Made by a program: the position numbers and the translations under genes. A stretch of 64,000 nucleotides of DNA, from assembly GCF_014131695.1 (NCBI RefSeq), contig NZ_CP036346.1, positions 2,542,001 to 2,606,000 on the forward strand, in the 5' to 3' direction. The DNA is from Thomasclavelia ramosa DSM 1402 (lineage in GTDB: Bacteria; Bacillota_I; Bacilli_A; Erysipelotrichales; Coprobacillaceae). Positions 1 through 64,000 of this stretch are shown here, one piece after another. Within the stretch, counting starts at the first letter, position 1, and each line of letters begins with the position of its first letter. The notes beneath the pieces were generated by a model. It saw only the letters and a program-made list of their open reading frames with translations, ran no database searches and had not been told where the DNA came from.

Positions 1-505
1 GGAAAAGAGCAATATTTTTATTTTGAATAAACAACAGTAGCAAATCATATTCTTTTACTGTTAGGTTGATTACTTGATCATTTTTCTTCACTACTCGTGA
101 AAGTGTATCTACACTAATATCATAAACACTTAAAACTGTTGATGTTTTATGATAACGGCGCAGTACCGTTTCTACCCGAGCAACTAATTCAATAATCTCA
201 AAAGGCTTAACAATATAATCCTCAGCTCCCAGTTTCAATCCCTTAACCCGATCTTTTACATCACCTTTAGCCGTTAAAAAAATCACTGGAATTTCTAAAG
301 GACGAATATATTCCATTAATTCATAGCCATTAATTTCTGGTAACATAATATCTAGTAAAATTAAATCAAATTGATTATACTCAATTAATTCAATTGCTCC
401 TTTCCCATCATAAGCACATTTGCAGCTATATCCAGCATCTGATAAGTTAATCTTAATCAGTCTACAAATTGCCTGTTCGTCTTCAACGATCAAAATTTTA
501 TTCAT
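1..505 (-). CDS. OmpR-family response regulator (5' part; runs off the window)
   Basis: Reading the complement from the ATG at 505 gives 168 uninterrupted codons before the window edge, so the C-terminus is missing. The receiver domain shows the acidic pair at residues 8-10 (VEDE), the phospho-acceptor Asp52 (LLDIMLPEING), Thr79 and Lys100 (IVKPF). A winged-helix output domain begins near residue 125 and reaches the typical TVKEYDLL motif before the edge. It should be phosphorylated by a histidine kinase, probably encoded outside the window, and bind DNA. A run matching GAGGTGATACT precedes the start as ribosome binding site. Family is clear; target genes are not visible. Confidence 0.9.
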   Translation of the reverse strand, partial: MNKILIVEDEQAICRLIKINLSDAGYSCKCAYDGKGAIELIEYNQFDLILLDIMLPEINGYELMEYIRPLEIPVIFLTAKGDVKDRVKGLKLGAEDYIVKPFEIIELVARVETVLRRYHKTSTVLSVYDISVDTLSRVVKKNDQVINLTVKEYDLLLLFIQNKNIALF

Positions 506-570
506 AGTATCACCTCTATTACTTTCATCGTACATCAAAATTGCATCTTATTAGCATCATTTCACAAAAA

Positions 571-595
571 AACACACTTACTAAGTAAGTGTGTT
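571..595 (-). terminator. Terminator of tRNA-Gly copy 1
   Basis: Perfect 11-bp stem AACACACTTAC/GTAAGTGTGTT with a 3-base loop. On the minus strand it is followed by a run of U, directly downstream of the tRNA-Gly gene. Confidence 0.85.
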
Positions 596-605
596 AACTC
601 CATTA

Positions 606-679
606 TGGAGCGGGTGATGGGAATCGAACCCACGTAGTCAGCTTGGAAGGCTGAAGTTCTACCATTGAACTACACCCGC
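606..679 (-). tRNA. tRNA-Gly (anticodon TCC), copy 1
   Basis: The complement folds as a 74-nt cloverleaf with acceptor GCGGGTG/ACCCGC, T-arm GGGTTCGATTCCC, anticodon loop CTTCCAA (anticodon TCC, reads GGA) and a genome-encoded CCA. It is monocistronic, with its own promoter (702-731) and terminator (571-595). The tRNA sequence is identical to the one at 3557-3630. Confidence 0.95.
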
Positions 680-701
680 ATTTCATTTTCGTTACTTATA
701 T

Positions 702-731
702 ATATTAACATTATCTCTATATGATCTGCAA
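702..731 (-). promoter_or_regulatory. Promoter of tRNA-Gly copy 1
   Basis: On the minus strand TTGCAG, an 18-base spacer and TAATAT precede the tRNA by about 22 bases. This gives the single tRNA gene an independent transcription start. Confidence 0.6.
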
Positions 732-806
732 CACTTTTTTATAAAAAATATCATTTTTTTATTCGCAACCAGCTTTGCAACCAATAGTTCCTTAAAAGCA
801 AAGTAG

Positions 807-827
807 AGTTTGTAGTCTCTACAAACT
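807..827. promoter_or_regulatory. Perfect dyad upstream of the ABC exporter operon
   Basis: AGTTTGTAG-TCT-CTACAAACT is a perfect inverted repeat with 9-base arms, ending 33 bases before the first ABC gene. A -35-like TTGTAG lies inside it. It is probably a repressor or activator operator (inference); no regulator gene is adjacent. Confidence 0.6.
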
Positions 828-860
828 AAATTAGCTATATTGTAGATAGGAGGAAATAAT

Positions 861-1799
861 ATGAAAAAAATCTTAGAAGTTAAAAATATTAATAAAAGCT
901 ACCAGCATAACAAGGCTATCAATAACTTATCTTTCAACGTCTATGATGGTGAGATTCTTGGCTTATTAGGGCCTAATGGTGCTGGTAAAAGTACCACAAT
1001 CAATATTCTATCAACACTTTTAACCAGTGATACTGGCACCATTAACATATTTAACTTGCCCTTAACATCTCACTCTAATAAAATAAAAGCTCAACTCGGT
1101 ATTGTCCCTCAAGAAATTGCATTATACGAAGATATTTCAGCCTATCATAATGTAGCCTTTTTCGCTTCATTATACGGTGTTAAAAAGAAAGATTTACCAA
1201 AACAAGTAATGAATGCCTTAACTTTTGTCGGCTTATCCGATAAAAAAAATGATGATCCTAGAACCTTTAGCGGTGGAATGAAACGACGTTTAAATATAGC
1301 CTGTGCAATTGCCCATAATCCTAAATTATTAATTCTAGATGAACCAACCGTAGGAATTGATCCACAATCACGAAATTATATTTTATCCTCATTAAAGGAG
1401 TTAAAAGAAAAAGGTACAACTATTATTTATACGACCCATTATATGGAAGAAGTTGAAGAAATCGCTGATCGAATCGTTATTATGGATAGAGGCACTAAGA
1501 TCGCCGAAGGAACATTAAAAGAACTTTTAGCCAAATATAAAGACACTCTTATCTACACCATCTATGCTGATAATTTTCCAGCCGATCTAGCAATATCACT
1601 AAGTACTATCAATGGTGTTGAAGAGATCAAAACTAATGCAGATAATTTTAAAATCACAGTTTCTAAAAATTACGACGCATTAGATAAGATCATTATGCTT
1701 TTTGTTCACAAAAAATGTCATATTAATAAAATGGAAACAGAAGAAGGAAATTTAGAGATGGTATTTTTAGGTCTAACTGGGAAGAAGCTAAGGGATTGA
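861..1799 (+). CDS. ABC transporter ATP-binding protein
   Basis: 312 residues. Walker A is GPNGAGKST (residues 37-45), the signature is FSGGMKRRL, and Walker B is LLILDEPTVGIDP followed by an H-loop TTHYMEE. The roughly 90-residue C-terminal extension is typical of drug- or lantibiotic-type exporters that pair with ABC-2 permeases. AGGAGG sits 7 bases before the ATG. It should energise the two following membrane proteins, to which it is almost fused (2-base gap). Substrate is unknown. The operon lies between two tRNA-Gly copies and may be an acquired cassette. Confidence 0.9.
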   Translation: MKKILEVKNINKSYQHNKAINNLSFNVYDGEILGLLGPNGAGKSTTINILSTLLTSDTGTINIFNLPLTSHSNKIKAQLGIVPQEIALYEDISAYHNVAFFASLYGVKKKDLPKQVMNALTFVGLSDKKNDDPRTFSGGMKRRLNIACAIAHNPKLLILDEPTVGIDPQSRNYILSSLKELKEKGTTIIYTTHYMEEVEEIADRIVIMDRGTKIAEGTLKELLAKYKDTLIYTIYADNFPADLAISLSTINGVEEIKTNADNFKITVSKNYDALDKIIMLFVHKKCHINKMETEEGNLEMVFLGLTGKKLRD

Positions 1800-1801
1800 T
1801 C

Positions 1802-2548
1802 ATGATAAAATTTTGGACTTTATTTAAACACGATCTATATAATCTTATTTCCAGCCCAGGTACCTTATCTGTTTTTCTTATTTTTCCTACAATCTTAATT
1901 TTATTAATGGGGTTTTTATTTGATAATTTATATCATACAACTATAATCAGTTCCTATGATTTTTACGGTGTAACAATGATATTTTTTATTGCGATGATGG
2001 GCGCTACTGTCCCTGCTAATGCTTTTCTAGAAAAGCATATCAAAAACGGAAATACCCGAATCTTTTACAGCCCTGTATCTCGCGTGTCGATCTACAGCTC
2101 AAAGATTCTCACATGTTTTTTATTCATGGCACTTGCCTTAACAATCAATATCATTATTTTTGATACGATATCATTGGTAAACTTCGGTAGTGATAAAATC
2201 GGATATGTAATTCTCTTAATAATAAACTTTGTTCTATTCCTTACAATATTAAGCAGTGCTATTTGTGTTACTCTTCATAGTGAAGAACTCACAAATATTA
2301 TTTTATCAAACTCAATGTCTGTATTAGGCTTTCTATCTGGAATCTTTTTCCCAATCGCGAGTTTAGGTGCTATTTTTGAAAAGATTGCAAGTTTTTCACC
2401 AATCAAATGGACTGTCGATTGTATTTTTCAATTAATTTACGATGGACAAAGTACTAATTACTGGTGGATCATGTTTGCTCTTTTGACACTATCTTCACTT
2501 TTACTACTTGTTGTCCACAAAAACTATCGTCCAGAAGACTATATTTAG
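1802..2548 (+). CDS. ABC-2 type transporter permease
   Basis: 248 residues from ATG 1802. A TTG at 1796 would overlap the upstream stop and is less likely. About six hydrophobic segments are visible (for example around residues 20-40, 56-76, 100-122, 138-160, 168-195, 225-240), with the extracytoplasmic loop after the first segment seen in ABC-2 membrane proteins. It is co-transcribed with the ATPase (861) and a second permease (2560), so the exporter is probably a heterodimer of permeases driven by one ATPase. Substrate unknown. Confidence 0.85.
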   Translation: MIKFWTLFKHDLYNLISSPGTLSVFLIFPTILILLMGFLFDNLYHTTIISSYDFYGVTMIFFIAMMGATVPANAFLEKHIKNGNTRIFYSPVSRVSIYSSKILTCFLFMALALTINIIIFDTISLVNFGSDKIGYVILLIINFVLFLTILSSAICVTLHSEELTNIILSNSMSVLGFLSGIFFPIASLGAIFEKIASFSPIKWTVDCIFQLIYDGQSTNYWWIMFALLTLSSLLLLVVHKNYRPEDYI

Positions 2549-2559
2549 GAGGAAAAAGA

Positions 2560-3510
2560 ATGTACAAACTCATAAAACTAATATTATATCGAATCAAGCA
2601 CAACAAAGCATTTCTAATTACTTATCTTGTTTTGATTCCTATTATCATTGCACTTGCAATATACTTTACCAACTGCATTTCTCATACAATACAAATAGGA
2701 ATCGTGGGAGATATAGACACATCTCAAAATTCTCAGATCAAATATACTTATCTAGATACTCTTCCTAGTACCTCCGAACTTGTCTTAAATCAATATGATG
2801 CCGTAATGGTCCAAGATGATAAAAATATTGATGTCTTATCCACTAAAGGTGAAACGTATAACCAAACTATCACCCTCTTAGTAAATGGTCAAATAAACAG
2901 CTTACCCGTTAATGATAATCAGCGTGGCAGTGCTTCAAATATATTAGGCTTCTTAATGATGGTGATACTTCTTCTTGGCGGACAAATTTATAAATATTAC
3001 TTTGATGAACGAACTGGCATCAACAAACGCATCTTGAGTACTTCAGTAAGTTGTTATCAGTATTTATTGAGTCATTTTATTGTTGTTTATATTTTTCTTT
3101 TTATTCCTGCCACGATAATCATTTGCAGTGCTCTTTTTGTTTTTAAGATCACTTTATCGATTGCACTCTGGAAATTCATTTTAATCTTAGCACTTTTATG
3201 TTTCTTTGCAACTTCATTCGGTCTTTGGAGTAATGTCTTATCAAAATCTTTGGAAGAAAGTATGATGTTTGGAAATATGTTTGCAATTATTGGAACTATT
3301 GTCTCTGGCGGGATCACTCAAGTAACAAATAATGAAATTTTTAATTATGTTGTTCAATTTTTCCCTCAAAAACAAGTTATGACTACGCTTTCAGCTCTAG
3401 AAAACAAAAACGTTTTACCGACTTCAGGAATAATTTATTCCCTTTTACTTTCACTTGTTTTAATTATATCAGCAATTGTTATTGAAAAAAGAAAGCTGTC
3501 AGTTAGGTAA
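2560..3510 (+). CDS. ABC-2 type transporter permease (second subunit)
   Basis: 316 residues from the ATG at 2560, preceded by TAGGAGGAAAAAGA; an in-frame start at 2464 would overlap the upstream gene by 85 bases and lacks a ribosome site. One N-terminal membrane segment, a large extracytoplasmic domain (about residues 45-125), then five membrane segments: the architecture of ABC-2 permeases of the YhgE/NatB class. The gene ends right at the second tRNA-Gly terminator on the opposite strand. It works with the ATPase at 861 and permease at 1802; substrate unknown. Confidence 0.85.
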   Translation: MYKLIKLILYRIKHNKAFLITYLVLIPIIIALAIYFTNCISHTIQIGIVGDIDTSQNSQIKYTYLDTLPSTSELVLNQYDAVMVQDDKNIDVLSTKGETYNQTITLLVNGQINSLPVNDNQRGSASNILGFLMMVILLLGGQIYKYYFDERTGINKRILSTSVSCYQYLLSHFIVVYIFLFIPATIIICSALFVFKITLSIALWKFILILALLCFFATSFGLWSNVLSKSLEESMMFGNMFAIIGTIVSGGITQVTNNEIFNYVVQFFPQKQVMTTLSALENKNVLPTSGIIYSLLLSLVLIISAIVIEKRKLSVR

Positions 3511-3521
3511 TAATACAAAAA

Positions 3522-3546
3522 AACACACTTACTTAGTAAGTGTGTT
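3522..3546 (-). terminator. Terminator of the tRNA array
   Basis: Stem AACACACTTAC/GTAAGTGTGTT with loop TTA, followed on the minus strand by a U run. It ends the Val-to-Gly array transcript and may also stop the convergent ABC mRNA. Confidence 0.85.
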
Positions 3547-3556
3547 AACTCCATTA

Positions 3557-3630
3557 TGGAGCGGGTGATGGGAATCGAACCCACGTAGTCAGCTTGGAAG
3601 GCTGAAGTTCTACCATTGAACTACACCCGC
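3557..3630 (-). tRNA. tRNA-Gly (anticodon TCC), copy 2
   Basis: Identical in sequence to the gene at 606-679, with encoded CCA. It is the last gene of the array transcribed from 4214 downwards. Confidence 0.95.
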
Positions 3631-3635
3631 AAAAA

Positions 3636-3724
3636 TGGTGCCCAGGGCCGGAATCGAACCGGCACGGATTTTAAGGTCCGCAGGATTTTAAGTCCTGTGC
3701 GTCTACCAGTTTCGCCACCTGGGC
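3636..3724 (-). tRNA. tRNA-Leu (anticodon TAA)
   Basis: 89-nt class II cloverleaf: acceptor GCCCAGG/CCTGGGC, D-loop CTGGTAGACGC, anticodon loop CTTAAAA (TAA), a long variable arm and encoded CCA. Confidence 0.95.
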
Positions 3725-3743
3725 GTGGCTATAAAAATTTAAA

Positions 3744-3819
3744 TGGTGACCCGCAGGCGATTCGAACGCCTGACCCTCTGATTAAAAGTCAGATGCTCTA
3801 CCAGCTGAGCTAGCGGGTC
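3744..3819 (-). tRNA. tRNA-Lys (anticodon TTT)
   Basis: 76-nt cloverleaf with acceptor GACCCGC/GCGGGTC, anticodon loop CTTTTAA and T-arm GTTCGAATC; CCA is encoded. Confidence 0.95.
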
Positions 3820-3827
3820 ATTATTAA

Positions 3828-3903
3828 TGGCTGGGGTACCTGGATTCGAACCAGGGAGATGACAGAGTCAAAGTCTGTTGCCTTACCGCTTGGCTATACC
3901 CCA
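3828..3903 (-). tRNA. tRNA-Gln (anticodon TTG)
   Basis: 76-nt cloverleaf with acceptor TGGGGTA/TACCCCA, anticodon loop CTTTGAC and encoded CCA. The U1-A72 pair is characteristic of tRNA-Gln. Confidence 0.95.
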
Positions 3904-3908
3904 ATGAA

Positions 3909-3991
3909 TGGTGGAGGAGGGCGGATTCGAACCACCGAACCAAAGGAACTGAGTTACAGTCAGCCGCGTTTAGCCACTTCGCTACTCCTCC
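3909..3991 (-). tRNA. tRNA-Tyr (anticodon GTA)
   Basis: 83-nt class II cloverleaf with acceptor GGAGGAG/CTCCTCC, anticodon loop CTGTAAC, long variable arm and encoded CCA. Confidence 0.95.
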
Positions 3992-3995
3992 ATCA

Positions 3996-4071
<76 letters not shown>

Positions 4072-4086
4072 CTATTTTATTTTAAA

Positions 4087-4162
4087 TGGTGGAGGTTAAC
4101 GGGCTCGAACCGCTGACCCTCTGCTTGTAAGGCAGATGCTCTCCCAACTGAGCTAAACCTCC
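4087..4162 (-). tRNA. tRNA-Val (anticodon TAC)
   Basis: 76-nt cloverleaf with acceptor GGAGGTT/AACCTCC, anticodon loop CTTACAA and encoded CCA. It is the first gene of the array. Confidence 0.95.
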
Positions 4163-4185
4163 AGTGTCTCGTTGACTGCCATATA

Positions 4186-4214
4186 AATATAACAATTATC
4201 AAACAAAAGGTCAA
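4186..4214 (-). promoter_or_regulatory. Promoter of the tRNA array
   Basis: On the minus strand TTGACC, exactly 17 bases and TATATT, placed 24 bases upstream of tRNA-Val. This is the best-formed vegetative promoter in this region. Confidence 0.8.
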
Positions 4215-4682
4215 CACTTTTTTGCAATTTTTTTAATTTTTTCTGTTAAAACTCATTTTATAATGAGCATTTATTAAATAGATAAAATATCCTCATATAA
4301 CTATTCATATTGGAAACAACTTGAAATCTAATCACTCCATAAATTTTAGAGATAGGTAAAATAAAAATTTATAACTATATTTGACTTAACTGTTTTTTGA
4401 TAAAATCCTAGACTGAACAGATTAATAAAAATACTCAGCATGATAATACTAAATATGTTAAAAATGAAAAAGTAATCTAATCATTTACTTGCTTAGCTAT
4501 TTTTCAATAATCAATACTCCTTTTAATTGAATATCTTGCCAAAAATAAGTCTTTAATTAAAAGTTTTAGGAAAAACTGCGCACGTGTATGCATTGAAAGC
4601 TCTAAACAAAATAAACAATTCATTATAACACTAAAAGAAATTTACAAACCAACATATGTAAGCGCTCTTTTTTATTATTATA
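4215..4682. other. AT-rich intergenic region, no convincing gene
   Basis: About 470 bases separate the tRNA promoter from the EF-G-like gene. I see no tRNA, riboswitch or terminator. One plus-strand frame (about 4510-4718) stays open for roughly 70 codons without an ATG, GTG or TTG start and resembles no family I recognise; it could be gene debris or chance in AT-rich DNA. Confidence 0.4.
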
Positions 4683-4710
4683 TTACAATAATTTTTTCTG
4701 TCATTATGAT
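4683..4710 (+). promoter_or_regulatory. Probable promoter of the EF-G-like gene
   Basis: TTACAA, 16 bases, TATGAT, about 40 bases before the ATG, followed by the ribosome site AAAGGTGG. Hexamer matches are only fair. Confidence 0.45.
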
Positions 4711-4752
4711 AAAATAAAAGAAAGAAGTTCATTTATAGAAAGGTGGTATTTT

Positions 4753-6804
4753 ATGAGAACTTATCATGCGAACGAAATCGGAAATGTTGCTGTCTTGGGG
4801 CACTCTGGATGCGGTAAAACAAGCATCGTTGAAGCAATGGCATATCGCAGCGGCATCATTAATCGAACCGGAAGTATTAGCGAAGGCAATACTTTAAGCG
4901 ACTATAGTGAAGAAGAAATAAAACGTCAGTCATCTGTCAATTTAGCTGTTATTCCTGTTGAATGGAATAACTGTAAAATCAATTTAGTTGATGTTCCAGG
5001 AATTTTTGACTTTGTTGGTGAATGCGAAGCAGCTCTAAGTGTTTGTGAATCAGCTTTGATCGTCGTTCCTTCTTCAGCGGGAATCAGTGCCGGTACAAAA
5101 CAAGCGATGTTTAGAGCTAAAGATAAAGCCAAAATCATCTATATTAACGGATTAGATAACCCTAGCAGTGACTATGCAACTAAACTGCAACAATTAAAGG
5201 ATACGTATGGCAAAGCCATTGCTCCCATCCAAGTACCAATCATGGATAATAATAAAATGGTCGGTTATGTTAATGTAGCTAAAATGGAGGGACGAATTTT
5301 TGATGGAGAGCAAACCAAGGCAACTGATATTCCTATTGAATTGATGGAACAAGTTCGGCCAATTAAAGAAATGATTGACGAAGCCGTTGCTAATACCAGT
5401 GATGAACTATTAGAAAAGTATATTAATGAAGAACCATTTACGAAAGAAGAAATTTCCTGGGCACTTCGTAAAGGGGTAATGGAGCGCACTCTTATTCCCG
5501 TTTTATGCGGAACTGATCAAATTGGTATTCAAATTATTTTAAATTCAATCGTTGCATTCTTTAGCGCTGCTGGTGACATGACAAATTCATTAATCGTAAA
5601 AAATATCGACACTGATGAAGAAGAAATCATCGGTTATGACGAAAGTCTTCCTGCAAGTATTTTTATCTTTAAAACAATTGCAGATCCTTTCATCGGCCGA
5701 ACTACATTGTTTAAGGTCGTTACCGGAACCCTTTATAGCGGTAGTTCATTATATAATGTAAAAGAAAAAGAAGTCGAACGAATCGCTAAACTATATCAAC
5801 CTAGGGGGAAAGATTTAATCGAGGTCGATTGTCTTCATGCTGGTGATATTGGCGCAGTTACAAAACTTAGTTATTCAAAAACTAATGATACATTGTGCAT
5901 TGCTGGTTATCAAATTATTGTTCCAGAGATTGAATTTTCAACTCCATATTACGGTAAAGCAATCGTTCCCTTAGGTAAAAGTAATGAGGAAAAAATTGCA
6001 AATGCAATTAATAAACTCTTAGAAGAAGACCCTACTTTAAAATTCGAAAGTAATCCTGAAACAAAACAACAATGCATCTATGGAATTGGAGACATTCATT
6101 TAGATATGATGTTAAATAAATTAAAAAGCAAATTTAAAGTCGAAGCGACTTTAGAAAATATCAAGATTCCATATCGAGAAACAATTAAAAAGAGCATTAC
6201 CCAAAGAACCAGATTCAAAAAACAATCAGGTGGTCATGGCCAATTCGGCGAAGTCGAAATTACTTTCGAGCCTACCTACGATTACAGTCAATCATATCTT
6301 TTTGAAGAAAAAGTATTTGGCGGTGCAGTTCCTAAATCTTATTTTCCTGCAGTTGAGAAGGGATTAATAGAAAGCGTTAAAAGTGGTGTTTTAGCCGGTT
6401 ACCCTGTTTTAGGCATTAAAGCTACTCTGATTGATGGTGCCTATCATAACGTTGATTCATCGGAAATGGCCTTTAAAACTGCAACTGCAATGTGCTTTAA
6501 AGAAGCTATCCCAAAAGCAAGTCCCGCCTTATTAGAGCCATATATGAAAATGAAGGTGGTCGTTGATGAACAATACACTGGTGACATCATGAGTAACTTT
6601 AATACTAAACGTGCTCGGGTAATTGGCAGTGATGTTTTAAATGACGGTCTAATCAAAATCGTTGCAGAAGCACCAATGAGTGAAGTGATGAATTATGCCG
6701 TTGATCTACGTTCAATCACACAAGGTCAAGGTGTCTTTGAAATGGAATTTTTAGATTATGAATTTGCTAGCGATAACATAGTTAAAGCAGTTCTCAATAA
6801 ATAA
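4753..6804 (+). CDS. Elongation factor G-like GTPase (EF-G2 type)
   Basis: 683 residues, the EF-G/ribosomal-protection fold: GTPase domain, domain II (about 290-380), domain III, domain IV with RETIKK..KKQSGGHGQFGEV (from about 475) and C-terminal domain V. It is not canonical FusA: the P-loop is GHSGCGKT (16-23) instead of GHVDHGKT, switch II is DVPG (80-83), and the guanine-specificity motif NKxD is NGLD (132-135). These changes are typical of the paralogous EF-G-like family (such as Thermus EF-G-2), whose ribosomal role is poorly defined. Gene stands alone with its own promoter and terminator. A tetracycline-protection protein is less likely on motif grounds. Confidence 0.9.
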   Translation: MRTYHANEIGNVAVLGHSGCGKTSIVEAMAYRSGIINRTGSISEGNTLSDYSEEEIKRQSSVNLAVIPVEWNNCKINLVDVPGIFDFVGECEAALSVCESALIVVPSSAGISAGTKQAMFRAKDKAKIIYINGLDNPSSDYATKLQQLKDTYGKAIAPIQVPIMDNNKMVGYVNVAKMEGRIFDGEQTKATDIPIELMEQVRPIKEMIDEAVANTSDELLEKYINEEPFTKEEISWALRKGVMERTLIPVLCGTDQIGIQIILNSIVAFFSAAGDMTNSLIVKNIDTDEEEIIGYDESLPASIFIFKTIADPFIGRTTLFKVVTGTLYSGSSLYNVKEKEVERIAKLYQPRGKDLIEVDCLHAGDIGAVTKLSYSKTNDTLCIAGYQIIVPEIEFSTPYYGKAIVPLGKSNEEKIANAINKLLEEDPTLKFESNPETKQQCIYGIGDIHLDMMLNKLKSKFKVEATLENIKIPYRETIKKSITQRTRFKKQSGGHGQFGEVEITFEPTYDYSQSYLFEEKVFGGAVPKSYFPAVEKGLIESVKSGVLAGYPVLGIKATLIDGAYHNVDSSEMAFKTATAMCFKEAIPKASPALLEPYMKMKVVVDEQYTGDIMSNFNTKRARVIGSDVLNDGLIKIVAEAPMSEVMNYAVDLRSITQGQGVFEMEFLDYEFASDNIVKAVLNK

Positions 6805-6809
6805 AATGT

Positions 6810-6835
6810 CGAGCATATCTTCAATGATATGCTCG
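6810..6835 (+). terminator. Terminator of the EF-G-like gene
   Basis: Stem CGAGCATATC/GATATGCTCG with loop TTCAAT, then ATTATTTTAT, 5 bases after the stop codon. Confidence 0.85.
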
Positions 6836-6906
6836 ATTATTTTATCTAATCCCTTTTATTAAAAAGTTAAAAATGGTATTATTAAAACATATTAGGAGGT
6901 ATAGTG

Positions 6907-7905
6907 ATGAACGTACTTGTTTGCGGTGGAACCGGATATATCGGGAGCCACATTTGTGTAGAATTATTAAATGCTGGTTATGAAGTTACTGTGATTGATG
7001 ACTTCTCTAATTCAAGACCTGAAGTATTGGGGTATATTAAACAAATCACTGGTAAAGAAGTAAAATTTTATGAATTTAATATTTTAGATGAGGAAAAAAC
7101 TGAAGCTGTCTTTAAGGAAAATAAACTTGATGCCGTAATTCATTGTGCAGCATTTAAAGCTGTCGGAGAATCTGTTGAAAAACCAATTGAATATTATACT
7201 AATAACTTAACAACAACTTTGATCGTTAGTAAAATGATGAAAAAATATCATGTTAATCAAATTGTTTTTTCATCTAGTGCTACAGTTTATGGTGACCCAG
7301 AAACCGTTCCAATTACTGAAGATTGTAAGTTAGGTGAAACAACTAACCCATACGGTACTAGCAAAGCAATGATGGAAAGAATTTTAACTGACGTTCAACA
7401 TGCATGCCCAGAAATGTCAGTAACATTGTTACGTTACTTTAATCCAATCGGAGCCCATGAATCTGGATTGATTGGTGAAGATCCTAAAGGGATTCCTAAC
7501 AATTTAATGCCATATATCATGAAAGTTGCAACTGGTGAATTAGAATGCTTAGGTGTATTTGGTGATGATTATGATACACATGACGGAACTGGCGTTCGTG
7601 ATTATATTCATGTTGTTGACTTAGCTAAAGGGCATGTAAAAGCAATTGAACATTATGCTAATCCTGGAGTCCATATTTGTAATCTTGGTACGGGTACAGG
7701 ATATAGTGTTCTTGATTTAGTTAAAGCTTTCGAAAGAGTCAATAATGTAAAAGTTAAATACGTTATTAAAGATCGTCGTCCTGGGGATATCGCTACTTGT
7801 TATGCTAATCCTGCTCGCGCCAAGGAAGAGCTTGATTGGGTAGCTACCAAAGGAATTGACGAGATGTGTCGCGACACTTGGAATTATGCTTTAAAACATA
7901 AATAA
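6907..7905 (+). CDS. galE: UDP-glucose 4-epimerase
   Basis: 332 residues, short-chain dehydrogenase fold. NAD-binding GGTGYIG is at residues 7-13, and catalytic Ser124, Tyr149 and Lys153 (SSSATVYG; NPYGTSK) sit at the same numbers as in the E. coli enzyme. It interconverts UDP-glucose and UDP-galactose for galactose use and surface polysaccharide. The ATG at 6907 is chosen because AGGAGGT (6894-6900) is 6 bases away; the GTG at 6904 would be too close. Single gene with terminator at 7916-7937; no other Leloir genes nearby. Confidence 0.95.
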   Translation: MNVLVCGGTGYIGSHICVELLNAGYEVTVIDDFSNSRPEVLGYIKQITGKEVKFYEFNILDEEKTEAVFKENKLDAVIHCAAFKAVGESVEKPIEYYTNNLTTTLIVSKMMKKYHVNQIVFSSSATVYGDPETVPITEDCKLGETTNPYGTSKAMMERILTDVQHACPEMSVTLLRYFNPIGAHESGLIGEDPKGIPNNLMPYIMKVATGELECLGVFGDDYDTHDGTGVRDYIHVVDLAKGHVKAIEHYANPGVHICNLGTGTGYSVLDLVKAFERVNNVKVKYVIKDRRPGDIATCYANPARAKEELDWVATKGIDEMCRDTWNYALKHK

Positions 7906-7915
7906 GTTTAACTAT

Positions 7916-7937
7916 GGGATATGTCACATCATATCCC
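7916..7937 (+). terminator. Terminator of galE
   Basis: Stem GGGATATG/CATATCCC with 6-base loop, followed by TTTATTATAT. Confidence 0.85.
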
Positions 7938-8003
7938 TTTATTATATATTGTTTTTAGCTGAAATATTTGTTATTATATAAAGGTATATTATGGAGGCTA
8001 ATC

Positions 8004-8423
8004 ATGGAAAAAGTAAAGAAATTGTGGAAAGAAATTAGCATCTTTGGAATCGTATTAGTAGTGTTCATTGGATTATTTGTATATCGGAAAATAACCCATG
8101 TTGAATACACAACGATTACTCAAAGTGCATTAGTAGAAAAAGTTAAAGATAAGGATAGTTTTGTCGTAGTTATCGGAAATAATAGTGATAATACAACATT
8201 ATCATATCAACAAACCATGACCACATTTGTAGAAAAAAATCGTAGTAAATCTCTATACTATGTAGACGTTTCTGGTGACAGTGATTATACTACTTGGCTA
8301 GAAGAAAAACTCGATATCACTGATGGTACGGTACCACAAACATTAGTATATGAAAAAGGAAAAGTCAAAACAGCTAAGACTGGTGCTTTATCATATTACC
8401 GATTAAGTCAATTGTACAAATAA
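8004..8423 (+). CDS. Membrane-anchored thioredoxin-fold protein without CxxC
   Basis: 139 residues from ATG 8004 (GGAGG 7 bases upstream; an earlier in-frame ATG has no ribosome site). One N-terminal membrane anchor (residues 9-28, ISIFGIVLVVFIGLFVY) and an extracytoplasmic domain with thioredoxin-like order: a strand SFVVVIG, then the cis-Pro segment TVPQTLVYEKGK. Where the CxxC redox motif should be, the sequence is NNSDNT and the mature domain has no cysteine, so redox activity is unlikely. Function unknown; perhaps a structural or binding role at the membrane. Followed by a bidirectional terminator shared with alr. Confidence 0.75.
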   Translation: MEKVKKLWKEISIFGIVLVVFIGLFVYRKITHVEYTTITQSALVEKVKDKDSFVVVIGNNSDNTTLSYQQTMTTFVEKNRSKSLYYVDVSGDSDYTTWLEEKLDITDGTVPQTLVYEKGKVKTAKTGALSYYRLSQLYK

Positions 8424-8499
8424 AAAACAGCATAATGATGTATCTATTATAGTCAGTCTCTCGCTAACATTTAGATTTTACATCATTGTACTGTTTTTT
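8422..8499. terminator. Bidirectional terminator between convergent genes
   Basis: Long inverted repeat: AAAAAACAG-cat-AATGATGTA (8422-8442) pairs with TACATCATT-gta-CTGTTTTTT (8479-8499), with a 3x3 internal loop. A/U tracts at both feet allow termination of the thioredoxin-like gene on plus and alr on minus. The 36-base loop is unusually large. Confidence 0.7.
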
Positions 8500-9572
8500 T
8501 ATTTTATATATAAACGGTCAACTCGTTTAGTAATCAAACAAATTATTTCATAAGGAATCGTTTCAAGTTCTCTTGCCATGCTCGCTAAACTTATATGCGC
8601 TCCAAAAATCTCTACCTTATCCCCTTCTTTAATCGTTTCATCTACCCGAACCATTATTTGATCCATGCAAACACGACCAACAATTTCAAAATATTTACCA
8701 TTAATATAAACGTTCCGCCCCTGATTTTTACGAATCAATCCATCAGCATAGCCAATTGGGATCGTTGCTAAATATTCATCTTCATCAGCAGTATAAGTCA
8801 AGCCGTAACCAACTCGGTCACCAGCTTTAATTTTTTTAATCAGAGCAACTTTAGAATATAAAGACATTACCTGTTTAAATTCCTTTGTTTCATTACCAGC
8901 TGGATCGATCCCATACATAATAATTCCAATTCTCCCTAAATTAGAACGATCATCATGATGATAAGCCATTGCCGCACTATTACAACAATGAATATATTTA
9001 AATTTATGATCAGCTACTAAATCATAAAAAAGTTCTCTTTGCTGGTCAAAAGCTGCCTGTTCACCATCAGCTGTTGCATAATGCGTAAAAATTCCTTCTA
9101 AGATAAACTTATTGTAATCAATAGTATTTAACATCTCATCCAACTGTGCTTTGCTAGTTAAGCCAATACGATGCATTCCCGTATCTAATTTAATATGGAT
9201 TTTCAACGGCTGTTGATCTATCAATGTTTCTAGATGATGCATGTAATCCAAGGAGATCATTGTTAAAGAAATATCATATTTAATTGCTAAATCAATTTCT
9301 TCCTTAGAAGTTGGAACAGCTCCTAAAATTAAAATTCCTTTAGTAATACCTAATTCACGTAACTCAATTGCTTCCGGTAAGGTTGCTACTGCAAACATCT
9401 CAAGATATTCAATATCTTTAATATATGTGGCCACTTCTCGATATCCATGACCATAAGCATCCGCTTTAATTACCGCCATTAACGGACGTTTAAATTTTTT
9501 ATATGTTGTTTCAATATTTTCTTTTAAATATTTTAAATTAATTTCTGCATATGTATCACGATGTAAACTCAT
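8499..9572 (-). CDS. alr: Alanine racemase
   Basis: 357 residues. The PLP lysine is Lys36 in AVIKADAYGHG and the opposite-face catalytic Tyr256 lies in VGYGLTY, followed by TIPIGYADG. It makes D-alanine for peptidoglycan. Ribosome site GGAGGTG is 5 bases before the ATG. It lies 86 bases downstream of a GerS/LolA-like gene on the same strand; the same pairing (ydcC-alr in Bacillus, gerS-alr2 in Clostridioides) is known from spore formers and suggests co-transcription. Confidence 0.95.
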   Translation of the reverse strand: MSLHRDTYAEINLKYLKENIETTYKKFKRPLMAVIKADAYGHGYREVATYIKDIEYLEMFAVATLPEAIELRELGITKGILILGAVPTSKEEIDLAIKYDISLTMISLDYMHHLETLIDQQPLKIHIKLDTGMHRIGLTSKAQLDEMLNTIDYNKFILEGIFTHYATADGEQAAFDQQRELFYDLVADHKFKYIHCCNSAAMAYHHDDRSNLGRIGIIMYGIDPAGNETKEFKQVMSLYSKVALIKKIKAGDRVGYGLTYTADEDEYLATIPIGYADGLIRKNQGRNVYINGKYFEIVGRVCMDQIMVRVDETIKEGDKVEIFGAHISLASMARELETIPYEIICLITKRVDRLYIK

Positions 9573-9643
9573 ATGACACCTCCATCTTGTCTAAGTATAA
9601 TCCAATCTAATTGATAATTCAAATATTTTCATAATTATGTATT

Positions 9644-9660
9644 AGAGGCATTTTGCCTCT
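9644..9660. terminator. Hairpin between the GerS-like gene and alr
   Basis: Perfect 7-bp stem AGAGGCA/TGCCTCT with loop TTT just after the GerS-like stop codon. There is no U tract on the minus strand, so it may attenuate or stabilise the mRNA rather than stop it. Confidence 0.45.
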
Positions 9661-10645
9661 ATTTTAAACTCGATGTCTGCATACTACTGATTACATTGAC
9701 CATTTCATCTTTATTTAAATCTTGAGAATACAATTTGCATAAAACACCTGATTTCATCATCATTAATTGACCATCATTATAAAATGCCACACCATCAACA
9801 AGATCAATTACTTCACCACTTACCGTTTCAACTGCAACTTCTTCACTAGCAGTTACCGGTGTTTCAATTACTGTAAAATTCTTATCTCCAGTGAATTTTA
9901 AAATATGGTTAGTTGTCCCATCAATCGTTGAAACTTTTTCACTATCTAAAGTGCTTCCCATTAAGGCAACTGGATATAATGGTAACTCACTAGAAACATT
10001 AGAATACTCATTAGTACTCTTTTCTAAAACCTTCTTCTCATTAAAATTATCTTTTCCCAATTTAACATCTGTCTTAAAATCAGTAAAATCAGCGGTAATT
10101 ATTTCAGCTTCGTCTTTATCTAAAACGGTTACTTGCTTTGGCGCTAATGATTTATCAAAAATAATTTCTTGAGCTACCACCCGTGAATCATTTGGATAAG
10201 TCACTTCACATTTAACTTGATAACCTGTTTTTATTTTTTCCACTTCGCCTTTTTCTAATAATTCAATTAGAGATTGATAGATGTATGGTTTTGGGGAATT
10301 ATTCGGCCACTCACTTTGAAATTTAAAGATTTGATTTAAAGTTGGTGTTAAAACAAAAACACCATCAGGGTTCTTAACAATGATTTGTGATTGATTCAAT
10401 GATTTATCATATAATTCTACTTTATAATATTCATTCTTTTTTTCTTTTAAATAACTAACATTGACTAGATAACTTTTAAGTTCATCATTTTCAACCATTT
10501 CCATATTACAAGTAAGTGCATATTTATCATAAGCCTTAACCTTTTCAATCACCTTATCTAAAGAACTATCTTTCATTTTAAAGAAAGTTAACGCTGCGAT
10601 TACTATCACAACTGCCGCGGCAATACCAATATATATTTTTTTCAA
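9659..10645 (-). CDS. LolA-fold membrane-anchored protein (GerS/YdcC-like)
   Basis: 328 residues. An N-terminal hydrophobic helix (residues 4-22) anchors it; there is no lipobox cysteine, unlike GerS lipoproteins. Residues 30-210 show the LolA/LppX-type pattern of alternating beta strands (DKYALTCNMEMVENDE, YKVELYD, LTPTLNQIFKFQSEWPNN), followed by a C-terminal domain with ANF-like TTNHILKFTG. The position directly upstream of alr matches ydcC-alr and gerS-alr2 loci of spore formers, where GerS acts in germination. Assignment by fold pattern and neighbourhood; it may instead serve the vegetative envelope. Confidence 0.65.
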   Translation of the reverse strand: MKKIYIGIAAAVVIVIAALTFFKMKDSSLDKVIEKVKAYDKYALTCNMEMVENDELKSYLVNVSYLKEKKNEYYKVELYDKSLNQSQIIVKNPDGVFVLTPTLNQIFKFQSEWPNNSPKPYIYQSLIELLEKGEVEKIKTGYQVKCEVTYPNDSRVVAQEIIFDKSLAPKQVTVLDKDEAEIITADFTDFKTDVKLGKDNFNEKKVLEKSTNEYSNVSSELPLYPVALMGSTLDSEKVSTIDGTTNHILKFTGDKNFTVIETPVTASEEVAVETVSGEVIDLVDGVAFYNDGQLMMMKSGVLCKLYSQDLNKDEMVNVISSMQTSSLK

Positions 10646-10737
10646 ATTTACACCCCCAATAATAAATATGTTTAAAAATAAATATTATGTATAAAGATAT
10701 TTCTAATGGATACACTTTAATAAGGAGGATGAAGATA

Positions 10738-10938
10738 ATGAATATATTACAAAAAATTTCATTAGTATTAACAATTATCGGAGCGATAAACTGGGGCTTA
10801 ATCGGTTTATTCAATTTCAACCTAGTTGATTCTCTATTTGGTGTTGATAGCTTTTTATCAATGTTAATATATATTTTAGTTGGTATTGCCGGTATTATTA
10901 ATATTATGCTACTATTTACTGATTTAGATACAAAATAA
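10738..10938 (+). CDS. DUF378 family small membrane protein
   Basis: 66 residues from ATG 10738, which follows AAGGAGGATGAAGATA. Two membrane helices (residues 6-27 and 36-58) with the family hallmark IGAINWGLIGLFNFNLVD between them and LVGIAGI in the second helix. Function of the family (YuzA-like) is unknown. It is a single gene, divergent from the GerS-like gene and convergent with the HAD gene. Confidence 0.85.
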   Translation: MNILQKISLVLTIIGAINWGLIGLFNFNLVDSLFGVDSFLSMLIYILVGIAGIINIMLLFTDLDTK

Positions 10939-10939
10939 A

Positions 10940-10957
10940 AGAGTAGTAATCTACTCT
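10940..10957. terminator. Small hairpin between convergent DUF378 and HAD genes
   Basis: AGAGTAG/CTACTCT with loop TAAT, preceded by AAAATAAA. It overlaps the HAD stop codon and can serve the minus strand best. Confidence 0.5.
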
Positions 10958-11574
10958 TCAATTATGAATGGAGTCATTTCTCCATTTTTTTTATTTATTC
11001 TAATTCTATTTTTAACCATTTTTAACATTGGAATATCGTGCATTGAATCAGAATAAGCATATGAATTTTCATAGTCTATCTCAACCCCTAATTTCGCTAT
11101 AACCGCAGTTAACCGTGTTACCTTTTCTTCGTTTTTACAATTATTACCAATCATTCGACTTGTATATTTGCCTCCGATTACCTCTGTTTTCGTTCCTAAT
11201 ATCCCATCTACCGGCAGATCACAAAATCTTAAGTAACCTTCAATCGATGCTGAACAGATATAAACAAGATAACCGTCATTTTTTTTATCTTTTAATTCTG
11301 CAACTACATTAGGATAATATTTAGGAATAAGACATGTTTGATAAAAATCATTAAGCTCTTCATCACTTAAATTATCCATTGGAAACAACCAGGCACTTTT
11401 AGCCGTTTGAAATTTTACTAACCCAATTATCGATAAAGGAAAAGCAACTGCTACCTTTAGCAGTCTAAATACTGCTAAAGGATGTTTTTTTAAATAATAT
11501 TTTAATAGTGCTCTTCCTGAATCACCATGAATCAAAGTATCATCATAATCAAAAAACGCAAACTTTTGCTTCAT
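10951..11574 (-). CDS. HAD-superfamily (subfamily IB) phosphatase
   Basis: 207 residues. Motif I is FFDYDDTLIHGD (residues 7-18), motif II is ICSASIEGY, and motif IV is YAYSDSMHDIPML, with a helical cap (20-90) as in phosphoserine-phosphatase-like IB hydrolases. Its start codon shares one base with the deoD stop (TAATG), so the two are translationally coupled. The substrate may be a sugar phosphate or nucleotide linked to nucleoside salvage, but this rests only on the operon. Confidence 0.85.
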   Translation of the reverse strand: MKQKFAFFDYDDTLIHGDSGRALLKYYLKKHPLAVFRLLKVAVAFPLSIIGLVKFQTAKSAWLFPMDNLSDEELNDFYQTCLIPKYYPNVVAELKDKKNDGYLVYICSASIEGYLRFCDLPVDGILGTKTEVIGGKYTSRMIGNNCKNEEKVTRLTAVIAKLGVEIDYENSYAYSDSMHDIPMLKMVKNRIRINKKNGEMTPFIIEE

Positions 11575-12275
11575 TAAGCAATCTCCAAAGCAATTTCCAT
11601 CATCGCTGTAAATGTCTTTTCTCTTTCCTCAGGGGACGTTTCTTCATTTGACACCAATGAATCAGATACTGTTAACAATGTTAAAGCACGCTTATTTAAA
11701 TAGGCTGCAGTAGCAAATAAAGCATATGATTCCATTTCTACTCCAAGACAACCCATTGATGCCCATTTTTCAACTGAACCTTGATCAGCATGATAAAAAA
11801 TATCTGATGCTAAAACATTACCAACATGGTAAACAACGTCTTTTTCTTTAGCTTTATTAACTGCCCGCTCTAATAAAGCATAACTAGAAATAGCACTATA
11901 AGTACCCGGTAATTCATATTGATGAGCAAAATTAGAATCCGTACAGCACCCTTGAACAATAATAATATCTCTTAAATGCACATTTTCTTTAAAAGAACCA
12001 CATGAACCGATCCTTATAATATTTTCTACATCATACTGACTAAATAATTCATAACTATAAATTCCAATCGATGGCATCCCCATTCCCGAACCCATGATTG
12101 ATACTTCTTTTCCTTTATAAGTTCCCGTATATCCGAACATATTACGAACTGTATTAAACTGTTTTACATTCTCTAAATAAGTTTCTGCTAAAAATTTTGC
12201 TCTTAAAGGATCTCCCGGCATCAATACTGTTTTTGCTATTTCTCCTTTGGTCGCTTGATTATGTGGTGTGGCCAT
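11574..12275 (-). CDS. deoD: Purine nucleoside phosphorylase, DeoD type
   Basis: 233 residues, the usual length. Family signatures are PGDPLRAKFLAE (residues 20-31), IMGSGMGMPSIGIYSYEL, IRIGSCGSF, GVEMESYALF and the catalytic-Asp segment TVSDSL. It cleaves purine (deoxy)nucleosides with phosphate to base and ribose-1-phosphate. It lies between a thioredoxin-like lipoprotein gene (2-base gap upstream) and the HAD phosphatase (1-base overlap downstream), forming a three-gene operon. Confidence 0.95.
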   Translation of the reverse strand: MATPHNQATKGEIAKTVLMPGDPLRAKFLAETYLENVKQFNTVRNMFGYTGTYKGKEVSIMGSGMGMPSIGIYSYELFSQYDVENIIRIGSCGSFKENVHLRDIIIVQGCCTDSNFAHQYELPGTYSAISSYALLERAVNKAKEKDVVYHVGNVLASDIFYHADQGSVEKWASMGCLGVEMESYALFATAAYLNKRALTLLTVSDSLVSNEETSPEEREKTFTAMMEIALEIA

Positions 12276-12277
12276 AT

Positions 12278-12745
12278 TTATTCCTCCTTTACCTTTCCAT
12301 CTCTTAAATAATAATACGTATCAATCTCTCCAGGTTCATTTAATTCTTCACCTTTTATTGCTGCTATTAGATTTTCTAAATAATCATCAACATCACTAAC
12401 TCCTAATTGAGCATAATATCCCTCAAGAACTAAAAAAGGACCAAATCCATAATCATCTTGATTAAAATCAATAATGCTATTGATTACTTCATCATAGGCA
12501 GCCTTTACTTCTGTAAGAGTCTCTGTATCATCCATATCATATTCAATAATTTTCATATGATCACCAAACTCTTCTTTTATTAAAGGTAAACCATTTTTTG
12601 TGAAGTTCTCACAATTAGGACACCCTTCTAAATAAAAGTACTGTAATGTATATGTTTCTGTATAAACATTCTTTTCCTTTTTTTGACAACCAAATAAACT
12701 TACAGTGAGTACCAAGGTTATCATGATTTTAAATATTTTTTTCAT
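12278..12745 (-). CDS. Thioredoxin-like lipoprotein (CPNC motif)
   Basis: 155 residues from ATG 12745 (GAGGTG just upstream; GTG 12757 is in frame but overlaps that ribosome site). Signal peptide with lipobox LFGC at about residues 17-20, then a thioredoxin-like strand YFYLEGCPNCENF whose CPNC could be redox active. The C-terminal part carries YGFGPFLVLEGYYAQLGV. The protein at 12833 is a clear paralogue with CANC. Probably an extracytoplasmic thiol protein; partner unknown. First gene of an operon with deoD and the HAD phosphatase. Confidence 0.75.
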   Translation of the reverse strand: MKKIFKIMITLVLTVSLFGCQKKEKNVYTETYTLQYFYLEGCPNCENFTKNGLPLIKEEFGDHMKIIEYDMDDTETLTEVKAAYDEVINSIIDFNQDDYGFGPFLVLEGYYAQLGVSDVDDYLENLIAAIKGEELNEPGEIDTYYYLRDGKVKEE

Positions 12746-12762
12746 ATTACACCTCACTCGTT

Positions 12763-12791
12763 ATTATAACCCAAAATTATCTAAATGTATA
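12763..12791 (-). promoter_or_regulatory. Promoter of the lipoprotein-deoD-HAD operon
   Basis: On the minus strand TATACA, 17 bases, TATAAT, 18 bases before the start codon at 12745. The -10 is perfect and the -35 weak. Confidence 0.6.
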
Positions 12792-12802
12792 CTAATGCAA
12801 AA

Positions 12803-12829
12803 AGCATCTACTCATTAAGAATAGATACT
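12803..12829 (-). terminator. Terminator of the GntR/ABC operon
   Basis: On the minus strand AGTATCTATTC pairs with GAGTAGATGCT through G-U wobbles, followed by TTTTTGC, directly after the stop of the 12833 gene. Confidence 0.7.
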
Positions 12830-12832
12830 TTT

Positions 12833-13273
12833 TTAATTATCTTTAAAATAATAGTATTTTTCGATTTTTTCTGGTGCCATCAATTTCTCACCACTAACTG
12901 CTCTAATTAAATTATTTAAAAATTTTTCAATATCATAAACTCCTAATTGAACATAATGATTCTCGAGGACTAAAAACGGCCCAACACCATATTGATCATA
13001 ATCAAAATCCTGAAGCTGTTCAAGATCATGATCATAAGCTTTTTTAACTTTATCAAACGAAGTTGCATCATCCATATTATATTTAACGATCTTCATATGT
13101 TTTCCAAATTCTTTTTCGATTAGAGGAATCCCTTTTTTTGTAAAAAATTCACAATTAGCACAACCTTCAATATAATAATACCGCAAAGTATATGTTTCAT
13201 GATACTTATCTTGACATCCTAGTAAACTAGTAACAAAGATAACAATCACTAATATCTTTAATATTTTTTTCAT
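12833..13273 (-). CDS. Thioredoxin-like lipoprotein (CANC motif)
   Basis: 146 residues with signal peptide and lipobox LLGC (residues 17-20), then YYYIEGCANCEFF and YGVGPFLVLENHYVQLGV. It is a paralogue of the 12278 protein, matching along its whole length, and the two genes are neighbours but in different transcription units. Here it is the last gene of a GntR-ABC operon, 12 bases after the permease, so it may act with the exporter at the cell surface, for example in thiol handling. Function not established. Confidence 0.75.
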   Translation of the reverse strand: MKKILKILVIVIFVTSLLGCQDKYHETYTLRYYYIEGCANCEFFTKKGIPLIEKEFGKHMKIVKYNMDDATSFDKVKKAYDHDLEQLQDFDYDQYGVGPFLVLENHYVQLGVYDIEKFLNNLIRAVSGEKLMAPEKIEKYYYFKDN

Positions 13274-13285
13274 TGCTCATTATCA

Positions 13286-13942
13286 TCAAAACTCTTTTTC
13301 TGTCATAATTTTACAACTAATCAAATACGATATTATCCCCGCACCAGCAACCATTAAGAGTAAAATCATCAACAACCCGCTTAATCCAATCGTGCTTAAT
13401 GCATCAATCATCGCAAATACATCAATTCCAAAATTTGAAAGAACTGACACAACTAAATAGCCAATTGCAAAAGCACCACCCATAACTAACAGCATTGCTA
13501 CATTTCCTTTACTTTGACCAAATTTAAGTTGAACTGGAATTATTATTAAGACCATCATTAATGCCACTAACAAGATCATTGCCGCAGTTAAAAACCACTC
13601 CAAAATAATAACCTCAGTTCCTTGAATAAAAACAACCACTATCGATAAAATTGTAGCTGCCAGCCATGCCCCGGTCGCCAAAGTAGCTGCAAATAAATAT
13701 TTTTCTTTGACATATCCAGTTCTTGTCACTGGTAAAGTAAAGAGAAACGCATTGCCATTATTAAATTCATCATAACTAATACTGCTTATAACGAACATTG
13801 CGGCAATAAAAGTAGCATAACTAATTACAAAAAATATATTTGTCTGGGTAACCGCAAAAAATATTGCCATTGCTGCAATTACGATAAAAAACATCTTTTG
13901 ATTCATCATTAATTTAAAATCTTTAATATATAGGCCTTTCAT
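13286..13942 (-). CDS. ABC-2 type permease of the GntR-controlled transporter
   Basis: 218 residues with about six hydrophobic segments and the ABC-2 family region SISYDEFNNGNAFLFTLPV near residues 55-73, which is typical of short-membrane-domain bacterial ABC-2 permeases. It shares one base with the end of the ATPase gene, so stoichiometric synthesis is likely. Ribosome site inside the ATPase end. With the GntR repressor this matches YtrA-type cell-envelope or peptide-responsive transporters; substrate unknown. Confidence 0.85.
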   Translation of the reverse strand: MKGLYIKDFKLMMNQKMFFIVIAAMAIFFAVTQTNIFFVISYATFIAAMFVISSISYDEFNNGNAFLFTLPVTRTGYVKEKYLFAATLATGAWLAATILSIVVVFIQGTEVIILEWFLTAAMILLVALMMVLIIIPVQLKFGQSKGNVAMLLVMGGAFAIGYLVVSVLSNFGIDVFAMIDALSTIGLSGLLMILLLMVAGAGIISYLISCKIMTEKEF

Positions 13943-14790
13943 TATTTTTCACCCCTAATCATTAATGTCATTACCTCATCAATACTACTTTTTTCAATAA
14001 CCACGTCAGGATAATTTTCTAAATAAAATTGTTTCTGATTAGTTAAACAGCGGTATCCAAAACTTTCTCTCTTTTGACAAAGCAAATATTGTTTATCTAA
14101 TTCATAAAACTGTTCCTCATCAACTTTCAAAATCGCATAGTCACTTAATAATACATCTGTTTCTTCATGCATAACAATTTTACCCTGATCAATCATATAT
14201 AAATCATCACATAGTCCTTCTAAATCACTGGAAATATGAGAACTAATAATGATTGCACAATCTTCATTTTGTTCCATATAATCACGAAGCATATCCAGCA
14301 ATTCATCTCGCACAATAACATCTAAGCCTGCTGTTGGCTCATCTAAAATCAATAACTTACTTTGGTGTGATAAAGCAATCAAAACTTTTAATTTTACTTT
14401 CATTCCCGTTGAAAATTCTTTGATTTGTTTGTTTAATGGTAATTCAAAATGACGAACTCTTTCAATAAACATCTGTTTATCAAAATGACGATACAGTGAT
14501 TCCATAATAGGGATGATATCTTCAATCCTCAGATATTCACTAAATCCCGAATCCGATAACACGACCCCAATATTTTGTTTATCTTCTATACTTAATCTTT
14601 TAATATCTTTGCTAAATAATTTAACAGTCCCACTATCTACTGAAATCAGACCCAAAACAGCTTTAAAAGTAGTACTTTTACCAGCACCATTTTGTCCGAT
14701 CAGCCCAGTAACACAACCAGCCTTAACTTCTAAAGAACAATTAAGCTTAAAACGTCCATAATCTTTTTGCACATTAATTAGTTCTAACAT
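13942..14790 (-). CDS. ABC transporter ATP-binding protein of the GntR operon
   Basis: 282 residues. Walker A GQNGAGKST (residues 32-40), signature FSTGMKVKL in place of LSGGQ, Walker B LLILDEPTAGLD, H-loop SSHISSDLEG. The last 70 residues are a C-terminal extension. It lies 3 bases after the GntR gene and overlaps the permease gene, so one mRNA encodes regulator, ATPase, permease and lipoprotein. Confidence 0.9.
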   Translation of the reverse strand: MLELINVQKDYGRFKLNCSLEVKAGCVTGLIGQNGAGKSTTFKAVLGLISVDSGTVKLFSKDIKRLSIEDKQNIGVVLSDSGFSEYLRIEDIIPIMESLYRHFDKQMFIERVRHFELPLNKQIKEFSTGMKVKLKVLIALSHQSKLLILDEPTAGLDVIVRDELLDMLRDYMEQNEDCAIIISSHISSDLEGLCDDLYMIDQGKIVMHEETDVLLSDYAILKVDEEQFYELDKQYLLCQKRESFGYRCLTNQKQFYLENYPDVVIEKSSIDEVMTLMIRGEK

Positions 14791-14793
14791 ATC

Positions 14794-15165
14794 TTATTCC
14801 TCCATAATCAAATTAAATAAAGCTTTTATCTCATCGTCGTTCATCCCGTAACGTCTTCCTTTATCAATGGTACTTTCCAGTTCAGTTTCGACTTCTTTGC
14901 GCCGCTCCTCCAACAACAACTCTTGATTCGCCCCTTTTACATAAGTACCTTTGCCATGAATCGTTGCTGTAAATCCTTCTGTTTCAAGATGATCATACGC
15001 CTTTTTAACTGTTAATGCGCTTATCTTTAATTCTTTTGATAACGCACGAACTGATGGTAATACATCATTTTCATGCAATTGACCATTTATGATTTGAGCT
15101 TTTATTTGTTCAACAAGTTGTTCATAGATTGGCTGCATCGATGAATTATTTATGATAATCTTCAT
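14794..15165 (-). CDS. GntR-family repressor, YtrA subfamily
   Basis: 123 residues from ATG 15165, which has GGGAGGAG upstream; GTG 15183 lies before that ribosome site. The N-terminal winged helix (residues 8-72) contains YEQLVEQIKAQI and LPSVRALSKELKISALTVKKAYDHLE, and only about 45 residues follow, the short effector-less tail that defines YtrA-type GntR proteins. It is the first gene of the ABC operon and likely autoregulates through the dyad at 15192-15235. Confidence 0.9.
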   Translation of the reverse strand: MKIIINNSSMQPIYEQLVEQIKAQIINGQLHENDVLPSVRALSKELKISALTVKKAYDHLETEGFTATIHGKGTYVKGANQELLLEERRKEVETELESTIDKGRRYGMNDDEIKALFNLIMEE

Positions 15166-15187
15166 CTTCTCCCTCCTCTTCACAAAC

Positions 15188-15235
15188 AGTATATAACAGT
15201 GTATAACTGATTGTCAACTGTTATATGCTGTTATA
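15188..15235 (-). promoter_or_regulatory. Promoter and compound operator of the GntR/ABC operon
   Basis: On the minus strand TTGACA (15212-15217), 18 bases, TATACT (15188-15193). The -35 sits at the centre of a large dyad: arms 15192-15209 (TATAACAGTGTATAACTG) and 15218-15235 (CTGTTATATGCTGTTATA), 15 of 18 positions symmetric. Each arm itself consists of two TATAACAG-type half sites, so four half sites cover the promoter. Best explained as autoregulatory GntR binding sites. Confidence 0.75.
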
Positions 15236-15241
15236 AAAAAA

Positions 15242-15270
15242 GATAAGGACCCACAATGTGAGTCCTTATC
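15242..15270 (-). terminator. Terminator of the GH3-GH30 gene
   Basis: Stem GATAAGGAC/GTCCTTATC with an inner CAC/GTG, followed on the minus strand by TTTTTTT. Confidence 0.85.
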
Positions 15271-15288
15271 GCAAGGAGAGAGTTTTAT

Positions 15289-18200
15289 CTAACAATCACA
15301 AAATTTTCTTTTTCTTGATCCAATCCATCCTAATCCAGCTAATACAAGTATACCAAACATACCCGTGATATTTACATCATCACTAGTCTTAGCTGCTTCA
15401 ACTACTTGTCCTGGAATAGTCTGTTGACCACTATTATCTGATGGTGTTTGCTCATCAGGATCAACTGGTTTAACATCTGGTTCGATGTCCTTAACTTCAA
15501 CCATTCTTCTAAATTCTACTTCATTACCTAAAGCATCAGTTATTCTGTAAATAACTTCATAACTTCCCGCTTTACTTGTATCAACACCATCACTAATTAC
15601 AATAATATTTTTAGTAATATCCGTACCATCAACATCTAAAACTTGTATACCAGCTAATGGATCAAATTTATCGCCAACTGTTAATACTTTATCTTCAACA
15701 ATTAATTTTGCAGGTTCAACTACTTTAACTGTAAATTCTTTACTTGTTTCATTACCAGCTTCATCACTTACAGTCACTGTAATCGTATAAGTTCCTGCAA
15801 CATTGTAATTATATTCGCCACTAATTGTTACTTTATCTAATAAATCACCATCAACATCATCAGTAACTATTAACCCTAGTAAATCTTTAATATCTGTTGC
15901 ATCATTTACATAGATAACTGCATCATTACCCGTAATTTCTGGAGCAGTGACATCCTGTTCTCCTTTAAATGTTAATTGGAAATTACGATAATTAAAGCCG
16001 TCTAGATCATCATAAATACGAATAAATTGTTTACCAGCTTCTAATTTAATTTGAATCGTGTCACTATCTTTCCAATTTGACCAGCCACCAGAATTCTTTA
16101 AAGTAACTTCACCCAAAGTAGCAGTTATTTTTCCATCTACTGTCATGATAACAGCTTTAGTATCGCCACCGCAATCATGACTATAATTAACCTTTACATC
16201 GTATAATCCTGCCGTCTTTACATCAAGATAATAATCTTGATAAGCTCCTGCAGATCCAAAACCAATATTTTTAGTTGTTGAACCTTCAATTCCCCAACCA
16301 ATTTCTTTAGAACCATCAACTACCTTGTCAGCCGTTATCGTCGTTGTTTGATCAAGCGTATCACTAACTTCAATTGCTTGAGTTAATTTTTCGATTTTTA
16401 AATTAGTTAATTCAAAACCAGCACTATTAACTTCAAATCTTAAAGTCTGTTCACCAGCTTTTAAATTCAACATCTGTGCATAACCTTGTGCATTTCCCCA
16501 ATATTTACCAAAAGAAACACTGCCAAGATTATCAGTAGCCAATCCTAAACCACCACTTAGTTTTAAACCATTAGTAATTGCTTCACTATCTTTAATCTTA
16601 TATGTCAATACATAATTTCCTTCTTCTTTAATATTCAAATAGAAGTCAATATAATCTCCCTTAGCACCATTAACCAAAGTACCTTTTTTACGATATGCAT
16701 CACTTTCTTTTAATCCTACCGCAACATCACCAACATCAATACTATCTGGTAGATTATTTGTTTTTAATAATTTAAGATTTGCTGTTAAATCGACGTTGCC
16801 ATCGCTATAACCGTTTGATTTTATACTAATTGTCCCTGCAACATCTTCATAATTAGTATTTTTACGTTCTAATGTTACTGTTACTTTGTTTCCATCAGCA
16901 CTTACTTTTATCGCTTTAACAGTCATATAATTAGCTGCTTCTTCACTTAAAACAAGATCATTTACTTTTAAATCTTGATTGAATTTTCCGCCTTCAATCA
17001 TTAAATCAAATTCAGTTGTTCCAAAAGCAAGATCACCAATATCTAATAATGTTTCGTCATCATCAACTGCAGCAATCATTACACTATCACTCAAACTATA
17101 ACCAGTATCACCAATCTCACCAGCATCAACTTTAACAGTCACTGTAAGATTACTATCATAATCTACAACTTCATTACCTTTTAATATAATTACTGCTTTT
17201 GTATCATTTATTCTCTTTAAAGAATAAGTAATACCTGCAGGCAATCCTTCAACCACCCAATTAGCTTGATTTAAATCAGTTTCAAATTTTCCATCTTTTA
17301 AATTAACAGTAATTTCTTTACCAGCTAATTTACCTTCTTCTAATTCATCACTAGAAATTTGAATATATGAGCCAAACGATAATGCTTTCAAGTTAAAACT
17401 TACACCACTTTGTGGGACAAAACTAATTTGGCTTTCACCTTCAGGCAGATTAATCTCTACTACCCCAGTACTGTAAGTGCTATCGTTACCAGTACTAGAG
17501 AGTGTTGCTTCACCAATTGAAGCAGAGATACCATTTTGAATTAAATCCATCCAAAATTTTGCTTCTCCATCACTAGCATAGTTCATCTTCATTTGATAAG
17601 TGCCAGCTTTTTGTACATTAACCCGATAATTAACTCGGTCGTACTCACCAAAGAAACCAATATTTCCATCTTCTACAATAATTCTTTCACCGTAACAGTA
17701 ATCTGTAGCACTAATGTACCCAGGCACATCATGGCTGTATTTTGTCTTATTGATCTTAATTTCACTTAGATTCATACCGCCATCTGGCAATTCGATCGTT
17801 AGAGTTTGAATTCCTTTTTCCAGATTTGCTTGAACTTGGATATAACGGTAATCTTGCCATTCACCACCCCAGAAATTAAATCTTTGTGCCACAGTAGTAC
17901 CAACAACTGTATCACCTGATTTAACGTTTACTGTTTTATTTTCCCAATCTTCACCAGAAGCAACTTTAATCATAACATTATATGTTCCGGCTTCTTTTAC
18001 ATCAACCAAATAATCTATACTCGCATTTTTATTTACATAATCAATAATATGGTCTGTTGTATTAATATTAGCATTAGTAGCTGAACTACATTTATCAGCT
18101 GTAAATGTTCCTGGAACATCTAATGCATTTATTTCAATATCACTACCATCCCAAATATATGTTGCAACATTACCAGCCGGTAATACCGCATTAAATTGAG

Positions 18201-21200
18201 CACCCTTCATCATTACTTTGAATTTTTGATCAGTACCACTTCGGTTTGCAACAATCATAACAATTTTTCCTGTTTCAGGATCTTTAAACGCAACGTTTGT
18301 TACAGTTGAACTAGAACCATTATTTGTATCAACACGGACATATCCCGGTTTTACATATTTAGTAAATTGCGACATGATATATACTTCTGGAGTAGCCCAA
18401 TATCTTTGAGGATTATTAGCATCCTGCACAAATAACGTTGGATCTGGAGTTCCAACCCAATGATGAGTTCCAACATTACTATCTAACATCGTAACCCAGC
18501 TATTATAACTTTCAGAACCGTTTCTTAACCAAGTAATAATATCATTAGCACCACTAGTACCCCATACTGATCTTTCCGTTAAGTTCATACTTAATTGATC
18601 TTTATATCTATCATAGAAAGAACCCATTGTTGAAGCATTACCACCATAAGGATGGAATGCAATACCATCAATATTTAATTGATCACCAGCTTCTTTAAAG
18701 AAATCAGCCATAAATTTATCAGCACCATCAAAATTATGATCAAACGCCCATAGTTTAACTTCTTTTTCATTATCCTTTAACACAGTGCTTTTCGCTAATT
18801 CAGCTTTGATTGCTTTAGCAATTTTTGCTTCTTGGGTTCCTGTCATTGCACAACTAGGATAATTAATTTCTAATAATGGCTCATTCTGAATCGTCATTGC
18901 ATAGATAGGAATACCACATTTTTGATATTCTTCAACATAACGAACCATATATTTAGCTAAATCATCAATATAATCATCATTTAATTTACCACCCTTCAAT
19001 AATAATTCATTATCCTCATATGAATTACTACTTGAAGTAGGTAACTTCATCCACCCTGGTGGTGTCCAAGATGAAGCAAAGAATTTCAGATTATCTTCTA
19101 CTCCTAATTCTTTTGCGATAGCCTGCATCTCATTAATAACTTTAATAATTCCTAAATCTTTATCTTTTTGAATACTAAATCCTTTACCAGTAACATTATT
19201 CCAATCTGGTTTACCATCTAATTCTTTTCCTGTACCATCATAATAAGTGTAGAAGTCTTGTGCCGTAAAATCTGATGTTCCCACTGTTACCCGCATTAAC
19301 GACATTCCCATACCATTAACAGGATCTAATAATCTTCTTAAGAAAGCTTGACGATTTTCATCAGTCATCTTTAATAAATTGTAAATTGTTGATTCTTCAA
19401 TTGAAGTTCCCATTCCTAAAACACTTTGATATGTTTTTTGGTCATTTACAACAATTGTTGTTTGACTAGAATCATCTGCAACACGTAAATCAAGAGGATC
19501 TTTTGTTGCATTTTTATTAGAAATCTCAAATTCACCTTTATACCAAGCCATATCTTGTGAATTTTCAGAAGAAGACATGCTTACTTCAACTGCTCCTTCT
19601 TGTAACATTGCTCCAGTTCCCTCATTTGTTACTTCATCAGGAATGATTGGACCAACATAATCACCAGCTTTTTCAAAAATATAATAATCAATATTAAAAT
19701 CTTTATCGCGTGCTACAAGTTTAAGTTCGTGTATCCCCGCTTTTAAACTAACCAAAGCTGTCATCTCTTGAGCTGTGAACTTAGTCCAGCTGCCCGTTGA
19801 AACAATTGGTGTATTTTTCTTTTCTAGTACCAATTCATCATCTAAATATAATTCAAATGCTCCATCAATTGTCGCTGCATATTCACGTGCTGCTTGAACA
19901 GTTAATTTATATGCTGCTTGTTCTGGCACATTAATTTTATAAGTCATATGCCGTCCATCTTGTAAATACCCTACAGTTGTACCATTATTTTCTAACTTAA
20001 TTTCACTGTGTGCATCCACAAACGCCTCGGCTTCTAATTTTCCATTAGTTTTCGCTAAATCTATCACATTAGGATCAGCTGGTGCTGTAAAATCACCGGT
20101 TTTTTGAGCTTTTTTCAATCCATATCCAACCCGATATAATACTTTGCTTGAATCATCATACTTACTAGTAATATCTTGAGGATACCATGTCCAAGTAATT
20201 GGATTTGTTCCTACAAAATCTTTATCACCTAATAGTACATCAGCAACCCCATCACCTTCACTACCTGGTAACCATGCATTAACAATCCCTTTGATATGAT
20301 CATCATTAACATAATCAGCCATTGCAATTGGTCGCCCTGTTGTTAAAACTAAAATAATCGGTAAATCAGGATGACTATTTTCAATCCGTTTAATTGTACT
20401 AATATCATTAGCTGGTAATTTTAATTGTCCAGCACTGCGATCACCATTACTTTCAGCATATGGGTCTTCACCAACTACAACTATTGCTGCATCAACTTTA
20501 TTGTCCGAATTTGTAAATACACCATTAGCATTATAGCTGATTGTTCCACCCTTTTTATCCATCGCTGCTTTTAAACCACTGAAAATAGTTGTACCAGGTG
20601 TTGTATTTCCAGTTGCCCCTTGCCAAGTAATTGTCCAACCACCACATTGTTTACCAATGTCATCACCAGCACTACCAGCAACCACGATATTATCCATATC
20701 TGCTAAAGCCTGCATCACTGTTTTACCAGCATTAACTTCATCATTTTTTAATAAAACTAAAGATTCACTAACTGCTTGTTTAGCTAATGCCCGATGTTCA
20801 CTACCACCAAATTTAGCTTGATCTGCCTCATCAGCATATGCTTTTGAAGGATTATCTAAAAATCCTAATTCTTCTTTAGCAGTTAGAATTCTTGCAACTG
20901 CATCATTTAAGCGTTCTTCACTAATTTTTCCTTCATTAACAGCTTCAACTAAAGCATTATATAAATTTTTCCAGCGTGGTGTTGAACCATCTTTTTCTGC
21001 TACCATCAAGACGTCAACACCAGCATTGATACAAGCAATTGCCTTATCTTTATAAGTTGCTTGATTCTCAATTTGATCAAGACCGTTATAATCGCTAATA
21101 ACAATGCCATCAAAACCAAGATTTTCTTTTAATAACGTTGTAACAACGTCCTTATTTCCATGACATCTTTTACCATTGATACTATTATAGGTAACCATAA

Positions 21201-21981
21201 TTGATTTAGTTCCTTGTTTAATAGCTTCTTTATAAGGTGTTAAAAGTTCCTTAACCATTGGATTATTCATATTTGCATTGATTAGATCTTGATAATCAGC
21301 ATCACTAAGCTCTACATTACCTTGGTTAGCTCCATTAGTAGTTAATCCTTCTCCTAAATAATGTTTTGCTGACGATAGAGTATCACCATCACTTTCAATT
21401 CCTTTAATATATGCAGTACCTAAATTAGTTACCCGTTCAACATCATCACCAAAAGTTTCATATGTACGCCCCCAACGTTCGTTATGAGGTACACCTAATG
21501 TTGGTGTAAATGTCCAGTTGGCTCCCATTGCTCTAACTTCACTTGCAGTAGCCTCCCCAATTTGTTCAACTAATTGAGTATTATTAGCTGCTGCCAATCC
21601 AATGTTATGAGGATAGATAGTCGCTCCATACAAATTGTTATTTCCATGAACCGCATCTATTCCATATAACAATGGAATACCACCACTATCAATTACTGCT
21701 TTTTGATAACTATTTGCTGAAGTTACCCAATTACTTAATTCATTTCCACTAGTTGGTGCTGCTCCCCCACCACTAAGAATTGAACCAATCTTATACTCCG
21801 CCACTTCAGCTGGAGTGATCCAGCGAGTATCCGCCTGAATCATTTGTGCGACTTTTTCAACCGGTGTCATACTATCAATAATTCTTTGTACTTCGGCTGA
21901 AATCTTCGACTCTGCTTTAACCCCAATAGTTGATGAAACAACCATTAGAGCTACTAATGCTCCCTTCAATATTCTCTTCAT
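15289..21981 (-). CDS. Secreted cell-wall-anchored GH3 + GH30 multidomain glycosidase
   Basis: 2230 residues. Signal peptide 1-23; GH3 N-terminal barrel about 30-375 with nucleophile Asp297 (VISDYNG) and a conserved KHY(L) loop; GH3 C-terminal domain about 400-630 with likely acid/base Glu510 (GEDPYAE..GD); CBM6-like module about 645-770; GH30 catalytic domain about 845-1280 with acid/base Glu1034 (IQNEP) and nucleophile Glu1136 (NLTE); two CBM6/35-like modules (1285-1420, 1421-1540); two X2/Ig-like domains (1541-1740); two further CBM-like modules (1745-1865, 1870-2008); two Ig/DUF5011-like repeats (2010-2165); Pro/Asp linker; and a C-terminal AKTSD + hydrophobic helix + RKRK tail (2197-2226), a variant sorting signal. 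Likely attacks beta-glucosidic glycans with both endo/exo activities; exact substrate not deducible. Ribosome site GGAGGAGAAAAG. Confidence 0.9.
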   Translation of the reverse strand: MKRILKGALVALMVVSSTIGVKAESKISAEVQRIIDSMTPVEKVAQMIQADTRWITPAEVAEYKIGSILSGGGAAPTSGNELSNWVTSANSYQKAVIDSGGIPLLYGIDAVHGNNNLYGATIYPHNIGLAAANNTQLVEQIGEATASEVRAMGANWTFTPTLGVPHNERWGRTYETFGDDVERVTNLGTAYIKGIESDGDTLSSAKHYLGEGLTTNGANQGNVELSDADYQDLINANMNNPMVKELLTPYKEAIKQGTKSIMVTYNSINGKRCHGNKDVVTTLLKENLGFDGIVISDYNGLDQIENQATYKDKAIACINAGVDVLMVAEKDGSTPRWKNLYNALVEAVNEGKISEERLNDAVARILTAKEELGFLDNPSKAYADEADQAKFGGSEHRALAKQAVSESLVLLKNDEVNAGKTVMQALADMDNIVVAGSAGDDIGKQCGGWTITWQGATGNTTPGTTIFSGLKAAMDKKGGTISYNANGVFTNSDNKVDAAIVVVGEDPYAESNGDRSAGQLKLPANDISTIKRIENSHPDLPIILVLTTGRPIAMADYVNDDHIKGIVNAWLPGSEGDGVADVLLGDKDFVGTNPITWTWYPQDITSKYDDSSKVLYRVGYGLKKAQKTGDFTAPADPNVIDLAKTNGKLEAEAFVDAHSEIKLENNGTTVGYLQDGRHMTYKINVPEQAAYKLTVQAAREYAATIDGAFELYLDDELVLEKKNTPIVSTGSWTKFTAQEMTALVSLKAGIHELKLVARDKDFNIDYYIFEKAGDYVGPIIPDEVTNEGTGAMLQEGAVEVSMSSSENSQDMAWYKGEFEISNKNATKDPLDLRVADDSSQTTIVVNDQKTYQSVLGMGTSIEESTIYNLLKMTDENRQAFLRRLLDPVNGMGMSLMRVTVGTSDFTAQDFYTYYDGTGKELDGKPDWNNVTGKGFSIQKDKDLGIIKVINEMQAIAKELGVEDNLKFFASSWTPPGWMKLPTSSSNSYEDNELLLKGGKLNDDYIDDLAKYMVRYVEEYQKCGIPIYAMTIQNEPLLEINYPSCAMTGTQEAKIAKAIKAELAKSTVLKDNEKEVKLWAFDHNFDGADKFMADFFKEAGDQLNIDGIAFHPYGGNASTMGSFYDRYKDQLSMNLTERSVWGTSGANDIITWLRNGSESYNSWVTMLDSNVGTHHWVGTPDPTLFVQDANNPQRYWATPEVYIMSQFTKYVKPGYVRVDTNNGSSSTVTNVAFKDPETGKIVMIVANRSGTDQKFKVMMKGAQFNAVLPAGNVATYIWDGSDIEINALDVPGTFTADKCSSATNANINTTDHIIDYVNKNASIDYLVDVKEAGTYNVMIKVASGEDWENKTVNVKSGDTVVGTTVAQRFNFWGGEWQDYRYIQVQANLEKGIQTLTIELPDGGMNLSEIKINKTKYSHDVPGYISATDYCYGERIIVEDGNIGFFGEYDRVNYRVNVQKAGTYQMKMNYASDGEAKFWMDLIQNGISASIGEATLSSTGNDSTYSTGVVEINLPEGESQISFVPQSGVSFNLKALSFGSYIQISSDELEEGKLAGKEITVNLKDGKFETDLNQANWVVEGLPAGITYSLKRINDTKAVIILKGNEVVDYDSNLTVTVKVDAGEIGDTGYSLSDSVMIAAVDDDETLLDIGDLAFGTTEFDLMIEGGKFNQDLKVNDLVLSEEAANYMTVKAIKVSADGNKVTVTLERKNTNYEDVAGTISIKSNGYSDGNVDLTANLKLLKTNNLPDSIDVGDVAVGLKESDAYRKKGTLVNGAKGDYIDFYLNIKEEGNYVLTYKIKDSEAITNGLKLSGGLGLATDNLGSVSFGKYWGNAQGYAQMLNLKAGEQTLRFEVNSAGFELTNLKIEKLTQAIEVSDTLDQTTTITADKVVDGSKEIGWGIEGSTTKNIGFGSAGAYQDYYLDVKTAGLYDVKVNYSHDCGGDTKAVIMTVDGKITATLGEVTLKNSGGWSNWKDSDTIQIKLEAGKQFIRIYDDLDGFNYRNFQLTFKGEQDVTAPEITGNDAVIYVNDATDIKDLLGLIVTDDVDGDLLDKVTISGEYNYNVAGTYTITVTVSDEAGNETSKEFTVKVVEPAKLIVEDKVLTVGDKFDPLAGIQVLDVDGTDITKNIIVISDGVDTSKAGSYEVIYRITDALGNEVEFRRMVEVKDIEPDVKPVDPDEQTPSDNSGQQTIPGQVVEAAKTSDDVNITGMFGILVLAGLGWIGSRKRKFCDC

Positions 21982-21995
21982 CTTTTCTCCTCCAA

Positions 21996-22006
21996 ATTTA
22001 TTGGTA
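21996..22006. promoter_or_regulatory. Operator half (ATTTATTGGTA) at the glycosidase start
   Basis: ATTTATTGGTA is the exact reverse complement of TACCAATAAAT at 22079-22089. This copy lies just downstream of the glycosidase -10 and its partner just upstream of the regulator -35, as expected for binding sites of the divergent GntR/UTRA protein. Confidence 0.6.
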
Positions 22007-22013
22007 CAAATTT

Positions 22014-22042
22014 ATTATATTCCAATGAAGAATTAATGTAAA
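22014..22042 (-). promoter_or_regulatory. Promoter of the GH3-GH30 gene
   Basis: On the minus strand TTTACA, exactly 17 bases, TATAAT. The -35 overlaps the cre-like site, and an operator copy sits at the start region. Confidence 0.75.
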
Positions 22043-22053
22043 GCGCTTTCACA
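22037..22053. promoter_or_regulatory. cre-like catabolite control site
   Basis: TGTAAAGCGCTTTCACA has the cre core AAAGCGCTTT and TTTCA edge (12 of 14 positions of the optimal cre TGAAAGCGCTTTCA). It covers the -35 box of the glycosidase, so CcpA-type repression is expected (inference). Confidence 0.65.
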
Positions 22054-22078
22054 ATAAAAATAGAATAAATTATATTCA

Positions 22079-22089
22079 TACCAATAAAT
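22079..22089. promoter_or_regulatory. Operator half (TACCAATAAAT) at the regulator promoter
   Basis: Inverted partner of 21996-22006, ending one base before the -35 hexamer of the GntR/UTRA gene. Suggests autoregulation and possible looping between the two sites 83 bases apart. Confidence 0.6.
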
Positions 22090-22090
22090 A

Positions 22091-22118
22091 TTGTGAAACT
22101 TGACTAATATGATATAAT
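22091..22118 (+). promoter_or_regulatory. Promoter of the GntR/UTRA regulator
   Basis: TTGTGA, 16 bases, TATAAT, 19 bases before the ATG. Confidence 0.65.
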
Positions 22119-22136
22119 GAGTTTTGAGGTGATTAT

Positions 22137-22835
22137 ATGTTAAAGTATGAAATGATTGTAAATGATCTTCAAAAAAGGATAATGAATGAAGAATTTGAAG
22201 AGACTCGAAAATTACCTACTGAAGAAAAACTGATTGAAGAATATGGGGTTAGTCGTAATACAATTCGTAATGCAATTAAAATATTAATGAATTTAGGCAT
22301 TATTTATCCAGTTCAAGGAAGCGGGATGTTTGTTCGGGCCCCAAAGAAAAAAGGAACAGTGTATCTTAACTCGACCCGTGGGGTGACAATGGATAATCCC
22401 GGTAATAAAATCATTAATAAATTATTAGATATTCAAATAGTTGAAGCTGATGAAAAGTTAAGTGAACAGATGAACTGCAAAGTTGGAACTCCAGTTTATT
22501 ACTTAAAGCGTCTTCGTATTGTCGACGGTATCCCATATGCTTTAGAGCGAACATATTATAATAAGGAAATCGTACCCTATTTAGGTAAGGAAATTGCTGA
22601 AGGATCAATTTTTAATTATTTAAAAGATGATTTAAAAATCTCTTTTGGTTTTGCTGATAAATATCTAACTGCAATAAAATTAAGCAAAGAAGATGCTGCT
22701 TTACTAGAACTTGAAGAAAATGATCCAGCCATTATGATCAATGATAATATTCATTTATCAAACGGACAGTTATTTAACACTTCAAATATCATTTATAATT
22801 ATCAAACTACTAATTTCTATAGTGTTGCTAAATAG
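22137..22835 (+). CDS. GntR/HutC-family regulator with UTRA domain
   Basis: 232 residues. Winged helix at 1-70 (KLPTEEKLIEEYGVSRNTIRNAI and YPVQGSGMFV), UTRA effector-binding domain about 90-228 (VYYLKRLRIVDGIPYALERTY and the terminal NTSNIIYNYQTTNFY). UTRA proteins commonly sense sugar phosphates. Divergently transcribed from the giant glycosidase, with matching inverted sites in front of both genes, so it most likely controls that gene and itself. Ribosome site TTGAGGTGA. Single gene with terminator. Confidence 0.92.
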   Translation: MLKYEMIVNDLQKRIMNEEFEETRKLPTEEKLIEEYGVSRNTIRNAIKILMNLGIIYPVQGSGMFVRAPKKKGTVYLNSTRGVTMDNPGNKIINKLLDIQIVEADEKLSEQMNCKVGTPVYYLKRLRIVDGIPYALERTYYNKEIVPYLGKEIAEGSIFNYLKDDLKISFGFADKYLTAIKLSKEDAALLELEENDPAIMINDNIHLSNGQLFNTSNIIYNYQTTNFYSVAK

Positions 22836-22851
22836 CAGAAATAACTGCTAT
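22832..22851 (+). terminator. Terminator of the GntR/UTRA gene
   Basis: ATAGCAG/CTGCTAT with loop AAATAA, then TTTTTA; it overlaps the stop codon. Confidence 0.85.
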
Positions 22852-22871
22852 TTTTTATTTCAATAATTTTG

Positions 22872-22900
22872 TTGAATAAAAATAATTTTTATAATATAAT
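22872..22900 (+). promoter_or_regulatory. Promoter of the 22923-NfeD-SPFH operon
   Basis: TTGAAT, 17 bases, TATAAT, 22 bases before the ATG at 22923. Confidence 0.65.
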
Positions 22901-22922
22901 AGTGATAGAAAGGGTGATACTT

Positions 22923-23288
22923 ATGGAATTTGAATGGTCAACTAATGATATTGCTAAAAAAACAGTTACTATCTACAGCACCAATCTAACATTAAATAAA
23001 GCAGCCTGTCGGCACTTTGAAGAAGTAGATTTTGTTTTATTAGGAATCGATCGAAATAAAAATGTTTTGGGAATTAAGCCAGTTGGTAAAAAAGAAATAA
23101 ATGATGCGTTATATCCAGAAGATCAATTGCATAGAATTTCCATTGGAAAAAGCTACGGACGAATTTCAAATAAAAACTTTATTAGTGAACTATCAAAAGA
23201 ATATAATTTAGATTTAGACAATAACAACTGTGTAAAGTATACTGCTAAGTTTGATGTAATACATCAGATTCTGTTAGTGGATCTTTAA
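22923..23288 (+). CDS. Conserved-looking protein of unknown function
   Basis: 121 residues from ATG 22923, which has GAAAGGGTGAT upstream; a start at 22869 would lie inside the promoter. No signal peptide or membrane helix. The sequence has an alpha/beta look with STNLTLNKAACRHFEEVDFVLLGID (split here as STNLTLNKAAC and RHFEEVDF) and a glycine-containing GKSYGRIS segment. I do not recognise the family. It is the first gene of an operon with NfeD and an SPFH protein (15-base gap), so a cytoplasmic partner of that membrane system is possible. Confidence 0.6.
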   Translation: MEFEWSTNDIAKKTVTIYSTNLTLNKAACRHFEEVDFVLLGIDRNKNVLGIKPVGKKEINDALYPEDQLHRISIGKSYGRISNKNFISELSKEYNLDLDNNNCVKYTAKFDVIHQILLVDL

Positions 23289-23303
23289 GGAGGGGGATTA
23301 TAA

Positions 23304-23729
23304 ATGATACCTATTTGGTTAGGCATTATCATCGTAGCAATAATTGTTGAAATTATTACTATTGATCTAGTAAGCATCTGGTTTGCTGCAGGTGGTGTTG
23401 TTGCCCTAATTGCTGATTTATTAGGGGCTAGCCAAGCAATTCAAATTGCCTTGTTTGTAATTGTCACAACGATCGCAATCTTTGTTACAAGACCTATTGC
23501 TAAAAAATATTTAAGAACAAATATTGAAAAAACCAATTACGATCGTGTAATTGGTAAGCATGGGCTTGTAACTAAGACGATTACTGCAGATACTAAAGGT
23601 GAAGTAAAAGTTATGTCAACATCATGGCTAGCTGCAAGTGTTGATAATAACACTATTAACGAGGGTGAGTACTGCGAAATCATGGCAATCGAAGGAGCTC
23701 ACTTAGTTGTTAAAAAAATAGAAGAATAG
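23304..23729 (+). CDS. NfeD-family membrane protein
   Basis: 141 residues, short NfeD1b type. Three membrane helices (about 5-28, 32-45, 48-66) and a C-terminal OB-fold (about 80-138) containing GKHGLVTKTI and GEYCEIMAIEGAHLVVKK. NfeD proteins pair with stomatin/flotillin-like SPFH proteins encoded next to them, exactly as here (13-base gap), and are thought to organise membrane microdomains. Ribosome site AAGGAGGGGG. Confidence 0.92.
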   Translation: MIPIWLGIIIVAIIVEIITIDLVSIWFAAGGVVALIADLLGASQAIQIALFVIVTTIAIFVTRPIAKKYLRTNIEKTNYDRVIGKHGLVTKTITADTKGEVKVMSTSWLAASVDNNTINEGEYCEIMAIEGAHLVVKKIEE

Positions 23730-23742
23730 AGAGGGAAATATT

Positions 23743-24657
23743 ATGGACGGAATTGTCGCTATTGTATTATGGGTTTTTCTAGGAATTATTGTAATTACGA
23801 TCATTGCTTCAACAATTAGAATTGTTCCACAATCACGGGCATATGTCGTAGAAAGAATCGGAGCATATAATCGTACATGTAATGTTGGATTGCACATCTT
23901 GATTCCTTTCTTTGATCGAGTTGCCAATAAAGTTTCATTAAAAGAACAAGTTGTTGACTTCGCACCACAACCAGTTATCACTAAAGATAACGTCACGATG
24001 CAGATCGATACTGTTGTTTATTATCAAATCACTGATCCAAAACTATTTACTTATGGTGTGGATCGACCAATCAACGCAATCGAGAATTTAACAGCAACTA
24101 CATTAAGAAATATTATTGGGGATTTAGAATTAGATGAAACTTTGACATCAAGAGATATTATTAACTCAAGAATGCGTAGTATTCTTGATGAGGCTACTGA
24201 TCCATGGGGAATCAAAGTACATCGTGTTGAAGTTAAAAACATTATTCCACCTCGGGATATTCAAGAAGCAATGGAAAAACAAATGCGAGCTGAACGCGAA
24301 AGACGTGAAGCAATCTTACAAGCAGAAGGAAAAAAGACTGCTGCTATCTTAAATGCTGAAGGTGATAAAGAATCAATGATTTTACGTGCAACAGCAGATA
24401 AAGAAGCTAAAATTGCAATTGCTGAAGGAGAAGCAGAAGCATTAAGATTAGTTTATGAAGCCCAAGCCAAAGGTATCACATATATTAATCAAGCAAACCC
24501 AGACAGTGCATATGTAACATTACAAGGGTTTAAAGCCTTAGAAGAGTTATCTAAAGGTGAAGCCACAAAAATTATTATTCCTAGTGAGATTCAAGGTATT
24601 GCCGGTTTAGCTAGTTCTTTAAAAGAATTAGTAACTGATAAACCAAAAAAAGATTAA
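23743..24657 (+). CDS. SPFH/stomatin-like membrane scaffold protein (paraslipin type)
   Basis: 304 residues. N-terminal membrane anchor (6-26), SPFH domain (about 28-190) with RIVPQSRAYVVERIGAY, GLHILIPFFDRV and the diagnostic WGIKVHRVEVKNIIPP, then an Ala/Glu-rich coiled coil (MRAERERREAILQAEGKK) and a C-terminal oligomerisation part. Known members (QmcA, YbbK) form large membrane rings together with NfeD proteins. Last gene of its operon, with a strong terminator. Confidence 0.93.
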   Translation: MDGIVAIVLWVFLGIIVITIIASTIRIVPQSRAYVVERIGAYNRTCNVGLHILIPFFDRVANKVSLKEQVVDFAPQPVITKDNVTMQIDTVVYYQITDPKLFTYGVDRPINAIENLTATTLRNIIGDLELDETLTSRDIINSRMRSILDEATDPWGIKVHRVEVKNIIPPRDIQEAMEKQMRAERERREAILQAEGKKTAAILNAEGDKESMILRATADKEAKIAIAEGEAEALRLVYEAQAKGITYINQANPDSAYVTLQGFKALEELSKGEATKIIIPSEIQGIAGLASSLKELVTDKPKKD

Positions 24658-24668
24658 TTAAACATTGT

Positions 24669-24690
24669 GGACGTCATATTACTGACGTCC
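24669..24690 (+). terminator. Terminator of the NfeD-SPFH operon
   Basis: GGACGTCA/TGACGTCC with loop TATTAC, then TTTAAAA. Confidence 0.8.
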
Positions 24691-24727
24691 TTTAAAACAT
24701 TTATAAGCTATTTATTTCTTAACAAAA

Positions 24728-24754
24728 AGCAGCTATATAAATAATATAGCTGCT
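24728..24754 (-). terminator. Terminator downstream of the gene remnant
   Basis: Perfect 11-bp stem AGCAGCTATAT/ATATAGCTGCT with 5-base loop, followed on the minus strand by TTTTTGTT. It stands where the original gene would have ended. Confidence 0.75.
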
Positions 24755-24760
24755 ATAAAA

Positions 24761-24987
24761 CTATTTAACTGTAATAATAACTCTTTGACAATGTTTCAAC
24801 TGATGTTTACCATTATCTTGAACTTCTACGACCACATGAATAGTATCGCCATTTTCAGCATCCTTCGGTACCTCGTAATTCTTCGTAAAGCTCACCATCA
24901 ATAACTTTACCATCTCCCATCAAAGCATAATTAGCCATTAAAGGGCCTTTATCTTTAACTAAATTTTCATAACTCTTAAAGTTTCAT
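24761..24987 (-). pseudogene. Decayed 3' end of a DUF1593/Sde182-type nucleoside-hydrolase-like gene
   Basis: Reading the minus strand, one frame gives NFKSYENLVKDKGPLMANY and ALMGDGKVIDGELYEE, and a shifted frame continues with EVPKDAENGDTIHVVVEV and QDNGKHQLKHCQRVIITVK before a TAG at 24761. The second part matches the C-terminal beta-sandwich pattern of the DUF1593 (cellulose-binding Sde182, nucleoside-hydrolase-like) family as I know it. A frameshift and missing central residues plus loss of the whole N-terminus mark it as a remnant. It still ends in a good terminator. Family call is from memory of the pattern. Confidence 0.55.
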
Positions 24988-25006
24988 TTAATCATCCTCT
25001 TTACAT

Positions 25007-25765
25007 CTATCCTTTCTCTTGTGAATATTCTAAGTATCTCAAAAATAAAAAATCTGAAATAATAAAGAAGTGGGCGGTACTACCATAAAGAATATCTGAC
25101 ATCCCTACTTTAAACGTTTCATATCTAAAAGTAATCATATCATCACAATACTTTGATAATAAAGTATTTCCAACCTTAGCAATTCCAATTCTTGGAATAT
25201 GTAACCCTCGTAAAGCGCGTGCTAAAGTTACTGCTGTTTCATTATCGCCCGATAATGAAATAATAATAAACAAATCATTTTTAGTTACATTATTTAAGAT
25301 TGTATCGATTTCCGTTCCGTTACCTACAGCATGAAAAACCTTGTTTGTATAAAGAAAAACCCGCCGCAGTTCACCGGCCATATTTGCTTGAACAACTCCA
25401 GTTCCATAAACAAAAACTCGTTCAGCTTTTTCAATCATTTCCATGATATTAGTTAAATCTCGATTTTTCATTCGTTCCATTGTTTCAATAAATTCATGAT
25501 AAGTATCGTCTATAATTCGTGGTTTGAAATTTGGCTTTTGCGCCAAGTCCCATTTCAAATGCACCTTCAATTCACTAAACCCCTCAAGCCCCAGCTTTTT
25601 TGTAAAGCGTAAAATACTAGTATGCGATACATTGCAATTACGTGCTAGATCTTTAATCGAAATTCTTTGACATTCCCGTTTATGATGTAAAATATATTGC
25701 CAGATATATAAGTCATTTTCATTCAATTGATGGTAATTATCTTCTACTAATTTATCTAATGTCAT
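25007..25765 (-). CDS. RpiR-family regulator (second of a tandem pair)
   Basis: 252 residues. N-terminal HTH (about 1-75) with ISIKDLARNCNVSHTSILRF and a SIS sugar-isomerase domain (about 105-245) with VFVYGTGVVQANMAGELRR and FIIISLSGDNETAV. Its start overlaps the stop of the upstream RpiR gene by one base (TAATG). The two proteins share the N-terminal VEDNYHQLNENDLYIWQYI-like opening and are paralogues. The neighbouring PTS/GH4 operon is the likely target, with a phosphosugar as effector (inference). Confidence 0.9.
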   Translation of the reverse strand: MTLDKLVEDNYHQLNENDLYIWQYILHHKRECQRISIKDLARNCNVSHTSILRFTKKLGLEGFSELKVHLKWDLAQKPNFKPRIIDDTYHEFIETMERMKNRDLTNIMEMIEKAERVFVYGTGVVQANMAGELRRVFLYTNKVFHAVGNGTEIDTILNNVTKNDLFIIISLSGDNETAVTLARALRGLHIPRIGIAKVGNTLLSKYCDDMITFRYETFKVGMSDILYGSTAHFFIISDFLFLRYLEYSQEKG

Positions 25766-26520
25766 TATTCATTTCCTCTACTTTTAGCATATTCAATATA
25801 ATTGGCAATAATAAAATCAATTAAAATAAAATAGTTCCCCACCAGATCTTCACGACGCCCTTGATTTGTCATGACTGGTAATGTCTTTACATGCAGACTA
25901 TAATCGGCCACATGAGATAAAGTACAATCATTATTAGCAATAATAGCCACAACAATGACTCCCTTAGCTTTTAAACGATAAACATAATCTAATAAGCGTT
26001 GATTTTCACCAGCATAAGAAATAGCAATAAAAACATCATTACTACCAAACAAATTAATATAAGCCTCAAAATCTGCTAATACATCAATGTCTAAAAATAA
26101 CTTATTCACCATTGAAAATGAACGTTTTAAATGTTGCGCTGTATTATCTTGAATTACCCCAGTTCCATAAACATAAAGATTTTTAGCTTCATAAATACTT
26201 TGTACAATTTCTTTATAATGATAATCCCGATATTGTTCTAAAGTTTCTATATAATGATTAAAGATATTATCTGTTAAAGCATTTTTATCATTTTTTTGAT
26301 TATCGATCCGTAAAAAAACTTTAAATTCAGCGTATCCTTTTAAACCCAGACGCTTAGAAAAGCGTAAAATAGTACTTCGTGAAACACTACATCTTAAAGC
26401 TAGTTCATCAATCGATAAACGCTCACACTCTTTACGATGATGAATAATATAATTCCATATATATAAATCATTATCATTAAGTTGTTGATAATTCCTATTA
26501 ACTAGTTCTTCTAATTTCAT
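25765..26520 (-). CDS. RpiR-family regulator (first of a tandem pair)
   Basis: 251 residues with HTH (LSIDELALRCSVSRSTILRF, residues 37-56) and SIS domain (LYVYGTGVIQDNTAQHLKR; FIAISYAGENQRL). RpiR proteins of this type (GlvR-like) control alpha-glucoside PTS operons. A ribosome site GAGG precedes the ATG, and TATAAT lies about 25 bases upstream. Paralogue of the next gene, to which it is translationally coupled; they may form heteromers or respond to different sugars. Confidence 0.9.
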   Translation of the reverse strand: MKLEELVNRNYQQLNDNDLYIWNYIIHHRKECERLSIDELALRCSVSRSTILRFSKRLGLKGYAEFKVFLRIDNQKNDKNALTDNIFNHYIETLEQYRDYHYKEIVQSIYEAKNLYVYGTGVIQDNTAQHLKRSFSMVNKLFLDIDVLADFEAYINLFGSNDVFIAISYAGENQRLLDYVYRLKAKGVIVVAIIANNDCTLSHVADYSLHVKTLPVMTNQGRREDLVGNYFILIDFIIANYIEYAKSRGNE

Positions 26521-26613
26521 ATCATACCTCTACATGTATTATTATAACAATATTTTAAGTAAAACAAAATCAATAACTAAATTAGAAAAAAATTTATCAC
26601 AGTAAAGAAAAAC

Positions 26614-26630
26614 CACATCAATTTGATGTG
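26614..26630 (-). terminator. Terminator of the PTS/GH4 operon
   Basis: CACATCA/TGATGTG with loop ATT, followed on the minus strand by GTTTTTC; it separates EIIA from the RpiR pair. Confidence 0.75.
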
Positions 26631-26633
26631 ATT

Positions 26634-27122
26634 TTATTTGTATTCGATTAAAGGAGATTCTATTATATGAACATTTTCATTAATATTATATTTTGTGATT
26701 TCATGACCACCATTTTCAACAATAACTAACATTGTTATATCATTGATTCCTTTAGTCACAAAATCTGTTTTATCATAAGAAATTAATAATTCACCAGTTT
26801 CTACACTGTCACCGGCAGATACATGAGTAGCAAAACCCTCACCCATTAAATTAACAGTGTCTAAGCCAACATGAATTAATAACTCCATACCATCTTCGGT
26901 TTCAATCCCCAAAGCATGTTTCGTATTATCCATCACCATTGAGATTTTCCCATTACATGGCGCATAAATTTTACCATCATCTGGAATTACAGCAATTCCA
27001 TCACCCATCATTTTTGTTGAAAAAACTTCATCTGGTACATCTTCAATGGCTACACTTTTTCCGTTAGCCATTGAAGATAGTACTTTATTTTGTTTTTCTT
27101 TCTTTTTAAATAGTTTTAACAT
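26634..27122 (-). CDS. PTS glucose-type EIIA component
   Basis: 162 residues, Crr/EIIA-Glc fold. Phosphorylated His84 in LLIHVGLDT with partner His69 (NTKHALGIE), and typical IYAPCNGKI and YDKTDFVTKG segments. It passes phosphate from HPr to the EIICB at 28992, which lacks its own EIIA domain. It starts one base after the GH4 gene ends, so it is the last gene of the operon. Confidence 0.95.
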   Translation of the reverse strand: MLKLFKKKEKQNKVLSSMANGKSVAIEDVPDEVFSTKMMGDGIAVIPDDGKIYAPCNGKISMVMDNTKHALGIETEDGMELLIHVGLDTVNLMGEGFATHVSAGDSVETGELLISYDKTDFVTKGINDITMLVIVENGGHEITKYNINENVHIIESPLIEYK

Positions 27123-27123
27123 C

Positions 27124-28966
<1,843 letters not shown>

Positions 28967-28991
28967 CTTCAAGACCATCCTTTTCATTTAT

Positions 28992-30551
28992 TTATAGTAA
29001 TGCTTCAAAATCTTCTCTTACACTTGGTACTTTTAATCCAACAATTACTTGAATATTTGTCTTAGTAGCTTTTAAACCATGAGTACCAATTGATTTAAAA
29101 TAGCTATCAGATTGAACTAATTTTTCATCTTTTACATTAACTCTTAAACGAGTTGCACAGTTAGTAACATCAACAATGTTATCTTTACCACCTAATCCTT
29201 CAAGGATAGCAGCAGCTAAACTTTGTTTTTCTACCTTTCCACCAGCTTGTTTTTCTTTAAAATCAGCTTTAGTGTGGAATTTAATTTCTTCTTCATCATC
29301 TTCACGACCAGGTGTCTTGAAGTCAAATTTTAAAATCAAGAATCTAAATACAATGAAATAAATACCTGTAAAGACTAAACCTACTACCAATAATGTTAAA
29401 TATGTTTGCCAGTGTGAAGCCATTAATGGTATAAAGTTAAGGGCTGACATTTCGATCAAACCACCTGATAATACCCCAACAACACCTAGCGCATTTGCTA
29501 CTGTAGCTAAAGTAGCAGCTAATACTGCATGTACTACAAACAATACTGGTGCAATAAATAAGAATGTAAATTCAATTGGTTCTGTAATTCCACAAACAAT
29601 AGCTGTTAATGTGATTGGAATTAATAGACCAGCAATTTGTTTTTTCTTCTTATCTTTCGCTGTCGCATAAAATGCTAGTGCGATACCTGGACATCCAAAT
29701 ACTTTAGATAAACCTGTAAGTGTTGGCCATGCCCAAGGTGCTAATGATTTTAAAGAATCACTTGAAGCCGCTAAATCTGGTAAAGCTGTTGCCCAAGCTG
29801 AATAAACTCCACCGTTGATAATTACTGAATCGTAGAAGAATGGGAAATACATTAAATGATGTAATCCAAATGGAATTAAGATACGTTCCATGAAGATAAA
29901 GATCCATACCCCGATTGATCCAGCACCAGCAACAAATCCTTGGAATGCACGCATACCATCTTGAACGATTGGCCATAACCATGCAGATAAAAATGCAACT
30001 GGTAATAAAGCAAAGAAACCAACAATTACTACGAATGATGAACCACTGAATGTTCCTAACCATTCAGGTAATTCAGTATCAAAGAATTTATTGTGTAAAT
30101 ATACAACGATACATGAAATCATTAACGCTCCGATCATCCCCATATCTAGAGTTTTAATACTAGCAATCATCGTAAGACCACTTGTACCTCCAGTTTCTGC
30201 TGCGAAGTCAACTCCGAAAGTTCCTCCCCATTGGCTTAAGATCGTACTTAAGAAATATTGAAATGTTAGATAAAGTACTAACGCTTCCATACAACATCTT
30301 GCTTGTTGTTTTTTCGCAAGACCGATTGGTAATCCAACCACGAAGATTAATGGTAACTGATTGAATACTGTCCATCCCCCTTGAAGAATGACATTCCATA
30401 CTTGATACCACAATCCATTAGGGTCAGCTAGACCACCCATAATTGCTTCAGTTGTAAACAATGTTCCAATCCCGATAGTTGTTCCTGCAAAAGCAAATAA
30501 CAGTACCGGCGTGAACATTGCCCCACCAAAACGTTGAATTTTTTGCAACAT
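28992..30551 (-). CDS. PTS alpha-glucoside (maltose-type) EIICB component
   Basis: 519 residues from ATG 30551 (GGGAGGACAAAAT upstream; an in-frame start at 30635 lies in the promoter). The EIIC domain (about 1-410) has about ten membrane segments and the conserved ITEPIEFTFLF; the EIIB domain has the phosphorylated Cys465 in VTNCATRLRVNV. It imports and phosphorylates a glucose-family sugar, most likely maltose or another alpha-glucoside given the GH4 enzyme. First gene of the operon EIICB - membrane protein - GH4 - EIIA. Confidence 0.92.
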   Translation of the reverse strand: MLQKIQRFGGAMFTPVLLFAFAGTTIGIGTLFTTEAIMGGLADPNGLWYQVWNVILQGGWTVFNQLPLIFVVGLPIGLAKKQQARCCMEALVLYLTFQYFLSTILSQWGGTFGVDFAAETGGTSGLTMIASIKTLDMGMIGALMISCIVVYLHNKFFDTELPEWLGTFSGSSFVVIVGFFALLPVAFLSAWLWPIVQDGMRAFQGFVAGAGSIGVWIFIFMERILIPFGLHHLMYFPFFYDSVIINGGVYSAWATALPDLAASSDSLKSLAPWAWPTLTGLSKVFGCPGIALAFYATAKDKKKKQIAGLLIPITLTAIVCGITEPIEFTFLFIAPVLFVVHAVLAATLATVANALGVVGVLSGGLIEMSALNFIPLMASHWQTYLTLLVVGLVFTGIYFIVFRFLILKFDFKTPGREDDEEEIKFHTKADFKEKQAGGKVEKQSLAAAILEGLGGKDNIVDVTNCATRLRVNVKDEKLVQSDSYFKSIGTHGLKATKTNIQVIVGLKVPSVREDFEALL

Positions 30552-30582
30552 ATTTTGTCCTCCCTTTTCTCTTGACACATAC

Positions 30583-30611
30583 ATCGTATCAATTTGAAAG
30601 CCGTTACACAA
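30583..30611 (-). promoter_or_regulatory. Promoter of the PTS/GH4 operon
   Basis: On the minus strand TTGTGT, 17 bases, TACGAT, about 32 bases before the start codon. Confidence 0.55.
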
Positions 30612-30612
30612 T

Positions 30613-30680
30613 ACTTTGACCAAAGTTAGAGACAAGGTGATATTTTCTATTATTTATCACATTCACCGTGATTTTTCACG
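30613..30680. promoter_or_regulatory. Cluster of dyads upstream of the PTS promoter
   Basis: Three dyads abut the -35: ACTTTG-AC-CAAAGT (30613-30626), GTGATA-N12-TATCAC (30637-30660) and CGTGA-TTTT-TCACG (30667-30680). They are candidate binding sites for the RpiR proteins encoded at 25007-26520 and for a global regulator; which protein binds which site is not visible. Confidence 0.5.
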
Positions 30681-30761
30681 CTAGTGCAAAACCCTTGATA
30701 TACCTAATTTTTCGCATTTTTATGGAGAATCAAAAAAAGAAAACACGGTTAAAATTATCTT

Positions 30762-30797
30762 TTGACATAATAAAAAGTATCATTCATATAATGATAC
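30762..30797 (+). promoter_or_regulatory. asnB promoter with a palindrome over the -10
   Basis: TTGACA (30762-30767) is followed after 17-19 bases by CATATAAT. The -10 lies in a perfect dyad GTATCATT-CATAT-AATGATAC (30777-30797). Transcription would begin near 30799, leaving a leader of only about ten bases. Confidence 0.6.
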
Positions 30798-30809
30798 GGG
30801 GTGATTAAT

Positions 30810-32630
30810 TTGTGTGGATTTTTATGTATGTATGACTATATGAACGATTTAACTAATCAAGTTCAAAACTTTAATAAGATGCTTACATTATTAAAATATC
30901 GTGGACCTGATGATTTTAATATCGCCAGTAGTGAACATGTTTTATTAGGCCATTGTCGGTTATCAATTATTGACTTAAATGGCGGTAAACAACCATTTAA
31001 ATATACTTATAATGATATTGAGTATACGATTGTATATAATGGTGAGATTTACAATATGAATACGATCAAAGAGCAATTAATTGATGAAGGGTACCATTTT
31101 ACTAGTCAAAGTGATACCGAGGTAGTTGTTGCTAGTTTTATTGCTTACGGTCCACGTTGTCTTAATTTATTTGATGGAATTTTCTCTTTTGTAATTTCAT
31201 ATCAAAATAAACTTTTTGTGGCTCGTGATCAACTTGGTGTCAAACCGCTTTATTATTATCAAAAAGATGATTTATTTATTTTTAGTAGTGAAATAAAATG
31301 TATTTTAATGTATTTAGGGCGTTGTGTCGTTGATGAAACAGGACTTAAAGAATTATTAGGACTAGGGCCAAGTGTTTCGCCTGGTAAAACTATTTATAAA
31401 GATATCTATAGTCTTCGACCAGCACATTATATGAATGTCTTTAACGGTTACAAAGAAATCAATCGTTATTGGGCACTTGAGCGACGTAATCATAATCGGA
31501 GTTACGAAGAAACAGTTCATGATATCCGCTGTCTCGTAAATCATAGTATTCGCCAACAGTTGTTGAGCGATGTCCCTGTATCATGCATGCTATCTGGCGG
31601 CCTTGATTCTTCGATCATCACTGGTGTTACTAGCCAATATATTTCCAAATTATCAACTTATAGTGTCGACTATCAAGATCAAGACAAATACTTCCAGCCT
31701 TATGAGTATCAAACAACACGTGACGACCACTATATCGATGAAGTAAAAACACTGTATAACACCAAACATAAAACAGTAACTTTATCCCAAAAACAATTAG
31801 TGATGTCGTTAAAAGAATCATTGATTGCGCGTGATGCTCCTGGGATGGCAGATATTGATTCAAGTTTCTTATTATTTTCAAAAGAAATTTCTCATAATCA
31901 TAAAGTTGTACTTTCCGGAGAATGTGCGGATGAAATTTTTGGTGGCTACCCATGGTTTTATCGAAAAGAACTTTACAGTATTGACGGCTTTCCATGGATG
32001 CGTGATTTAGATAAACGAATGGAACTATTCTCTGATGAAATTCAAGCACTGAATATCAAAAACTATGTCATGGATAAGTATCATCAAACATTAAACGAAA
32101 TTGATTATCATGATCATACTTATGAAGATGCTAATAAGCGTAAAATGATCTATTTAAATATGGAATGGTTTATGCAGACTTTATTGACTCGTTCTGATAG
32201 TCAAACGATGCGCAGTTCTATTGAATTACGAGTTCCTTTCGCTAATAAAGATATTGTTTCATATTTATATAATGTGCCATGGGAATATATGTATCACAAT
32301 GATATTGAAAAAGGTCTATTACGAGATGCTTTTAAAGATTTTCTACCAAGTGATATCTATAATCGAAAAAAGAATCCTTATCCTAAAACCCATTCACCAT
32401 TATATCGTGATTTAATCGTAGAATTGTTAAAAGAATCATTAAATGATAAAAATAATCTACTTCTACGTTTATTTAACCGTGATAAATTAATTGATTTAAT
32501 TAATAGTGGCGGAGAATCCTTTAAATATCCATGGTTTGGTCAACTGATGACTGGTCCTCAATTATTAGCATATTTCTATCAGATTTATCTCTGGGGTCGG
32601 ATTTATCATGTTGAAATAGAACTAGAATAA
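30810..32630 (+). CDS. asnB: Asparagine synthetase B, glutamine-hydrolysing
   Basis: 606 residues from a TTG at 30810. This start is chosen because it places the class II amidotransferase nucleophile at Cys2 (MCGF) and has GGGGTGA 5 bases upstream; the earlier GTG at 30801 would bury Cys2. Glutaminase domain about 1-190 (RGPDD, CRLSIIDL, YNGEIYN), synthetase domain from about 240 with PP-loop SGGLDSS and SGECADEIFGGY. It converts aspartate to asparagine with ATP and glutamine ammonia. Own promoter with dyad; convergent with the 32639 gene. Confidence 0.93.
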   Translation: MCGFLCMYDYMNDLTNQVQNFNKMLTLLKYRGPDDFNIASSEHVLLGHCRLSIIDLNGGKQPFKYTYNDIEYTIVYNGEIYNMNTIKEQLIDEGYHFTSQSDTEVVVASFIAYGPRCLNLFDGIFSFVISYQNKLFVARDQLGVKPLYYYQKDDLFIFSSEIKCILMYLGRCVVDETGLKELLGLGPSVSPGKTIYKDIYSLRPAHYMNVFNGYKEINRYWALERRNHNRSYEETVHDIRCLVNHSIRQQLLSDVPVSCMLSGGLDSSIITGVTSQYISKLSTYSVDYQDQDKYFQPYEYQTTRDDHYIDEVKTLYNTKHKTVTLSQKQLVMSLKESLIARDAPGMADIDSSFLLFSKEISHNHKVVLSGECADEIFGGYPWFYRKELYSIDGFPWMRDLDKRMELFSDEIQALNIKNYVMDKYHQTLNEIDYHDHTYEDANKRKMIYLNMEWFMQTLLTRSDSQTMRSSIELRVPFANKDIVSYLYNVPWEYMYHNDIEKGLLRDAFKDFLPSDIYNRKKNPYPKTHSPLYRDLIVELLKESLNDKNNLLLRLFNRDKLIDLINSGGESFKYPWFGQLMTGPQLLAYFYQIYLWGRIYHVEIELE

Positions 32631-32651
32631 TCTTACGATTATTTTAGTTCT
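32618..32651. terminator. Bidirectional terminator containing both stop codons
   Basis: AGAACTAGAATAATC/GATTATTTTAGTTCT, 15 bp with one wobble, loop TTAC. The asnB stop is in the left arm and the stop of the opposing gene is in the right arm, so the two coding ends share one hairpin. Confidence 0.75.
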
Positions 32652-33016
32652 ATATTTATATATTCATCTTTTAAAGATATCTCCCGAACATACTCATTAT
32701 CAATAATAATACTTTCATCATTGATCGTTAAATATGGCAAATCCTTGACCGTTTCCTTTAAAACTTTATTTAAATCTAAATTAATAAATCCATATTTAAT
32801 AACTCCGTTTATATCAATAATAATCTTATCTTCGACTCTTACCCGAGCTATTGCTCTCAGCTTTGTTTCTATATTATAATAATTTAAATTTGCACTTAGA
32901 TGTAAATAGTCGTCGATCTTAATATTTAAGTCATAAAGGCTAATATCTTTATAATCAAAAAATTTTGGATATAAATATTTACATAATTTTTCTAATTCAT
33001 TCTGATTTATTAACAT
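32639..33016 (-). CDS. Small protein of unknown function
   Basis: 125 residues, acidic and rich in Ile, Leu and Tyr, no signal peptide or membrane helix. The pattern of short amphipathic strands (YDLNIKIDDYLHLSANL, RARVRVEDKIIIDINGVI-like, INDESIIIDNEY) suggests a lipid-binding-like or DUF2993-like beta-sheet fold, but I do not recognise a family. It ends in a hairpin shared with asnB and has its own region of about 60 bases to aroD upstream. Ribosome site AGGTGG. Confidence 0.55.
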   Translation of the reverse strand: MLINQNELEKLCKYLYPKFFDYKDISLYDLNIKIDDYLHLSANLNYYNIETKLRAIARVRVEDKIIIDINGVIKYGFINLDLNKVLKETVKDLPYLTINDESIIIDNEYVREISLKDEYINIELK

Positions 33017-33065
33017 TTAACCACCTATTTTATTTTATGTGTAAATTATAAAAAGGTGCAAAAAA

Positions 33066-33082
33066 AAGGACATATAGTCCTT
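33066..33082 (-). terminator. Terminator of aroD
   Basis: AAGGAC/GTCCTT with loop ATATA, followed on the minus strand by TTTTTTT; it overlaps the stop codon. Confidence 0.75.
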
Positions 33083-33839
33083 AATTATTATGGTGAATCA
33101 CTTTTAACACTTCTTTTAAAGCATGAACTTCAATTTGACCTGGAGCAGAGCTATTGTTATCTTTTCCAAATGTGATCGCTGAGCCAAATTGTTCACCTAA
33201 AATTCTTGTTGCAATTCCTTTGCTTGACATAGACATTGTAACAAGTGGTTTATCATATAACTCATTAGCTTTTAGTGTTGTTTCTAATAACAATAAAACA
33301 TCACGATAGTCTTCTGGCATCACTGCAATCTTAATTATATCAGCTTCTAAAGAATCCATTTGTTTTATCTTTCCTAACATTGTATCAATACTAGGAGTAC
33401 GAGTAAAATCATGACTAGACATAATGATTTTTTTATCATTTTGATGAATTAAATTACTTAAATTAATAATGGTATTAGTTCCACTAGATAATTCAACATC
33501 ATAAATATCAAATGCTCCACTTTCAAGAGCAATTGAATATAATTGCATGTATTCATCATTACTTAATTTACCATTTCCTCCTTCAGGAACACTTCGGTAA
33601 GTTAAAATAATTCCTTGTTTAATTGCCATTGAAGCAATTGCTTTAAATAATTCGGTTAATTTTTGATGATCTAACAGTTCATTGAAATAATCAATTCTAA
33701 GTTCAATCAAATCTATATCTAATGACTGTAATCTAATCAAGTCTGTTATGATATCTTGATGATTGTTGCTAACAACTGGTACACATATCTTTGGCATACC
33801 CTCACCAATTACAATATTTTTAACTTTACAAACACCCAT
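33081..33839 (-). CDS. aroD: 3-dehydroquinate dehydratase, type I
   Basis: 252 residues. Signatures: ELRIDYF near residue 46, catalytic His in SSHDF, Schiff-base Lys in DIIKIAVMP, Arg in TRILGEQFGSAITFG and the APGQI loop near the C-terminus. It dehydrates 3-dehydroquinate in the shikimate pathway, or works in quinate use. No other aro gene is nearby. AGGAGGATGATTT precedes the ATG. Confidence 0.95.
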   Translation of the reverse strand: MGVCKVKNIVIGEGMPKICVPVVSNNHQDIITDLIRLQSLDIDLIELRIDYFNELLDHQKLTELFKAIASMAIKQGIILTYRSVPEGGNGKLSNDEYMQLYSIALESGAFDIYDVELSSGTNTIINLSNLIHQNDKKIIMSSHDFTRTPSIDTMLGKIKQMDSLEADIIKIAVMPEDYRDVLLLLETTLKANELYDKPLVTMSMSSKGIATRILGEQFGSAITFGKDNNSSAPGQIEVHALKEVLKVIHHNN

Positions 33840-33985
33840 AAATCATCCTCCTAAAAACCATATTCATTTTAACATCAATATGTTTCTTTTAATAAGAATA
33901 CTGAATGAACATTCCCCAATATTCACCTTTTATACTATAACACTATTGATGATAATATGATACTTTTTTAGGGTAAAAAAACAAA

Positions 33986-34870
33986 TTATTTTATGCTAAG
34001 AAAGTATGATAGCGCTCCAATTAAGTTTGCTTCATTATAAAATTTACATGTCGTTACATTTGGTTTAAGCAGCTGATTAGTCTCGTTAGCAATTATTTCA
34101 ACCGCCTCTTTAATCAGCTTGATCAATAGAGGTTGTTTAGAAATTCCTCCACCAATACAGATTACTCCTGGATCATAACTATACTGAAGGTTATACAACT
34201 GTATTGCAATATCCAGACAAAAATTTTTCAGTACCTCCAGAACAACTTCATCCGCATTGTTAGCCAATTCAAAAACACGTCTTCCATCAATTGACGTGAC
34301 TGCTAAAGCTTCCGCTGCCCGCTTACATAAAGCTGTTGTAGAAGCAATGTCCGACCAGGTCAATACTTGATTAGTCTCTTTATCATAATCAACGATCAGG
34401 GTACTTATTTCACCAGCAAATAAATGTGCACCATGATGAATTTGTTTATTTTTTATAATCGCTCCACCAATTCCAGTTCCTAAAACTACAATTATTGCAT
34501 CATCATAAGCTTGTGCACTCCCAATCCAGGCTTCAGCCAATCCAGCGCACTTAGCATCATTTTCCAAAGAAACCTTTATATTATCACAAGCTTTAGAAAT
34601 TAGCTCAGTTAAACAGATTCCCTGTAAATATGGATACGCAACAACGACTTTGATCGTTCCATTAGCTGCATCAATAACACCGGGACATGATAAAGCAATT
34701 CCTTCAACTTTCCTATTACTTTCGTGGTATATTTTAGCAACTGTTTTTATAAATTTATCTAAGCTGTCTACTGCTGTTGATAAAATTTCTTGTTTATTAA
34801 AAATTTCTCCCGCTTCGTTCATCCAGCAATATTTTATTGCTGTTCCACCAATATCAAATACTAGATACAT
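33986..34870 (-). CDS. ROK-family sugar kinase (BglK-like)
   Basis: 294 residues. Phosphate-binding DIGGTAIK (6-13), sugar loop ENDAKCAGLAE, second phosphate motif LGTGIGGA, adenosine motif CIGGGIS. The zinc-binding CxCGxxGC motif of glucokinases and NagC-type ROK proteins is absent; instead GAHLFAGEIS is followed directly by LIVDYDKETNQ, as in beta-glucoside kinase BglK. It probably phosphorylates a glucoside or hexose with ATP; substrate uncertain. Single gene with a ribosome site AGGAGGATTGAG. Confidence 0.85.
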   Translation of the reverse strand: MYLVFDIGGTAIKYCWMNEAGEIFNKQEILSTAVDSLDKFIKTVAKIYHESNRKVEGIALSCPGVIDAANGTIKVVVAYPYLQGICLTELISKACDNIKVSLENDAKCAGLAEAWIGSAQAYDDAIIVVLGTGIGGAIIKNKQIHHGAHLFAGEISTLIVDYDKETNQVLTWSDIASTTALCKRAAEALAVTSIDGRRVFELANNADEVVLEVLKNFCLDIAIQLYNLQYSYDPGVICIGGGISKQPLLIKLIKEAVEIIANETNQLLKPNVTTCKFYNEANLIGALSYFLSIK

Positions 34871-34955
34871 CGCTCAATCCTCCTACTAATTAATAATATC
34901 ATAGATTTTAATCGGAGTGTTTATTAATCTTATTTTGAAAAAAGTTCTCATAAAA

Positions 34956-34992
34956 AAACTAGAAAATTATTATGTAAATAACTTCTAGTTTT
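34956..34992 (-). terminator. Terminator of the FG-GAP/ABC operon
   Basis: AAACTAGAA/TTCTAGTTT stem with extended partial pairing inside, followed on the minus strand by a U run. It is about 120 bases beyond the permease stop. Confidence 0.65.
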
Positions 34993-35110
34993 ATAATCCG
35001 TAAAGGAACCTCTATTGTTCAAAGGGATATACAGCTTTGCTACTAAAAAAGCGGTAGTCAAAAACATTACTCAAATAATAAGATTCATTGTATTATTATA
35101 TAGTACTAAA
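34993..35110. other. Spacer after the permease, possible gene tail
   Basis: The minus strand holds an open tail of about 24 codons ending in RFFSSKAVYPFEQ and TAG, without a start codon. It reads like the C-terminus of a protein but is too short to assign; it may be a remnant or chance. Confidence 0.25.
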
Positions 35111-36022
35111 TTAAATGTCTTTTTTATCCATCCGGCGATAAGATAAAACATACAGTCCACTAGCTAAGGCTAGATAAACTGCTGTAATCAAACCACTATT
35201 TAGTGACTGATTCAATGTATAAACAGCACGATTTCCTAAATCAAAATCAGTTACACCATATGAGTAAAGATTTGTGAACATTCCAAACATGCTTAGATCA
35301 CCTAACATTGTATTAAAATCTCCAACCAGCATTAAAAATTGATTAAAAATCAATGAAAGATGATAATTAATATCAAATAAATATAAATGATAGGTATCAT
35401 ATTTTCCAGTATTCGTAAGGAAAATTCGGGCAAAAGGGATAATTCCAAAAATTAGTGCAGCTAATGCTACTAGAATTAAAATAGCAGGTACTTTCTTTTT
35501 AAAACATGATGATAGAAAAGTCGCTAATCCCCCAAGAATAAAAATTAAAATTATTCCATAACTAATGAAGGCAAGAGTAGCTGCTAATACCATCCGTAAT
35601 ATATCTTTTTCAACACCACTTAAAATAATAAAGACCATTAAGAATGTCGCAAAAAAAATAACCAAATAAACAAAACTGCCCACTAGCATACCACCTACTT
35701 TACCGATTACTAACTCTAAACGTGATATTTTTTTTGATAATAATAATCTCATTGTCCCCTCGTGAATTTCACTTGCGAAAAGTCCCGAACCACTATTCGA
35801 ACAAATAATCCAGATCAACATTCCTACTAATAAAACGAAAGCTAAAACTGCATAAAACATTAAAATATCTTGTGATAAAGAAAGATAAGTTGGCTTTTGA
35901 CTCATTAAACCAAGATATTGATTTGATAGTATAAAACCAAAAAAGCCACTAATAATCACACACGCAACAACCGGAATAAGCTTAAACATTTTAATAAATG
36001 TCTTACTGAATAGTACTTTCAT
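35111..36022 (-). CDS. ABC-2 type permease of the FG-GAP operon
   Basis: 303 residues from ATG 36022, 9 bases after GGAGG; ATG 36028 is also possible. Six hydrophobic segments: one near residues 12-30, then a long loop, and five more (55-75, 105-130, 140-165, 175-195, 270-288). SEIHEGTMRLLLSKKISR (about 80-97) is the conserved ABC-2 region. The gene overlaps the ATPase end by 20 bases, so the two are coupled. It forms the channel of a transporter whose third partner is the large FG-GAP protein. Confidence 0.85.
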   Translation of the reverse strand: MKVLFSKTFIKMFKLIPVVACVIISGFFGFILSNQYLGLMSQKPTYLSLSQDILMFYAVLAFVLLVGMLIWIICSNSGSGLFASEIHEGTMRLLLSKKISRLELVIGKVGGMLVGSFVYLVIFFATFLMVFIILSGVEKDILRMVLAATLAFISYGIILIFILGGLATFLSSCFKKKVPAILILVALAALIFGIIPFARIFLTNTGKYDTYHLYLFDINYHLSLIFNQFLMLVGDFNTMLGDLSMFGMFTNLYSYGVTDFDLGNRAVYTLNQSLNSGLITAVYLALASGLYVLSYRRMDKKDI

Positions 36023-36938
36023 GATCATTTTCCTCCACTAACTGCTGATATAGTCCTTCTAGAGAAATCGTATCCTCTTTTAATAAATCTAATTCATAAT
36101 CATTTTCATAAATAAACTTAACAATTTCTTTTTTACATTTTTGTTTATCATCTATACTTACTCTTAAAACTCCATTATTGAGCGTATAAAAATACCCTTT
36201 AGTTTCTAAATATGTTTGTAAATGCTCATTATGATTACAGCTTACAAGTATTTTTTCTTGATTAAATTCATTTTGAACTACATCAATAGGTTGATTTAAA
36301 ACTACATGACCTTTATTGATCATAATAACATGATCAATGATCATTTCTAATTCCGTTAAAACATGTGAACTAATTAAAACCGTCATCTTCCGCTGCTTTA
36401 CTAAACGTTTTAAAGTTTGAATAATTTCATAACGACTAGTTGGATCTAAATTAGCGGTTGGTTCATCCAGTAATAAAATCTCCGGCTTATGCATCATTGC
36501 TTGAATCAATCCAACTTTCTTTTTCATCCCTGTTGAAAATTTAGCAACACGTTTCAACTGATGTTCAACTAAATCAAATTCTTCTAATAATTCCTTAGTT
36601 CGTTTTAAAGCTTCATCATAGCTAAGATCAGACAACATCCCCATATAGACTAAATATTCTAAACAGCTCATATCACTATAAAAATTAGGAAATTCTGGAG
36701 AATATCCCATTATTGCCTTTGCTTCATTAGAACCTAACGGATACCCTTTGATCAAACCACTCCCTTTGGTCGGAAAAATCAAGCCCATCAGCAATGACAT
36801 AGTTGTTGACTTTCCTGCTCCATTCGGCCCAATCATACCGTAAATTTTTCCTCCCTCTAAACTAAAAGACAAATCATCAATTGCTTTATAATTACCAAAA
36901 ACTTTATCCATATGTTCAATCACAATTAATTTATCCAT
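36003..36938 (-). CDS. ABC transporter ATP-binding protein of the FG-GAP operon
   Basis: 311 residues from ATG 36938, which lies inside the stop region of the FG-GAP gene (ATGGATAA overlap), with AGGTG 6 bases upstream. Walker A GPNGAGKST (about residues 36-44), signature FSTGMKKKV, Walker B ILLLDEPTANLDP, H-loop SSHVLTELE, and a C-terminal domain of about 80 residues. Drives the adjacent ABC-2 permease. Confidence 0.9.
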   Translation of the reverse strand: MDKLIVIEHMDKVFGNYKAIDDLSFSLEGGKIYGMIGPNGAGKSTTMSLLMGLIFPTKGSGLIKGYPLGSNEAKAIMGYSPEFPNFYSDMSCLEYLVYMGMLSDLSYDEALKRTKELLEEFDLVEHQLKRVAKFSTGMKKKVGLIQAMMHKPEILLLDEPTANLDPTSRYEIIQTLKRLVKQRKMTVLISSHVLTELEMIIDHVIMINKGHVVLNQPIDVVQNEFNQEKILVSCNHNEHLQTYLETKGYFYTLNNGVLRVSIDDKQKCKKEIVKFIYENDYELDLLKEDTISLEGLYQQLVEENDHESTIQ

Positions 36939-39900
36939 GTTTAACACCTGCCTTTTTCATTAATCGATATTTTGGGTAGAAGACTAAACCAAAGCCGCCA
37001 GCAACAATTCCTATTACCAGTAACATAATCAAATAACGACTAATAGTGCTTTTTTCCACTGTAATTACAGTAGCATAATGAGTAACCTTTCCTTGACCAT
37101 CATTATATGAAAAGATTAAATCATGCTCTCCTGCTAATAATTTAACATTAAAGTTTTTAGCTGTTGTCTTTTCAATCAAATTTCCTTGATCATAAACATA
37201 CATCAAACCATTCTTTTCTGTTTTATAACTTATTTTTAAATTCCCATCATTTACATCTTTTTCATTAAAATCAACTAATTCAAAATCTCGTTGATCAGTA
37301 AAACTATATAACTGCCCTACATTATCTTCAAGCTGCAATAGCTGATTATTTAAAGTTCGAGCACTCGTGACTGCCATTTTTAATCCCGCTACTAAACTAT
37401 CATTTCTATAATCATATATTTGTGATAATGTACCATCATTATAGATTAATTTTGATTGTCCGATCACTGTAGTAATTTGACTCGAATCATAGTTTCCTTT
37501 ACCAAGGATCTTACTTTTTAACTCCTCATAATTACTTCCATTTAAAATCTTTAGAATATTCTTTGTACCATAGTCAGAATTATCATAATCCCTAACTAAA
37601 TACGCTAACTCTTGAATCCCGTCATCATTAAGATCATTGATTTTAACTACACTATTTCCATTTTCAATTAAATTAAAACTAACTATATTTTCCAAAGGAA
37701 CCGGATCACCCATAGAATTATCCCAATCATTATGATAATCAGTAATTAAGTATTCAAATAACTTTTCACCAGTTGCTCCACTAAGAACAGTCCTCATTTC
37801 ATCATAAATACCATAAACAAGATCATCAACTCCATCATTGTCATAATCAATTCCTGTCACACTAAAACTATCTTCTTCATTTTCATAGATAACACCATCT
37901 TTTAATAATGAATATCGTACCGATAAGTCTTTCCCTTTAATGACTTGGAAACATTGACAGCCTTTATCATTATAAGCATTGATTACAAAATCTTTGATTC
38001 CATCATGATCAAGATCGCCTAGCACTTTAACATGAATATTGTTTTGCAATTTTTTATCATAACTTTTAGCAATATTAGTTTTTTGATAAGTTATATCATA
38101 ACCATTCTTTAACGAATAATATAATCGCATTTCACTTTCACCAATATTGACTAGATCACTTATTCCATCATTATTCACATCACCTACGTCAATAATCGTA
38201 GTAGCACCTTCAAATGATTTATTATAAACACTTCTAAATGTTAACAATGCCCCATCAAGAATATTCTCATCAACAATAATTTCTGATTTGCCATCATTAT
38301 TCATATCTGTAAAATATCTAATTGTTTCACCAATTAAATAATGTTCATAATACTTATTATTTTCATCATAGCCTTTTTCTAATAATACCTTTTTATCTGC
38401 CAGCGTATTTCCGTCATTTAAATTCATAATTACGATATGACTAGCAATTACCTCACCATTAGCGTTTAGTTCACTGACTAAACTTAAAAGATGATTATGT
38501 TTTTCATCATAATTAATCGCTTCAAAACCATTATTATGATAACCATCTGGAATGTTAAACGTAACTAAATTATCATCACGGCCACCTAAACCCATTTTTT
38601 TAATTTGCGTTATTTTACCATTATTCAAAACAGACACGATTGTACCATCACTAAGATCAACAACTTTATTAACAACTTTAACACTACCTAAGTACTCTAT
38701 TGTTTTCAAATCTTGATCAACAAGCAGTGACACACCCCCGTCAACTTGTAATAAATAACGTTCTCCTTGATTAGCAAAATGAATTTTCACATTTTTACTA
38801 TTAATACCATTAAGATTCAAATTAGTTTGTTTTAATACTGTACCATCATTTAATGAATAAGCGACAAGTCTTAACTTTCCAGTACTAGCATACGTTGGAA
38901 CAACCAAAGCAGGCTGATTATCAAAAATACCTTTAACCGCTCTACTATAATCTAAATTATATTGCTCAACAGGAATATCCAGTTTAACCTCCATCTTTTC
39001 AAGATCAATAAGTATTAAATGAGGTATCTCTTTTTCACTATCTCCTTCATTTAATTCAATTTGTGGACTCCCCAAGTAAGCACTTATCAACATTAAATTA
39101 TTATCTAATAAATCCATTCGATAACTCATAAAACTAATATTATGGATTCCTGTAGGAACTAGTTGACCGCTCCATTTATTATTGTTTTTTAATAAATTTC
39201 CTAATTTCTCATCAATACCCTCTTCTAAATTTACTGTTTTAATAATTTTCCCATTCATTTGATCAATTTGATATAATTTGGCATCTTCTGTAGTTACATA
39301 CAATTTATCTTTAATATACACAATATCCCAAATATTTAAATTGACTTTCCCCAAAGTATCATATCGTGGATCTTTAATTTCTTTAGGTGTTGTTAATGCA
39401 ACTGTATAATTTAATTTTCCATTAGTTTTATTAAGACTTCCCAATTCTCCTAATTGTGTCGTAAAAATAACCTGATTATTAACTAATGCCATTTTCCAAA
39501 TATTATCTTTCGCTTCATAATCAAATACAACCTGATAATCTTTTGTACTAATTCCTACTAAATGATAATTATAAATTAAATAGACAATATTATCATTAAA
39601 TAGAATTTGTCTAATTGTGGCATTCTTATTCACTGCCTCATTATTATCATTAATCGTGTTATAAGAATATTTTGTAGCATATAATACTTTTGAAGTTTTT
39701 GAACTAACGATTTTAAAATCATCATAATCATCTTCACTATCAATATAAACAGCAACATCTTTAAGACCATCATTATCAACATCATCAATTATTTCAAATT
39801 CTTTAACCGGCTTACCAACTTTGATTTTAAAATCATCGTTACCAATAAAAACTAACTCTGATTGATTAGATACCATCAATCCGCTTAGTCCTTCGCCTAA

Positions 39901-40050
39901 ATCAACATTTTTCCCATTACAGCCACCTTCAATTTCATTACCTTCACCATAACTAACTAAGCTATTTATGCCGGTAATTGCCTGTAGTGGCATCAACGAC
40001 ATACCCAAAATCAAAATCGTAGCGATTAAAAAAGTAAGCATTTTCTTCAT
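36931..40050 (-). CDS. Membrane-anchored FG-GAP/VCBS-repeat beta-propeller protein
   Basis: 1039 residues from ATG 40050 (AAGGAG 9 bases upstream; ATG 40059 abuts the ribosome site). Signal peptide 1-24, a PQQ/YVTN-like propeller region in the first half (repeated strands such as LYVTTEDAKLYQID), and at least six calcium-loop motifs DxDxDGxxD: DVDNDGLKD (about 90), DMNNDGKSE (about 581), DVNNDGISD (623), DLDHDGIKD (679), DYDNDGVDD (734), DLNDDGIQE (804). A beta-sandwich follows and one membrane helix near 1005-1027 with a short basic cytoplasmic tail. Topology: large calcium-binding exterior sensor or receptor. It is translationally coupled to an ABC-2 transporter, so it probably works with it; the ligand is unknown. 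Confidence 0.8.
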   Translation of the reverse strand: MKKMLTFLIATILILGMSLMPLQAITGINSLVSYGEGNEIEGGCNGKNVDLGEGLSGLMVSNQSELVFIGNDDFKIKVGKPVKEFEIIDDVDNDGLKDVAVYIDSEDDYDDFKIVSSKTSKVLYATKYSYNTINDNNEAVNKNATIRQILFNDNIVYLIYNYHLVGISTKDYQVVFDYEAKDNIWKMALVNNQVIFTTQLGELGSLNKTNGKLNYTVALTTPKEIKDPRYDTLGKVNLNIWDIVYIKDKLYVTTEDAKLYQIDQMNGKIIKTVNLEEGIDEKLGNLLKNNNKWSGQLVPTGIHNISFMSYRMDLLDNNLMLISAYLGSPQIELNEGDSEKEIPHLILIDLEKMEVKLDIPVEQYNLDYSRAVKGIFDNQPALVVPTYASTGKLRLVAYSLNDGTVLKQTNLNLNGINSKNVKIHFANQGERYLLQVDGGVSLLVDQDLKTIEYLGSVKVVNKVVDLSDGTIVSVLNNGKITQIKKMGLGGRDDNLVTFNIPDGYHNNGFEAINYDEKHNHLLSLVSELNANGEVIASHIVIMNLNDGNTLADKKVLLEKGYDENNKYYEHYLIGETIRYFTDMNNDGKSEIIVDENILDGALLTFRSVYNKSFEGATTIIDVGDVNNDGISDLVNIGESEMRLYYSLKNGYDITYQKTNIAKSYDKKLQNNIHVKVLGDLDHDGIKDFVINAYNDKGCQCFQVIKGKDLSVRYSLLKDGVIYENEEDSFSVTGIDYDNDGVDDLVYGIYDEMRTVLSGATGEKLFEYLITDYHNDWDNSMGDPVPLENIVSFNLIENGNSVVKINDLNDDGIQELAYLVRDYDNSDYGTKNILKILNGSNYEELKSKILGKGNYDSSQITTVIGQSKLIYNDGTLSQIYDYRNDSLVAGLKMAVTSARTLNNQLLQLEDNVGQLYSFTDQRDFELVDFNEKDVNDGNLKISYKTEKNGLMYVYDQGNLIEKTTAKNFNVKLLAGEHDLIFSYNDGQGKVTHYATVITVEKSTISRYLIMLLVIGIVAGGFGLVFYPKYRLMKKAGVKHG

Positions 40051-40086
40051 TCTAAGCATCTCCTTTTAATATCATGTTTCATAACA

Positions 40087-40159
40087 AAACTGTATCATTC
40101 CCTATAGTACAGTTTCATTATATCATCGCATTAACTGTATCACAATAGATAGTACACCT
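40087..40159 (-). promoter_or_regulatory. Dual-operator promoter of the FG-GAP/ABC operon
   Basis: On the minus strand TTGTGA (40140-40145), 17 bases, TATAAT (40117-40122). Two matching sites flank it: AAACTGTA-N13-TACAGTTT (40087-40115, perfect 8-base arms) over the start, and AACTGTA-N13-TACA (40133-40156) over the -35. The extended consensus is ACTGTATCA-N8-AGTACA. Spacing and arms resemble operators of YtrA-type GntR repressors (AGTGTA-N13-TACACT, as I recall). Confidence 0.75.
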
Positions 40160-40203
40160 TTTTAGAAAAACTTTAGAAATACTTAATGACTATAAATCGT
40201 CAA

Positions 40204-40219
40204 TATTTCCTAGGAAATA
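40204..40219. promoter_or_regulatory. 16-bp perfect palindrome upstream of the BrxF-like gene
   Basis: TATTTCCTAGGAAATA is perfectly symmetric; CTAGGAAAT recurs at 40240-40248. Both lie 90-140 bases upstream of the 40341 gene and could be operators of its promoter. Confidence 0.5.
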
Positions 40220-40340
40220 CTAGTAAAATTATGATATTGCTAGGAAATGACAAATATAAATGATAGAATGAAAATAGATAATAAGTCGATTTTAACAAGG
40301 TTTTTTGGATTAAAGAGAATATAAAAAGGAGGACAGACCC

Positions 40341-40769
40341 ATGAACCCGTTAACAGCAGAAATCGCCACCGCCCAAAATAGTGATAATAAACTAATTTTA
40401 ATTATCGGTGGTCCTGGGAGTGGTAAATCAAAACTTATTCATGACTATAGCAATGAAACCGGTATTCCAATTCTAAATCTTGATCAGATCTTTAAAGATG
40501 ATTGTAGTGAAATCATCACTGTAATGAATGACTTTATTGATAACTACGATAAAGAAGTTCTTTTGTTGGATAATAAAAGAGTCCTTTATGCTAAGGACTC
40601 AAATATCGATATGTTAACATTTTTAAAAGAATTAGCTAAAAAAATAATTGTTGTAGCAACATGGAATGGTACTATTGCTGATAATAAACTAATTCATATT
40701 CGTTCTAAACTACCAGCTAATCTCGAATATTCTTTAAAAAATGAACAAATTAAATTTATTAAATGTTAA
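40341..40769 (+). CDS. BrxF-like P-loop protein, stand-alone
   Basis: 142 residues, cytoplasmic. Walker A GGPGSGKSK (about 23-31) with hydrophobic strand LILIIGG, Walker-B-like EVLLLDNKRVLY near residue 74, then LTFLKELAKKIIVVATWNG and a short tail NLEYSL. The order GPPGSGKT - LLDN..lF - L..LaR...VvaaWnG - peY is that of BrxF, the small nucleotide-binding protein of type 3 BREX phage-defence loci. No other BREX gene (brxC, pglX, pglZ, helicase) is in the window. Ribosome site AAAGGAGG. The family call is from pattern memory; a generic small AAA-like ATPase is the alternative. Confidence 0.6.
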   Translation: MNPLTAEIATAQNSDNKLILIIGGPGSGKSKLIHDYSNETGIPILNLDQIFKDDCSEIITVMNDFIDNYDKEVLLLDNKRVLYAKDSNIDMLTFLKELAKKIIVVATWNGTIADNKLIHIRSKLPANLEYSLKNEQIKFIKC

Positions 40770-40770
40770 A

Positions 40771-40791
40771 AATAGAAGCATAGCTTCTATT
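40771..40791. terminator. Bidirectional terminator between the BrxF-like gene and ntpD
   Basis: AATAGAAGC/GCTTCTATT with loop ATA, A run on the left and T run on the right; contains the ntpD stop codon. Confidence 0.85.
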
Positions 40792-41395
40792 TTTTCATTT
40801 CTTTAATAACTTTTTGACGTGTAAATTCTTCTCTTTCTTTTTCTTCCAACGCTTCTGAAATAACCTTAATAGTTGATTCGAAGCGCGGAATCGAAATATT
40901 TCTTAAAGCGTTAGCACGTTTTTGGGTTTTACGAATCGTATTAGCTAAACGATAAACACTATTTTCTACCTCTGCTAATAAAACTGTTAATTGTTTTACG
41001 TTGTAAAAACAATTATAAGCATAATCGACTTTTGAATTTGAACGTTCAATATCATAAGTCATCTTTAAGGGTTGTTTATCATAAGCAATCTTAGGAATCT
41101 CAACCCCCATAACACTTCGATAAGCAATTGAAATCCCATAATCCTCAGGTGTACTATTAACAATATCTGTAATTAACCCCATTGAAATATTAGCCTCTTG
41201 AAGTGCATCATATGCTTCTTGATATGAAGAAGTAATTTGATCACGAATAAGTTTTACATCATCTAATAAAGTCATCATTTCTTTGATTAAAACGTTACGT
41301 TTTTGATCCATTAGATTATATCCAAGGTTCGCTAATTGCAATGATTTTTTCATTGCAATTAGATTACCTTTAGTTGGAACTACTTTCAAGGCCAT
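40787..41395 (-). CDS. ntpD: V/A-type ATPase subunit D
   Basis: 202 residues, all alpha. Starts with VVPTKGNLIAMKKSLQLANLGYNLMDQKRNVLI (here read as two parts, VVPTKGNLIAMKKSL and LLDQKR-type motif), the signature of subunit D, with two long coiled-coil ends. It is the central rotor shaft linking the catalytic head to the membrane ring. Last gene of the operon, 2 bases after subunit B. Confidence 0.95.
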   Translation of the reverse strand: MALKVVPTKGNLIAMKKSLQLANLGYNLMDQKRNVLIKEMMTLLDDVKLIRDQITSSYQEAYDALQEANISMGLITDIVNSTPEDYGISIAYRSVMGVEIPKIAYDKQPLKMTYDIERSNSKVDYAYNCFYNVKQLTVLLAEVENSVYRLANTIRKTQKRANALRNISIPRFESTIKVISEALEEKEREEFTRQKVIKEMKK

Positions 41396-41397
41396 GA

Positions 41398-42846
41398 TTA
41401 TTCACCTTCTTCTTGTAATTCTTTAATAATCTTCTTTTCTTTAATGTTAAAGCGTTCAACCGCTTTTTCATGATTATAGTATTGATCTAACAGAGCATTA
41501 TCTAAACGGTCTAAGGCCTCACGAGGAAGAACTGAAACTAGATCCCATCCTAAATCTAATGTTTCTTCAATACTACGGTTAGTATCAAAACCTTGGTTAA
41601 TAAAGTATTCTTCAAATAAACGACCAAAGCTAATGTATTTTTTATCCATATCTGATAATTCATCTTCACCAATAACTGATGTCAATGAACGAACATCTTG
41701 AACATGGGCATAGCATGCAAATAATTGGTTTGCAATATCTTGATGATCTGCACGAGTAAACCCTTCACCGATTCCATCTTTCATTAAACGACTTAATGAA
41801 GGTAATACTCCTACTGGAGGATAAACTCCAGCTGAGTTTAAATCAACATCTAAAGTGATTTGCCCTTCAGTAATATATCCTGTTAAGTCAGGTACTGGAT
41901 GAGTAATATCATTATTAGGCATTGTTAGAATTGGAATTTGGGTTACTGAACCTTCAGCATCTTTGATGATTCCTGCTCTTTCATATAATGAAGCCAAGTC
42001 AGAATATAGATATCCAGGATATCCTTTACGACCAGGAATTTCACCCTTACTTGAAGAAAATTCACGTAAAGCTTCACAATAAGAAGTAACATCGGTATAA
42101 ATTACTAAAACATGCATATTTTGTTTAAATGCTAAGTATTCAGCAGCCGTTAAAGCACAACGTGGCGTTAAAATACGTTCAATAATTGGATCATTTGAAA
42201 GATTTAAGAACATGACTACTCTTTCCATAACCCCAGCTTCTTTAAAACTACGTTTAAAGTATTCAGCTACGTCATTAGTTACCCCCATAGCTGCAAAAAC
42301 AACAGCAAATCCTTTACCCGCCTCATCAGCAATTTTCGCTTGTTTTACAATTTGAACTGCTAAACGGTCATGTGGTAAACCAGATACTGAGAAAATTGGT
42401 AGTTTCTGTCCACGAATCAATGTCGTTAAACAGTCAATTGAAGAAATTCCAGTATTAATATAGTTACGTGGATATACCCGTGATACAGGGTTTAATGGCA
42501 ATCCATTGATATCCATTTCAGCTTCAGCATATACTTCACCTAAACCATCAATTGGGCGACCAGCACCAGAGAAAATTCTTCCAAGAATTTCTTTAGAAAC
42601 TGGTAATTCCATCGGTTTACCTAATAGCCTTGTTTTTGTATTTTCAAGTGACAAGCCATTTGTTCCCTCAAATACTTGAACAACAACTTTTTCACCTTCG
42701 ATTTGAACAATTCGACCAGCTCGAGTTGTTCCATCTTTTAGTTGAATATCAACCATTTCATCGTATGAAGCACCCTTAACGTGGTCTAAAACGACTAATG
42801 GCCCATTTATTTCATTTAAGCCTACATATTGTAATGACATAATCAT
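41398..42846 (-). CDS. ntpB: V/A-type ATPase subunit B (regulatory, non-catalytic)
   Basis: 482 residues. N-terminal barrel with GAGRPIDG, a degenerate nucleotide site ([12 protein letters not shown] replaces the P-loop) as expected for the non-catalytic subunit, and the [10 protein letters not shown] and [14 protein letters not shown] segments conserved in B subunits. Forms the A3B3 hexamer with the neighbouring A subunit; 7 bases separate the genes. Confidence 0.96.
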
Positions 42847-42853
42847 TTTCCTC

Positions 42854-44605
42854 CTACGCTACAGATTTGATTGCTTCATCAATATCATGATAATAAGTAT
42901 CTAATTTTGCAATATTATCATTTGGAATATCATATTTCATTTTAATAACTTGATCAAAGATTCCAGTATCTACGATACGTCTTACGACTTTACCTTGATT
43001 TACCGCTTCTTTACAACGTTTATTTAAATATAAAATTACTTCCATCATTTTTAATTGTTTTTCCATTGGTACATAAGTGTCATCTTTATGGAACGCATTT
43101 TGTTGCAAATATCCAACTCGAACTACCTTTGCAACCTCAATAATTAATTTTTGATCTTCTGGCAATACATCAGGACCCATTAATTGAACAATTTCGTTCA
43201 ATTTTGCTTCTTCTGCTAAGATATAAGCAATTTCTTGACGATCACTTACAAATTTAGGCCCAACATTTTTACTATACCACTTTTCAAGATCATAGACATA
43301 ATCACTATAACTTTGTGTCCAGTTAATTGCAAAATAGTGACGAGCATAAGCTAGAGCTTTGTCTAATGCCCAGAAACAACGTACGAAACGTTTAGTATTT
43401 TGAGTAACTGGTTCTGAGAAGTCTGCCCCTTGAGGTGAGACTGCTCCGATAATTGATACTGAACCTTCTTGTCCATTTAATGTTTCCATATATCCAGCCC
43501 GTTCATAGAATTGTGATAAACGAGATGGTAAATAAGCTGGGAACCCTTCTTCAGCAGGCATTTCTTCTAGACGACCAGAAATTTCACGAAGTGCTTCAGC
43601 CCAACGAGATGTTGAATCAGCCATAATAGCAACATGATAACCCATATCACGATAATATTCTGCTAAAGTAACTCCAGTATAAATACTTGCTTCACGTGCC
43701 GCAACTGGCATGTTTGATGTATTGGCAATTAAAACCGTACGGTCAGTAAGTGGTTTACCACTCTTAGGGTCGATCAATTCACTAAATTCTTCAAGAACTT
43801 GAGTCATTTCGTTTCCACGTTCACCGCACCCAACATAAACGATAATGTCTGCATCGCACCATTTAGCAATTTGGTGTTGGGTCATTGTTTTACCTGTACC
43901 GAAACCACCTGGAATAGCAGCTGTTCCTCCTTTAGCAATCGGGAACAGCGTATCGATAACCCGTTGACCAGTTACTAGAGGTGTTCCAATTGGTAATCGT
44001 TTTGTGACTGGGCGTGATTGTTTAATTGGCCATTTTTGGCATAATGTACATTCAATGATCTTACCATGAGCATCTTCAATTTTCATGACCACATCATTGA
44101 TTGTATATTGACCATCTTCAACCACTTCAACCACTTTACCACTAATCAATGGACTAACCATACATTTATGAACGATTAAATCAGTTTCAGGTGTTGTTGC
44201 ATAAATAGTTCCACCTTTGACTTCATCGCCAACTTTAACAGTCATTGTAACATCCCACTTTTTAGCAATATCTAAAGAATCAACATTGCTTCCGGCTTGG
44301 ATAAATGCTCCTGATTCTTTTTCAAGTGCTTTTAGTGGACGTTCAATCCCGTCAAAGATATTTCTTAAAATTCCTGGGCCTAACGTTGCACAGATTGGCG
44401 AACCAGTTGAAACAACTGGTTCACCTGGCTTAAGACCAGTAGTAGTTTCATATACTTGGATGGTAGTAAATTCTTTAGAAATTGAAATTACCTCACCCAT
44501 TAATGAATCATTACCTACATATACCATTTCCAACATGGAAAAAGACACTGTATCTTTTACTTTTACAACGGGTCCGTTAATAGAATAAATTACATTATTG
44601 TTCAT
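42854..44605 (-). CDS. ntpA: V/A-type ATPase catalytic subunit A
   Basis: 583 residues. P-loop GGFGTGKT at 233-240 (slightly different from the more usual GAFGSGKT), catalytic Glu262 in [10 protein letters not shown], bulge domain about 115-190 that distinguishes A from F-type beta. [28 protein letters not shown] is present ([24 protein letters not shown]). It hydrolyses or makes ATP at the A-B interface. Start ATG with GGGGGTTAATAT upstream. Confidence 0.97.
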
Positions 44606-44620
44606 ATATTAACCCCCTGT

Positions 44621-45217
44621 CTATTTAATCATTAATCCTGATGTTTTATAGAACCAATCCTTTTGGTTTTCTAAAGCAAAGTCTAATGATTCATCAACAA
44701 CGACATTAGTAGCTTTATTTTTAACAATAAATCCACCAATCGTAATCTTATCACTTACTTCTACTTCTAAAGCTGTACCATAAGCTTTAATCAATTCATC
44801 TTTATATTTCATATCAGCTTCTCTAAGTTCAAGAGTTGAATCACTCATTGGATATAATTTCCCAATTTCTTCCATATGTTTAACTAGATACGCCTGATAA
44901 TCTTTGCTATTTGCAAAAGCAACTAATTTATCTTTAGCTTCACTAAAGATATTAGCTACATATTCATCTCTTTTTTCAACTAACTTCTTAGTCTTTTCTT
45001 CTTGTGATGAAGAAGCTTCAACACTAGCATTTGAAGAAATTTCTACTAACTCTTTAGCAAGTAATGCTTCGGCATCTTTCTTAGCTTCAGCTTTAATTTG
45101 GTTGTATGCTTCTTCTTCAAGACGCTTTGCTTCATCTAAGATTTTTTCTTCTTCAAGATTTGCTAATCTTTCAATCTCTTCTTTCATATAAAGAAATACT
45201 TGTTCTTTCTTTTCCAT
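44621..45217 (-). CDS. ntpE: V/A-type ATPase subunit E (peripheral stalk)
   Basis: 198 residues. A long charged coiled coil (about 8-100, rich in Glu, Lys and Ala) followed by a C-terminal globular domain with DKITIGGFIVKN near residue 160 and VVDESLDF, the usual E-subunit ending. It pairs with the small coiled-coil protein at 50334 to make the stator stalks. Gap to subunit A is 15 bases. Confidence 0.9.
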   Translation of the reverse strand: MEKKEQVFLYMKEEIERLANLEEEKILDEAKRLEEEAYNQIKAEAKKDAEALLAKELVEISSNASVEASSSQEEKTKKLVEKRDEYVANIFSEAKDKLVAFANSKDYQAYLVKHMEEIGKLYPMSDSTLELREADMKYKDELIKAYGTALEVEVSDKITIGGFIVKNKATNVVVDESLDFALENQKDWFYKTSGLMIK

Positions 45218-45229
45218 AGCATTCCCCTT

Positions 45230-45547
45230 CTATAACTTCACACCAATTGCTTCTGAAACATATTTGTCAATCGTTTCACCAATTTTTGATTCACCATGAC
45301 GGTCTGGTATTTCAACAAGCAATGGTTTTTGTTGTTTTAACTTGATTTCTGAGATAACATCAGGCGCAAGTTCAATTAAGTTAGTAGTGATCAAGATGAT
45401 TCCGATCGAATCATCTTTTAATTTTGTTTCTAGTAATTCAAGAAACTCTCTTCTTTTATGAACTACTTGGCCTTCAATTCCTACTAATCTAAGTCCTACT
45501 TGGGTATCGACGTTATCACTTATACAATAAAATCGCATAATGATCAC
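45230..45547 (-). CDS. ntpF: V/A-type ATPase subunit F
   Basis: 105 residues. Rossmann-like fold with MRFYCISDNVDTQVGLRLVGIEG near the N-terminus (MRFYCISD, GLRLVGIEG) and IGIILITTNLIELAPDVI, IPDRHGE near the C-terminus, all typical of subunit F. It binds the rotor shaft subunit D. If ATG 45538 is used (MRFYCIS), the protein is 102 residues. Confidence 0.92.
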   Translation of the reverse strand: MIIMRFYCISDNVDTQVGLRLVGIEGQVVHKRREFLELLETKLKDDSIGIILITTNLIELAPDVISEIKLKQQKPLLVEIPDRHGESKIGETIDKYVSEAIGVKL

Positions 45548-45557
45548 ATTCTTTCAA

Positions 45558-45989
45558 TTAGATTTTGTTGATAATTAAGATAGAAATTAATAACCCGTAA
45601 ATAGCAACCCCTTCACCTAAGGCTACGAAAATTAATGATTTACCAAAGTTCTTTTCATTTTCAGAAAATGCTCCGATAGCCGCAGGAGCAGCAGCAGCAA
45701 CAGCGATCCCAGCTCCTAAAGCTGATAAACCAGTAGCTAAAGCAGCAGCTACGAAACCTAAACCTTGAGCAATTGTTCCAGTAATTACAGCTGTTTCTTC
45801 AGCGTATACACCGTTAGTTACAGCAGCCAAATATAATGCTAAACATACTGCTCCAGCAAATCCAGCAACATGAGTTGCTAATCTAATTTTAGCGCTTTTT
45901 ACGCTTACTTTTCCTGTGAATACTTTAATTAATGGTAATGATAATAAGATAACTACTAATGCTGGTAAAATAAATTCTAAAACTGTCAT
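45558..45989 (-). CDS. ntpK: V/A-type ATPase subunit K (membrane rotor ring)
   Basis: 143 residues, four hydrophobic segments. The last two make the rotor hairpin: GFVAAALATGLSALGAGIAV and ALGEGVAIYGLLISIL, where the Glu of LGEGV is the ion carrier. The first two segments carry no acidic residue and are followed by VYAEE, which looks like a signal-peptide junction. H+ versus Na+ use cannot be told from this sequence by eye. Confidence 0.92.
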   Translation of the reverse strand: MTVLEFILPALVVILLSLPLIKVFTGKVSVKSAKIRLATHVAGFAGAVCLALYLAAVTNGVYAEETAVITGTIAQGLGFVAAALATGLSALGAGIAVAAAAPAAIGAFSENEKNFGKSLIFVALGEGVAIYGLLISILIINKI

Positions 45990-46009
45990 AATGACTTCCT
46001 CCTCGATTT

Positions 46010-47902
46010 TTAATCCTCTTTAATAGTTTTAAATGAAATTCCGTTTCCTTCGTAGTATCTACTAAACATTTCGTAGAACTCTAACCGTAAAACTTGAATT
46101 CCGACAATTAATCCTTCTAAGCACATTACAAAAATGTTACCAAAAATTATAACGGCTAGCTCACCAACGCCACCGACCATTTCAGCCAATGTATATACAA
46201 CCAACATCATTCCGGCATGTGATAAAACAAATCCTCCAACCCGTAAAAATGACATTGTGTTAGTGATGAAAGATAAGACTACTTCGAATAATTCGAAGAA
46301 TCCTTCAACAAAGAACGCACCAAAACCATTTGGGAACATTGCTTCATGTTCTTCAAATTTTCTAATTAGTGGTTCCTTTAGGAAAATTAGAAATAGTGGT
46401 AATGCAATCAATCCAACTACATAAATAACATTAACAAATCCTAATCCTAAAAACATATTTATAACTAATCCCAAAATAGAAATATAAAAGACTAATCCAC
46501 AAATTCCATTTTGACTTAGCACTGCTTCTCCAAAATTCTTCTTTTTAAAACTCAAAATAACATTAAACGCCATCGAAATAATAATTAAAATTATTCCTAA
46601 ACAAATCGCAGCGATCAATAATGTCATCGTGTTGTCTGGCGACATTGCATTGAATAACGGAATCAAAATTTCCTCATTTCCAAATACCGAACCAAAGACA
46701 ACCCCAAAAAGCATACTGGAAATTCCTAAACGGACTCCAACCGCACCTAATTGTAAACCAAACTTTTTATAAGCCACAAATCCAACAAGTGATAAAATAA
46801 CCCCTTGTCCTACGTCACCAAACATAATTCCGAATAACAAGGTATATGATAATGCCACTAATAAAGTTGGATCGGCATCATTATATTTAGGTACCCCATA
46901 CATTTCGACGAACATTCTAAACGGCCGTGAAAACCAATTATTTTTAAGCAATGTTGGTGGCGATAAACGAACATCACTATTAGCTGGTTTAATATCAACT
47001 GTTACTTTCTCTAATGTTTCAAAATCTTCTTTGAATTTTTTAACACTACGTGTTGGAACAAAACCATTGACAGAAAGTTTATCACCGATTACAACAACAT
47101 ATTTTTGCATGATAAAGACATCATTTAAATGTTTTGCAATCGTATAGATTTCATTCAACTTATCACGGTCATTAGCAAACATTTTATCAATTCGCTCTTT
47201 TAATTTTTCACTTTGTTCTTTAGCAACATCAGCTTCTTCTTGAATCTCACCAATAGCAAGTTCTGGTGAACCGTGAACAAAGGCCGGAATATGAATCCGT
47301 TCAAAATACAATGATGAGAAAATATTATCAACTTCTGGTGCATCACCAGGCGTTGTAATATACATACACCAAGTATATTGATTATCATTGTGAAATGCTT
47401 TAAAGACAAATGGTAATGATTCATAATAATCTAATTTAGAAACATTATTTACTGGAATTTTTCCAAATCTAACCTGAAGATATTTACAGCTAAACAAATC
47501 ATCAAAATCAACATCAATATCAGCAACATGTTGTAACTGAATGATTGCTTCCTGATTTTCAATAATCATCCGATCTAATTGTACTTTTACAGCATCAATT
47601 CGCTCAACATCAAGCAGTAGATCATCTAAATATTCTTTTACCCGCAGCACATTGATTTGATTAGTTTCAACTGGCACTTCTTCTAGCTTAAAATGATACT
47701 TATTTGATGCATCATTCAATCGCACCAAGATTTCTTCATAAAGATTATCTTGATTGTAAACACTTAGTCCCGTTACACTATCAATAAACTTAGAGGCCAA
47801 CTCAGGATGAAAGTCATCATGGCTAAAAAGCTTTAATAAAACTTCATTGTAACGATACTTATCAAAATTAATACTAACTAAGTTTAATCTTGAAATCGCC
47901 AT
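46010..47902 (-). CDS. ntpI: V/A-type ATPase subunit I (complete copy)
   Basis: 630 residues. Soluble N-terminal half (about 1-330) with coiled coils, then a membrane half with about eight helices. The channel arginine is in SFLRVGGFVLSHAGM near residue 553, and FGIMFGDVGQG and a C-terminal VLRLEFYEMFSRYY are typical. It is the stator channel subunit against the K ring. It directly follows a shorter paralogue (47915) lacking the arginine region. Confidence 0.95.
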   Translation of the reverse strand: MAISRLNLVSINFDKYRYNEVLLKLFSHDDFHPELASKFIDSVTGLSVYNQDNLYEEILVRLNDASNKYHFKLEEVPVETNQINVLRVKEYLDDLLLDVERIDAVKVQLDRMIIENQEAIIQLQHVADIDVDFDDLFSCKYLQVRFGKIPVNNVSKLDYYESLPFVFKAFHNDNQYTWCMYITTPGDAPEVDNIFSSLYFERIHIPAFVHGSPELAIGEIQEEADVAKEQSEKLKERIDKMFANDRDKLNEIYTIAKHLNDVFIMQKYVVVIGDKLSVNGFVPTRSVKKFKEDFETLEKVTVDIKPANSDVRLSPPTLLKNNWFSRPFRMFVEMYGVPKYNDADPTLLVALSYTLLFGIMFGDVGQGVILSLVGFVAYKKFGLQLGAVGVRLGISSMLFGVVFGSVFGNEEILIPLFNAMSPDNTMTLLIAAICLGIILIIISMAFNVILSFKKKNFGEAVLSQNGICGLVFYISILGLVINMFLGLGFVNVIYVVGLIALPLFLIFLKEPLIRKFEEHEAMFPNGFGAFFVEGFFELFEVVLSFITNTMSFLRVGGFVLSHAGMMLVVYTLAEMVGGVGELAVIIFGNIFVMCLEGLIVGIQVLRLEFYEMFSRYYEGNGISFKTIKED

Positions 47903-47914
47903 TATATCCCTCCT

Positions 47915-49276
47915 CTATATCTTGATTGATTTTCGCGTAACTTTTTTCACAATAATTAAAATCACCATCGCAATGATCCAAAGACTGAATCCAAATAAGA
48001 AAGTATGAATAACATGTAATGGTAAACTTGCTAACGGCTGGTACAATTCAATTCGATAAAACGCCGTTCCATAAAATAAACCACCAATTAAAACAGCAGC
48101 TCCTAAACGTTTTAACATACCACCAAAATTATTAGGTTTTTTAATTGTAAATAAGAACCCTAATACAATTAATAAAGCTCCAACACCAATATCACCAACA
48201 CAAACAGCACCGATAAGCATCGTTAATAAAGCAACTATCGTCGTTGGATCAAAAGTGTCACCAAGTGTTACACTCAAGACATTTTCAAACGGTTGCATTA
48301 AACTATTATTTCTTACTAATACTGGTGCCACAATATTTCTATTTTCATAGATATTAACTGGTAGTTCCATAACTTTTACACTATCAATATCATCAAATTT
48401 TGCTTCAGCTTCTTTTAAATCAAAACTACTGAAAGTGTAGATCGAAGCTTTTTGTGAAAAGTCCACAACATAACGACATTTATCAAATAGTCTTTTTAAG
48501 TTATATAATCTTGTAAATGTTTCTAAAACCTCTTCTTTATATTCCTTTTTTATATCCTCTAGTTTAGAATCCATTTTAGCAATATATTGTTCCATAGCTG
48601 TTGACTCTTCAGTTAATTCGTCAATTGCTTCATGAACTTTACCATGAGCAAACTCCGGTAAGCTAATTGGCTCAAATGACATTGATGAAAATGCATTATC
48701 AATTTCAGAAATACTGCTTGTAAGTCCAGCATAAACGATCCAAACATATTGTTTAGAACGATTCAATTCCCTAAAAATAAATTCATAATCACGATAATAT
48801 TGAATTTTTGTAAATTCATTCACAGGAATCTTTCCAAATCGACAGGTAATATATTTAGTATTCTTAACATCATCAACACTTATTTTTGATTCTTCTAGAT
48901 TTTTCAACAAAATGATTGCTTCATCATTTTCTTCTTTTTCTTTTGTAATATCTTCTTTAATTTTGACAATATTATCAATTTTATCATTAATATCATCTAT
49001 TAATTTATTTGCATTATGCAAGTTGATTTCTTTAAATTCATTATCTTGAACATTACTTTCAAGATTTAAACGATTTAAGATGTGATAAATGTTATCTAGT
49101 GGTTCATTATACGGATTAGCTTCATCCATAACTGATACCCCTTTAACATTATTTGCTATTTTTTTAGAATCTTGAGGAAACATTTCATCTTGATACTCGG
49201 TCATCTTAATTAGCATTTTCATCAAATCTTTATGTTCAAAGGAAATATTAAAGAAATGTGTTTTTATAATAGCCAT
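47915..49276 (-). CDS. Second, short subunit I-like protein lacking the channel arginine
   Basis: 453 residues. Its soluble half parallels the next gene's subunit I (shared order: MTEYQDE..PQDSKK, a coiled coil, KYITCRFGKIPVNE corresponding to YLQVRFGKIPVN, and the SMSFEPISLPEFAHGKVHEA segment), but the membrane part has only about four helices (from about 335) with CVGDIGVGALL in place of MFGDVGQGVIL, and then stops. The C-terminal helices with the essential arginine are absent. There is no frameshift, and the reading frame and ribosome site are intact, so it is a real shortened paralogue rather than a broken gene. It could act as a second stalk anchor. Confidence 0.85.
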   Translation of the reverse strand: MAIIKTHFFNISFEHKDLMKMLIKMTEYQDEMFPQDSKKIANNVKGVSVMDEANPYNEPLDNIYHILNRLNLESNVQDNEFKEINLHNANKLIDDINDKIDNIVKIKEDITKEKEENDEAIILLKNLEESKISVDDVKNTKYITCRFGKIPVNEFTKIQYYRDYEFIFRELNRSKQYVWIVYAGLTSSISEIDNAFSSMSFEPISLPEFAHGKVHEAIDELTEESTAMEQYIAKMDSKLEDIKKEYKEEVLETFTRLYNLKRLFDKCRYVVDFSQKASIYTFSSFDLKEAEAKFDDIDSVKVMELPVNIYENRNIVAPVLVRNNSLMQPFENVLSVTLGDTFDPTTIVALLTMLIGAVCVGDIGVGALLIVLGFLFTIKKPNNFGGMLKRLGAAVLIGGLFYGTAFYRIELYQPLASLPLHVIHTFLFGFSLWIIAMVILIIVKKVTRKSIKI

Positions 49277-49289
49277 TCATTAATCCCTC

Positions 49290-50321
49290 CTATGCAAAGA
49301 TCAGCATCTCTTCAATACTAGATGCATCTCGTCCATATCTAATTCCCTCAATAATATGTTTTAGATTATCAACCTCTACCTTTTGTAAGATTGAATATGT
49401 TAAATATACTAACGGTGCGTTACTAGAAAAACGCATATATCTTTTAGCGATATTATATCTAACTTCTTCAACATAATATTCGATATAAGCATAGTCTTTA
49501 TCACCTAAATACAGCTTATATTTAGAATTAGCTAATAATTCCATCAATTCTTTTGCACTACGAGCTTCAATTAATGTATCCAACATTGATGAAGACATTC
49601 GACAATGCTCTAAATATAAAGAATTTTTAATTGTTTCATTCGATTCTTTAAAATATTTTTTGAATCGATAGATCTTCGTAATATTGATCAACTCAATCGA
49701 TGTCGATAAAATATCTAATAATTCTTTTTGTTCTTTACCCTTAAAATTCTTTTTAATGGCAGCCACATAAGTACTATAAAATAGTGATTTCATCTGACGT
49801 TCTAAAGCATTAATATCAATCGGTGCTGTAAAATCAAAATCAGCTAATATTTTATAATACCTAGTATCTCTTAAATATGTTACTAGATCCTTATAGTTAT
49901 CAACATTGATCAATCCATAAATATTGAAACTCATTTTGCTTGCTAAATAATCAGGTATCTCCAAAGAAAAACTCGCTTGATCTTTTTCTTTAATACTGAC
50001 AACCTTATCAACAATCAATTGAACCTCAATTCCAATGACCTCTTGGCTATAGAAATCTTGATTCTTTTTTGGTGCATACTTCATTAATCTCGCACAACGT
50101 TCAAAGTATTCTTTATTTAAAGCAGCCTCTACTTGGCGACGGTGAACGTTACGGACATTAATATCTTCTAAAACACCACTATACTTTGTTTGCGATTTTA
50201 AGTATGTTACCATCTCACTAAGTGACTGTTTCCGGCATAGATCACTATAACCTTCCTCACCAATGCGGTATCCATACATCGCTTTAGCCTTAGCACATAG
50301 TGCATTTGACGATAAAGCCAT
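49290..50321 (-). CDS. ntpC: V/A-type ATPase subunit C
   Basis: 343 residues, mostly helical, the length of bacterial NtpC/AtpC. Starts ALSSNALCAKAKAMYG, the usual opening of subunit C, and contains three similar helical repeats. It sits on top of the K ring and holds the rotor shaft D. Ribosome site AGAAGGTGAAGGT. Confidence 0.92.
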   Translation of the reverse strand: MALSSNALCAKAKAMYGYRIGEEGYSDLCRKQSLSEMVTYLKSQTKYSGVLEDINVRNVHRRQVEAALNKEYFERCARLMKYAPKKNQDFYSQEVIGIEVQLIVDKVVSIKEKDQASFSLEIPDYLASKMSFNIYGLINVDNYKDLVTYLRDTRYYKILADFDFTAPIDINALERQMKSLFYSTYVAAIKKNFKGKEQKELLDILSTSIELINITKIYRFKKYFKESNETIKNSLYLEHCRMSSSMLDTLIEARSAKELMELLANSKYKLYLGDKDYAYIEYYVEEVRYNIAKRYMRFSSNAPLVYLTYSILQKVEVDNLKHIIEGIRYGRDASSIEEMLIFA

Positions 50322-50333
50322 ACCTTCACCTTC

Positions 50334-50642
50334 TTACTTTAAACATCTTTCGACAATCTGATTGATCCATTTGTCCTTATTTTGATTATAAAGATTCTCT
50401 AAATTAGCTACAGTATCATTATAATCTTGATCAAGCTGCTTTGCTTCTTCTTTGTTTTTATTCATTAATTCAGCTTTATGCGCCTCAATCTTTTTGTTTT
50501 GTTCGGTGACAAAACCATCATATATCTCTTTTCTTTTTTCATTCATGTTGGTTTGCGCATCTAATTTCTTAGCTTTTGCAGCTTCAACACGTTCGACACA
50601 TTTACGGTCTATTTCTACTAACCTTTGAATTACATCATCCAT
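50334..50642 (-). CDS. V/A-type ATPase stalk protein (subunit G/H-like)
   Basis: 102 residues, nearly all charged coiled coil (residues 10-95: RLVEIDRKCVERVEAAKAKK and later IEAHKAELMNKNKEEA). First gene of the operon, in the position where G/NtpF-type stalk proteins stand, so it probably pairs with subunit E. Family call rests on composition and place; the sequence itself is too low in complexity to be decisive. Ribosome site AAAGGGGGC precedes. Confidence 0.75.
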   Translation of the reverse strand: MDDVIQRLVEIDRKCVERVEAAKAKKLDAQTNMNEKRKEIYDGFVTEQNKKIEAHKAELMNKNKEEAKQLDQDYNDTVANLENLYNQNKDKWINQIVERCLK

Positions 50643-50668
50643 AGTATAAGCCCCCTTTGCCTGAGATA

Positions 50669-50696
50669 AGTATACTCCTATATTTTAAAAATGCAA
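50669..50696 (-). promoter_or_regulatory. Promoter of the V/A-ATPase operon
   Basis: On the minus strand TTGCAT, 16 bases, TATACT, about 27 bases before the first ATG, giving a very short leader. Confidence 0.7.
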
Positions 50697-50809
50697 CGAT
50701 AATAATCTATCAATTGAAAAAAATAGTCATTTTCGCTGTATCCCTAGTCTGACAAGGGTTTACAACGATTTAACAAACTTTTTAAAGACTTATATTTTTT
50801 TCGTGAAAA

Positions 50810-50842
50810 ATAATTATCATGCTTTTTTAACATGATAATTAT
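50810..50842 (-). terminator. Terminator of the DUF2798 gene
   Basis: Perfect 12-bp stem ATAATTATCATG/CATGATAATTAT with 9-base loop, then TTTTTC on the minus strand. A second dyad ACTAGACAA/TTTGTCTAGT overlaps the stop codon at 50865-50892. The rest of 50697-50873 shows only AT-rich upstream DNA. Confidence 0.8.
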
Positions 50843-50873
50843 AGCGCTAAGTTTGATAAAATCACTAGACAAT

Positions 50874-51335
50874 CTATGCGATTTGTCTAGTAAACAAGAT
50901 TTTGAAAACGCTTCGAATAAAAGGTCCTGCAATTAACAGTTGTAGTGGTAAAGCTGCAATAAAATTTTTTGGAATATTTGTCAACCACACCATTAAAGTC
51001 TGTTCACTGATTCCAGCCTGTTCAACTGCACCGTATAAAGACATTAAAATAACCATGCCACAGACCATAAAAAACGAGATCATAATAATCTTAATAAGTG
51101 GTTTACTTTTAGGATTTACAACTTTAAAAGCTAAACTTTTAGCAAACTTAGATATTATTACCCAATCACATAAAATCGCAAATAAATAGGCTAATGGGAA
51201 TCCCAACCATGCTTCTTTGATTGCTTCGCTTGAAAAGCCGAAGTGTAAACTGACATTATAGACACTCATCCAAAAAACCATAAAGGCACACATAAACATT
51301 GTAAAAACTAAACTTTCTTTTCTATTTGTTGGCAT
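50874..51335 (-). CDS. DUF2798-family membrane protein
   Basis: 153 residues with four membrane helices (about 10-30, 43-62, 80-103, 122-140). The repeated half pattern (FMCAFMVFWMSVYN / FFMVCGMVILMSLYG, and AWLGFPLAYLFAI / LPLQLLIAGPFI) is the internal duplication typical of DUF2798 proteins. Function unknown. Its mRNA leader contains a long terminator-like hairpin (51362-51412), so expression is probably controlled by attenuation. Ribosome site AAAGGAGGAAAAA. Confidence 0.85.
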   Translation of the reverse strand: MPTNRKESLVFTMFMCAFMVFWMSVYNVSLHFGFSSEAIKEAWLGFPLAYLFAILCDWVIISKFAKSLAFKVVNPKSKPLIKIIMISFFMVCGMVILMSLYGAVEQAGISEQTLMVWLTNIPKNFIAALPLQLLIAGPFIRSVFKILFTRQIA

Positions 51336-51361
51336 TAATTTTTCCTCCTTTTAACATAAAA

Positions 51362-51412
51362 AAGCCAGTTAACAAAACCATAACTTTCGCTACAATCTTT
51401 GTCAGCTGACTT
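51362..51412 (-). promoter_or_regulatory. Attenuator-like hairpin in the DUF2798 leader
   Basis: On the minus strand AAGUCAGCUGACAAA pairs with UUUGUUAACUGGCUU (one mismatch, several G-U pairs), then AUUGUAGC pairs with GUUAUGGU around a GAAA tetraloop; a U6 tract follows and the start codon is 26 bases further on. The promoter is upstream of it, so the hairpin should stop the transcript before the gene unless something prevents folding. Confidence 0.6.
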
Positions 51413-51457
51413 AATCATCACTACCATTATTTAGTAATATTCTTTTAATGCAATGCT

Positions 51458-51486
51458 ATCCTAGCATAAAAAATTTATTTGTGTAA
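51458..51486 (-). promoter_or_regulatory. Promoter of the DUF2798 leader
   Basis: On the minus strand TTACAC, 17 bases, TAGGAT. It predicts a start near 51451, so the leader is about 115 bases. Confidence 0.5.
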
Positions 51487-51513
51487 GTTTTTTTTTTATT
51501 TTTTTTATATTCA

Positions 51514-51542
51514 TTGAGGGAGCTAATCAGTTGTGATAAAGT
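51514..51542 (+). promoter_or_regulatory. Probable promoter of the Xaa-Pro aminopeptidase gene
   Basis: TTGAGG, 17 bases, TAAAGT; preceded by an unusually T-rich stretch (51487-51507). Matches are moderate. Confidence 0.45.
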
Positions 51543-51563
51543 ATTGTTAGTGAGGTTATGAAT

Positions 51564-53309
51564 ATGATAAAAGAAAATATTGCAAAAATGCAAACATTAA
51601 TGAAAGAAAATGGAATTGATATTTATATCATTCCAACTAGTGATTTTCATCAAAGTGAATATGTTGGTGAATATTTTAGAGGACGTAAATTCTTATCAGG
51701 ATTTACCGGTTCTGCTGGAACATTAGTAATCAGTCTAGATGAAGCACGTTTATGGACTGACGGGCGTTATTTTATCCAAGCAGAACAACAATTAGCTGGA
51801 AGTGGCATTATTTTAATGAAAATGGCTATGCCTGGGGTTCCAACAATCAAAGAATATCTTGATCAAAACACTGATAAGACTGTTGGTTTTGATGGACGAG
51901 TAATGTCATATCAAGAAGTTGCTCGTTTAAGTAATAAACTAATTACAGATGTTGACTTAGTTGATGAAGTTTGGAGTGAACGCCCTAGCATCTCTCATGA
52001 GCCAGCTTTTATTTATGATGAAGAATATTGCGGTGAATCACGTGCTTCAAAACTTGCACGTTTGCGCAGTGCCATGGGAGATTGCCAACACCATATTATT
52101 ACTAGCTTAGATGATATTGTCTGGTTATTTAACATTCGTGGTAACGATGTAGATTGTAATCCCGTCGTACTATCTTATGCTTTGATTAATCAAGATAATG
52201 CTATTCTATATGTTCAAGATAACGTCGTTGATGTTAAAACTGAAGCTATTTTAAAAAGGGATAGTATTATCATCAGAGCTTATAATGATATTTATGAAGA
52301 TGTTAAAAAACTAACTGGAAAAGTCTTATTAGATGATCAAATTGTTAATTATCAAATCTTCAATAATCTAAATTGTGAAATAAAAACAGCACCTAATCCA
52401 ACTCAACATTTTAAAGCGATAAAAAATGAAACTGAAATCAAAGCAACCAAAAATGCCCATATCAAGGATGGTGTCGCTATGACTAAATTCATGTATTGGT
52501 TAAAAAACAACGTTGGAAAAATCGAATTAGATGAAGTTACCATCTCTGATAAATTAGCAGCATTTAGAAAAGAACAAAATGAATTTTTTGATCTAAGTTT
52601 TGATACTATTTGCGGATACAAAGCTAACGCTGCTTTGATGCACTACAAAGCAGAACCTAGAAATTGTGCAAAAGTAACTAATGAGGGAATGCTATTAATC
52701 GATTCTGGTGGTCAATATTTAGATGGAACGATCGATACAACAAGAACCTTTGTTTTAGGTCCTATCAGTGATATTGAAAGACGTGATTTTACCGTGGCTT
52801 TAAAAGCAATGTTTAGACTACAAGCAGCTCATTTCTTAGCGGGAACAACTGGACCAAACCTAGATTTATTAGCACGTGGTATAGTTTATGAATACAATCT
52901 TGATTATCGCTGCGGAACAGGACATGGAGTTGGTCACTTCTTAAACGTCCATGAAGGACCAAATGGATTCAGACCCCATGATCGTCCAGGATTTGCTAAA
53001 ATGTGTGCTTTTGAACCAGGAATGATCACAACAGATGAACCTGGTATTTATATCGAAAATAGTCATGGTGTTCGTCATGAAAATGAATTGTTATGTGTTG
53101 AAGTCGAAACTAATGAATATGGTCAGTTCTTAAAATTTGAACCAATTACAATGGTTCCATTTGATTTAGATGGTTTAGATCTTGAATTATTATCTAATCA
53201 TGAAATCAAACAAATCAATGATTATCAACAATTAGTATTTGATCATGTTGCACCATTTTTAACAAATGAAGAGAGAGCTTGGTTACAAGCTAACTTATTA
53301 ATTAAATAA
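51564..53309 (+). CDS. Xaa-Pro aminopeptidase (M24B, three-domain XPNPEP1 type)
   Basis: 581 residues from ATG 51564, which has GAGG 8 bases upstream; ATG 51558 is too close to it. Two creatinase-like N-terminal domains (about 1-295) precede the pita-bread catalytic domain. Metal ligands: Asp in LIDSGGQYLDGTIDTT (two), His in GTGHGVGHFLNVHEG, Glu in TTDEPGIY and Glu in RHENELL. It removes N-terminal residues before proline. The long form, with its C-terminal extension, matches eukaryote-like XPNPEP1 rather than the short PepQ/PepP enzymes. Cytosolic, no signal peptide. Confidence 0.95.
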   Translation: MIKENIAKMQTLMKENGIDIYIIPTSDFHQSEYVGEYFRGRKFLSGFTGSAGTLVISLDEARLWTDGRYFIQAEQQLAGSGIILMKMAMPGVPTIKEYLDQNTDKTVGFDGRVMSYQEVARLSNKLITDVDLVDEVWSERPSISHEPAFIYDEEYCGESRASKLARLRSAMGDCQHHIITSLDDIVWLFNIRGNDVDCNPVVLSYALINQDNAILYVQDNVVDVKTEAILKRDSIIIRAYNDIYEDVKKLTGKVLLDDQIVNYQIFNNLNCEIKTAPNPTQHFKAIKNETEIKATKNAHIKDGVAMTKFMYWLKNNVGKIELDEVTISDKLAAFRKEQNEFFDLSFDTICGYKANAALMHYKAEPRNCAKVTNEGMLLIDSGGQYLDGTIDTTRTFVLGPISDIERRDFTVALKAMFRLQAAHFLAGTTGPNLDLLARGIVYEYNLDYRCGTGHGVGHFLNVHEGPNGFRPHDRPGFAKMCAFEPGMITTDEPGIYIENSHGVRHENELLCVEVETNEYGQFLKFEPITMVPFDLDGLDLELLSNHEIKQINDYQQLVFDHVAPFLTNEERAWLQANLLIK

Positions 53310-53318
53310 GTATAGTCT

Positions 53319-53343
53319 AAAGGCACACTTGCATAGTGCCTTT
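53319..53343 (+). terminator. Terminator of the aminopeptidase gene
   Basis: AAAGGCAC/GTGCCTTT with 9-base loop, then TTATT. Confidence 0.85.
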
Positions 53344-53384
53344 TTATTTGCTTTATAAACTAATCACCAATCTTTAAAACAAAA

Positions 53385-53403
53385 AAGGAAGCTGTGCTTC
53401 CTT
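53385..53403 (-). terminator. Terminator of nrdDG
   Basis: AAGGAAGC/GCTTCCTT with loop TGT, followed on the minus strand by TTTTTT; overlaps the nrdG stop. Confidence 0.8.
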
Positions 53404-53917
53404 AAATCTTAATTTCATTATTCTCATCAGCCAAATATTCAACTACCTCTCCTTGGCTTAGAGATTGTTGAATATTAATCAATCTTTGATTAGATGAACC
53501 ACGATAAAGTAAAGCTAAACTTTTTTTATCTAATTCAAATTTGCCATCGATTAGCATATCACAAAGTTCCAATAATGCTTTTTTATTAGGATCATCCATA
53601 ATTTGTTCGAATGTAAAACCACTATAAATAACAATATTTAGTTTTCTAAGTCGAGCAGCTTTACAAAGTTCTTTTAAAGGCTCGATTTGTAACATTGGTT
53701 CACCACCTGATAACGTGATTCCATCTAATAAAGGATTTTCATCAATTTCATTAATTATTTCACTAGTATCTCTAATATACCCGCCATTAATATCATGGCT
53801 TTTAGGATTGTGGCAGCCTAAACAATTATGAAAACAACCTTGGGTAAAAATCGCATATCTTAAGCCCGGCCCATCAACAATAGAATCATTAACCGTACCA
53901 AATAATCTAATTTCCAT
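53402..53917 (-). CDS. nrdG: Anaerobic ribonucleotide reductase activating protein
   Basis: 171 residues, radical SAM. The cluster motif CFHNCLGC (CxxxCxxC) begins near residue 28 after the FTQG segment, and ITLSGGEPM is the SAM-binding GGE motif. It uses S-adenosylmethionine to create the glycyl radical on NrdD, encoded 7 bases upstream. Ends in a terminator. Confidence 0.96.
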   Translation of the reverse strand: MEIRLFGTVNDSIVDGPGLRYAIFTQGCFHNCLGCHNPKSHDINGGYIRDTSEIINEIDENPLLDGITLSGGEPMLQIEPLKELCKAARLRKLNIVIYSGFTFEQIMDDPNKKALLELCDMLIDGKFELDKKSLALLYRGSSNQRLINIQQSLSQGEVVEYLADENNEIKI

Positions 53918-53924
53918 TAATTAT

Positions 53925-56228
53925 TCATTCCTTGGTTTCGTGTTTTACACGATCACTTTCTTCAGCCTTTTTCCCATCATTAAAACGATCTAATGTTCCT
54001 ACTAAATAACCAGTGATTCGCCGGATTCGTTCAAAACCATGATGTTCTTCCTCGCTTCTTCCACATAACGGGCAAACATCATCAATAATTCCATTATAAC
54101 CACATACTGGATCACGATCAACTGGATGATTGATTGCTCCATAACCAATTCCATTATCATGCATTGCTCTAACAATTTTTTCGAATGCAGCAATATTTTT
54201 AGTCGGATCCCCATCCATCTCGACATAACTAATATGACCACCATTAGTTAATTCATGATATGGTCCTTCTAATTTTATTTTCTTAAAAGCACTAATTGGA
54301 TAATATACAGGAATATGGAAACTATTAGTATAATATTCACGATCAGTAATCCCGTCTAATTCTCCAAAAAGTTTTTTATCCATTTTAACAAAACGACCTG
54401 AAAGTCCTTCTGCCGGAGTAGCAATCAAACTAAAATTCAAATTATATTTTTCAGTTGCTTTATCCATTGCCTTGCGCATATGAGCAACAATTTGTAATCC
54501 TAAGATCTGAGCTTTTTCACTTTCACCATGATGTACCCCAATCAAAGCTTTTAATGTTTCCGCTAATCCGATAAATCCGACTGTTAAAGTTCCATGTTTT
54601 AAAACCTCACGAACTTCATCATCAGGTTTTAATTCATCACTATCAAGCCAAACTCCCTGCTCCATTAAAAAAGGATAGTTTTTAGCCTTACGACGACATT
54701 GAATTTCAAAACGTTCTAACAATTGCTCAATACATAAATCTAACATTCCATCAAGCTTATCAAAAAACTCATTTACATCTCCTTTAGAACGAATTGCCAA
54801 TCTTGGTAAATTGATAGAAGTAAAACTTAAATTTCCACGCCCAAAACTAATTTCTTTGTCCGGTGCATAAACATTTCCCATAACTCGTGTTCGACATCCC
54901 ATATAAGCAATTTCAGTTTCTGGCGTTCCTTTATAATATTGTTTATTGAAAGGAGCATCAACAAATGAAAAATTAGGGAATAAACGTTTTGCAGAGGTAC
55001 GACAAGCTAATTTAAAAAGATCGTAATTAGGCTCACCTTCATTATAGTTGATTCCTTCTTTTACTCTAAATATTTGAATTGGAAAAATTGGTGTTTCACC
55101 ATGACCTAGCCCAGCTTCTGTTGCTAATAATATATTACGCATTACCATGCGCCCTTCACTTGAAGTATCCATACCATAATTGATTGAACTAAACGGTACT
55201 TGTGCTCCAGCTCTTGAATGCATAGTATTAAGATTGTGAATAAACGCCTCCATCGCTTGATATGTCTCTCGATCAGTTTCTTCATAAGCGCTTGTAATTG
55301 CAAATTCAACGATTTCATCTACAAATTTATCTACTTTATTAGCTTTCAGTGTTTCTTTTAATTGTTCTTCAAATGCCTCATTTTTATCTAAAGTAGGTTT
55401 TAAACGCATTTCTCCCTTTACTTTAGTCGCAATATCTTCACCATCTAATTTTACTAATAAAGTAATTGCTTTAGCTAAATTATGATAAAAATGCTTTAAG
55501 TATGATTTTGCAACACCTGGTGCCATACTATAATCAAAATTAGGAATTGCCTGACCTCCATGTTGATCATTTTGGTTTGACTGGATAGCAATGCAAGCTA
55601 GAGCAGCATAGATACTAATGCTATTTGGCTCTCTTAAAACTCCATGGCCAGTTGAAAATCCTCCTGCAAATAATTTAATTAAATCAATTTGACAACAAGT
55701 TGTGGTTAAAGTTAAAAAATCCATATCATGAATATGTATATCCCCATTAATATGAGCACGTGCATGTTTAGGATTTAATACAAACATCTCATTAAACTGT
55801 TTTGCTGCTTCAGCTCCATATTTCAGCATTGTCCCCATCGGAGCATCTGCATTCACGTTAGCATTTTCTCTTTTTAGATCACTATCTTTACTATCAGCAA
55901 AAGTAATCTCTTCAAAAGTCTTCATTAGCCGTGACTTCATATCCCTTTCACGCGTACGATTAGCGCGATATAAAATATAGGCTTTAGCCACTCGTACATA
56001 TCCTTGTTCAATCAATACTTCTTCAACCGTATCTTGAACTAATTCTACCGTTGGTAATTCACTCTTCTTTTTTTCTAGCTTTGTTTCAACTGTTTTAGCA
56101 ATATTCATGGCATTTTTTAATTCATATTTACCACCACTTGCTTCAAATGCTTTGTATATAGCTCCTGCAATCTTATCTAACTCAAATGCGACTAGGCGCC
56201 CATCTCTCTTACGAATATTTTCTATCAT
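53925..56228 (-). CDS. nrdD: Anaerobic (class III) ribonucleoside-triphosphate reductase
   Basis: 767 residues from ATG 56228 (GGAGG 8 bases upstream; ATG 56243 overlaps it). ATP-cone allosteric domain at about 1-90 (IRKRDGRLVAFELDKI), glycyl-radical enzyme barrel, zinc site CGYNGIIDDVCPLCG near residue 707-721, and the radical loop RRITGYLVGTLDRFNDGK close to the C-terminus. It makes dNTPs without oxygen, indicating anaerobic growth. Operon with nrdG. Confidence 0.97.
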   Translation of the reverse strand: MIENIRKRDGRLVAFELDKIAGAIYKAFEASGGKYELKNAMNIAKTVETKLEKKKSELPTVELVQDTVEEVLIEQGYVRVAKAYILYRANRTRERDMKSRLMKTFEEITFADSKDSDLKRENANVNADAPMGTMLKYGAEAAKQFNEMFVLNPKHARAHINGDIHIHDMDFLTLTTTCCQIDLIKLFAGGFSTGHGVLREPNSISIYAALACIAIQSNQNDQHGGQAIPNFDYSMAPGVAKSYLKHFYHNLAKAITLLVKLDGEDIATKVKGEMRLKPTLDKNEAFEEQLKETLKANKVDKFVDEIVEFAITSAYEETDRETYQAMEAFIHNLNTMHSRAGAQVPFSSINYGMDTSSEGRMVMRNILLATEAGLGHGETPIFPIQIFRVKEGINYNEGEPNYDLFKLACRTSAKRLFPNFSFVDAPFNKQYYKGTPETEIAYMGCRTRVMGNVYAPDKEISFGRGNLSFTSINLPRLAIRSKGDVNEFFDKLDGMLDLCIEQLLERFEIQCRRKAKNYPFLMEQGVWLDSDELKPDDEVREVLKHGTLTVGFIGLAETLKALIGVHHGESEKAQILGLQIVAHMRKAMDKATEKYNLNFSLIATPAEGLSGRFVKMDKKLFGELDGITDREYYTNSFHIPVYYPISAFKKIKLEGPYHELTNGGHISYVEMDGDPTKNIAAFEKIVRAMHDNGIGYGAINHPVDRDPVCGYNGIIDDVCPLCGRSEEEHHGFERIRRITGYLVGTLDRFNDGKKAEESDRVKHETKE

Positions 56229-56325
56229 TCTATATCCCTCCATGCACTATTAAGTATATCTTATTTGTATTTTTAATTCATGTTATATACTCCTTTACCC
56301 AGCCCTTTTTATAATCATAAAATAA

Positions 56326-56352
56326 AACGCTCTCCCATTACAGGAAAACGTT
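56326..56352 (-). terminator. Terminator of the radical SAM gene
   Basis: On the minus strand AACGUUUUCC pairs with GGAGAGCGUU (two G-U pairs), followed by UUUAUUUU. Confidence 0.65.
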
Positions 56353-56381
56353 ATCTAACGTAATATAACCGTTTATCATTA

Positions 56382-58007
56382 TCAAGAATACTTTTTCACA
56401 CTAACCTGATAATTTTGATAAATCGCTAATAAGTAGCCATCAGTTACCTTTTCAACCACCCCATATCTAAAGACTTCTTCTTGGTCTAAGTCATATTTTT
56501 CTATCAAATAATGCATTGTTTCACGTGCTTCGCTTTTATCTAAACGGGCCTTCCACCAGCGTTTAGGTTTTATTTTTGATAACCGTAAATAGTCTTCAAT
56601 CAATAAATCCTGATACTGCCGATTTAAATATTCGTCTAAATAACTAAATAATTCATCATTTTGAAATTTAAACATTTTAAATTGTTGTTTCAAATAATAA
56701 TTGCCCAGGTCTAAGAAAAAATAAAAAGGTGAAGCGACTGTTCTTATCACTGTATTCATTGTTATTGGCATCTTGCCACTATTCCAGAATTTCTCTAACA
56801 TTTCTTCTGCCAAATGAATTTTCCCAATATCTTCAGGGCTTAAATCATTACTATAAAGCAATTCATAGGGTGGATTTTCATCATATACATACCCATATTT
56901 TTCTGCCTCTTTTCGAAGACTTGTTCCTCTCAATAACTTTAAAAAACCTAATTGCAGTTCCTTTGGATAAAAAGCAAAAACATCATCAAATGATCGGGCA
57001 AATCTCTCTAGGTTTTCTAAAGGCAAACCTGCAATCAAATCTAAATGAAAATCAATTTTATGATTTTGCTGTAACTGTTTAATTACTTCACTTAACCGTT
57101 CAAAATTTTGATATCTTTTAACGATTTCATTTGTCGGCTCATATGTTGACTGAATTCCTATTTCAAATCGTAATAATCCTCTTGGAGCATAATCATTAAT
57201 ATAATCAATAATTCGCTGATCTAGTACATCACCATTAATTTCGAATTGAAATTGAATTCCTGGTCGATAATGCTTAAAAATAAATTCTAAAATCGCCAAA
57301 GCATGAGCTGTTTTAGCATTAAAGCTCCGATCTAGCAGCTTAATTGTCTTAACTCCACTATCAAGCAATAATGATAATTGCGCTTTTAAATAATCTAAAC
57401 TAAAGAAGCGTAATCCTTTTTCTAATGAAGATAAACAGTACTGGCATTGATATGGACAGCCGCGACTTGTTTCAAAATAAAGAATCCGCTTATCCATATC
57501 AGCAAGATCACGTTTTAATAAATAAGGTGATTCAAGTGTTTCAAGATATTGTAGATCAACCGGCTTAGTTTGTTGATAATCTCGCTTATCTTTTCTGCTA
57601 ATTCCTTGAATATTAATCGGCTGCTGTGTTTCTAAACAATCTAACAGTTCTTTAAAAGCCACCTCACCTTCACCACTAATTAAATAGTCAATTTTAAAGT
57701 TATCTAGAAAATAATCAATTTCATAACTTACTTCCGGTCCTCCAATTACAATAACTAATTGTGGGTCCATTTTTTTTAATTTATCTATCAATATTTTTAT
57801 TAAATCAACATTCCAAATATAGACACTAAAAGCCACAACCTGTACTTTTTGTTCAATAATATCATTTGCAATTGTATCAAGATCCTCTTTGATCGTATAT
57901 TCTTTAAAATCCACCTCATGATATTCTTTAGTAGCTACATAAAGCAATCTTAACGATAAAGACTTATGTATATATTTTGAATTTAAAGTAGTAATTAATG
58001 TTTTCAT
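56382..58007 (-). CDS. B12-binding-domain radical SAM protein with DUF4080 tail
   Basis: 541 residues. N-terminal cobalamin-binding-like domain (about 1-130) with VAFSVYIWN and VIVIGGPEVSYE; radical SAM core (about 170-390) with SRGCPYQCQYC; C-terminal DUF4080-type region (about 390-541). The B12 DxHxxG motif is not obvious, so B12 binding is uncertain. Members of this group (BchE/MiaB-like) carry out methylation or rearrangement; the substrate is unknown. Single gene following the D,D-carboxypeptidase. Confidence 0.85.
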   Translation of the reverse strand: MKTLITTLNSKYIHKSLSLRLLYVATKEYHEVDFKEYTIKEDLDTIANDIIEQKVQVVAFSVYIWNVDLIKILIDKLKKMDPQLVIVIGGPEVSYEIDYFLDNFKIDYLISGEGEVAFKELLDCLETQQPINIQGISRKDKRDYQQTKPVDLQYLETLESPYLLKRDLADMDKRILYFETSRGCPYQCQYCLSSLEKGLRFFSLDYLKAQLSLLLDSGVKTIKLLDRSFNAKTAHALAILEFIFKHYRPGIQFQFEINGDVLDQRIIDYINDYAPRGLLRFEIGIQSTYEPTNEIVKRYQNFERLSEVIKQLQQNHKIDFHLDLIAGLPLENLERFARSFDDVFAFYPKELQLGFLKLLRGTSLRKEAEKYGYVYDENPPYELLYSNDLSPEDIGKIHLAEEMLEKFWNSGKMPITMNTVIRTVASPFYFFLDLGNYYLKQQFKMFKFQNDELFSYLDEYLNRQYQDLLIEDYLRLSKIKPKRWWKARLDKSEARETMHYLIEKYDLDQEEVFRYGVVEKVTDGYLLAIYQNYQVSVKKYS

Positions 58008-58022
58008 TTCTTTACCTCATTA

Positions 58023-58053
58023 AAATAATCTAGAGGTAACCCCTAGATTATTT
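58023..58053 (-). terminator. Hairpin after the D,D-carboxypeptidase gene
   Basis: AAATAATCTAG/CTAGATTATTT with an inner GG/CC pair and loop TAA; overlaps the stop. On the minus strand only TTTTAAT follows, so termination may be partial and allow read-through to the radical SAM gene. Confidence 0.55.
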
Positions 58054-59295
58054 TTTCGTAACTTTTGGCATTACATTGTTATATAAACAATATTCTTCAA
58101 AAGTCCATTCCTTTTCAACGATTTTTTTTGCTACATCTTTACCAACATAACGTAAATGCCAAGGCTCATGAGCAATTCCCGTTATTCCGTCAGTACCATT
58201 TTCAAAACGGATAATAAAGCCGTATTTAGCACAATTTTTAATTACCCATTTATATTCATCAGTATCACCAAAAGTGATTTTTTTACCTTCTACAACACTT
58301 TGACTAGTTAAATCAATTCCTAAACCAGTTTGATGTTCACTTGCTCCAGGCTGAGCGACATATTCATTTGCATACTGCCCGCCAAAACGTCTTTCAAAAT
58401 CAGCCATTGTATCAACTTGTGTCTGATATGAACGATACGCACTATTAACAACTAATTCTAACCCTTCTTTTTTAGCTGCTTCATACATTTTAGTTAAAGC
58501 ATCTGATGTTTCTTTAGTCATTTTCGGATTTTGACAATCTGGAGCTACTGGAATTTCCGGATCTACTAATTTAGGTTCATAGCTTTCTGGTAAATAGAAA
58601 CCTTTTTTTACTAAAACTAATAAATCATCAGGATTAGTAATTGTATAGCTTTCTTTAGGCTCACCATTAGATGAAATCAAAAATGGATAGTTAGTAATAC
58701 ATACTGCATAATTATAGTCTTTGTAATTATTATAAGCGTTGATATACGCTTCAAGATTTTGAATTTGATAACCTTTTACTTTGCGATAAGGCTCTAAATC
58801 CTTGGCAGTATAATTATGATCGATCAAATATTGTAAATCTTCTTTTGATACTTTATCACTAATCAAATTCCAAATAACTTTCTCACTATACCCCATACTT
58901 TTTAGTTTAGGTACTTCTTCTTTAAATAATCCATTAATATATGTAACAACATCAGCATATTCCATCTTTTTATTCATGCCTAGATATTTTTCGTATTCAT
59001 CATATAAAGAAACTTTTTTAGAATTTGCTATCCAATTAGTAATATGATCAAGTTTATCATGGGATAAAATTTCATTTTCTTGTTCTTTTGTTAATGACAA
59101 AATTTCACTTGCTTGTGAAAATGAATAGCCCTTGATTAATAATTTAATCCGTGTCAAATTTAACACAACAACAATTCCAATAACTAAGACAACCCCAACA
59201 GCCCCAACAAGAGCAACGCGTCCAACCTTAAGGCGACTTCGACTACTTGTTCCATAACTGCTGTAATATCCATAATCTCTTTTCTTTTTAAACAT
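58048..59295 (-). CDS. Membrane-anchored D-alanyl-D-alanine carboxypeptidase (VanY/M15B)
   Basis: 415 residues. A basic, Tyr/Ser-rich cytoplasmic start is followed by one membrane helix (about 28-48), a helical linker of about 150 residues with LTKEQ and KSMGYSEK repeats, and the M15B catalytic domain (about 255-405). Zinc ligands are seen in SEHQTGLGIDL (His, Asp) and HEPWHLRYVG (second His), with catalytic Glu in HEPWH. It trims D-Ala from peptidoglycan stem peptides at the outer face of the membrane. Not a vancomycin cluster: no van neighbours. Confidence 0.93.
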   Translation of the reverse strand: MFKKKRDYGYYSSYGTSSRSRLKVGRVALVGAVGVVLVIGIVVVLNLTRIKLLIKGYSFSQASEILSLTKEQENEILSHDKLDHITNWIANSKKVSLYDEYEKYLGMNKKMEYADVVTYINGLFKEEVPKLKSMGYSEKVIWNLISDKVSKEDLQYLIDHNYTAKDLEPYRKVKGYQIQNLEAYINAYNNYKDYNYAVCITNYPFLISSNGEPKESYTITNPDDLLVLVKKGFYLPESYEPKLVDPEIPVAPDCQNPKMTKETSDALTKMYEAAKKEGLELVVNSAYRSYQTQVDTMADFERRFGGQYANEYVAQPGASEHQTGLGIDLTSQSVVEGKKITFGDTDEYKWVIKNCAKYGFIIRFENGTDGITGIAHEPWHLRYVGKDVAKKIVEKEWTFEEYCLYNNVMPKVTKK

Positions 59296-59324
59296 TATTA
59301 TATTACCTCTTTAATACTTTCTCT

Positions 59325-59879
59325 TTATTTACATGTACTTAAATAATCGTTACGCCCTAATTCATATTGATCGTTACCATTACTATCAATCACTACTACT
59401 AATGGCATATCCTCAACTTCTAAACGTCGAATCGCTTCAGGTCCAAGATCATCAAAAGCAATTACTGTACATTCTTTAATGCAATTAGACATCATCGCTC
59501 CGGCTCCACCGATAGCACCAAAATACACTCCATGATATTTAATGATTGCATCTTTAACTGCCTGCTGACGATATCCCTTACCAATCATCGAACGTAATCC
59601 TAACTTGATCATTGTTGGTGCAAAAGCATCCATTCTCCCAGACGTTGTAGGTCCTCCACTCCCAAATACTTTACCAGGTTTACTTGGCGTTGGTCCCACA
59701 TAAAAAATTACTTGATCCTCTAAATGAAAAGGTAATTCCTTTCCTTCTTCAATCAAAGCCATCAAACGTTTATGAGCCGCATCACGACCCGTATAGATAG
59801 TTCCGCTTAGTAACACTTCATCACCAGCATGTAATTGTTTTATTTTTTCAACGGTAAGCGGTGTTGTCAATTTAATCAT
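59325..59879 (-). CDS. Class I fumarate hydratase, beta subunit
   Basis: 184 residues, the C-terminal half of the class I fumarase/tartrate dehydratase (FumB-type beta chain). Signatures VLLSGTIYTGRDAAHKR, FYVGPTPSKPGKVFGSGGPTT and GAIGGAGAMMSNCI. It overlaps the alpha gene by 4 bases (ATGA), so the two halves are made together. L(+)-tartrate dehydratase is the alternative because the two families are hard to separate by eye. Confidence 0.93.
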   Translation of the reverse strand: MIKLTTPLTVEKIKQLHAGDEVLLSGTIYTGRDAAHKRLMALIEEGKELPFHLEDQVIFYVGPTPSKPGKVFGSGGPTTSGRMDAFAPTMIKLGLRSMIGKGYRQQAVKDAIIKYHGVYFGAIGGAGAMMSNCIKECTVIAFDDLGPEAIRRLEVEDMPLVVVIDSNGNDQYELGRNDYLSTCK

Positions 59880-60718
59880 AATGAAGCCTCCTTATGACGC
59901 GCTACATGGCAGCAAATACTTACTGCAACAGGCATTCCAGCAATATGAGTAGGATGAGTCTCAATATTCAATGATAGAGCCGTAGTTTTTCCACCATAAC
60001 CAGCTGGTCCAATTCCTGTAGCATTGATCATCTCTAATAATTCAGTTTCTAAAGCAGCATATCGGCTATCTTCGTGATGGGTTCCAATTTCACGCATCAT
60101 TGCTTGTTTTGACAACATCGTAACTTTGTCAAATGACCCTCCGATCCCTACACCAATCACCATCGGCGGGCAAGCATTAGGTCCAGCGTCATTAACCACT
60201 TTCATTACAAAATCTTTAACTCCCTGCAATCCATCACTTGGTTTTAACATTTTAATTTGTGACATGTTTTCAGACCCAAATCCTTTTGGAGCTACAACAA
60301 TTTTAAATTCATCACCACAAACAAGATCAAAATAAATAATTGCTGGGGTATTATCTTTAGTATTGATCCGTTCAAATAATGGATCATCAACTACTGATTT
60401 ACGAAGATAACCTTCCTCGTACCCTTGACGCACTCCTTCATTAATAGCAGCTTTTAAATCACCATCCACATGAACTTCTTGTCCAATTGTAATATACACA
60501 AAAGCCATACCAGTATCTTGACAAATCGGCATCATATTATCTTTAGCTAAATCAGCATTATCAATCAATACTTCCAAAGTCTTTTTAGCTAAGGGATATG
60601 GTTCTGTATCTGTCTTATCTTTAAGTGCCTTAAACACATCACTGGGTAAATTACAAGCTGCTTCCATACATAGTTGTTTTACTGTTTTTGTAATATCTTC
60701 ACATTTAATCTCACGCAT
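59876..60718 (-). CDS. Class I fumarate hydratase, alpha subunit
   Basis: 280 residues, N-terminal half of the [4Fe-4S] enzyme. Three cluster cysteines: PICQDTGM, GPNACPPMVIGVGIGG and SICCHVARHKEASL. With the beta chain it interconverts fumarate and malate under anaerobic conditions. The gene follows a terminator of an RpiR-family gene, so that regulator is not in the same transcript. Confidence 0.93.
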   Translation of the reverse strand: MREIKCEDITKTVKQLCMEAACNLPSDVFKALKDKTDTEPYPLAKKTLEVLIDNADLAKDNMMPICQDTGMAFVYITIGQEVHVDGDLKAAINEGVRQGYEEGYLRKSVVDDPLFERINTKDNTPAIIYFDLVCGDEFKIVVAPKGFGSENMSQIKMLKPSDGLQGVKDFVMKVVNDAGPNACPPMVIGVGIGGSFDKVTMLSKQAMMREIGTHHEDSRYAALETELLEMINATGIGPAGYGGKTTALSLNIETHPTHIAGMPVAVSICCHVARHKEASL

Positions 60719-60736
60719 AACTTTTTCCTTCCATAA

Positions 60737-60756
60737 AAAAAGGTTAAAACCTTTTT
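60737..60756 (-). terminator. Terminator of the RpiR gene
   Basis: AAAAAGGTT/AACCTTTTT with a 2-base loop; overlaps the stop codon. Termination may be incomplete ahead of the fumarase genes. Confidence 0.7.
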
Positions 60757-61570
60757 AGATAATTTTTTCCTGAATTCCTGGATAATATAAAGAATAATAT
60801 CGCAGTGACATCAATTCAACTGCTGTTAATAACGTATGTTTACCAATCTTTCGCTGTTCGCTATCACCTAATACAATCGTATAATTAACGTTTATTCCAA
60901 TATCTATCCCTGGATTATTTGTCATTAAAACAACCTTACATTTTGATTTCTTTAAATACTGTAAAACTTTCGAATTACTCCGTGCATAAAATCCATTTAC
61001 TGTCACAATAATTGCAACACTATTTTCATCCATCAAACGCGCACAATCAATCTGACGTTCTGTTTCCATATATGCCATTGTAAACTTTTCCAGCATTAGT
61101 AAATCAGTTTGAAAATGCAACGCTGCAGAATGAGAAAACTGAGTTCCAAAAAAAGCTACTGAATCACTATCATGAATAGCCTGTAGAACTTTATCAATCA
61201 CATTCCAGTCTAACCGCTGTGACAATTTTGAAATAGCATCACATACTTGATCACTATAATATTTAGTACATTCTTGAGGTTTATCTTTCATCATGTCCAA
61301 AGGAACATTAATTAAATTATTAAACTTTTTGCTATCTGAAGCAAATGAAGAACATTCTTGTTTTAAATGAGCATAATTTTCATATCCTAAAGCACGACAA
61401 AAACGTGAAATCGTTGCCGGGGATACATAACATTCTTTAGCAAGCTGACTAATTCCCATTTTGGCCACTTTCGAAAAATTATGAGCCATATACCAGGCAA
61501 TATTATAATTTGTATCAGCTTCACTAGCTGTATCTAAAAAGATAATTAAACGATAAAATAAGCTTTTCAT
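60755..61570 (-). CDS. RpiR-family regulator
   Basis: 271 residues from ATG 61570, which has GGAGG 7 bases upstream. HTH at about 1-80 with MGISQLAKECYVSPATISRF and a SIS domain (about 115-260) with FFGTQFSHSAALHFQTDLLM. Less like the pair at 25007-26520 and probably of different effector. It precedes the fumarase genes and follows the candidate small RNA, which lies on the opposite strand within its upstream region. Confidence 0.88.
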   Translation of the reverse strand: MKSLFYRLIIFLDTASEADTNYNIAWYMAHNFSKVAKMGISQLAKECYVSPATISRFCRALGYENYAHLKQECSSFASDSKKFNNLINVPLDMMKDKPQECTKYYSDQVCDAISKLSQRLDWNVIDKVLQAIHDSDSVAFFGTQFSHSAALHFQTDLLMLEKFTMAYMETERQIDCARLMDENSVAIIVTVNGFYARSNSKVLQYLKKSKCKVVLMTNNPGIDIGINVNYTIVLGDSEQRKIGKHTLLTAVELMSLRYYSLYYPGIQEKII

Positions 61571-61648
61571 CCTCATTCCTCCACTTATGTGTATTATACA
61601 CTATATTTCGCCATTTTAAAATAGCTCGATATCTATCCGAACGAATAA

Positions 61649-61677
61649 TTATCACATATTTTAAGATATTCTATATA
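61649..61677 (+). promoter_or_regulatory. Possible promoter of the small RNA
   Basis: TTATCA, exactly 17 bases, TATATA, predicting a start near 61684, immediately before the first hairpin. A TATAAT at 61745-61750 is an alternative but lies inside hairpin 2. Confidence 0.5.
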
Positions 61678-61683
61678 CATTTT

Positions 61684-61861
61684 CACCATTGTTTAGTTAT
61701 ATACTAACAATGTAGTCAAAAGAAATATTCGATTTTCCCTTCAATATAATGACTACAAACAATATATAAAGATATCCTTCCCTGATATCATGTATTATTA
61801 GTATCCTTTCCCTGATAACTAATAATAAAAGCGACAAGTGATTTCCCCACTTGTCGTTTTT
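61684..61861 (+). ncRNA. Candidate small RNA with four UUCCC-loop hairpins
   Basis: Five consecutive hairpins are visible. H1 61687-61712: CATTGTTTAGT/ACTAACAATG, loop TATAT. H2 61711-61757: TGTAGTCA/TGACTACA enclosing ATATTCGA/TTCAATAT, loop TTTTCCC. H3 61771-61789: GATATC/GATATC, loop CTTCCCT. H4 61795-61825: TTATTAGTATC/GATAACTAATAA (one bulge), loop CTTTCCCT. H5 61832-61856: CGACAAGTG/CACTTGTCG, loop ATTTCCC, then TTTTT. The stems are unrelated to each other, yet four loops carry UUCCC, which is complementary to Shine-Dalgarno-type GGGAA/GGAGG sequences. No coding frame fits. This is the pattern of C-rich-loop regulatory RNAs; the strand is supported by the U tract after H5. Confidence 0.65.
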
Positions 61862-61867
61862 CTGTTT

Positions 61868-62839
61868 CTATAAAATTTGACTATAAACACGTAAAACGTT
61901 CTTATAAAAAACTTTCTCAATTTCATTTTCACTAAAGCCAGCTTCCTGCAGTGCAGCAGCTAATTGGGGCATCATCGAAGCATCAGCTAATTCAAGGTTT
62001 TGATCAATACCATCAAAATCACTACCTAAGCCAACATAATCTATCCCCACCAGTTCCTTAATATATAAAATATGTTTAACCATATCTTCAATACATGAAC
62101 GCATCCCGCCATGACTCGATGGTTTTAAGAAATCTCCGCAAAAATTAATTCCCATGACGCCATTACGTTTCGCTAACTGTTTGATCATATCATCAGACAT
62201 ATTTCGAGCAACTCCGCAAACGCTACGAGCATTACTATGTGATGCAACAAACGGTTTTGTCGTATATTTTAATACATCATAAAATCCCGCATCACTCAAA
62301 TGTGAAACATCAATAATGATTCCCAACCGCTCCATTTCCTTGACATAAGCAATCCCAAAATCAGTTAATCCATCTTCTGTATTTAAATGATATAAATCTT
62401 TAAATTCCTTAGTACTAATCAAATTAGGATAACCTATTCCGTTAGGATGATTCCAAGTTAAAGTAATCATCCTAACGCCTAGACGATAATAATTACGTAA
62501 GATTGCAAGATCATTATTTACGACTGCCCCTTCTTCCAATGTAAGCATCGCTGACATTAGACCATTTTTTTGATTATTAAGAATATCTTCATAACTATAT
62601 ACTGGTTTAATCAGCTCAGGACTTTTTTCTAGTTCTGTATAATATAGATCAATTAATCGCTGTGCCTTTGTTAGTGGATCAAGATGATCACTTAAGTTTA
62701 CAAACATCGCAAAGTTTTGCAACAAATAATCACCTTTAACCATTTTCTTTAAATCAATATTAAAATCATTTTTTGATAAACAGCCACCTTCATCATAAAG
62801 CCGCAAGATGGTATCACAATGCATATCAACAACTTTCAT
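61868..62839 (-). CDS. Membrane-dipeptidase-family (M19) dipeptidase
   Basis: 323 residues. Zinc ligands and signatures: VVDMHCDTI (HxD, residues 3-11), TLEEGAVV (Glu), VDVSHLSDAGF (His) and SHSNARSVCGVARNMSD (His), then GLGSDFDGID near the C-terminus. It cleaves dipeptides, including D-amino-acid ones. No signal peptide, so it is cytosolic. Operon with DegV (11-base gap) and the small protein upstream. Confidence 0.94.
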   Translation of the reverse strand: MKVVDMHCDTILRLYDEGGCLSKNDFNIDLKKMVKGDYLLQNFAMFVNLSDHLDPLTKAQRLIDLYYTELEKSPELIKPVYSYEDILNNQKNGLMSAMLTLEEGAVVNNDLAILRNYYRLGVRMITLTWNHPNGIGYPNLISTKEFKDLYHLNTEDGLTDFGIAYVKEMERLGIIIDVSHLSDAGFYDVLKYTTKPFVASHSNARSVCGVARNMSDDMIKQLAKRNGVMGINFCGDFLKPSSHGGMRSCIEDMVKHILYIKELVGIDYVGLGSDFDGIDQNLELADASMMPQLAAALQEAGFSENEIEKVFYKNVLRVYSQIL

Positions 62840-62850
62840 TTTCTCACCTA

Positions 62851-63705
62851 TTACATCTTATGTATATAATGCACAGATATACATTTCATCCCGCCATGAC
62901 AAGTCAATACAGCTGGTAACTTGTTTACGATAACCTCAATATTATCAAAAATATCTTGTAATAATCGTTTTGCTTTCAGCGCTGATTCTTCATTATCAGC
63001 ATGAGAGATGTATAATGTATAATCCTTAGCATTAACACCAGCATTTTTAAATTTGTCAATTACAGTTTTAACAATTTTTGATTCTGTCCTACTCATCGCA
63101 TATTTATCGACACAACTACCATCTTCCTTCAAATAAAGTAAAGCTTTTACTTTCAAGATTGATGCCATTTTAGCAGCTACCGGCGATAACCGTCCCGAGC
63201 GCGCCAATTGCTTAAAATCAAATGGGGCTAAAAAAGAAAAACTATTTTTAGTTTTCATTTCTAACATTTCAAAAATTTCATTTACATCATGATCATTATC
63301 AGCCATCTGTTTAGCCGCTAATGCCATATCCATGACAGGTGCACCAACTTGGCGGCTATCATAAATATACATATTATTCATTTCTAACTGATTTTTCACA
63401 AGATTAAATCCACTCCAAGTTCCACTTAAATCACTACTGCAGGTGATAATGATAATAGCTTCATAATTTTTAGCTTTCCAATTCGCCATTAATTCATGTA
63501 AATATCCAGTATTTGGCTGTGATGTCGTAGGGATACATCCAGCTTCCAGTTTTTTATATAATTCTTCCGTTGAAATATCAATTTGGTCTTTGTACTCGAT
63601 CCCGTCAATCAGTACACTTAGTGAGACTAACTCAATTCCAGATTCTTTCGCTTGAACCCCGTTCATCGCACTTGTTGTATCGGTAACAATTAAATAATTT
63701 TTCAT
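62851..63705 (-). CDS. DegV-family fatty-acid-binding protein
   Basis: 284 residues. The fatty-acid pocket signatures are ITDTTSAM-like opening (VTDTTSAM), TSQPNTGY near residue 61, ITCSSDLSGTWSGF, and DSRQVGAP. DegV/FakB proteins hold fatty acids for phosphorylation by FakA; no kinase gene is seen here. Co-transcribed with the dipeptidase. Confidence 0.93.
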   Translation of the reverse strand: MKNYLIVTDTTSAMNGVQAKESGIELVSLSVLIDGIEYKDQIDISTEELYKKLEAGCIPTTSQPNTGYLHELMANWKAKNYEAIIIITCSSDLSGTWSGFNLVKNQLEMNNMYIYDSRQVGAPVMDMALAAKQMADNDHDVNEIFEMLEMKTKNSFSFLAPFDFKQLARSGRLSPVAAKMASILKVKALLYLKEDGSCVDKYAMSRTESKIVKTVIDKFKNAGVNAKDYTLYISHADNEESALKAKRLLQDIFDNIEVIVNKLPAVLTCHGGMKCISVHYIHKM

Positions 63706-63719
63706 TATTCTTTATCCTT

Positions 63720-63980
63720 TCATAATTCCAATTCTTTATCTTGGTAATCTTTAGTGAGATGTTGATAGTCTTTTAGCCAAGTAACTCCTTCTAAATATTC
63801 CTCTTCACTCAAGAGTTCATCTAAAATGTTAAAGTGAACTAGCATACAAACATCATAAATGCTTTGCCATAAAGCATCAAATTCATTATCACTAGCCTTC
63901 AAATCACTTTGTTCACTCTCTATGTATGCGACTAACTCATGAGCCAGCTTGGTTGCTTTTTCTTTTTCAGTTGCAGCCAT
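63720..63980 (-). CDS. Small acidic helical protein, unknown function
   Basis: 86 residues, very rich in Glu, Asp, Leu and Lys, with no signal or membrane helix and almost certainly all alpha (KEKATKLAHELVAYIESEQ ... ILDELLSEEEYLEG). Fifteen bases upstream of degV on the same strand, with AGGAGG before its ATG. I do not recognise the family. It is likely the first gene of the DegV-dipeptidase operon unless more genes lie beyond the window. Confidence 0.65.
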   Translation of the reverse strand: MAATEKEKATKLAHELVAYIESEQSDLKASDNEFDALWQSIYDVCMLVHFNILDELLSEEEYLEGVTWLKDYQHLTKDYQDKELEL

Positions 63981-64000
63981 TATATATCCTCCTTGACTTT

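What the first reader, a model, noticed from the sequence alone, without database searches (positions are those of the whole stretch)
40341..40769. Orphan BrxF-like P-loop protein
The residue order Walker A GGPGSGKS, LLLDN, then a strand ending in VVATWNG and a NLEYSL tail follows BrxF of type 3 BREX phage defence, as known from that family. No other BREX gene is nearby; the gene sits between an ABC operon and the ATPase operon. An orphan could be a relic or a single-gene defence or regulatory protein.
Basis: partly seen in the sequence, partly recalled or inferred. Interest (0 to 1): 0.55.

Follow-up and report, generated by a model that had tools for sequence, protein, structure and literature searches.

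The report
Lone BrxF-like ATP-binding protein, not BREX
A small gene that databases label as part of a phage-defence system is instead a stably inherited gene of its own, conserved in gut bacteria without the defence system, and what it does is still unknown.

Summary
The ORF at 40341-40769(+) is real and its best named family is BREX-3 BrxF (NCBIfam NF033453, 79.4 bits, cut-off 50; PADLOC 8e-20). It is not a piece of a BREX system. The genome has one BrxF-like gene, no PglZ and no BREX-1-type BrxC. Orthologues occur in 28 of 37 genomes of its family (9 of 9 in the genus), alone among ordinary genes, with dN/dS about 0.17. The same profile passes its cut-off in 121 of 250 genomes of the class of a Negativicutes MAG; 38 of the 40 loci inspected there are lone. 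In a 94-row tree, 20 BrxF proteins beside a BREX-3 BrxC (DUF6079) form one clade (100/100), and the 33 lone Bacilli proteins another (100/100). Walker A is intact in 74 of 74 lone proteins but only 9 of 20 BREX-linked ones. The model (pLDDT 90.5) is a lidless AAA+ core; its first-ranked solved match is BrxB (Z 9.4, tied with other AAA+). Best reading: a vertically inherited, ATP-binding BrxF-fold subunit of an unknown non-BREX complex, over-named by a permissive profile. Relic and spreading defence gene are disfavoured. Function and partner remain unproven.

The parts
40341..40769 (+). lone BrxF-like P-loop protein, 142 aa
   Evidence: ORF; NF033453 79.4 bits over cut-off 50; PADLOC BrxF 8e-20
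40327..40332 (+). ribosome-binding-site-like AGGAGG, 8 bases before the ATG
   Evidence: read directly from the sequence
40407..40430 (+). Walker A GGPGSGKS (residues 23-30)
   Evidence: translation; strict pattern present in 74 of 74 lone proteins
40560..40577 (+). Walker B-like LLLDNK (residues 74-79); acidic D followed by N, no catalytic Glu
   Evidence: translation; the residue after the D is N in 28 and K in 5 of 33 lone Bacilli proteins
40659..40670 (+). TWNG (residues 107-110); W-x-G is the signature shared by lone and BREX-3 proteins
   Evidence: W in 0.97/1.00/1.00 and G in 1.00/1.00/0.95 of the three groups
40768..40794 (+). terminator-like stem-loop between this gene and the convergent V-ATPase operon
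   Evidence: consensus scan; 2 found in the region against 0.2 expected from shuffles

Best explanation
The gene encodes a stand-alone, vertically inherited member of a BrxF-related family: a minimal AAA+/STAND-type P-loop domain without lid helices. SHOWN: no BREX partners were found, it is outside the BREX-3 BrxF clade, it is under purifying selection, and its Walker A is kept. INFERRED: it binds ATP but hydrolyses it poorly by itself, because the Walker B Asp is followed by Asn or Lys and not by Glu. By analogy with BrxB, whose inactivated AAA+ domain sits on the AAA+ face of BrxC and links it to PglZ (PMC13326643, passages), it would dock as a nucleotide-dependent adaptor on an as yet unknown non-BREX partner in ordinary cell physiology. 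In BREX-3 the same fold works beside BrxC, and its own ATP site is often lost. The non-BREX, vertical part is about 0.9 likely; the ATP-gated adaptor mechanism about 0.4.
For: Profile. No PglZ and no BREX-1 BrxC in the genome; PF08665 does detect a BREX-3 PglZ. Distribution: 28 of 60 relatives with over 100 bits, all within the 37 genomes of the family, 9 of 9 in the genus; only 4 of those 37 carry PglZ and BrxC, and 3 of these 4 also carry the lone gene. Context: lone at ordinary loci. Tree: the BREX-3 set (20 rows) and the lone Bacilli set (33 rows) are each one side of a 100/100 branch. Genome G575 has both a BREX-3 copy without Walker A and a lone copy with it. Walker A: 74 of 74 lone against 9 of 20 BREX-linked, Fisher p 2.4e-9 without correction for kinship. 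dN/dS 0.166, like aroD 0.181. Model pLDDT 90.5; first-ranked solved chain 9zll_E, Z 9.4, identified by sequence as the DUF1788 protein BrxB. A BREX-3 BrxF model has the same order of elements and the same first hit, Z 10.7.
Against: No partner, phenotype or biochemistry is known. BrxB's lead over RFC and NSF rows in the window model's fold search is under 1 Z, hence tied. An Arg conserved in lone Negativicutes (1.00) and BREX-3 (0.95) lies in a segment that the window and about half of the lone Bacilli lack, so their docking face may differ. The gene was not found in 9 of 37 family genomes, so it is not strictly needed. DUF6079 was not sought genome-wide in the window's genome.
Confidence: 0.5

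Rival explanations
1. Single-gene anti-phage defence protein derived from BrxF.
For: Sequence and fold kinship with BREX BrxF/BrxB; weak profile kinship of 5 of 13 relatives to the antiphage NACHT protein EruA.
Against: Vertically inherited, at loci shared by related genera beside ordinary genes; no defence-gene neighbours by PADLOC; no match in 50,697 phage records; only 2 plasmid records matched, both BREX-3; no effector domain in 142 aa.
Confidence: 0.12
2. Domesticated BrxF: an ancient BREX-3 system lost its other genes, and the BrxF subunit was kept for a cellular job, perhaps twice (Bacilli and Negativicutes).
For: The tree is unrooted, so BREX-first is possible; lone Bacilli and lone Negativicutes are separate groups at different loci.
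Against: Lone Negativicutes form a broad, deep group centred on one locus, more easily read as old and vertical; BREX-linked copies are the ones with eroded Walker A.
Confidence: 0.25
3. Degenerate relic of a recently lost BREX-3 system.
For: No BREX partners in the genome as far as tested.
Against: Intact ORF and Walker A in all 28 family rows; dN/dS 0.166; shared by 9 of 9 genus genomes.
Confidence: 0.02
4. Small nucleotide or nucleoside kinase with a chance resemblance to BrxF.
For: Weak hits to kinase models, e.g. dephospho-CoA kinase 0.0012.
Against: BrxF is better by many orders of magnitude; all 13 aligned proteins hit BrxF; the fold ranks with AAA+ proteins; no lid in the model.
Confidence: 0.05

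Closest known systems
BrxF of type 3 BREX (NCBIfam NF033453; PADLOC PDLC02497)
   Same: profile match over nearly the whole length, W-x-G and aromatic-83 signature, same order of predicted elements
   Different: no DUF6079 BrxC, methyltransferase or PglZ; outside the BREX-3 clade; Walker A always kept; the window lacks the segment with the conserved Arg
BrxB of type 1 BREX (DUF1788; PDB 9zll chain E)
   Same: first-ranked solved structure for both the lone protein and a BREX-3 BrxF
   Different: 10% identity over the structural alignment; BrxB lacks Walker motifs and supplies an arginine to BrxC's ATP (passages of PMC12839542 and PMC13326643); no Arg is invariant in the 27 aligned lone proteins of the family
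Lone BrxF-like proteins of Negativicutes, mostly near sigH and uppP
   Same: lone, same profile, Walker A kept in 41 of 41
   Different: different locus; keeps the Arg-bearing segment; separated from lone Bacilli by a 100/100 branch of length 1.57
ORC/Cdc6, RFC and NSF-type AAA+ ATPase cores
   Same: P-loop core with Walker A and a Walker B Asp; Z 8.3-9.0
   Different: no catalytic Glu after the Walker B Asp and no C-terminal lid helices in the model

Membership tests
BREX-3 BrxF | NF033453 score over the curated cut-off | tested here: met
   79.4 bits against 50; but lone Negativicutes genes pass too, so the cut-off does not discriminate
BREX-3 BrxF | encoded beside brxC (DUF6079), methyltransferase and pglZ | tested here: not met
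   no DUF6079, BREX-3 methyltransferase or PglZ in the 20-kb stretch around it; no PglZ in the genome. All 7 Gammaproteobacteria hits had DUF6079 near them
BREX-3 BrxF | falls within the clade of BREX-linked BrxF proteins | tested here: not met
   20 BREX-linked rows on one side of a 100/100 branch, the window outside it
BREX-3 BrxF | same predicted fold, with added strands before the last core strand | tested here: met
   same order of elements in both models, compared by eye from the secondary structure
BREX-3 BrxF | works in host methylation and phage restriction with BrxC and PglZ | not testable with these tools
   needs experiment; PglZ is absent here
BrxB (DUF1788) | nearest solved structure | tested here: inconclusive
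   rank 1, Z 9.4, rmsd 3.4, 133 aligned, but RFC and NSF rows at Z 9.0 are tied
active AAA+/STAND ATPase | Walker A | tested here: met
   GGPGSGKS; 74 of 74 lone proteins
active AAA+/STAND ATPase | Walker B Asp followed by catalytic Glu | tested here: not met
   D then N (28) or K (5) in 33 lone Bacilli proteins
active AAA+/STAND ATPase | C-terminal helical lid | tested here: not met
   the model ends in strands, with no helix after residue 99

The most novel reading that the evidence does not exclude
BREX-3 borrowed its BrxF from an old family of lone BrxF-like ATP-binding proteins in Bacillota. In the borrowed copies BrxC took over the ATP site, which then often eroded; in the lone family the ATP site and a cellular partner, still undiscovered, were kept.
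Probability: 0.25. Interest if true: 0.7.

Novelty: new variant of a known kind. Interest (0 to 1): 0.5.

Why it matters
Annotation and defence-finding profiles name these genes as BREX-3 components in lineages that have no BREX, so single-gene counts of BrxF would be inflated, strongly so in Negativicutes. If the lone family has its own partner, it offers a simpler system in which to learn what the BrxF/BrxB fold does, and a test of whether a phage-defence subunit came from an ordinary cell protein.

Tried and rejected
Relic: rejected on conservation. Phage or plasmid cargo: no phage-record match, and 2 plasmid matches, both BREX-3. The viral-contig scan gave 8 weak matches (24-46% identity, at most 91 of 142 residues), not followed. 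Foldseek against viral models gave mostly general AAA+ proteins. A partner by conserved neighbour: none found. In the genus the neighbours are V-ATPase and FG-GAP genes; in other genera of the family a ROK/PTS-IIB protein, a putative rRNA methylase, a VanY carboxypeptidase, a cold-shock-like protein and others; in Negativicutes sigH, pfkA and uppP, or a lysS-greA locus. Literature: seven searches; 18 papers hold the word BrxF, most of them about other things, and none of the passages I saw describes a lone BrxF family. Absence from print holds for this open-access library only. Co-occurrence of other genes with the lone gene was not tested. The root of the tree is unknown; the AU test does not reject lone Negativicutes as one clade (p 0.279), and the tool's long-branch warnings stand.

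Rows and limits: left out of the tree were L284, L292, L296, L297, cut by contig ends (L284 has DUF6079; the other three show none in the stretch held). L035/L036 and L219/L220 are identical pairs. L228 and L080 are the same locus, and only L228 was in the tree; likewise L079/L285, L090/L286, L077/L287, with only the second of each in the tree. Tree rows were cut to the part matched by a profile that I built from these proteins. 25 of 33 lone Bacilli and 33 of 41 lone Negativicutes loci had at least 4 kb on both sides. Counts are lower bounds, since not every first-look candidate was scored.

Full report
OBSERVATION. The ORF stands at 40341-40769(+), 142 aa, with an AGGAGG 8 bases before its ATG. 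NCBIfam NF033453 BREX_3_BrxF gives 79.4 bits, E 2.1e-22, cut-off 50, and the next family is at 7.8e-5. PADLOC BrxF gives 8.3e-20. No Pfam family passes its cut-off, the best PHROG is at 5e-5, and no solved structure is close by sequence (best E 0.022).

NO BREX FOUND IN THIS GENOME. The genome (one contig, 3.25 Mb) has one match to the protein and one to the BrxF profile. PglZ PF08665 and BrxC NF033441 give nothing in it. PF08665 recognises the PglZ of a true BREX-3 locus on an E. faecium plasmid at 91 bits, so the PglZ negative bears on BREX-3. NF033441 gave only 25 bits in a genome with a BREX-3 locus, so its negative bears less. Ten neighbouring proteins gave no PADLOC match except ABC-ATPase cross-hits.

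CONSERVED IN THE FAMILY. Of 60 relatives including the window's genome, 28 have a match over 100 bits: 9 of 9 of the genus, 28 of 37 of the family, 0 of 23 of the sister family; four further genomes have only weak matches near 20 bits. BREX, by PglZ and BrxC over cut-off, is in 4 of the 37 family genomes (G014, G018, G019, G029); three of these also have the lone gene and G018 does not. In the class, 15 of 395 genomes, and in the phylum 14 of 392, pass the profile's cut-off; all lie in this family or in one other, f21. A same-genus contig of 99,965 bases equals in length NZ_NFKR01000008.1, Erysipelatoclostridium sp. An173, so the genus is probably Erysipelatoclostridium/Thomasclavelia; this is an inference.

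CONTEXT IN THE FAMILY. In the genus the gene usually stands between a divergent FG-GAP-repeat gene and a convergent V-type ATPase operon. In other genera it is mostly followed, on the other strand, by a putative rRNA methylase and a VanY D,D-carboxypeptidase, and preceded by a ROK/PTS-IIB protein or a cold-shock-like protein. Nothing there suggests a defence island. Where the upstream gene is co-directional it is 57 to 223 bases away, so the gene probably has its own promoter; a terminator-like stem-loop follows it at 40768-40794. Median dN/dS over 21 genus pairs is 0.166 (aroD 0.181, ntpD 0.035, FG-GAP gene 0.423).

THE SAME IN NEGATIVICUTES. The genome-contig scan brought lone relatives from Mollicutes and Acholeplasmatales MAGs and from Negativicutes MAGs beside sigH. 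In the class of the Negativicutes MAG G547, 121 of 250 genomes pass the profile's cut-off. I fetched 40 loci from 39 of these genomes: 38 are lone and 2 (L188, L207) have a BREX-3 DUF6079 gene directly downstream. With three loci that makes 41 lone Negativicutes-type proteins; sigH and uppP are both within the fetched stretch in 27, uppP alone in 10, sigH alone in 1, neither in 3. Genome G575 has both kinds: a BREX-3 copy without Walker A (L207) and a lone copy with it (L208). As controls, Gammaproteobacteria gave 7 of 293 genomes over cut-off, all seven with DUF6079 nearby (one, L284, cut by the contig end; one genome, G554, was there by choice), and Clostridia 10 of 391. Of 11 Clostridia loci fetched (the 10 and one just under the cut-off), 8 have DUF6079 and 3 run off their contigs.

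TREE. 94 proteins: 33 lone Bacilli, 41 lone Negativicutes, 20 with DUF6079. The BREX-linked set is one side of a 100/100 branch of length 0.93; the lone Bacilli set is one side of a 100/100 branch of length 1.57; lone Negativicutes need 2 changes, and a single clade is not rejected (p-AU 0.279). Several BREX-linked rows are long branches, and the tool warned of long-branch joins. The root is unknown.

WALKER MOTIFS. The strict pattern GxxxxGK[ST] is in 33 of 33 and 41 of 41 lone proteins but in 9 of 20 BREX-linked ones (Fisher p 2.4e-9, not corrected for kinship). The nine are the six Gammaproteobacteria, two alphaproteobacterial plasmids and one Clostridia locus. The acidic Walker B residue is Asp in all 33 lone Bacilli, followed by N (28) or K (5), never Glu. 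W-x-G and an aromatic at position 83 run through all three groups; an Arg conserved in lone Negativicutes (1.00) and BREX-3 (0.95) lies in a segment that the window and 0.48 of the lone Bacilli lack.

FOLD. The window protein's model has mean pLDDT 90.5, pTM 0.87: a P-loop core, then extra strands, no lid helices. In the second look at Foldseek's list the first row is 9zll chain E, Z 9.4, rmsd 3.4, 133 residues, 10% identity. A BREX-1 BrxB-like ORF directly upstream of BrxC in relative G019 matches that chain, a DUF1788 protein, at 2.4e-30, so the chain is BrxB. RFC and NSF rows follow at Z 9.0, so the first place is tied. A BREX-3 BrxF (L082) models with the same order of elements (pLDDT 89.5) and has the same first row at Z 10.7, 1.3 above the next.

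HOW IT PROBABLY WORKS. In the passages I read of PMC13326643 (search hits within the paper, not the whole text), BrxB's inactivated AAA+ domain binds BrxC's AAA+ domain over an ATP, supplies an arginine, blocks further BrxC stacking and bridges to PglZ. Passages of PMC12839542 and PMC10164562 treat BrxF as the type 3 counterpart of BrxB. From the fold I infer that the lone protein also works as a docking subunit; from its always intact Walker A and missing catalytic Glu I infer that it holds ATP itself and is a poor ATPase alone. Its partner is not PglZ, which this genome lacks, and no BrxC was found. This mechanism is inference; the non-BREX, vertically kept status is what the data show.

NOVELTY. 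Of the papers in the library, 18 contain BrxF, and those on BREX speak of it as a BREX-3 part in the passages seen. PMC12839542 does not contain the words orphan, solo or Negativicutes. I found no description of lone BrxF-like families, within an open-access library only. The practical point is that NF033453's cut-off of 50 bits takes in these lone families.

Noticed in passing
L207 and L208 (genome G575): One Negativicutes genome holds both a BREX-3 BrxF without Walker A and a lone BrxF-like protein with it, a natural side-by-side comparison.
   Followed up: partly
L289-L291, L293-L295, L298, L154, L157, L188, L207: These 11 of 20 BREX-3 BrxF proteins, mostly from Clostridia and other Bacillota, lack a strict Walker A, while those of Gammaproteobacteria MAGs and two alphaproteobacterial plasmids keep it.
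   Followed up: partly
window 36931-40059 (-) and L036: A fast-evolving 1042-aa FG-GAP-repeat protein beside an ABC exporter pair; in genome G007 three shorter ORFs stand in its place.
   Followed up: no
G029 contigs C63, C128, C42, C95: Besides one full-length BrxC, this genome has several partial BrxC matches on other contigs, perhaps a second broken or mixed BREX locus.
   Followed up: no
L205, L209, L210 and similar loci (cluster n11): A 390-580 aa protein, without Pfam match in the one member scanned, stands directly upstream of the lone gene in 12 Negativicutes loci, 24-106 bases away.
   Followed up: partly
L157 (NZ_AP026896.1): A 4.9-Mb Aeromonas caviae record is filed as a plasmid with only 18 annotated features; it may be a chromosome. 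It carries a BREX-3 brxF-DUF6079 pair without annotation.
   Followed up: no

Follow-up and report, generated by a model that had tools for sequence, protein, structure and literature searches.

The stretch between an RpiR-family regulator gene and an M19 dipeptidase gene at positions 61684-61861 of the window (the whole 64,000-nucleotide piece of Thomasclavelia ramosa DSM 1402 DNA that was analysed) raises the question of whether it encodes a small RNA (sRNA) and, if so, what the UUCCC repeated in its loops is for. As the original prediction had described, the minimum free energy (MFE) fold of the plus strand consisted of five hairpins; hairpins 2 to 5 each had UUCCC in the loop, and the fifth was an intrinsic terminator with a T-tract. 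This fold had a free energy of -43.4 kcal/mol (z = -8.4), a stability matched by none of 200 shuffled sequences. Among 1500 dinucleotide shuffles that were folded identically, none had more than two UUCCC hairpin loops and 1411 had none at all, versus four in the real sequence; when uninterrupted stems only were counted, the real sequence had two, a number reached by 4 of 5000 shuffles. In a 0.93-Mb genome sample searched on both strands, no other site had four TTCCC inside 150 nt.

Table 1. Features of the locus and further members in the same genome. Positions are those of the window, except for the three own-genome members.
Feature	Position	Strand	Description and basis
Predicted small RNA gene	61712..61861	+	About 150 nt, three UCCC hairpins and a UCCC-looped terminator; fold, conservation, covariance matches, covariation
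Hairpin 1	61688..61711	+	Inverted repeat over the -10 box, without UUCCC; not kept as a hairpin by several relatives
Hairpin 2	61712..61756	+	GUAGUCA/UGACUAC stem, UUUUCCCUUC loop; fold, conservation, covariation
Hairpin 2 loop	61733-61739	+	TTTTCCC; MFE fold
Hairpin 3	61771..61789	+	GATATC-CTTCCCT-GATATC; fold, genus conservation
Hairpin 3 loop	61777-61783	+	CTTCCCT; MFE fold
Hairpin 4	61793..61827	+	Loop CTTTCCCT; fold, genus conservation, comparison with other genera
Hairpin 4 loop	61806-61813	+	CTTTCCCT; MFE fold, loop invariant in the genus
Intrinsic terminator hairpin	61828..61861	+	ATTTCCC loop and T-tract
Terminator loop	61841-61847	+	ATTTCCC; MFE fold
Predicted -10 box	61700..61705	+	TATACT, 6-7 nt before GUAGUC across the family
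Conserved upstream box	61652..61674	+	Starts with TCACAT; distance to the downstream GUAGUC 60-61 bp in syntenic copies; putative binding site of an activator
Divergent RpiR-family regulator gene	60755..61576	-	PF01418, 9e-11; synteny marker, adjoins the sRNA in other genera too
Convergent M19 membrane dipeptidase gene	61868..62839	-	PF01244; synteny marker
Own-genome sRNA member	C1:29079-29207	-	Covariance search
Own-genome sRNA member	234960-235081	+	Covariance search
Own-genome sRNA member	239722-239834	+	Covariance search

The hairpins that carry the loops had been called unrelated. The four UUCCC loops are real, but hairpins 3 and 4 are related to each other: their tips (TATCCTTCCCTGATA versus TATCCTTTCCCTGATA) differ by a single T, and TATCCTT(T)CCCTGATA is common to both. 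Because of this common tip, and because hairpin 4 is absent from the short form of the RNA in other genera, hairpin 4 is probably an internal duplication. The counterpart of hairpin 3 in those genera is GATATCCTTTCCCAAACTGATATC, and hairpin 2 is the part of the element that is best shared across the family. The first hairpin had been counted as part of the RNA. All five hairpins do fold, but hairpin 1 overlaps the likely -10 box, and G036, G039, G041 and G042b do not keep it as a hairpin. In nearly all copies TATACT or a variant of it lies 6-7 nt 5' of GUAGUC, and this fixed distance suggests that the RNA starts near 61711-61712 and that hairpin 1 probably belongs to the promoter DNA and not to the RNA.

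The box starting with TCACAT was found 50 bp before GUAGUC in two divergent copies, and AACATA(A)TTT occurs about 81 bp upstream in several Thomasclavelia paralogues; we infer that the two boxes are the same site. As the spacings differ by near 10 and 21 bp, that is by whole helical turns, the TCACAT box may be the site of an activator. The TCACAT site of the window was the best match in the genome sample to a matrix whose training included that site.

Each of the nine Thomasclavelia genomes had a conserved copy of the element in the interval flanked by rpiR and the M19 dipeptidase gene. A genus covariance model built from it (R1) detected a shorter form of about 115-130 nt across the Coprobacillaceae, and a second model built from this short form (R2) reached E-values as low as 7e-24 and revealed further copies in Thomasclavelia genomes. 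The structure search over relatives that had been proposed as a check was thereby productive, with positives for R1 and R2 in about 30 of 43 genomes and in 12 of the 20 genera of the family, where the relatives of Thomasclavelia include Massilimicrobiota, Candidatus Stoquefichus, Longibaculum and Faecalibacillus. Of 346 genomes drawn from across the class, only Coprobacillaceae reached an E-value of 0.001 or lower. Weak matches in family f2 (G140, G267, G214 and G239) were without the GUAGUC/UCCC layout and were taken as chance, and no clear sRNA divergent from rpiR was seen in Eggerthia, Kandleria, Sharpea and Beduini. The proposed comparison with Rfam, in which permissive cut-offs were also used, gave no match for the window element or for 16 homologue loci (none at gathering), and the plasmid collection held no match to the element. 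The sRNA family is uncatalogued.

Outside Thomasclavelia the syntenic sRNA gene occurred in about nine other genera, with the M19 dipeptidase gene usually adjoining, and it was divergent from rpiR in g1, g2, g4, g6, g12, g16, g17, g18 and g20 and likewise in Faecalibacillus. In several other genera (L078, L079, L080, L081 and others), though not in Thomasclavelia, a small lipoprotein gene separates the sRNA from rpiR. Elsewhere in the window, eight tRNA genes are located on the minus strand at 609-679 and 3560-4162, seven of them in one cluster. The own genome (G000) holds at least four members of the sRNA family, and copies stand as a tandem pair in G042 and as three tandem copies in G026. 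The latter (L041, around 1197-1640, minus strand) are near-identical, have a spacing of 165 bp, lie downstream of tatD and have the TCACAT box at a spacing of 50, not 60.

In an alignment of 25 homologues fitted to R2, which leans toward its own model, 96.3% of the cells were paired and both sides had changed in 18 of 28 pairs, versus 33-50% of cells and 5-8 pairs in controls with slid partners. The genus MAFFT alignment, which is independent of the model, contained 16 G-U and 5 A-C cells, and the A9 alignment 21 and 6, respectively. Since an A-C cell would read as G-U on the other strand, the excess of G-U cells favours the plus strand and supports the predicted plus-strand sRNA. On these comparative data, the existence of the sRNA gene and its strand are well supported.

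The loops of hairpins 2 and 4 were nearly invariant in the genus, while the UCCC of hairpin 3 was lost in three genomes (G037, G038 and G040) and the terminator loop was without UCCC in the copies of two relatives (G039 and G042b). In Faecalibacillus the stems are very different (GUAGAAAG/CUUUCUAC and AUUCUUAU/AUAAGAAU), and UCCC is still unpaired (CAUAUUCCCUCUA and CCUCCC). All 11 orthologues that were folded had 2-4 wholly unpaired UCCC per RNA, versus shuffle means of 0.3-1.0, and the window element had four. Such retention of unpaired UCCC in orthologues and paralogues despite stem change, even wholesale, together with the strong covariation, supports the earlier proposal that the loops are under selection.

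As for its function, we consider it probable that the element is a trans-acting, free-standing and multivalent sRNA that blocks mRNA starts via its redundant UCCC loops, independently of Hfq. Transcription of the plus strand would begin from the promoter at about 61700 and end at the terminator (61828-61861), and any one of the UCCC loops would serve as a seed for pairing with G-rich stretches (GGGA, GGGAAG) close to start codons. In a limited set of mRNAs, ribosome loading would then be blocked or decay triggered without Hfq, and an activator bound to the upstream TCACAT box may induce the paralogues and tandem copies jointly. Hfq (PF17209) was absent from all nine Thomasclavelia genomes, and CsrA (PF02599) was absent from the own genome with the search controls being positive. 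The Faecalibacillus copies, with their stems rewritten and their UCCC loops kept, are a natural experiment on loop-based targeting in a group where neither Hfq (nine Thomasclavelia genomes) nor CsrA (own genome) was found. Among the mechanisms considered, the proposed pairing with mRNA starts ranks as the most probable; the proposal draws on analogy and on loop conservation, because the start-region statistics and the target searches gave no support.

These statistics, obtained from a 0.46-Mb genome sample that included the window, weakened the idea that UUCCC is a complement of Shine-Dalgarno sequences. The Shine-Dalgarno sequence of the genome was AGGAGG (64 of 362 ORFs), and GGGAA was found upstream of ATG in 12 of the 362, as the rarest of its 10 permutations. 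Pairing of the loops with start regions reached -9.30 kcal/mol versus -9.37 +/- 0.49 kcal/mol for shuffled loops of the same composition. Start regions did pair with the loops more strongly than gene bodies, and likewise with the shuffled loops. A generic anti-Shine-Dalgarno role is not supported, as GGGAA was not enriched before ATG and shuffled CU-rich loops paired equally well. In view of this lack of a general start-region preference, any targets would be a limited set of mRNAs and not mRNAs at large.

No conserved target with long complementarity was found in the target searches. One conserved target that would match UUCAUGAUAUCCUUUCCC (with the complement GGGAAAGGA-UAUC-AUG-AA) was considered and rejected, as the non-self matches were mostly inside coding regions. 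The start region of the fumarase gene was also set aside, since GGAAGGA in the window is GAAAGGA or GAGAGGA in relatives and the pairing is not kept. In the genus-wide search for AGGGAARG-ATG, the recurrent matches inspected were rplD and a lysyl-tRNA-synthetase-like frame. The chromate-transporter genes of G000, with AGGGAAGG and AGGGAAAG upstream of their starts, are no more than a lead as candidate targets; in L264 (C1:2179900-2181300) two adjacent chromate-transporter-like genes have AGGGAARG before both start codons.

The main rival to mRNA pairing, which we regard as unlikely, is an RNA whose CU-rich loops bind and titrate an RNA-binding protein, e.g. a cold-shock or KH-domain protein, in the manner of CsrB/CsrA. 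Repeated identical loops on differing stems are the signature of such a sponge too, and the missing enrichment of loop complements at start regions would agree with it, as would the short form, in which the stem and linker sequences are also highly conserved, as if contacted. However, to our knowledge no CU-loop protein sponge of such kind has been described in the Firmicutes. Moreover, the flanks of UCCC vary between copies, and UCCC loops are described as proven target-binding motifs that pair with mRNA in several Gram-positive sRNAs, namely RNAIII, RsaE, SprD, FsrA and LhrC (PMC4132741).

Considerably less probable is a cis-acting element, that is an antisense or 3'-end RNA whose control is confined to the convergent dipeptidase mRNA or to the divergent rpiR. 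The synteny with both genes across genera would fit such an element, but paralogues with loops of the same kind adjoin unrelated genes (FecCD-type ABC transporter, tatD, MATE and tadA), the dipeptidase side of the sRNA has a different neighbour in G022, and the dipeptidase coding region and the window RNA do not overlap. In several Thomasclavelia, as read from translations, a paralogue follows an operon of a FecCD-type permease and an ATPase. At L116 (G000), L072, L074, L075 and L120 it stands directly after this iron-type ABC transporter operon, mostly before tatD, a position hinting at a metal link.

It is scarcely credible that the minus strand acts by binding CsrA through GGGAA loops in a dipeptidase read-through RNA or, as had been suggested originally, in the rpiR leader: this strand also folds and the terminator hairpin is weakly bidirectional, but the own genome lacks CsrA, the wobbles favour the plus strand, and the latter comes with a conserved -10 box of its own and with tandem copies. 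In addition, rpiR is separated from the element by its predicted promoter (TTTAAA-16-TATAAT, 61620-61593), and its mRNA need therefore not include the element. Over the -10 box of this promoter, at 61589-61602 on the minus strand, lies the palindrome-like GTGTATTATACAC, which is kept in Thomasclavelia, recognisable in Faecalibacillus and perhaps an RpiR operator.

A wider version of the mRNA-pairing reading, which we put forward only tentatively and with some doubt, is a family-wide regulon of UCCC-loop sRNAs in Hfq-less gut Erysipelotrichia, in which one activator would drive an additive post-transcriptional switch of a specific gene set via a GGGA-type code. Several copies per genome and boxes about 50, 60 and 81 bp upstream, whole helical turns apart, belong to this reading, and the GGGA-type code would avoid the bulk AGGAGG Shine-Dalgarno sites. 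The comparative data indicate that the element is a real sRNA gene and represents a new sRNA family of a known functional kind. This provides a conserved sRNA family, with covariance models, in a gut-bacterial clade on which our literature searches turned up no sRNA study.

Among the known systems, RsaE/RoxS is a Firmicutes sRNA that binds start regions through a C-rich seed. The element is likewise a predicted Firmicutes sRNA with a C-rich seed, whereas no Rfam match and no shared structure were found. IsrR relies on C-rich regions, with no shared chaperone involved, and IsrR and FsrA resemble the element in having C-rich loops on two or three hairpins and a terminator (PMC9410917). Further likenesses are that one paralogue locus follows an iron-type ABC transporter operon and that a neighbouring operon encodes a PF05681-type fumarase. 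However, the IsrR promoter has Fur boxes (PMC9410917) whereas no conserved Fur-like palindrome was seen by eye in the upstream regions of the element; there was no covariance match to IsrR or FsrA, and the synteny differs.

LhrC of Listeria is multicopy, carries UCCC redundantly at three sites (a loop, a linker and the loop of the terminator), and does not need Hfq for its effect on lapB (PMC4132741). The likeness to LhrC noted originally is apt in anatomy, the element being multicopy with redundant UCCC sites. The differences are that cmscan of 61500-62000 gave no covariance match at E up to 10, that UCCC has a UUCCC context in the element and a CUCCC context in LhrC, and that stems and synteny differ. 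The csRNAs of streptococci, several similar ones per genome and some of them duplicated, are driven by CiaR and contain stretches complementary to ribosome-binding sites (PMC8186281). The element resembles them in its similar and partly duplicated copies and in the single activator proposed for it. In contrast to csRNAs, it has its seeds in hairpin loops and the TCACAT box at 60 bp, and there was no sequence match; the CiaR direct repeat TTTAAG-N5-TTTAAG was not found in the upstream regions of 39 sRNA copies, some of which had only a single TTTAAG-like half-site. The tandem and multicopy members point to the pattern of LhrC and the csRNAs, which bind mRNA starts through UCCC or anti-RBS sites (PMC4132741; PMC8186281). 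In our best model, the element would work like LhrC or the csRNAs, yet stand outside both families.
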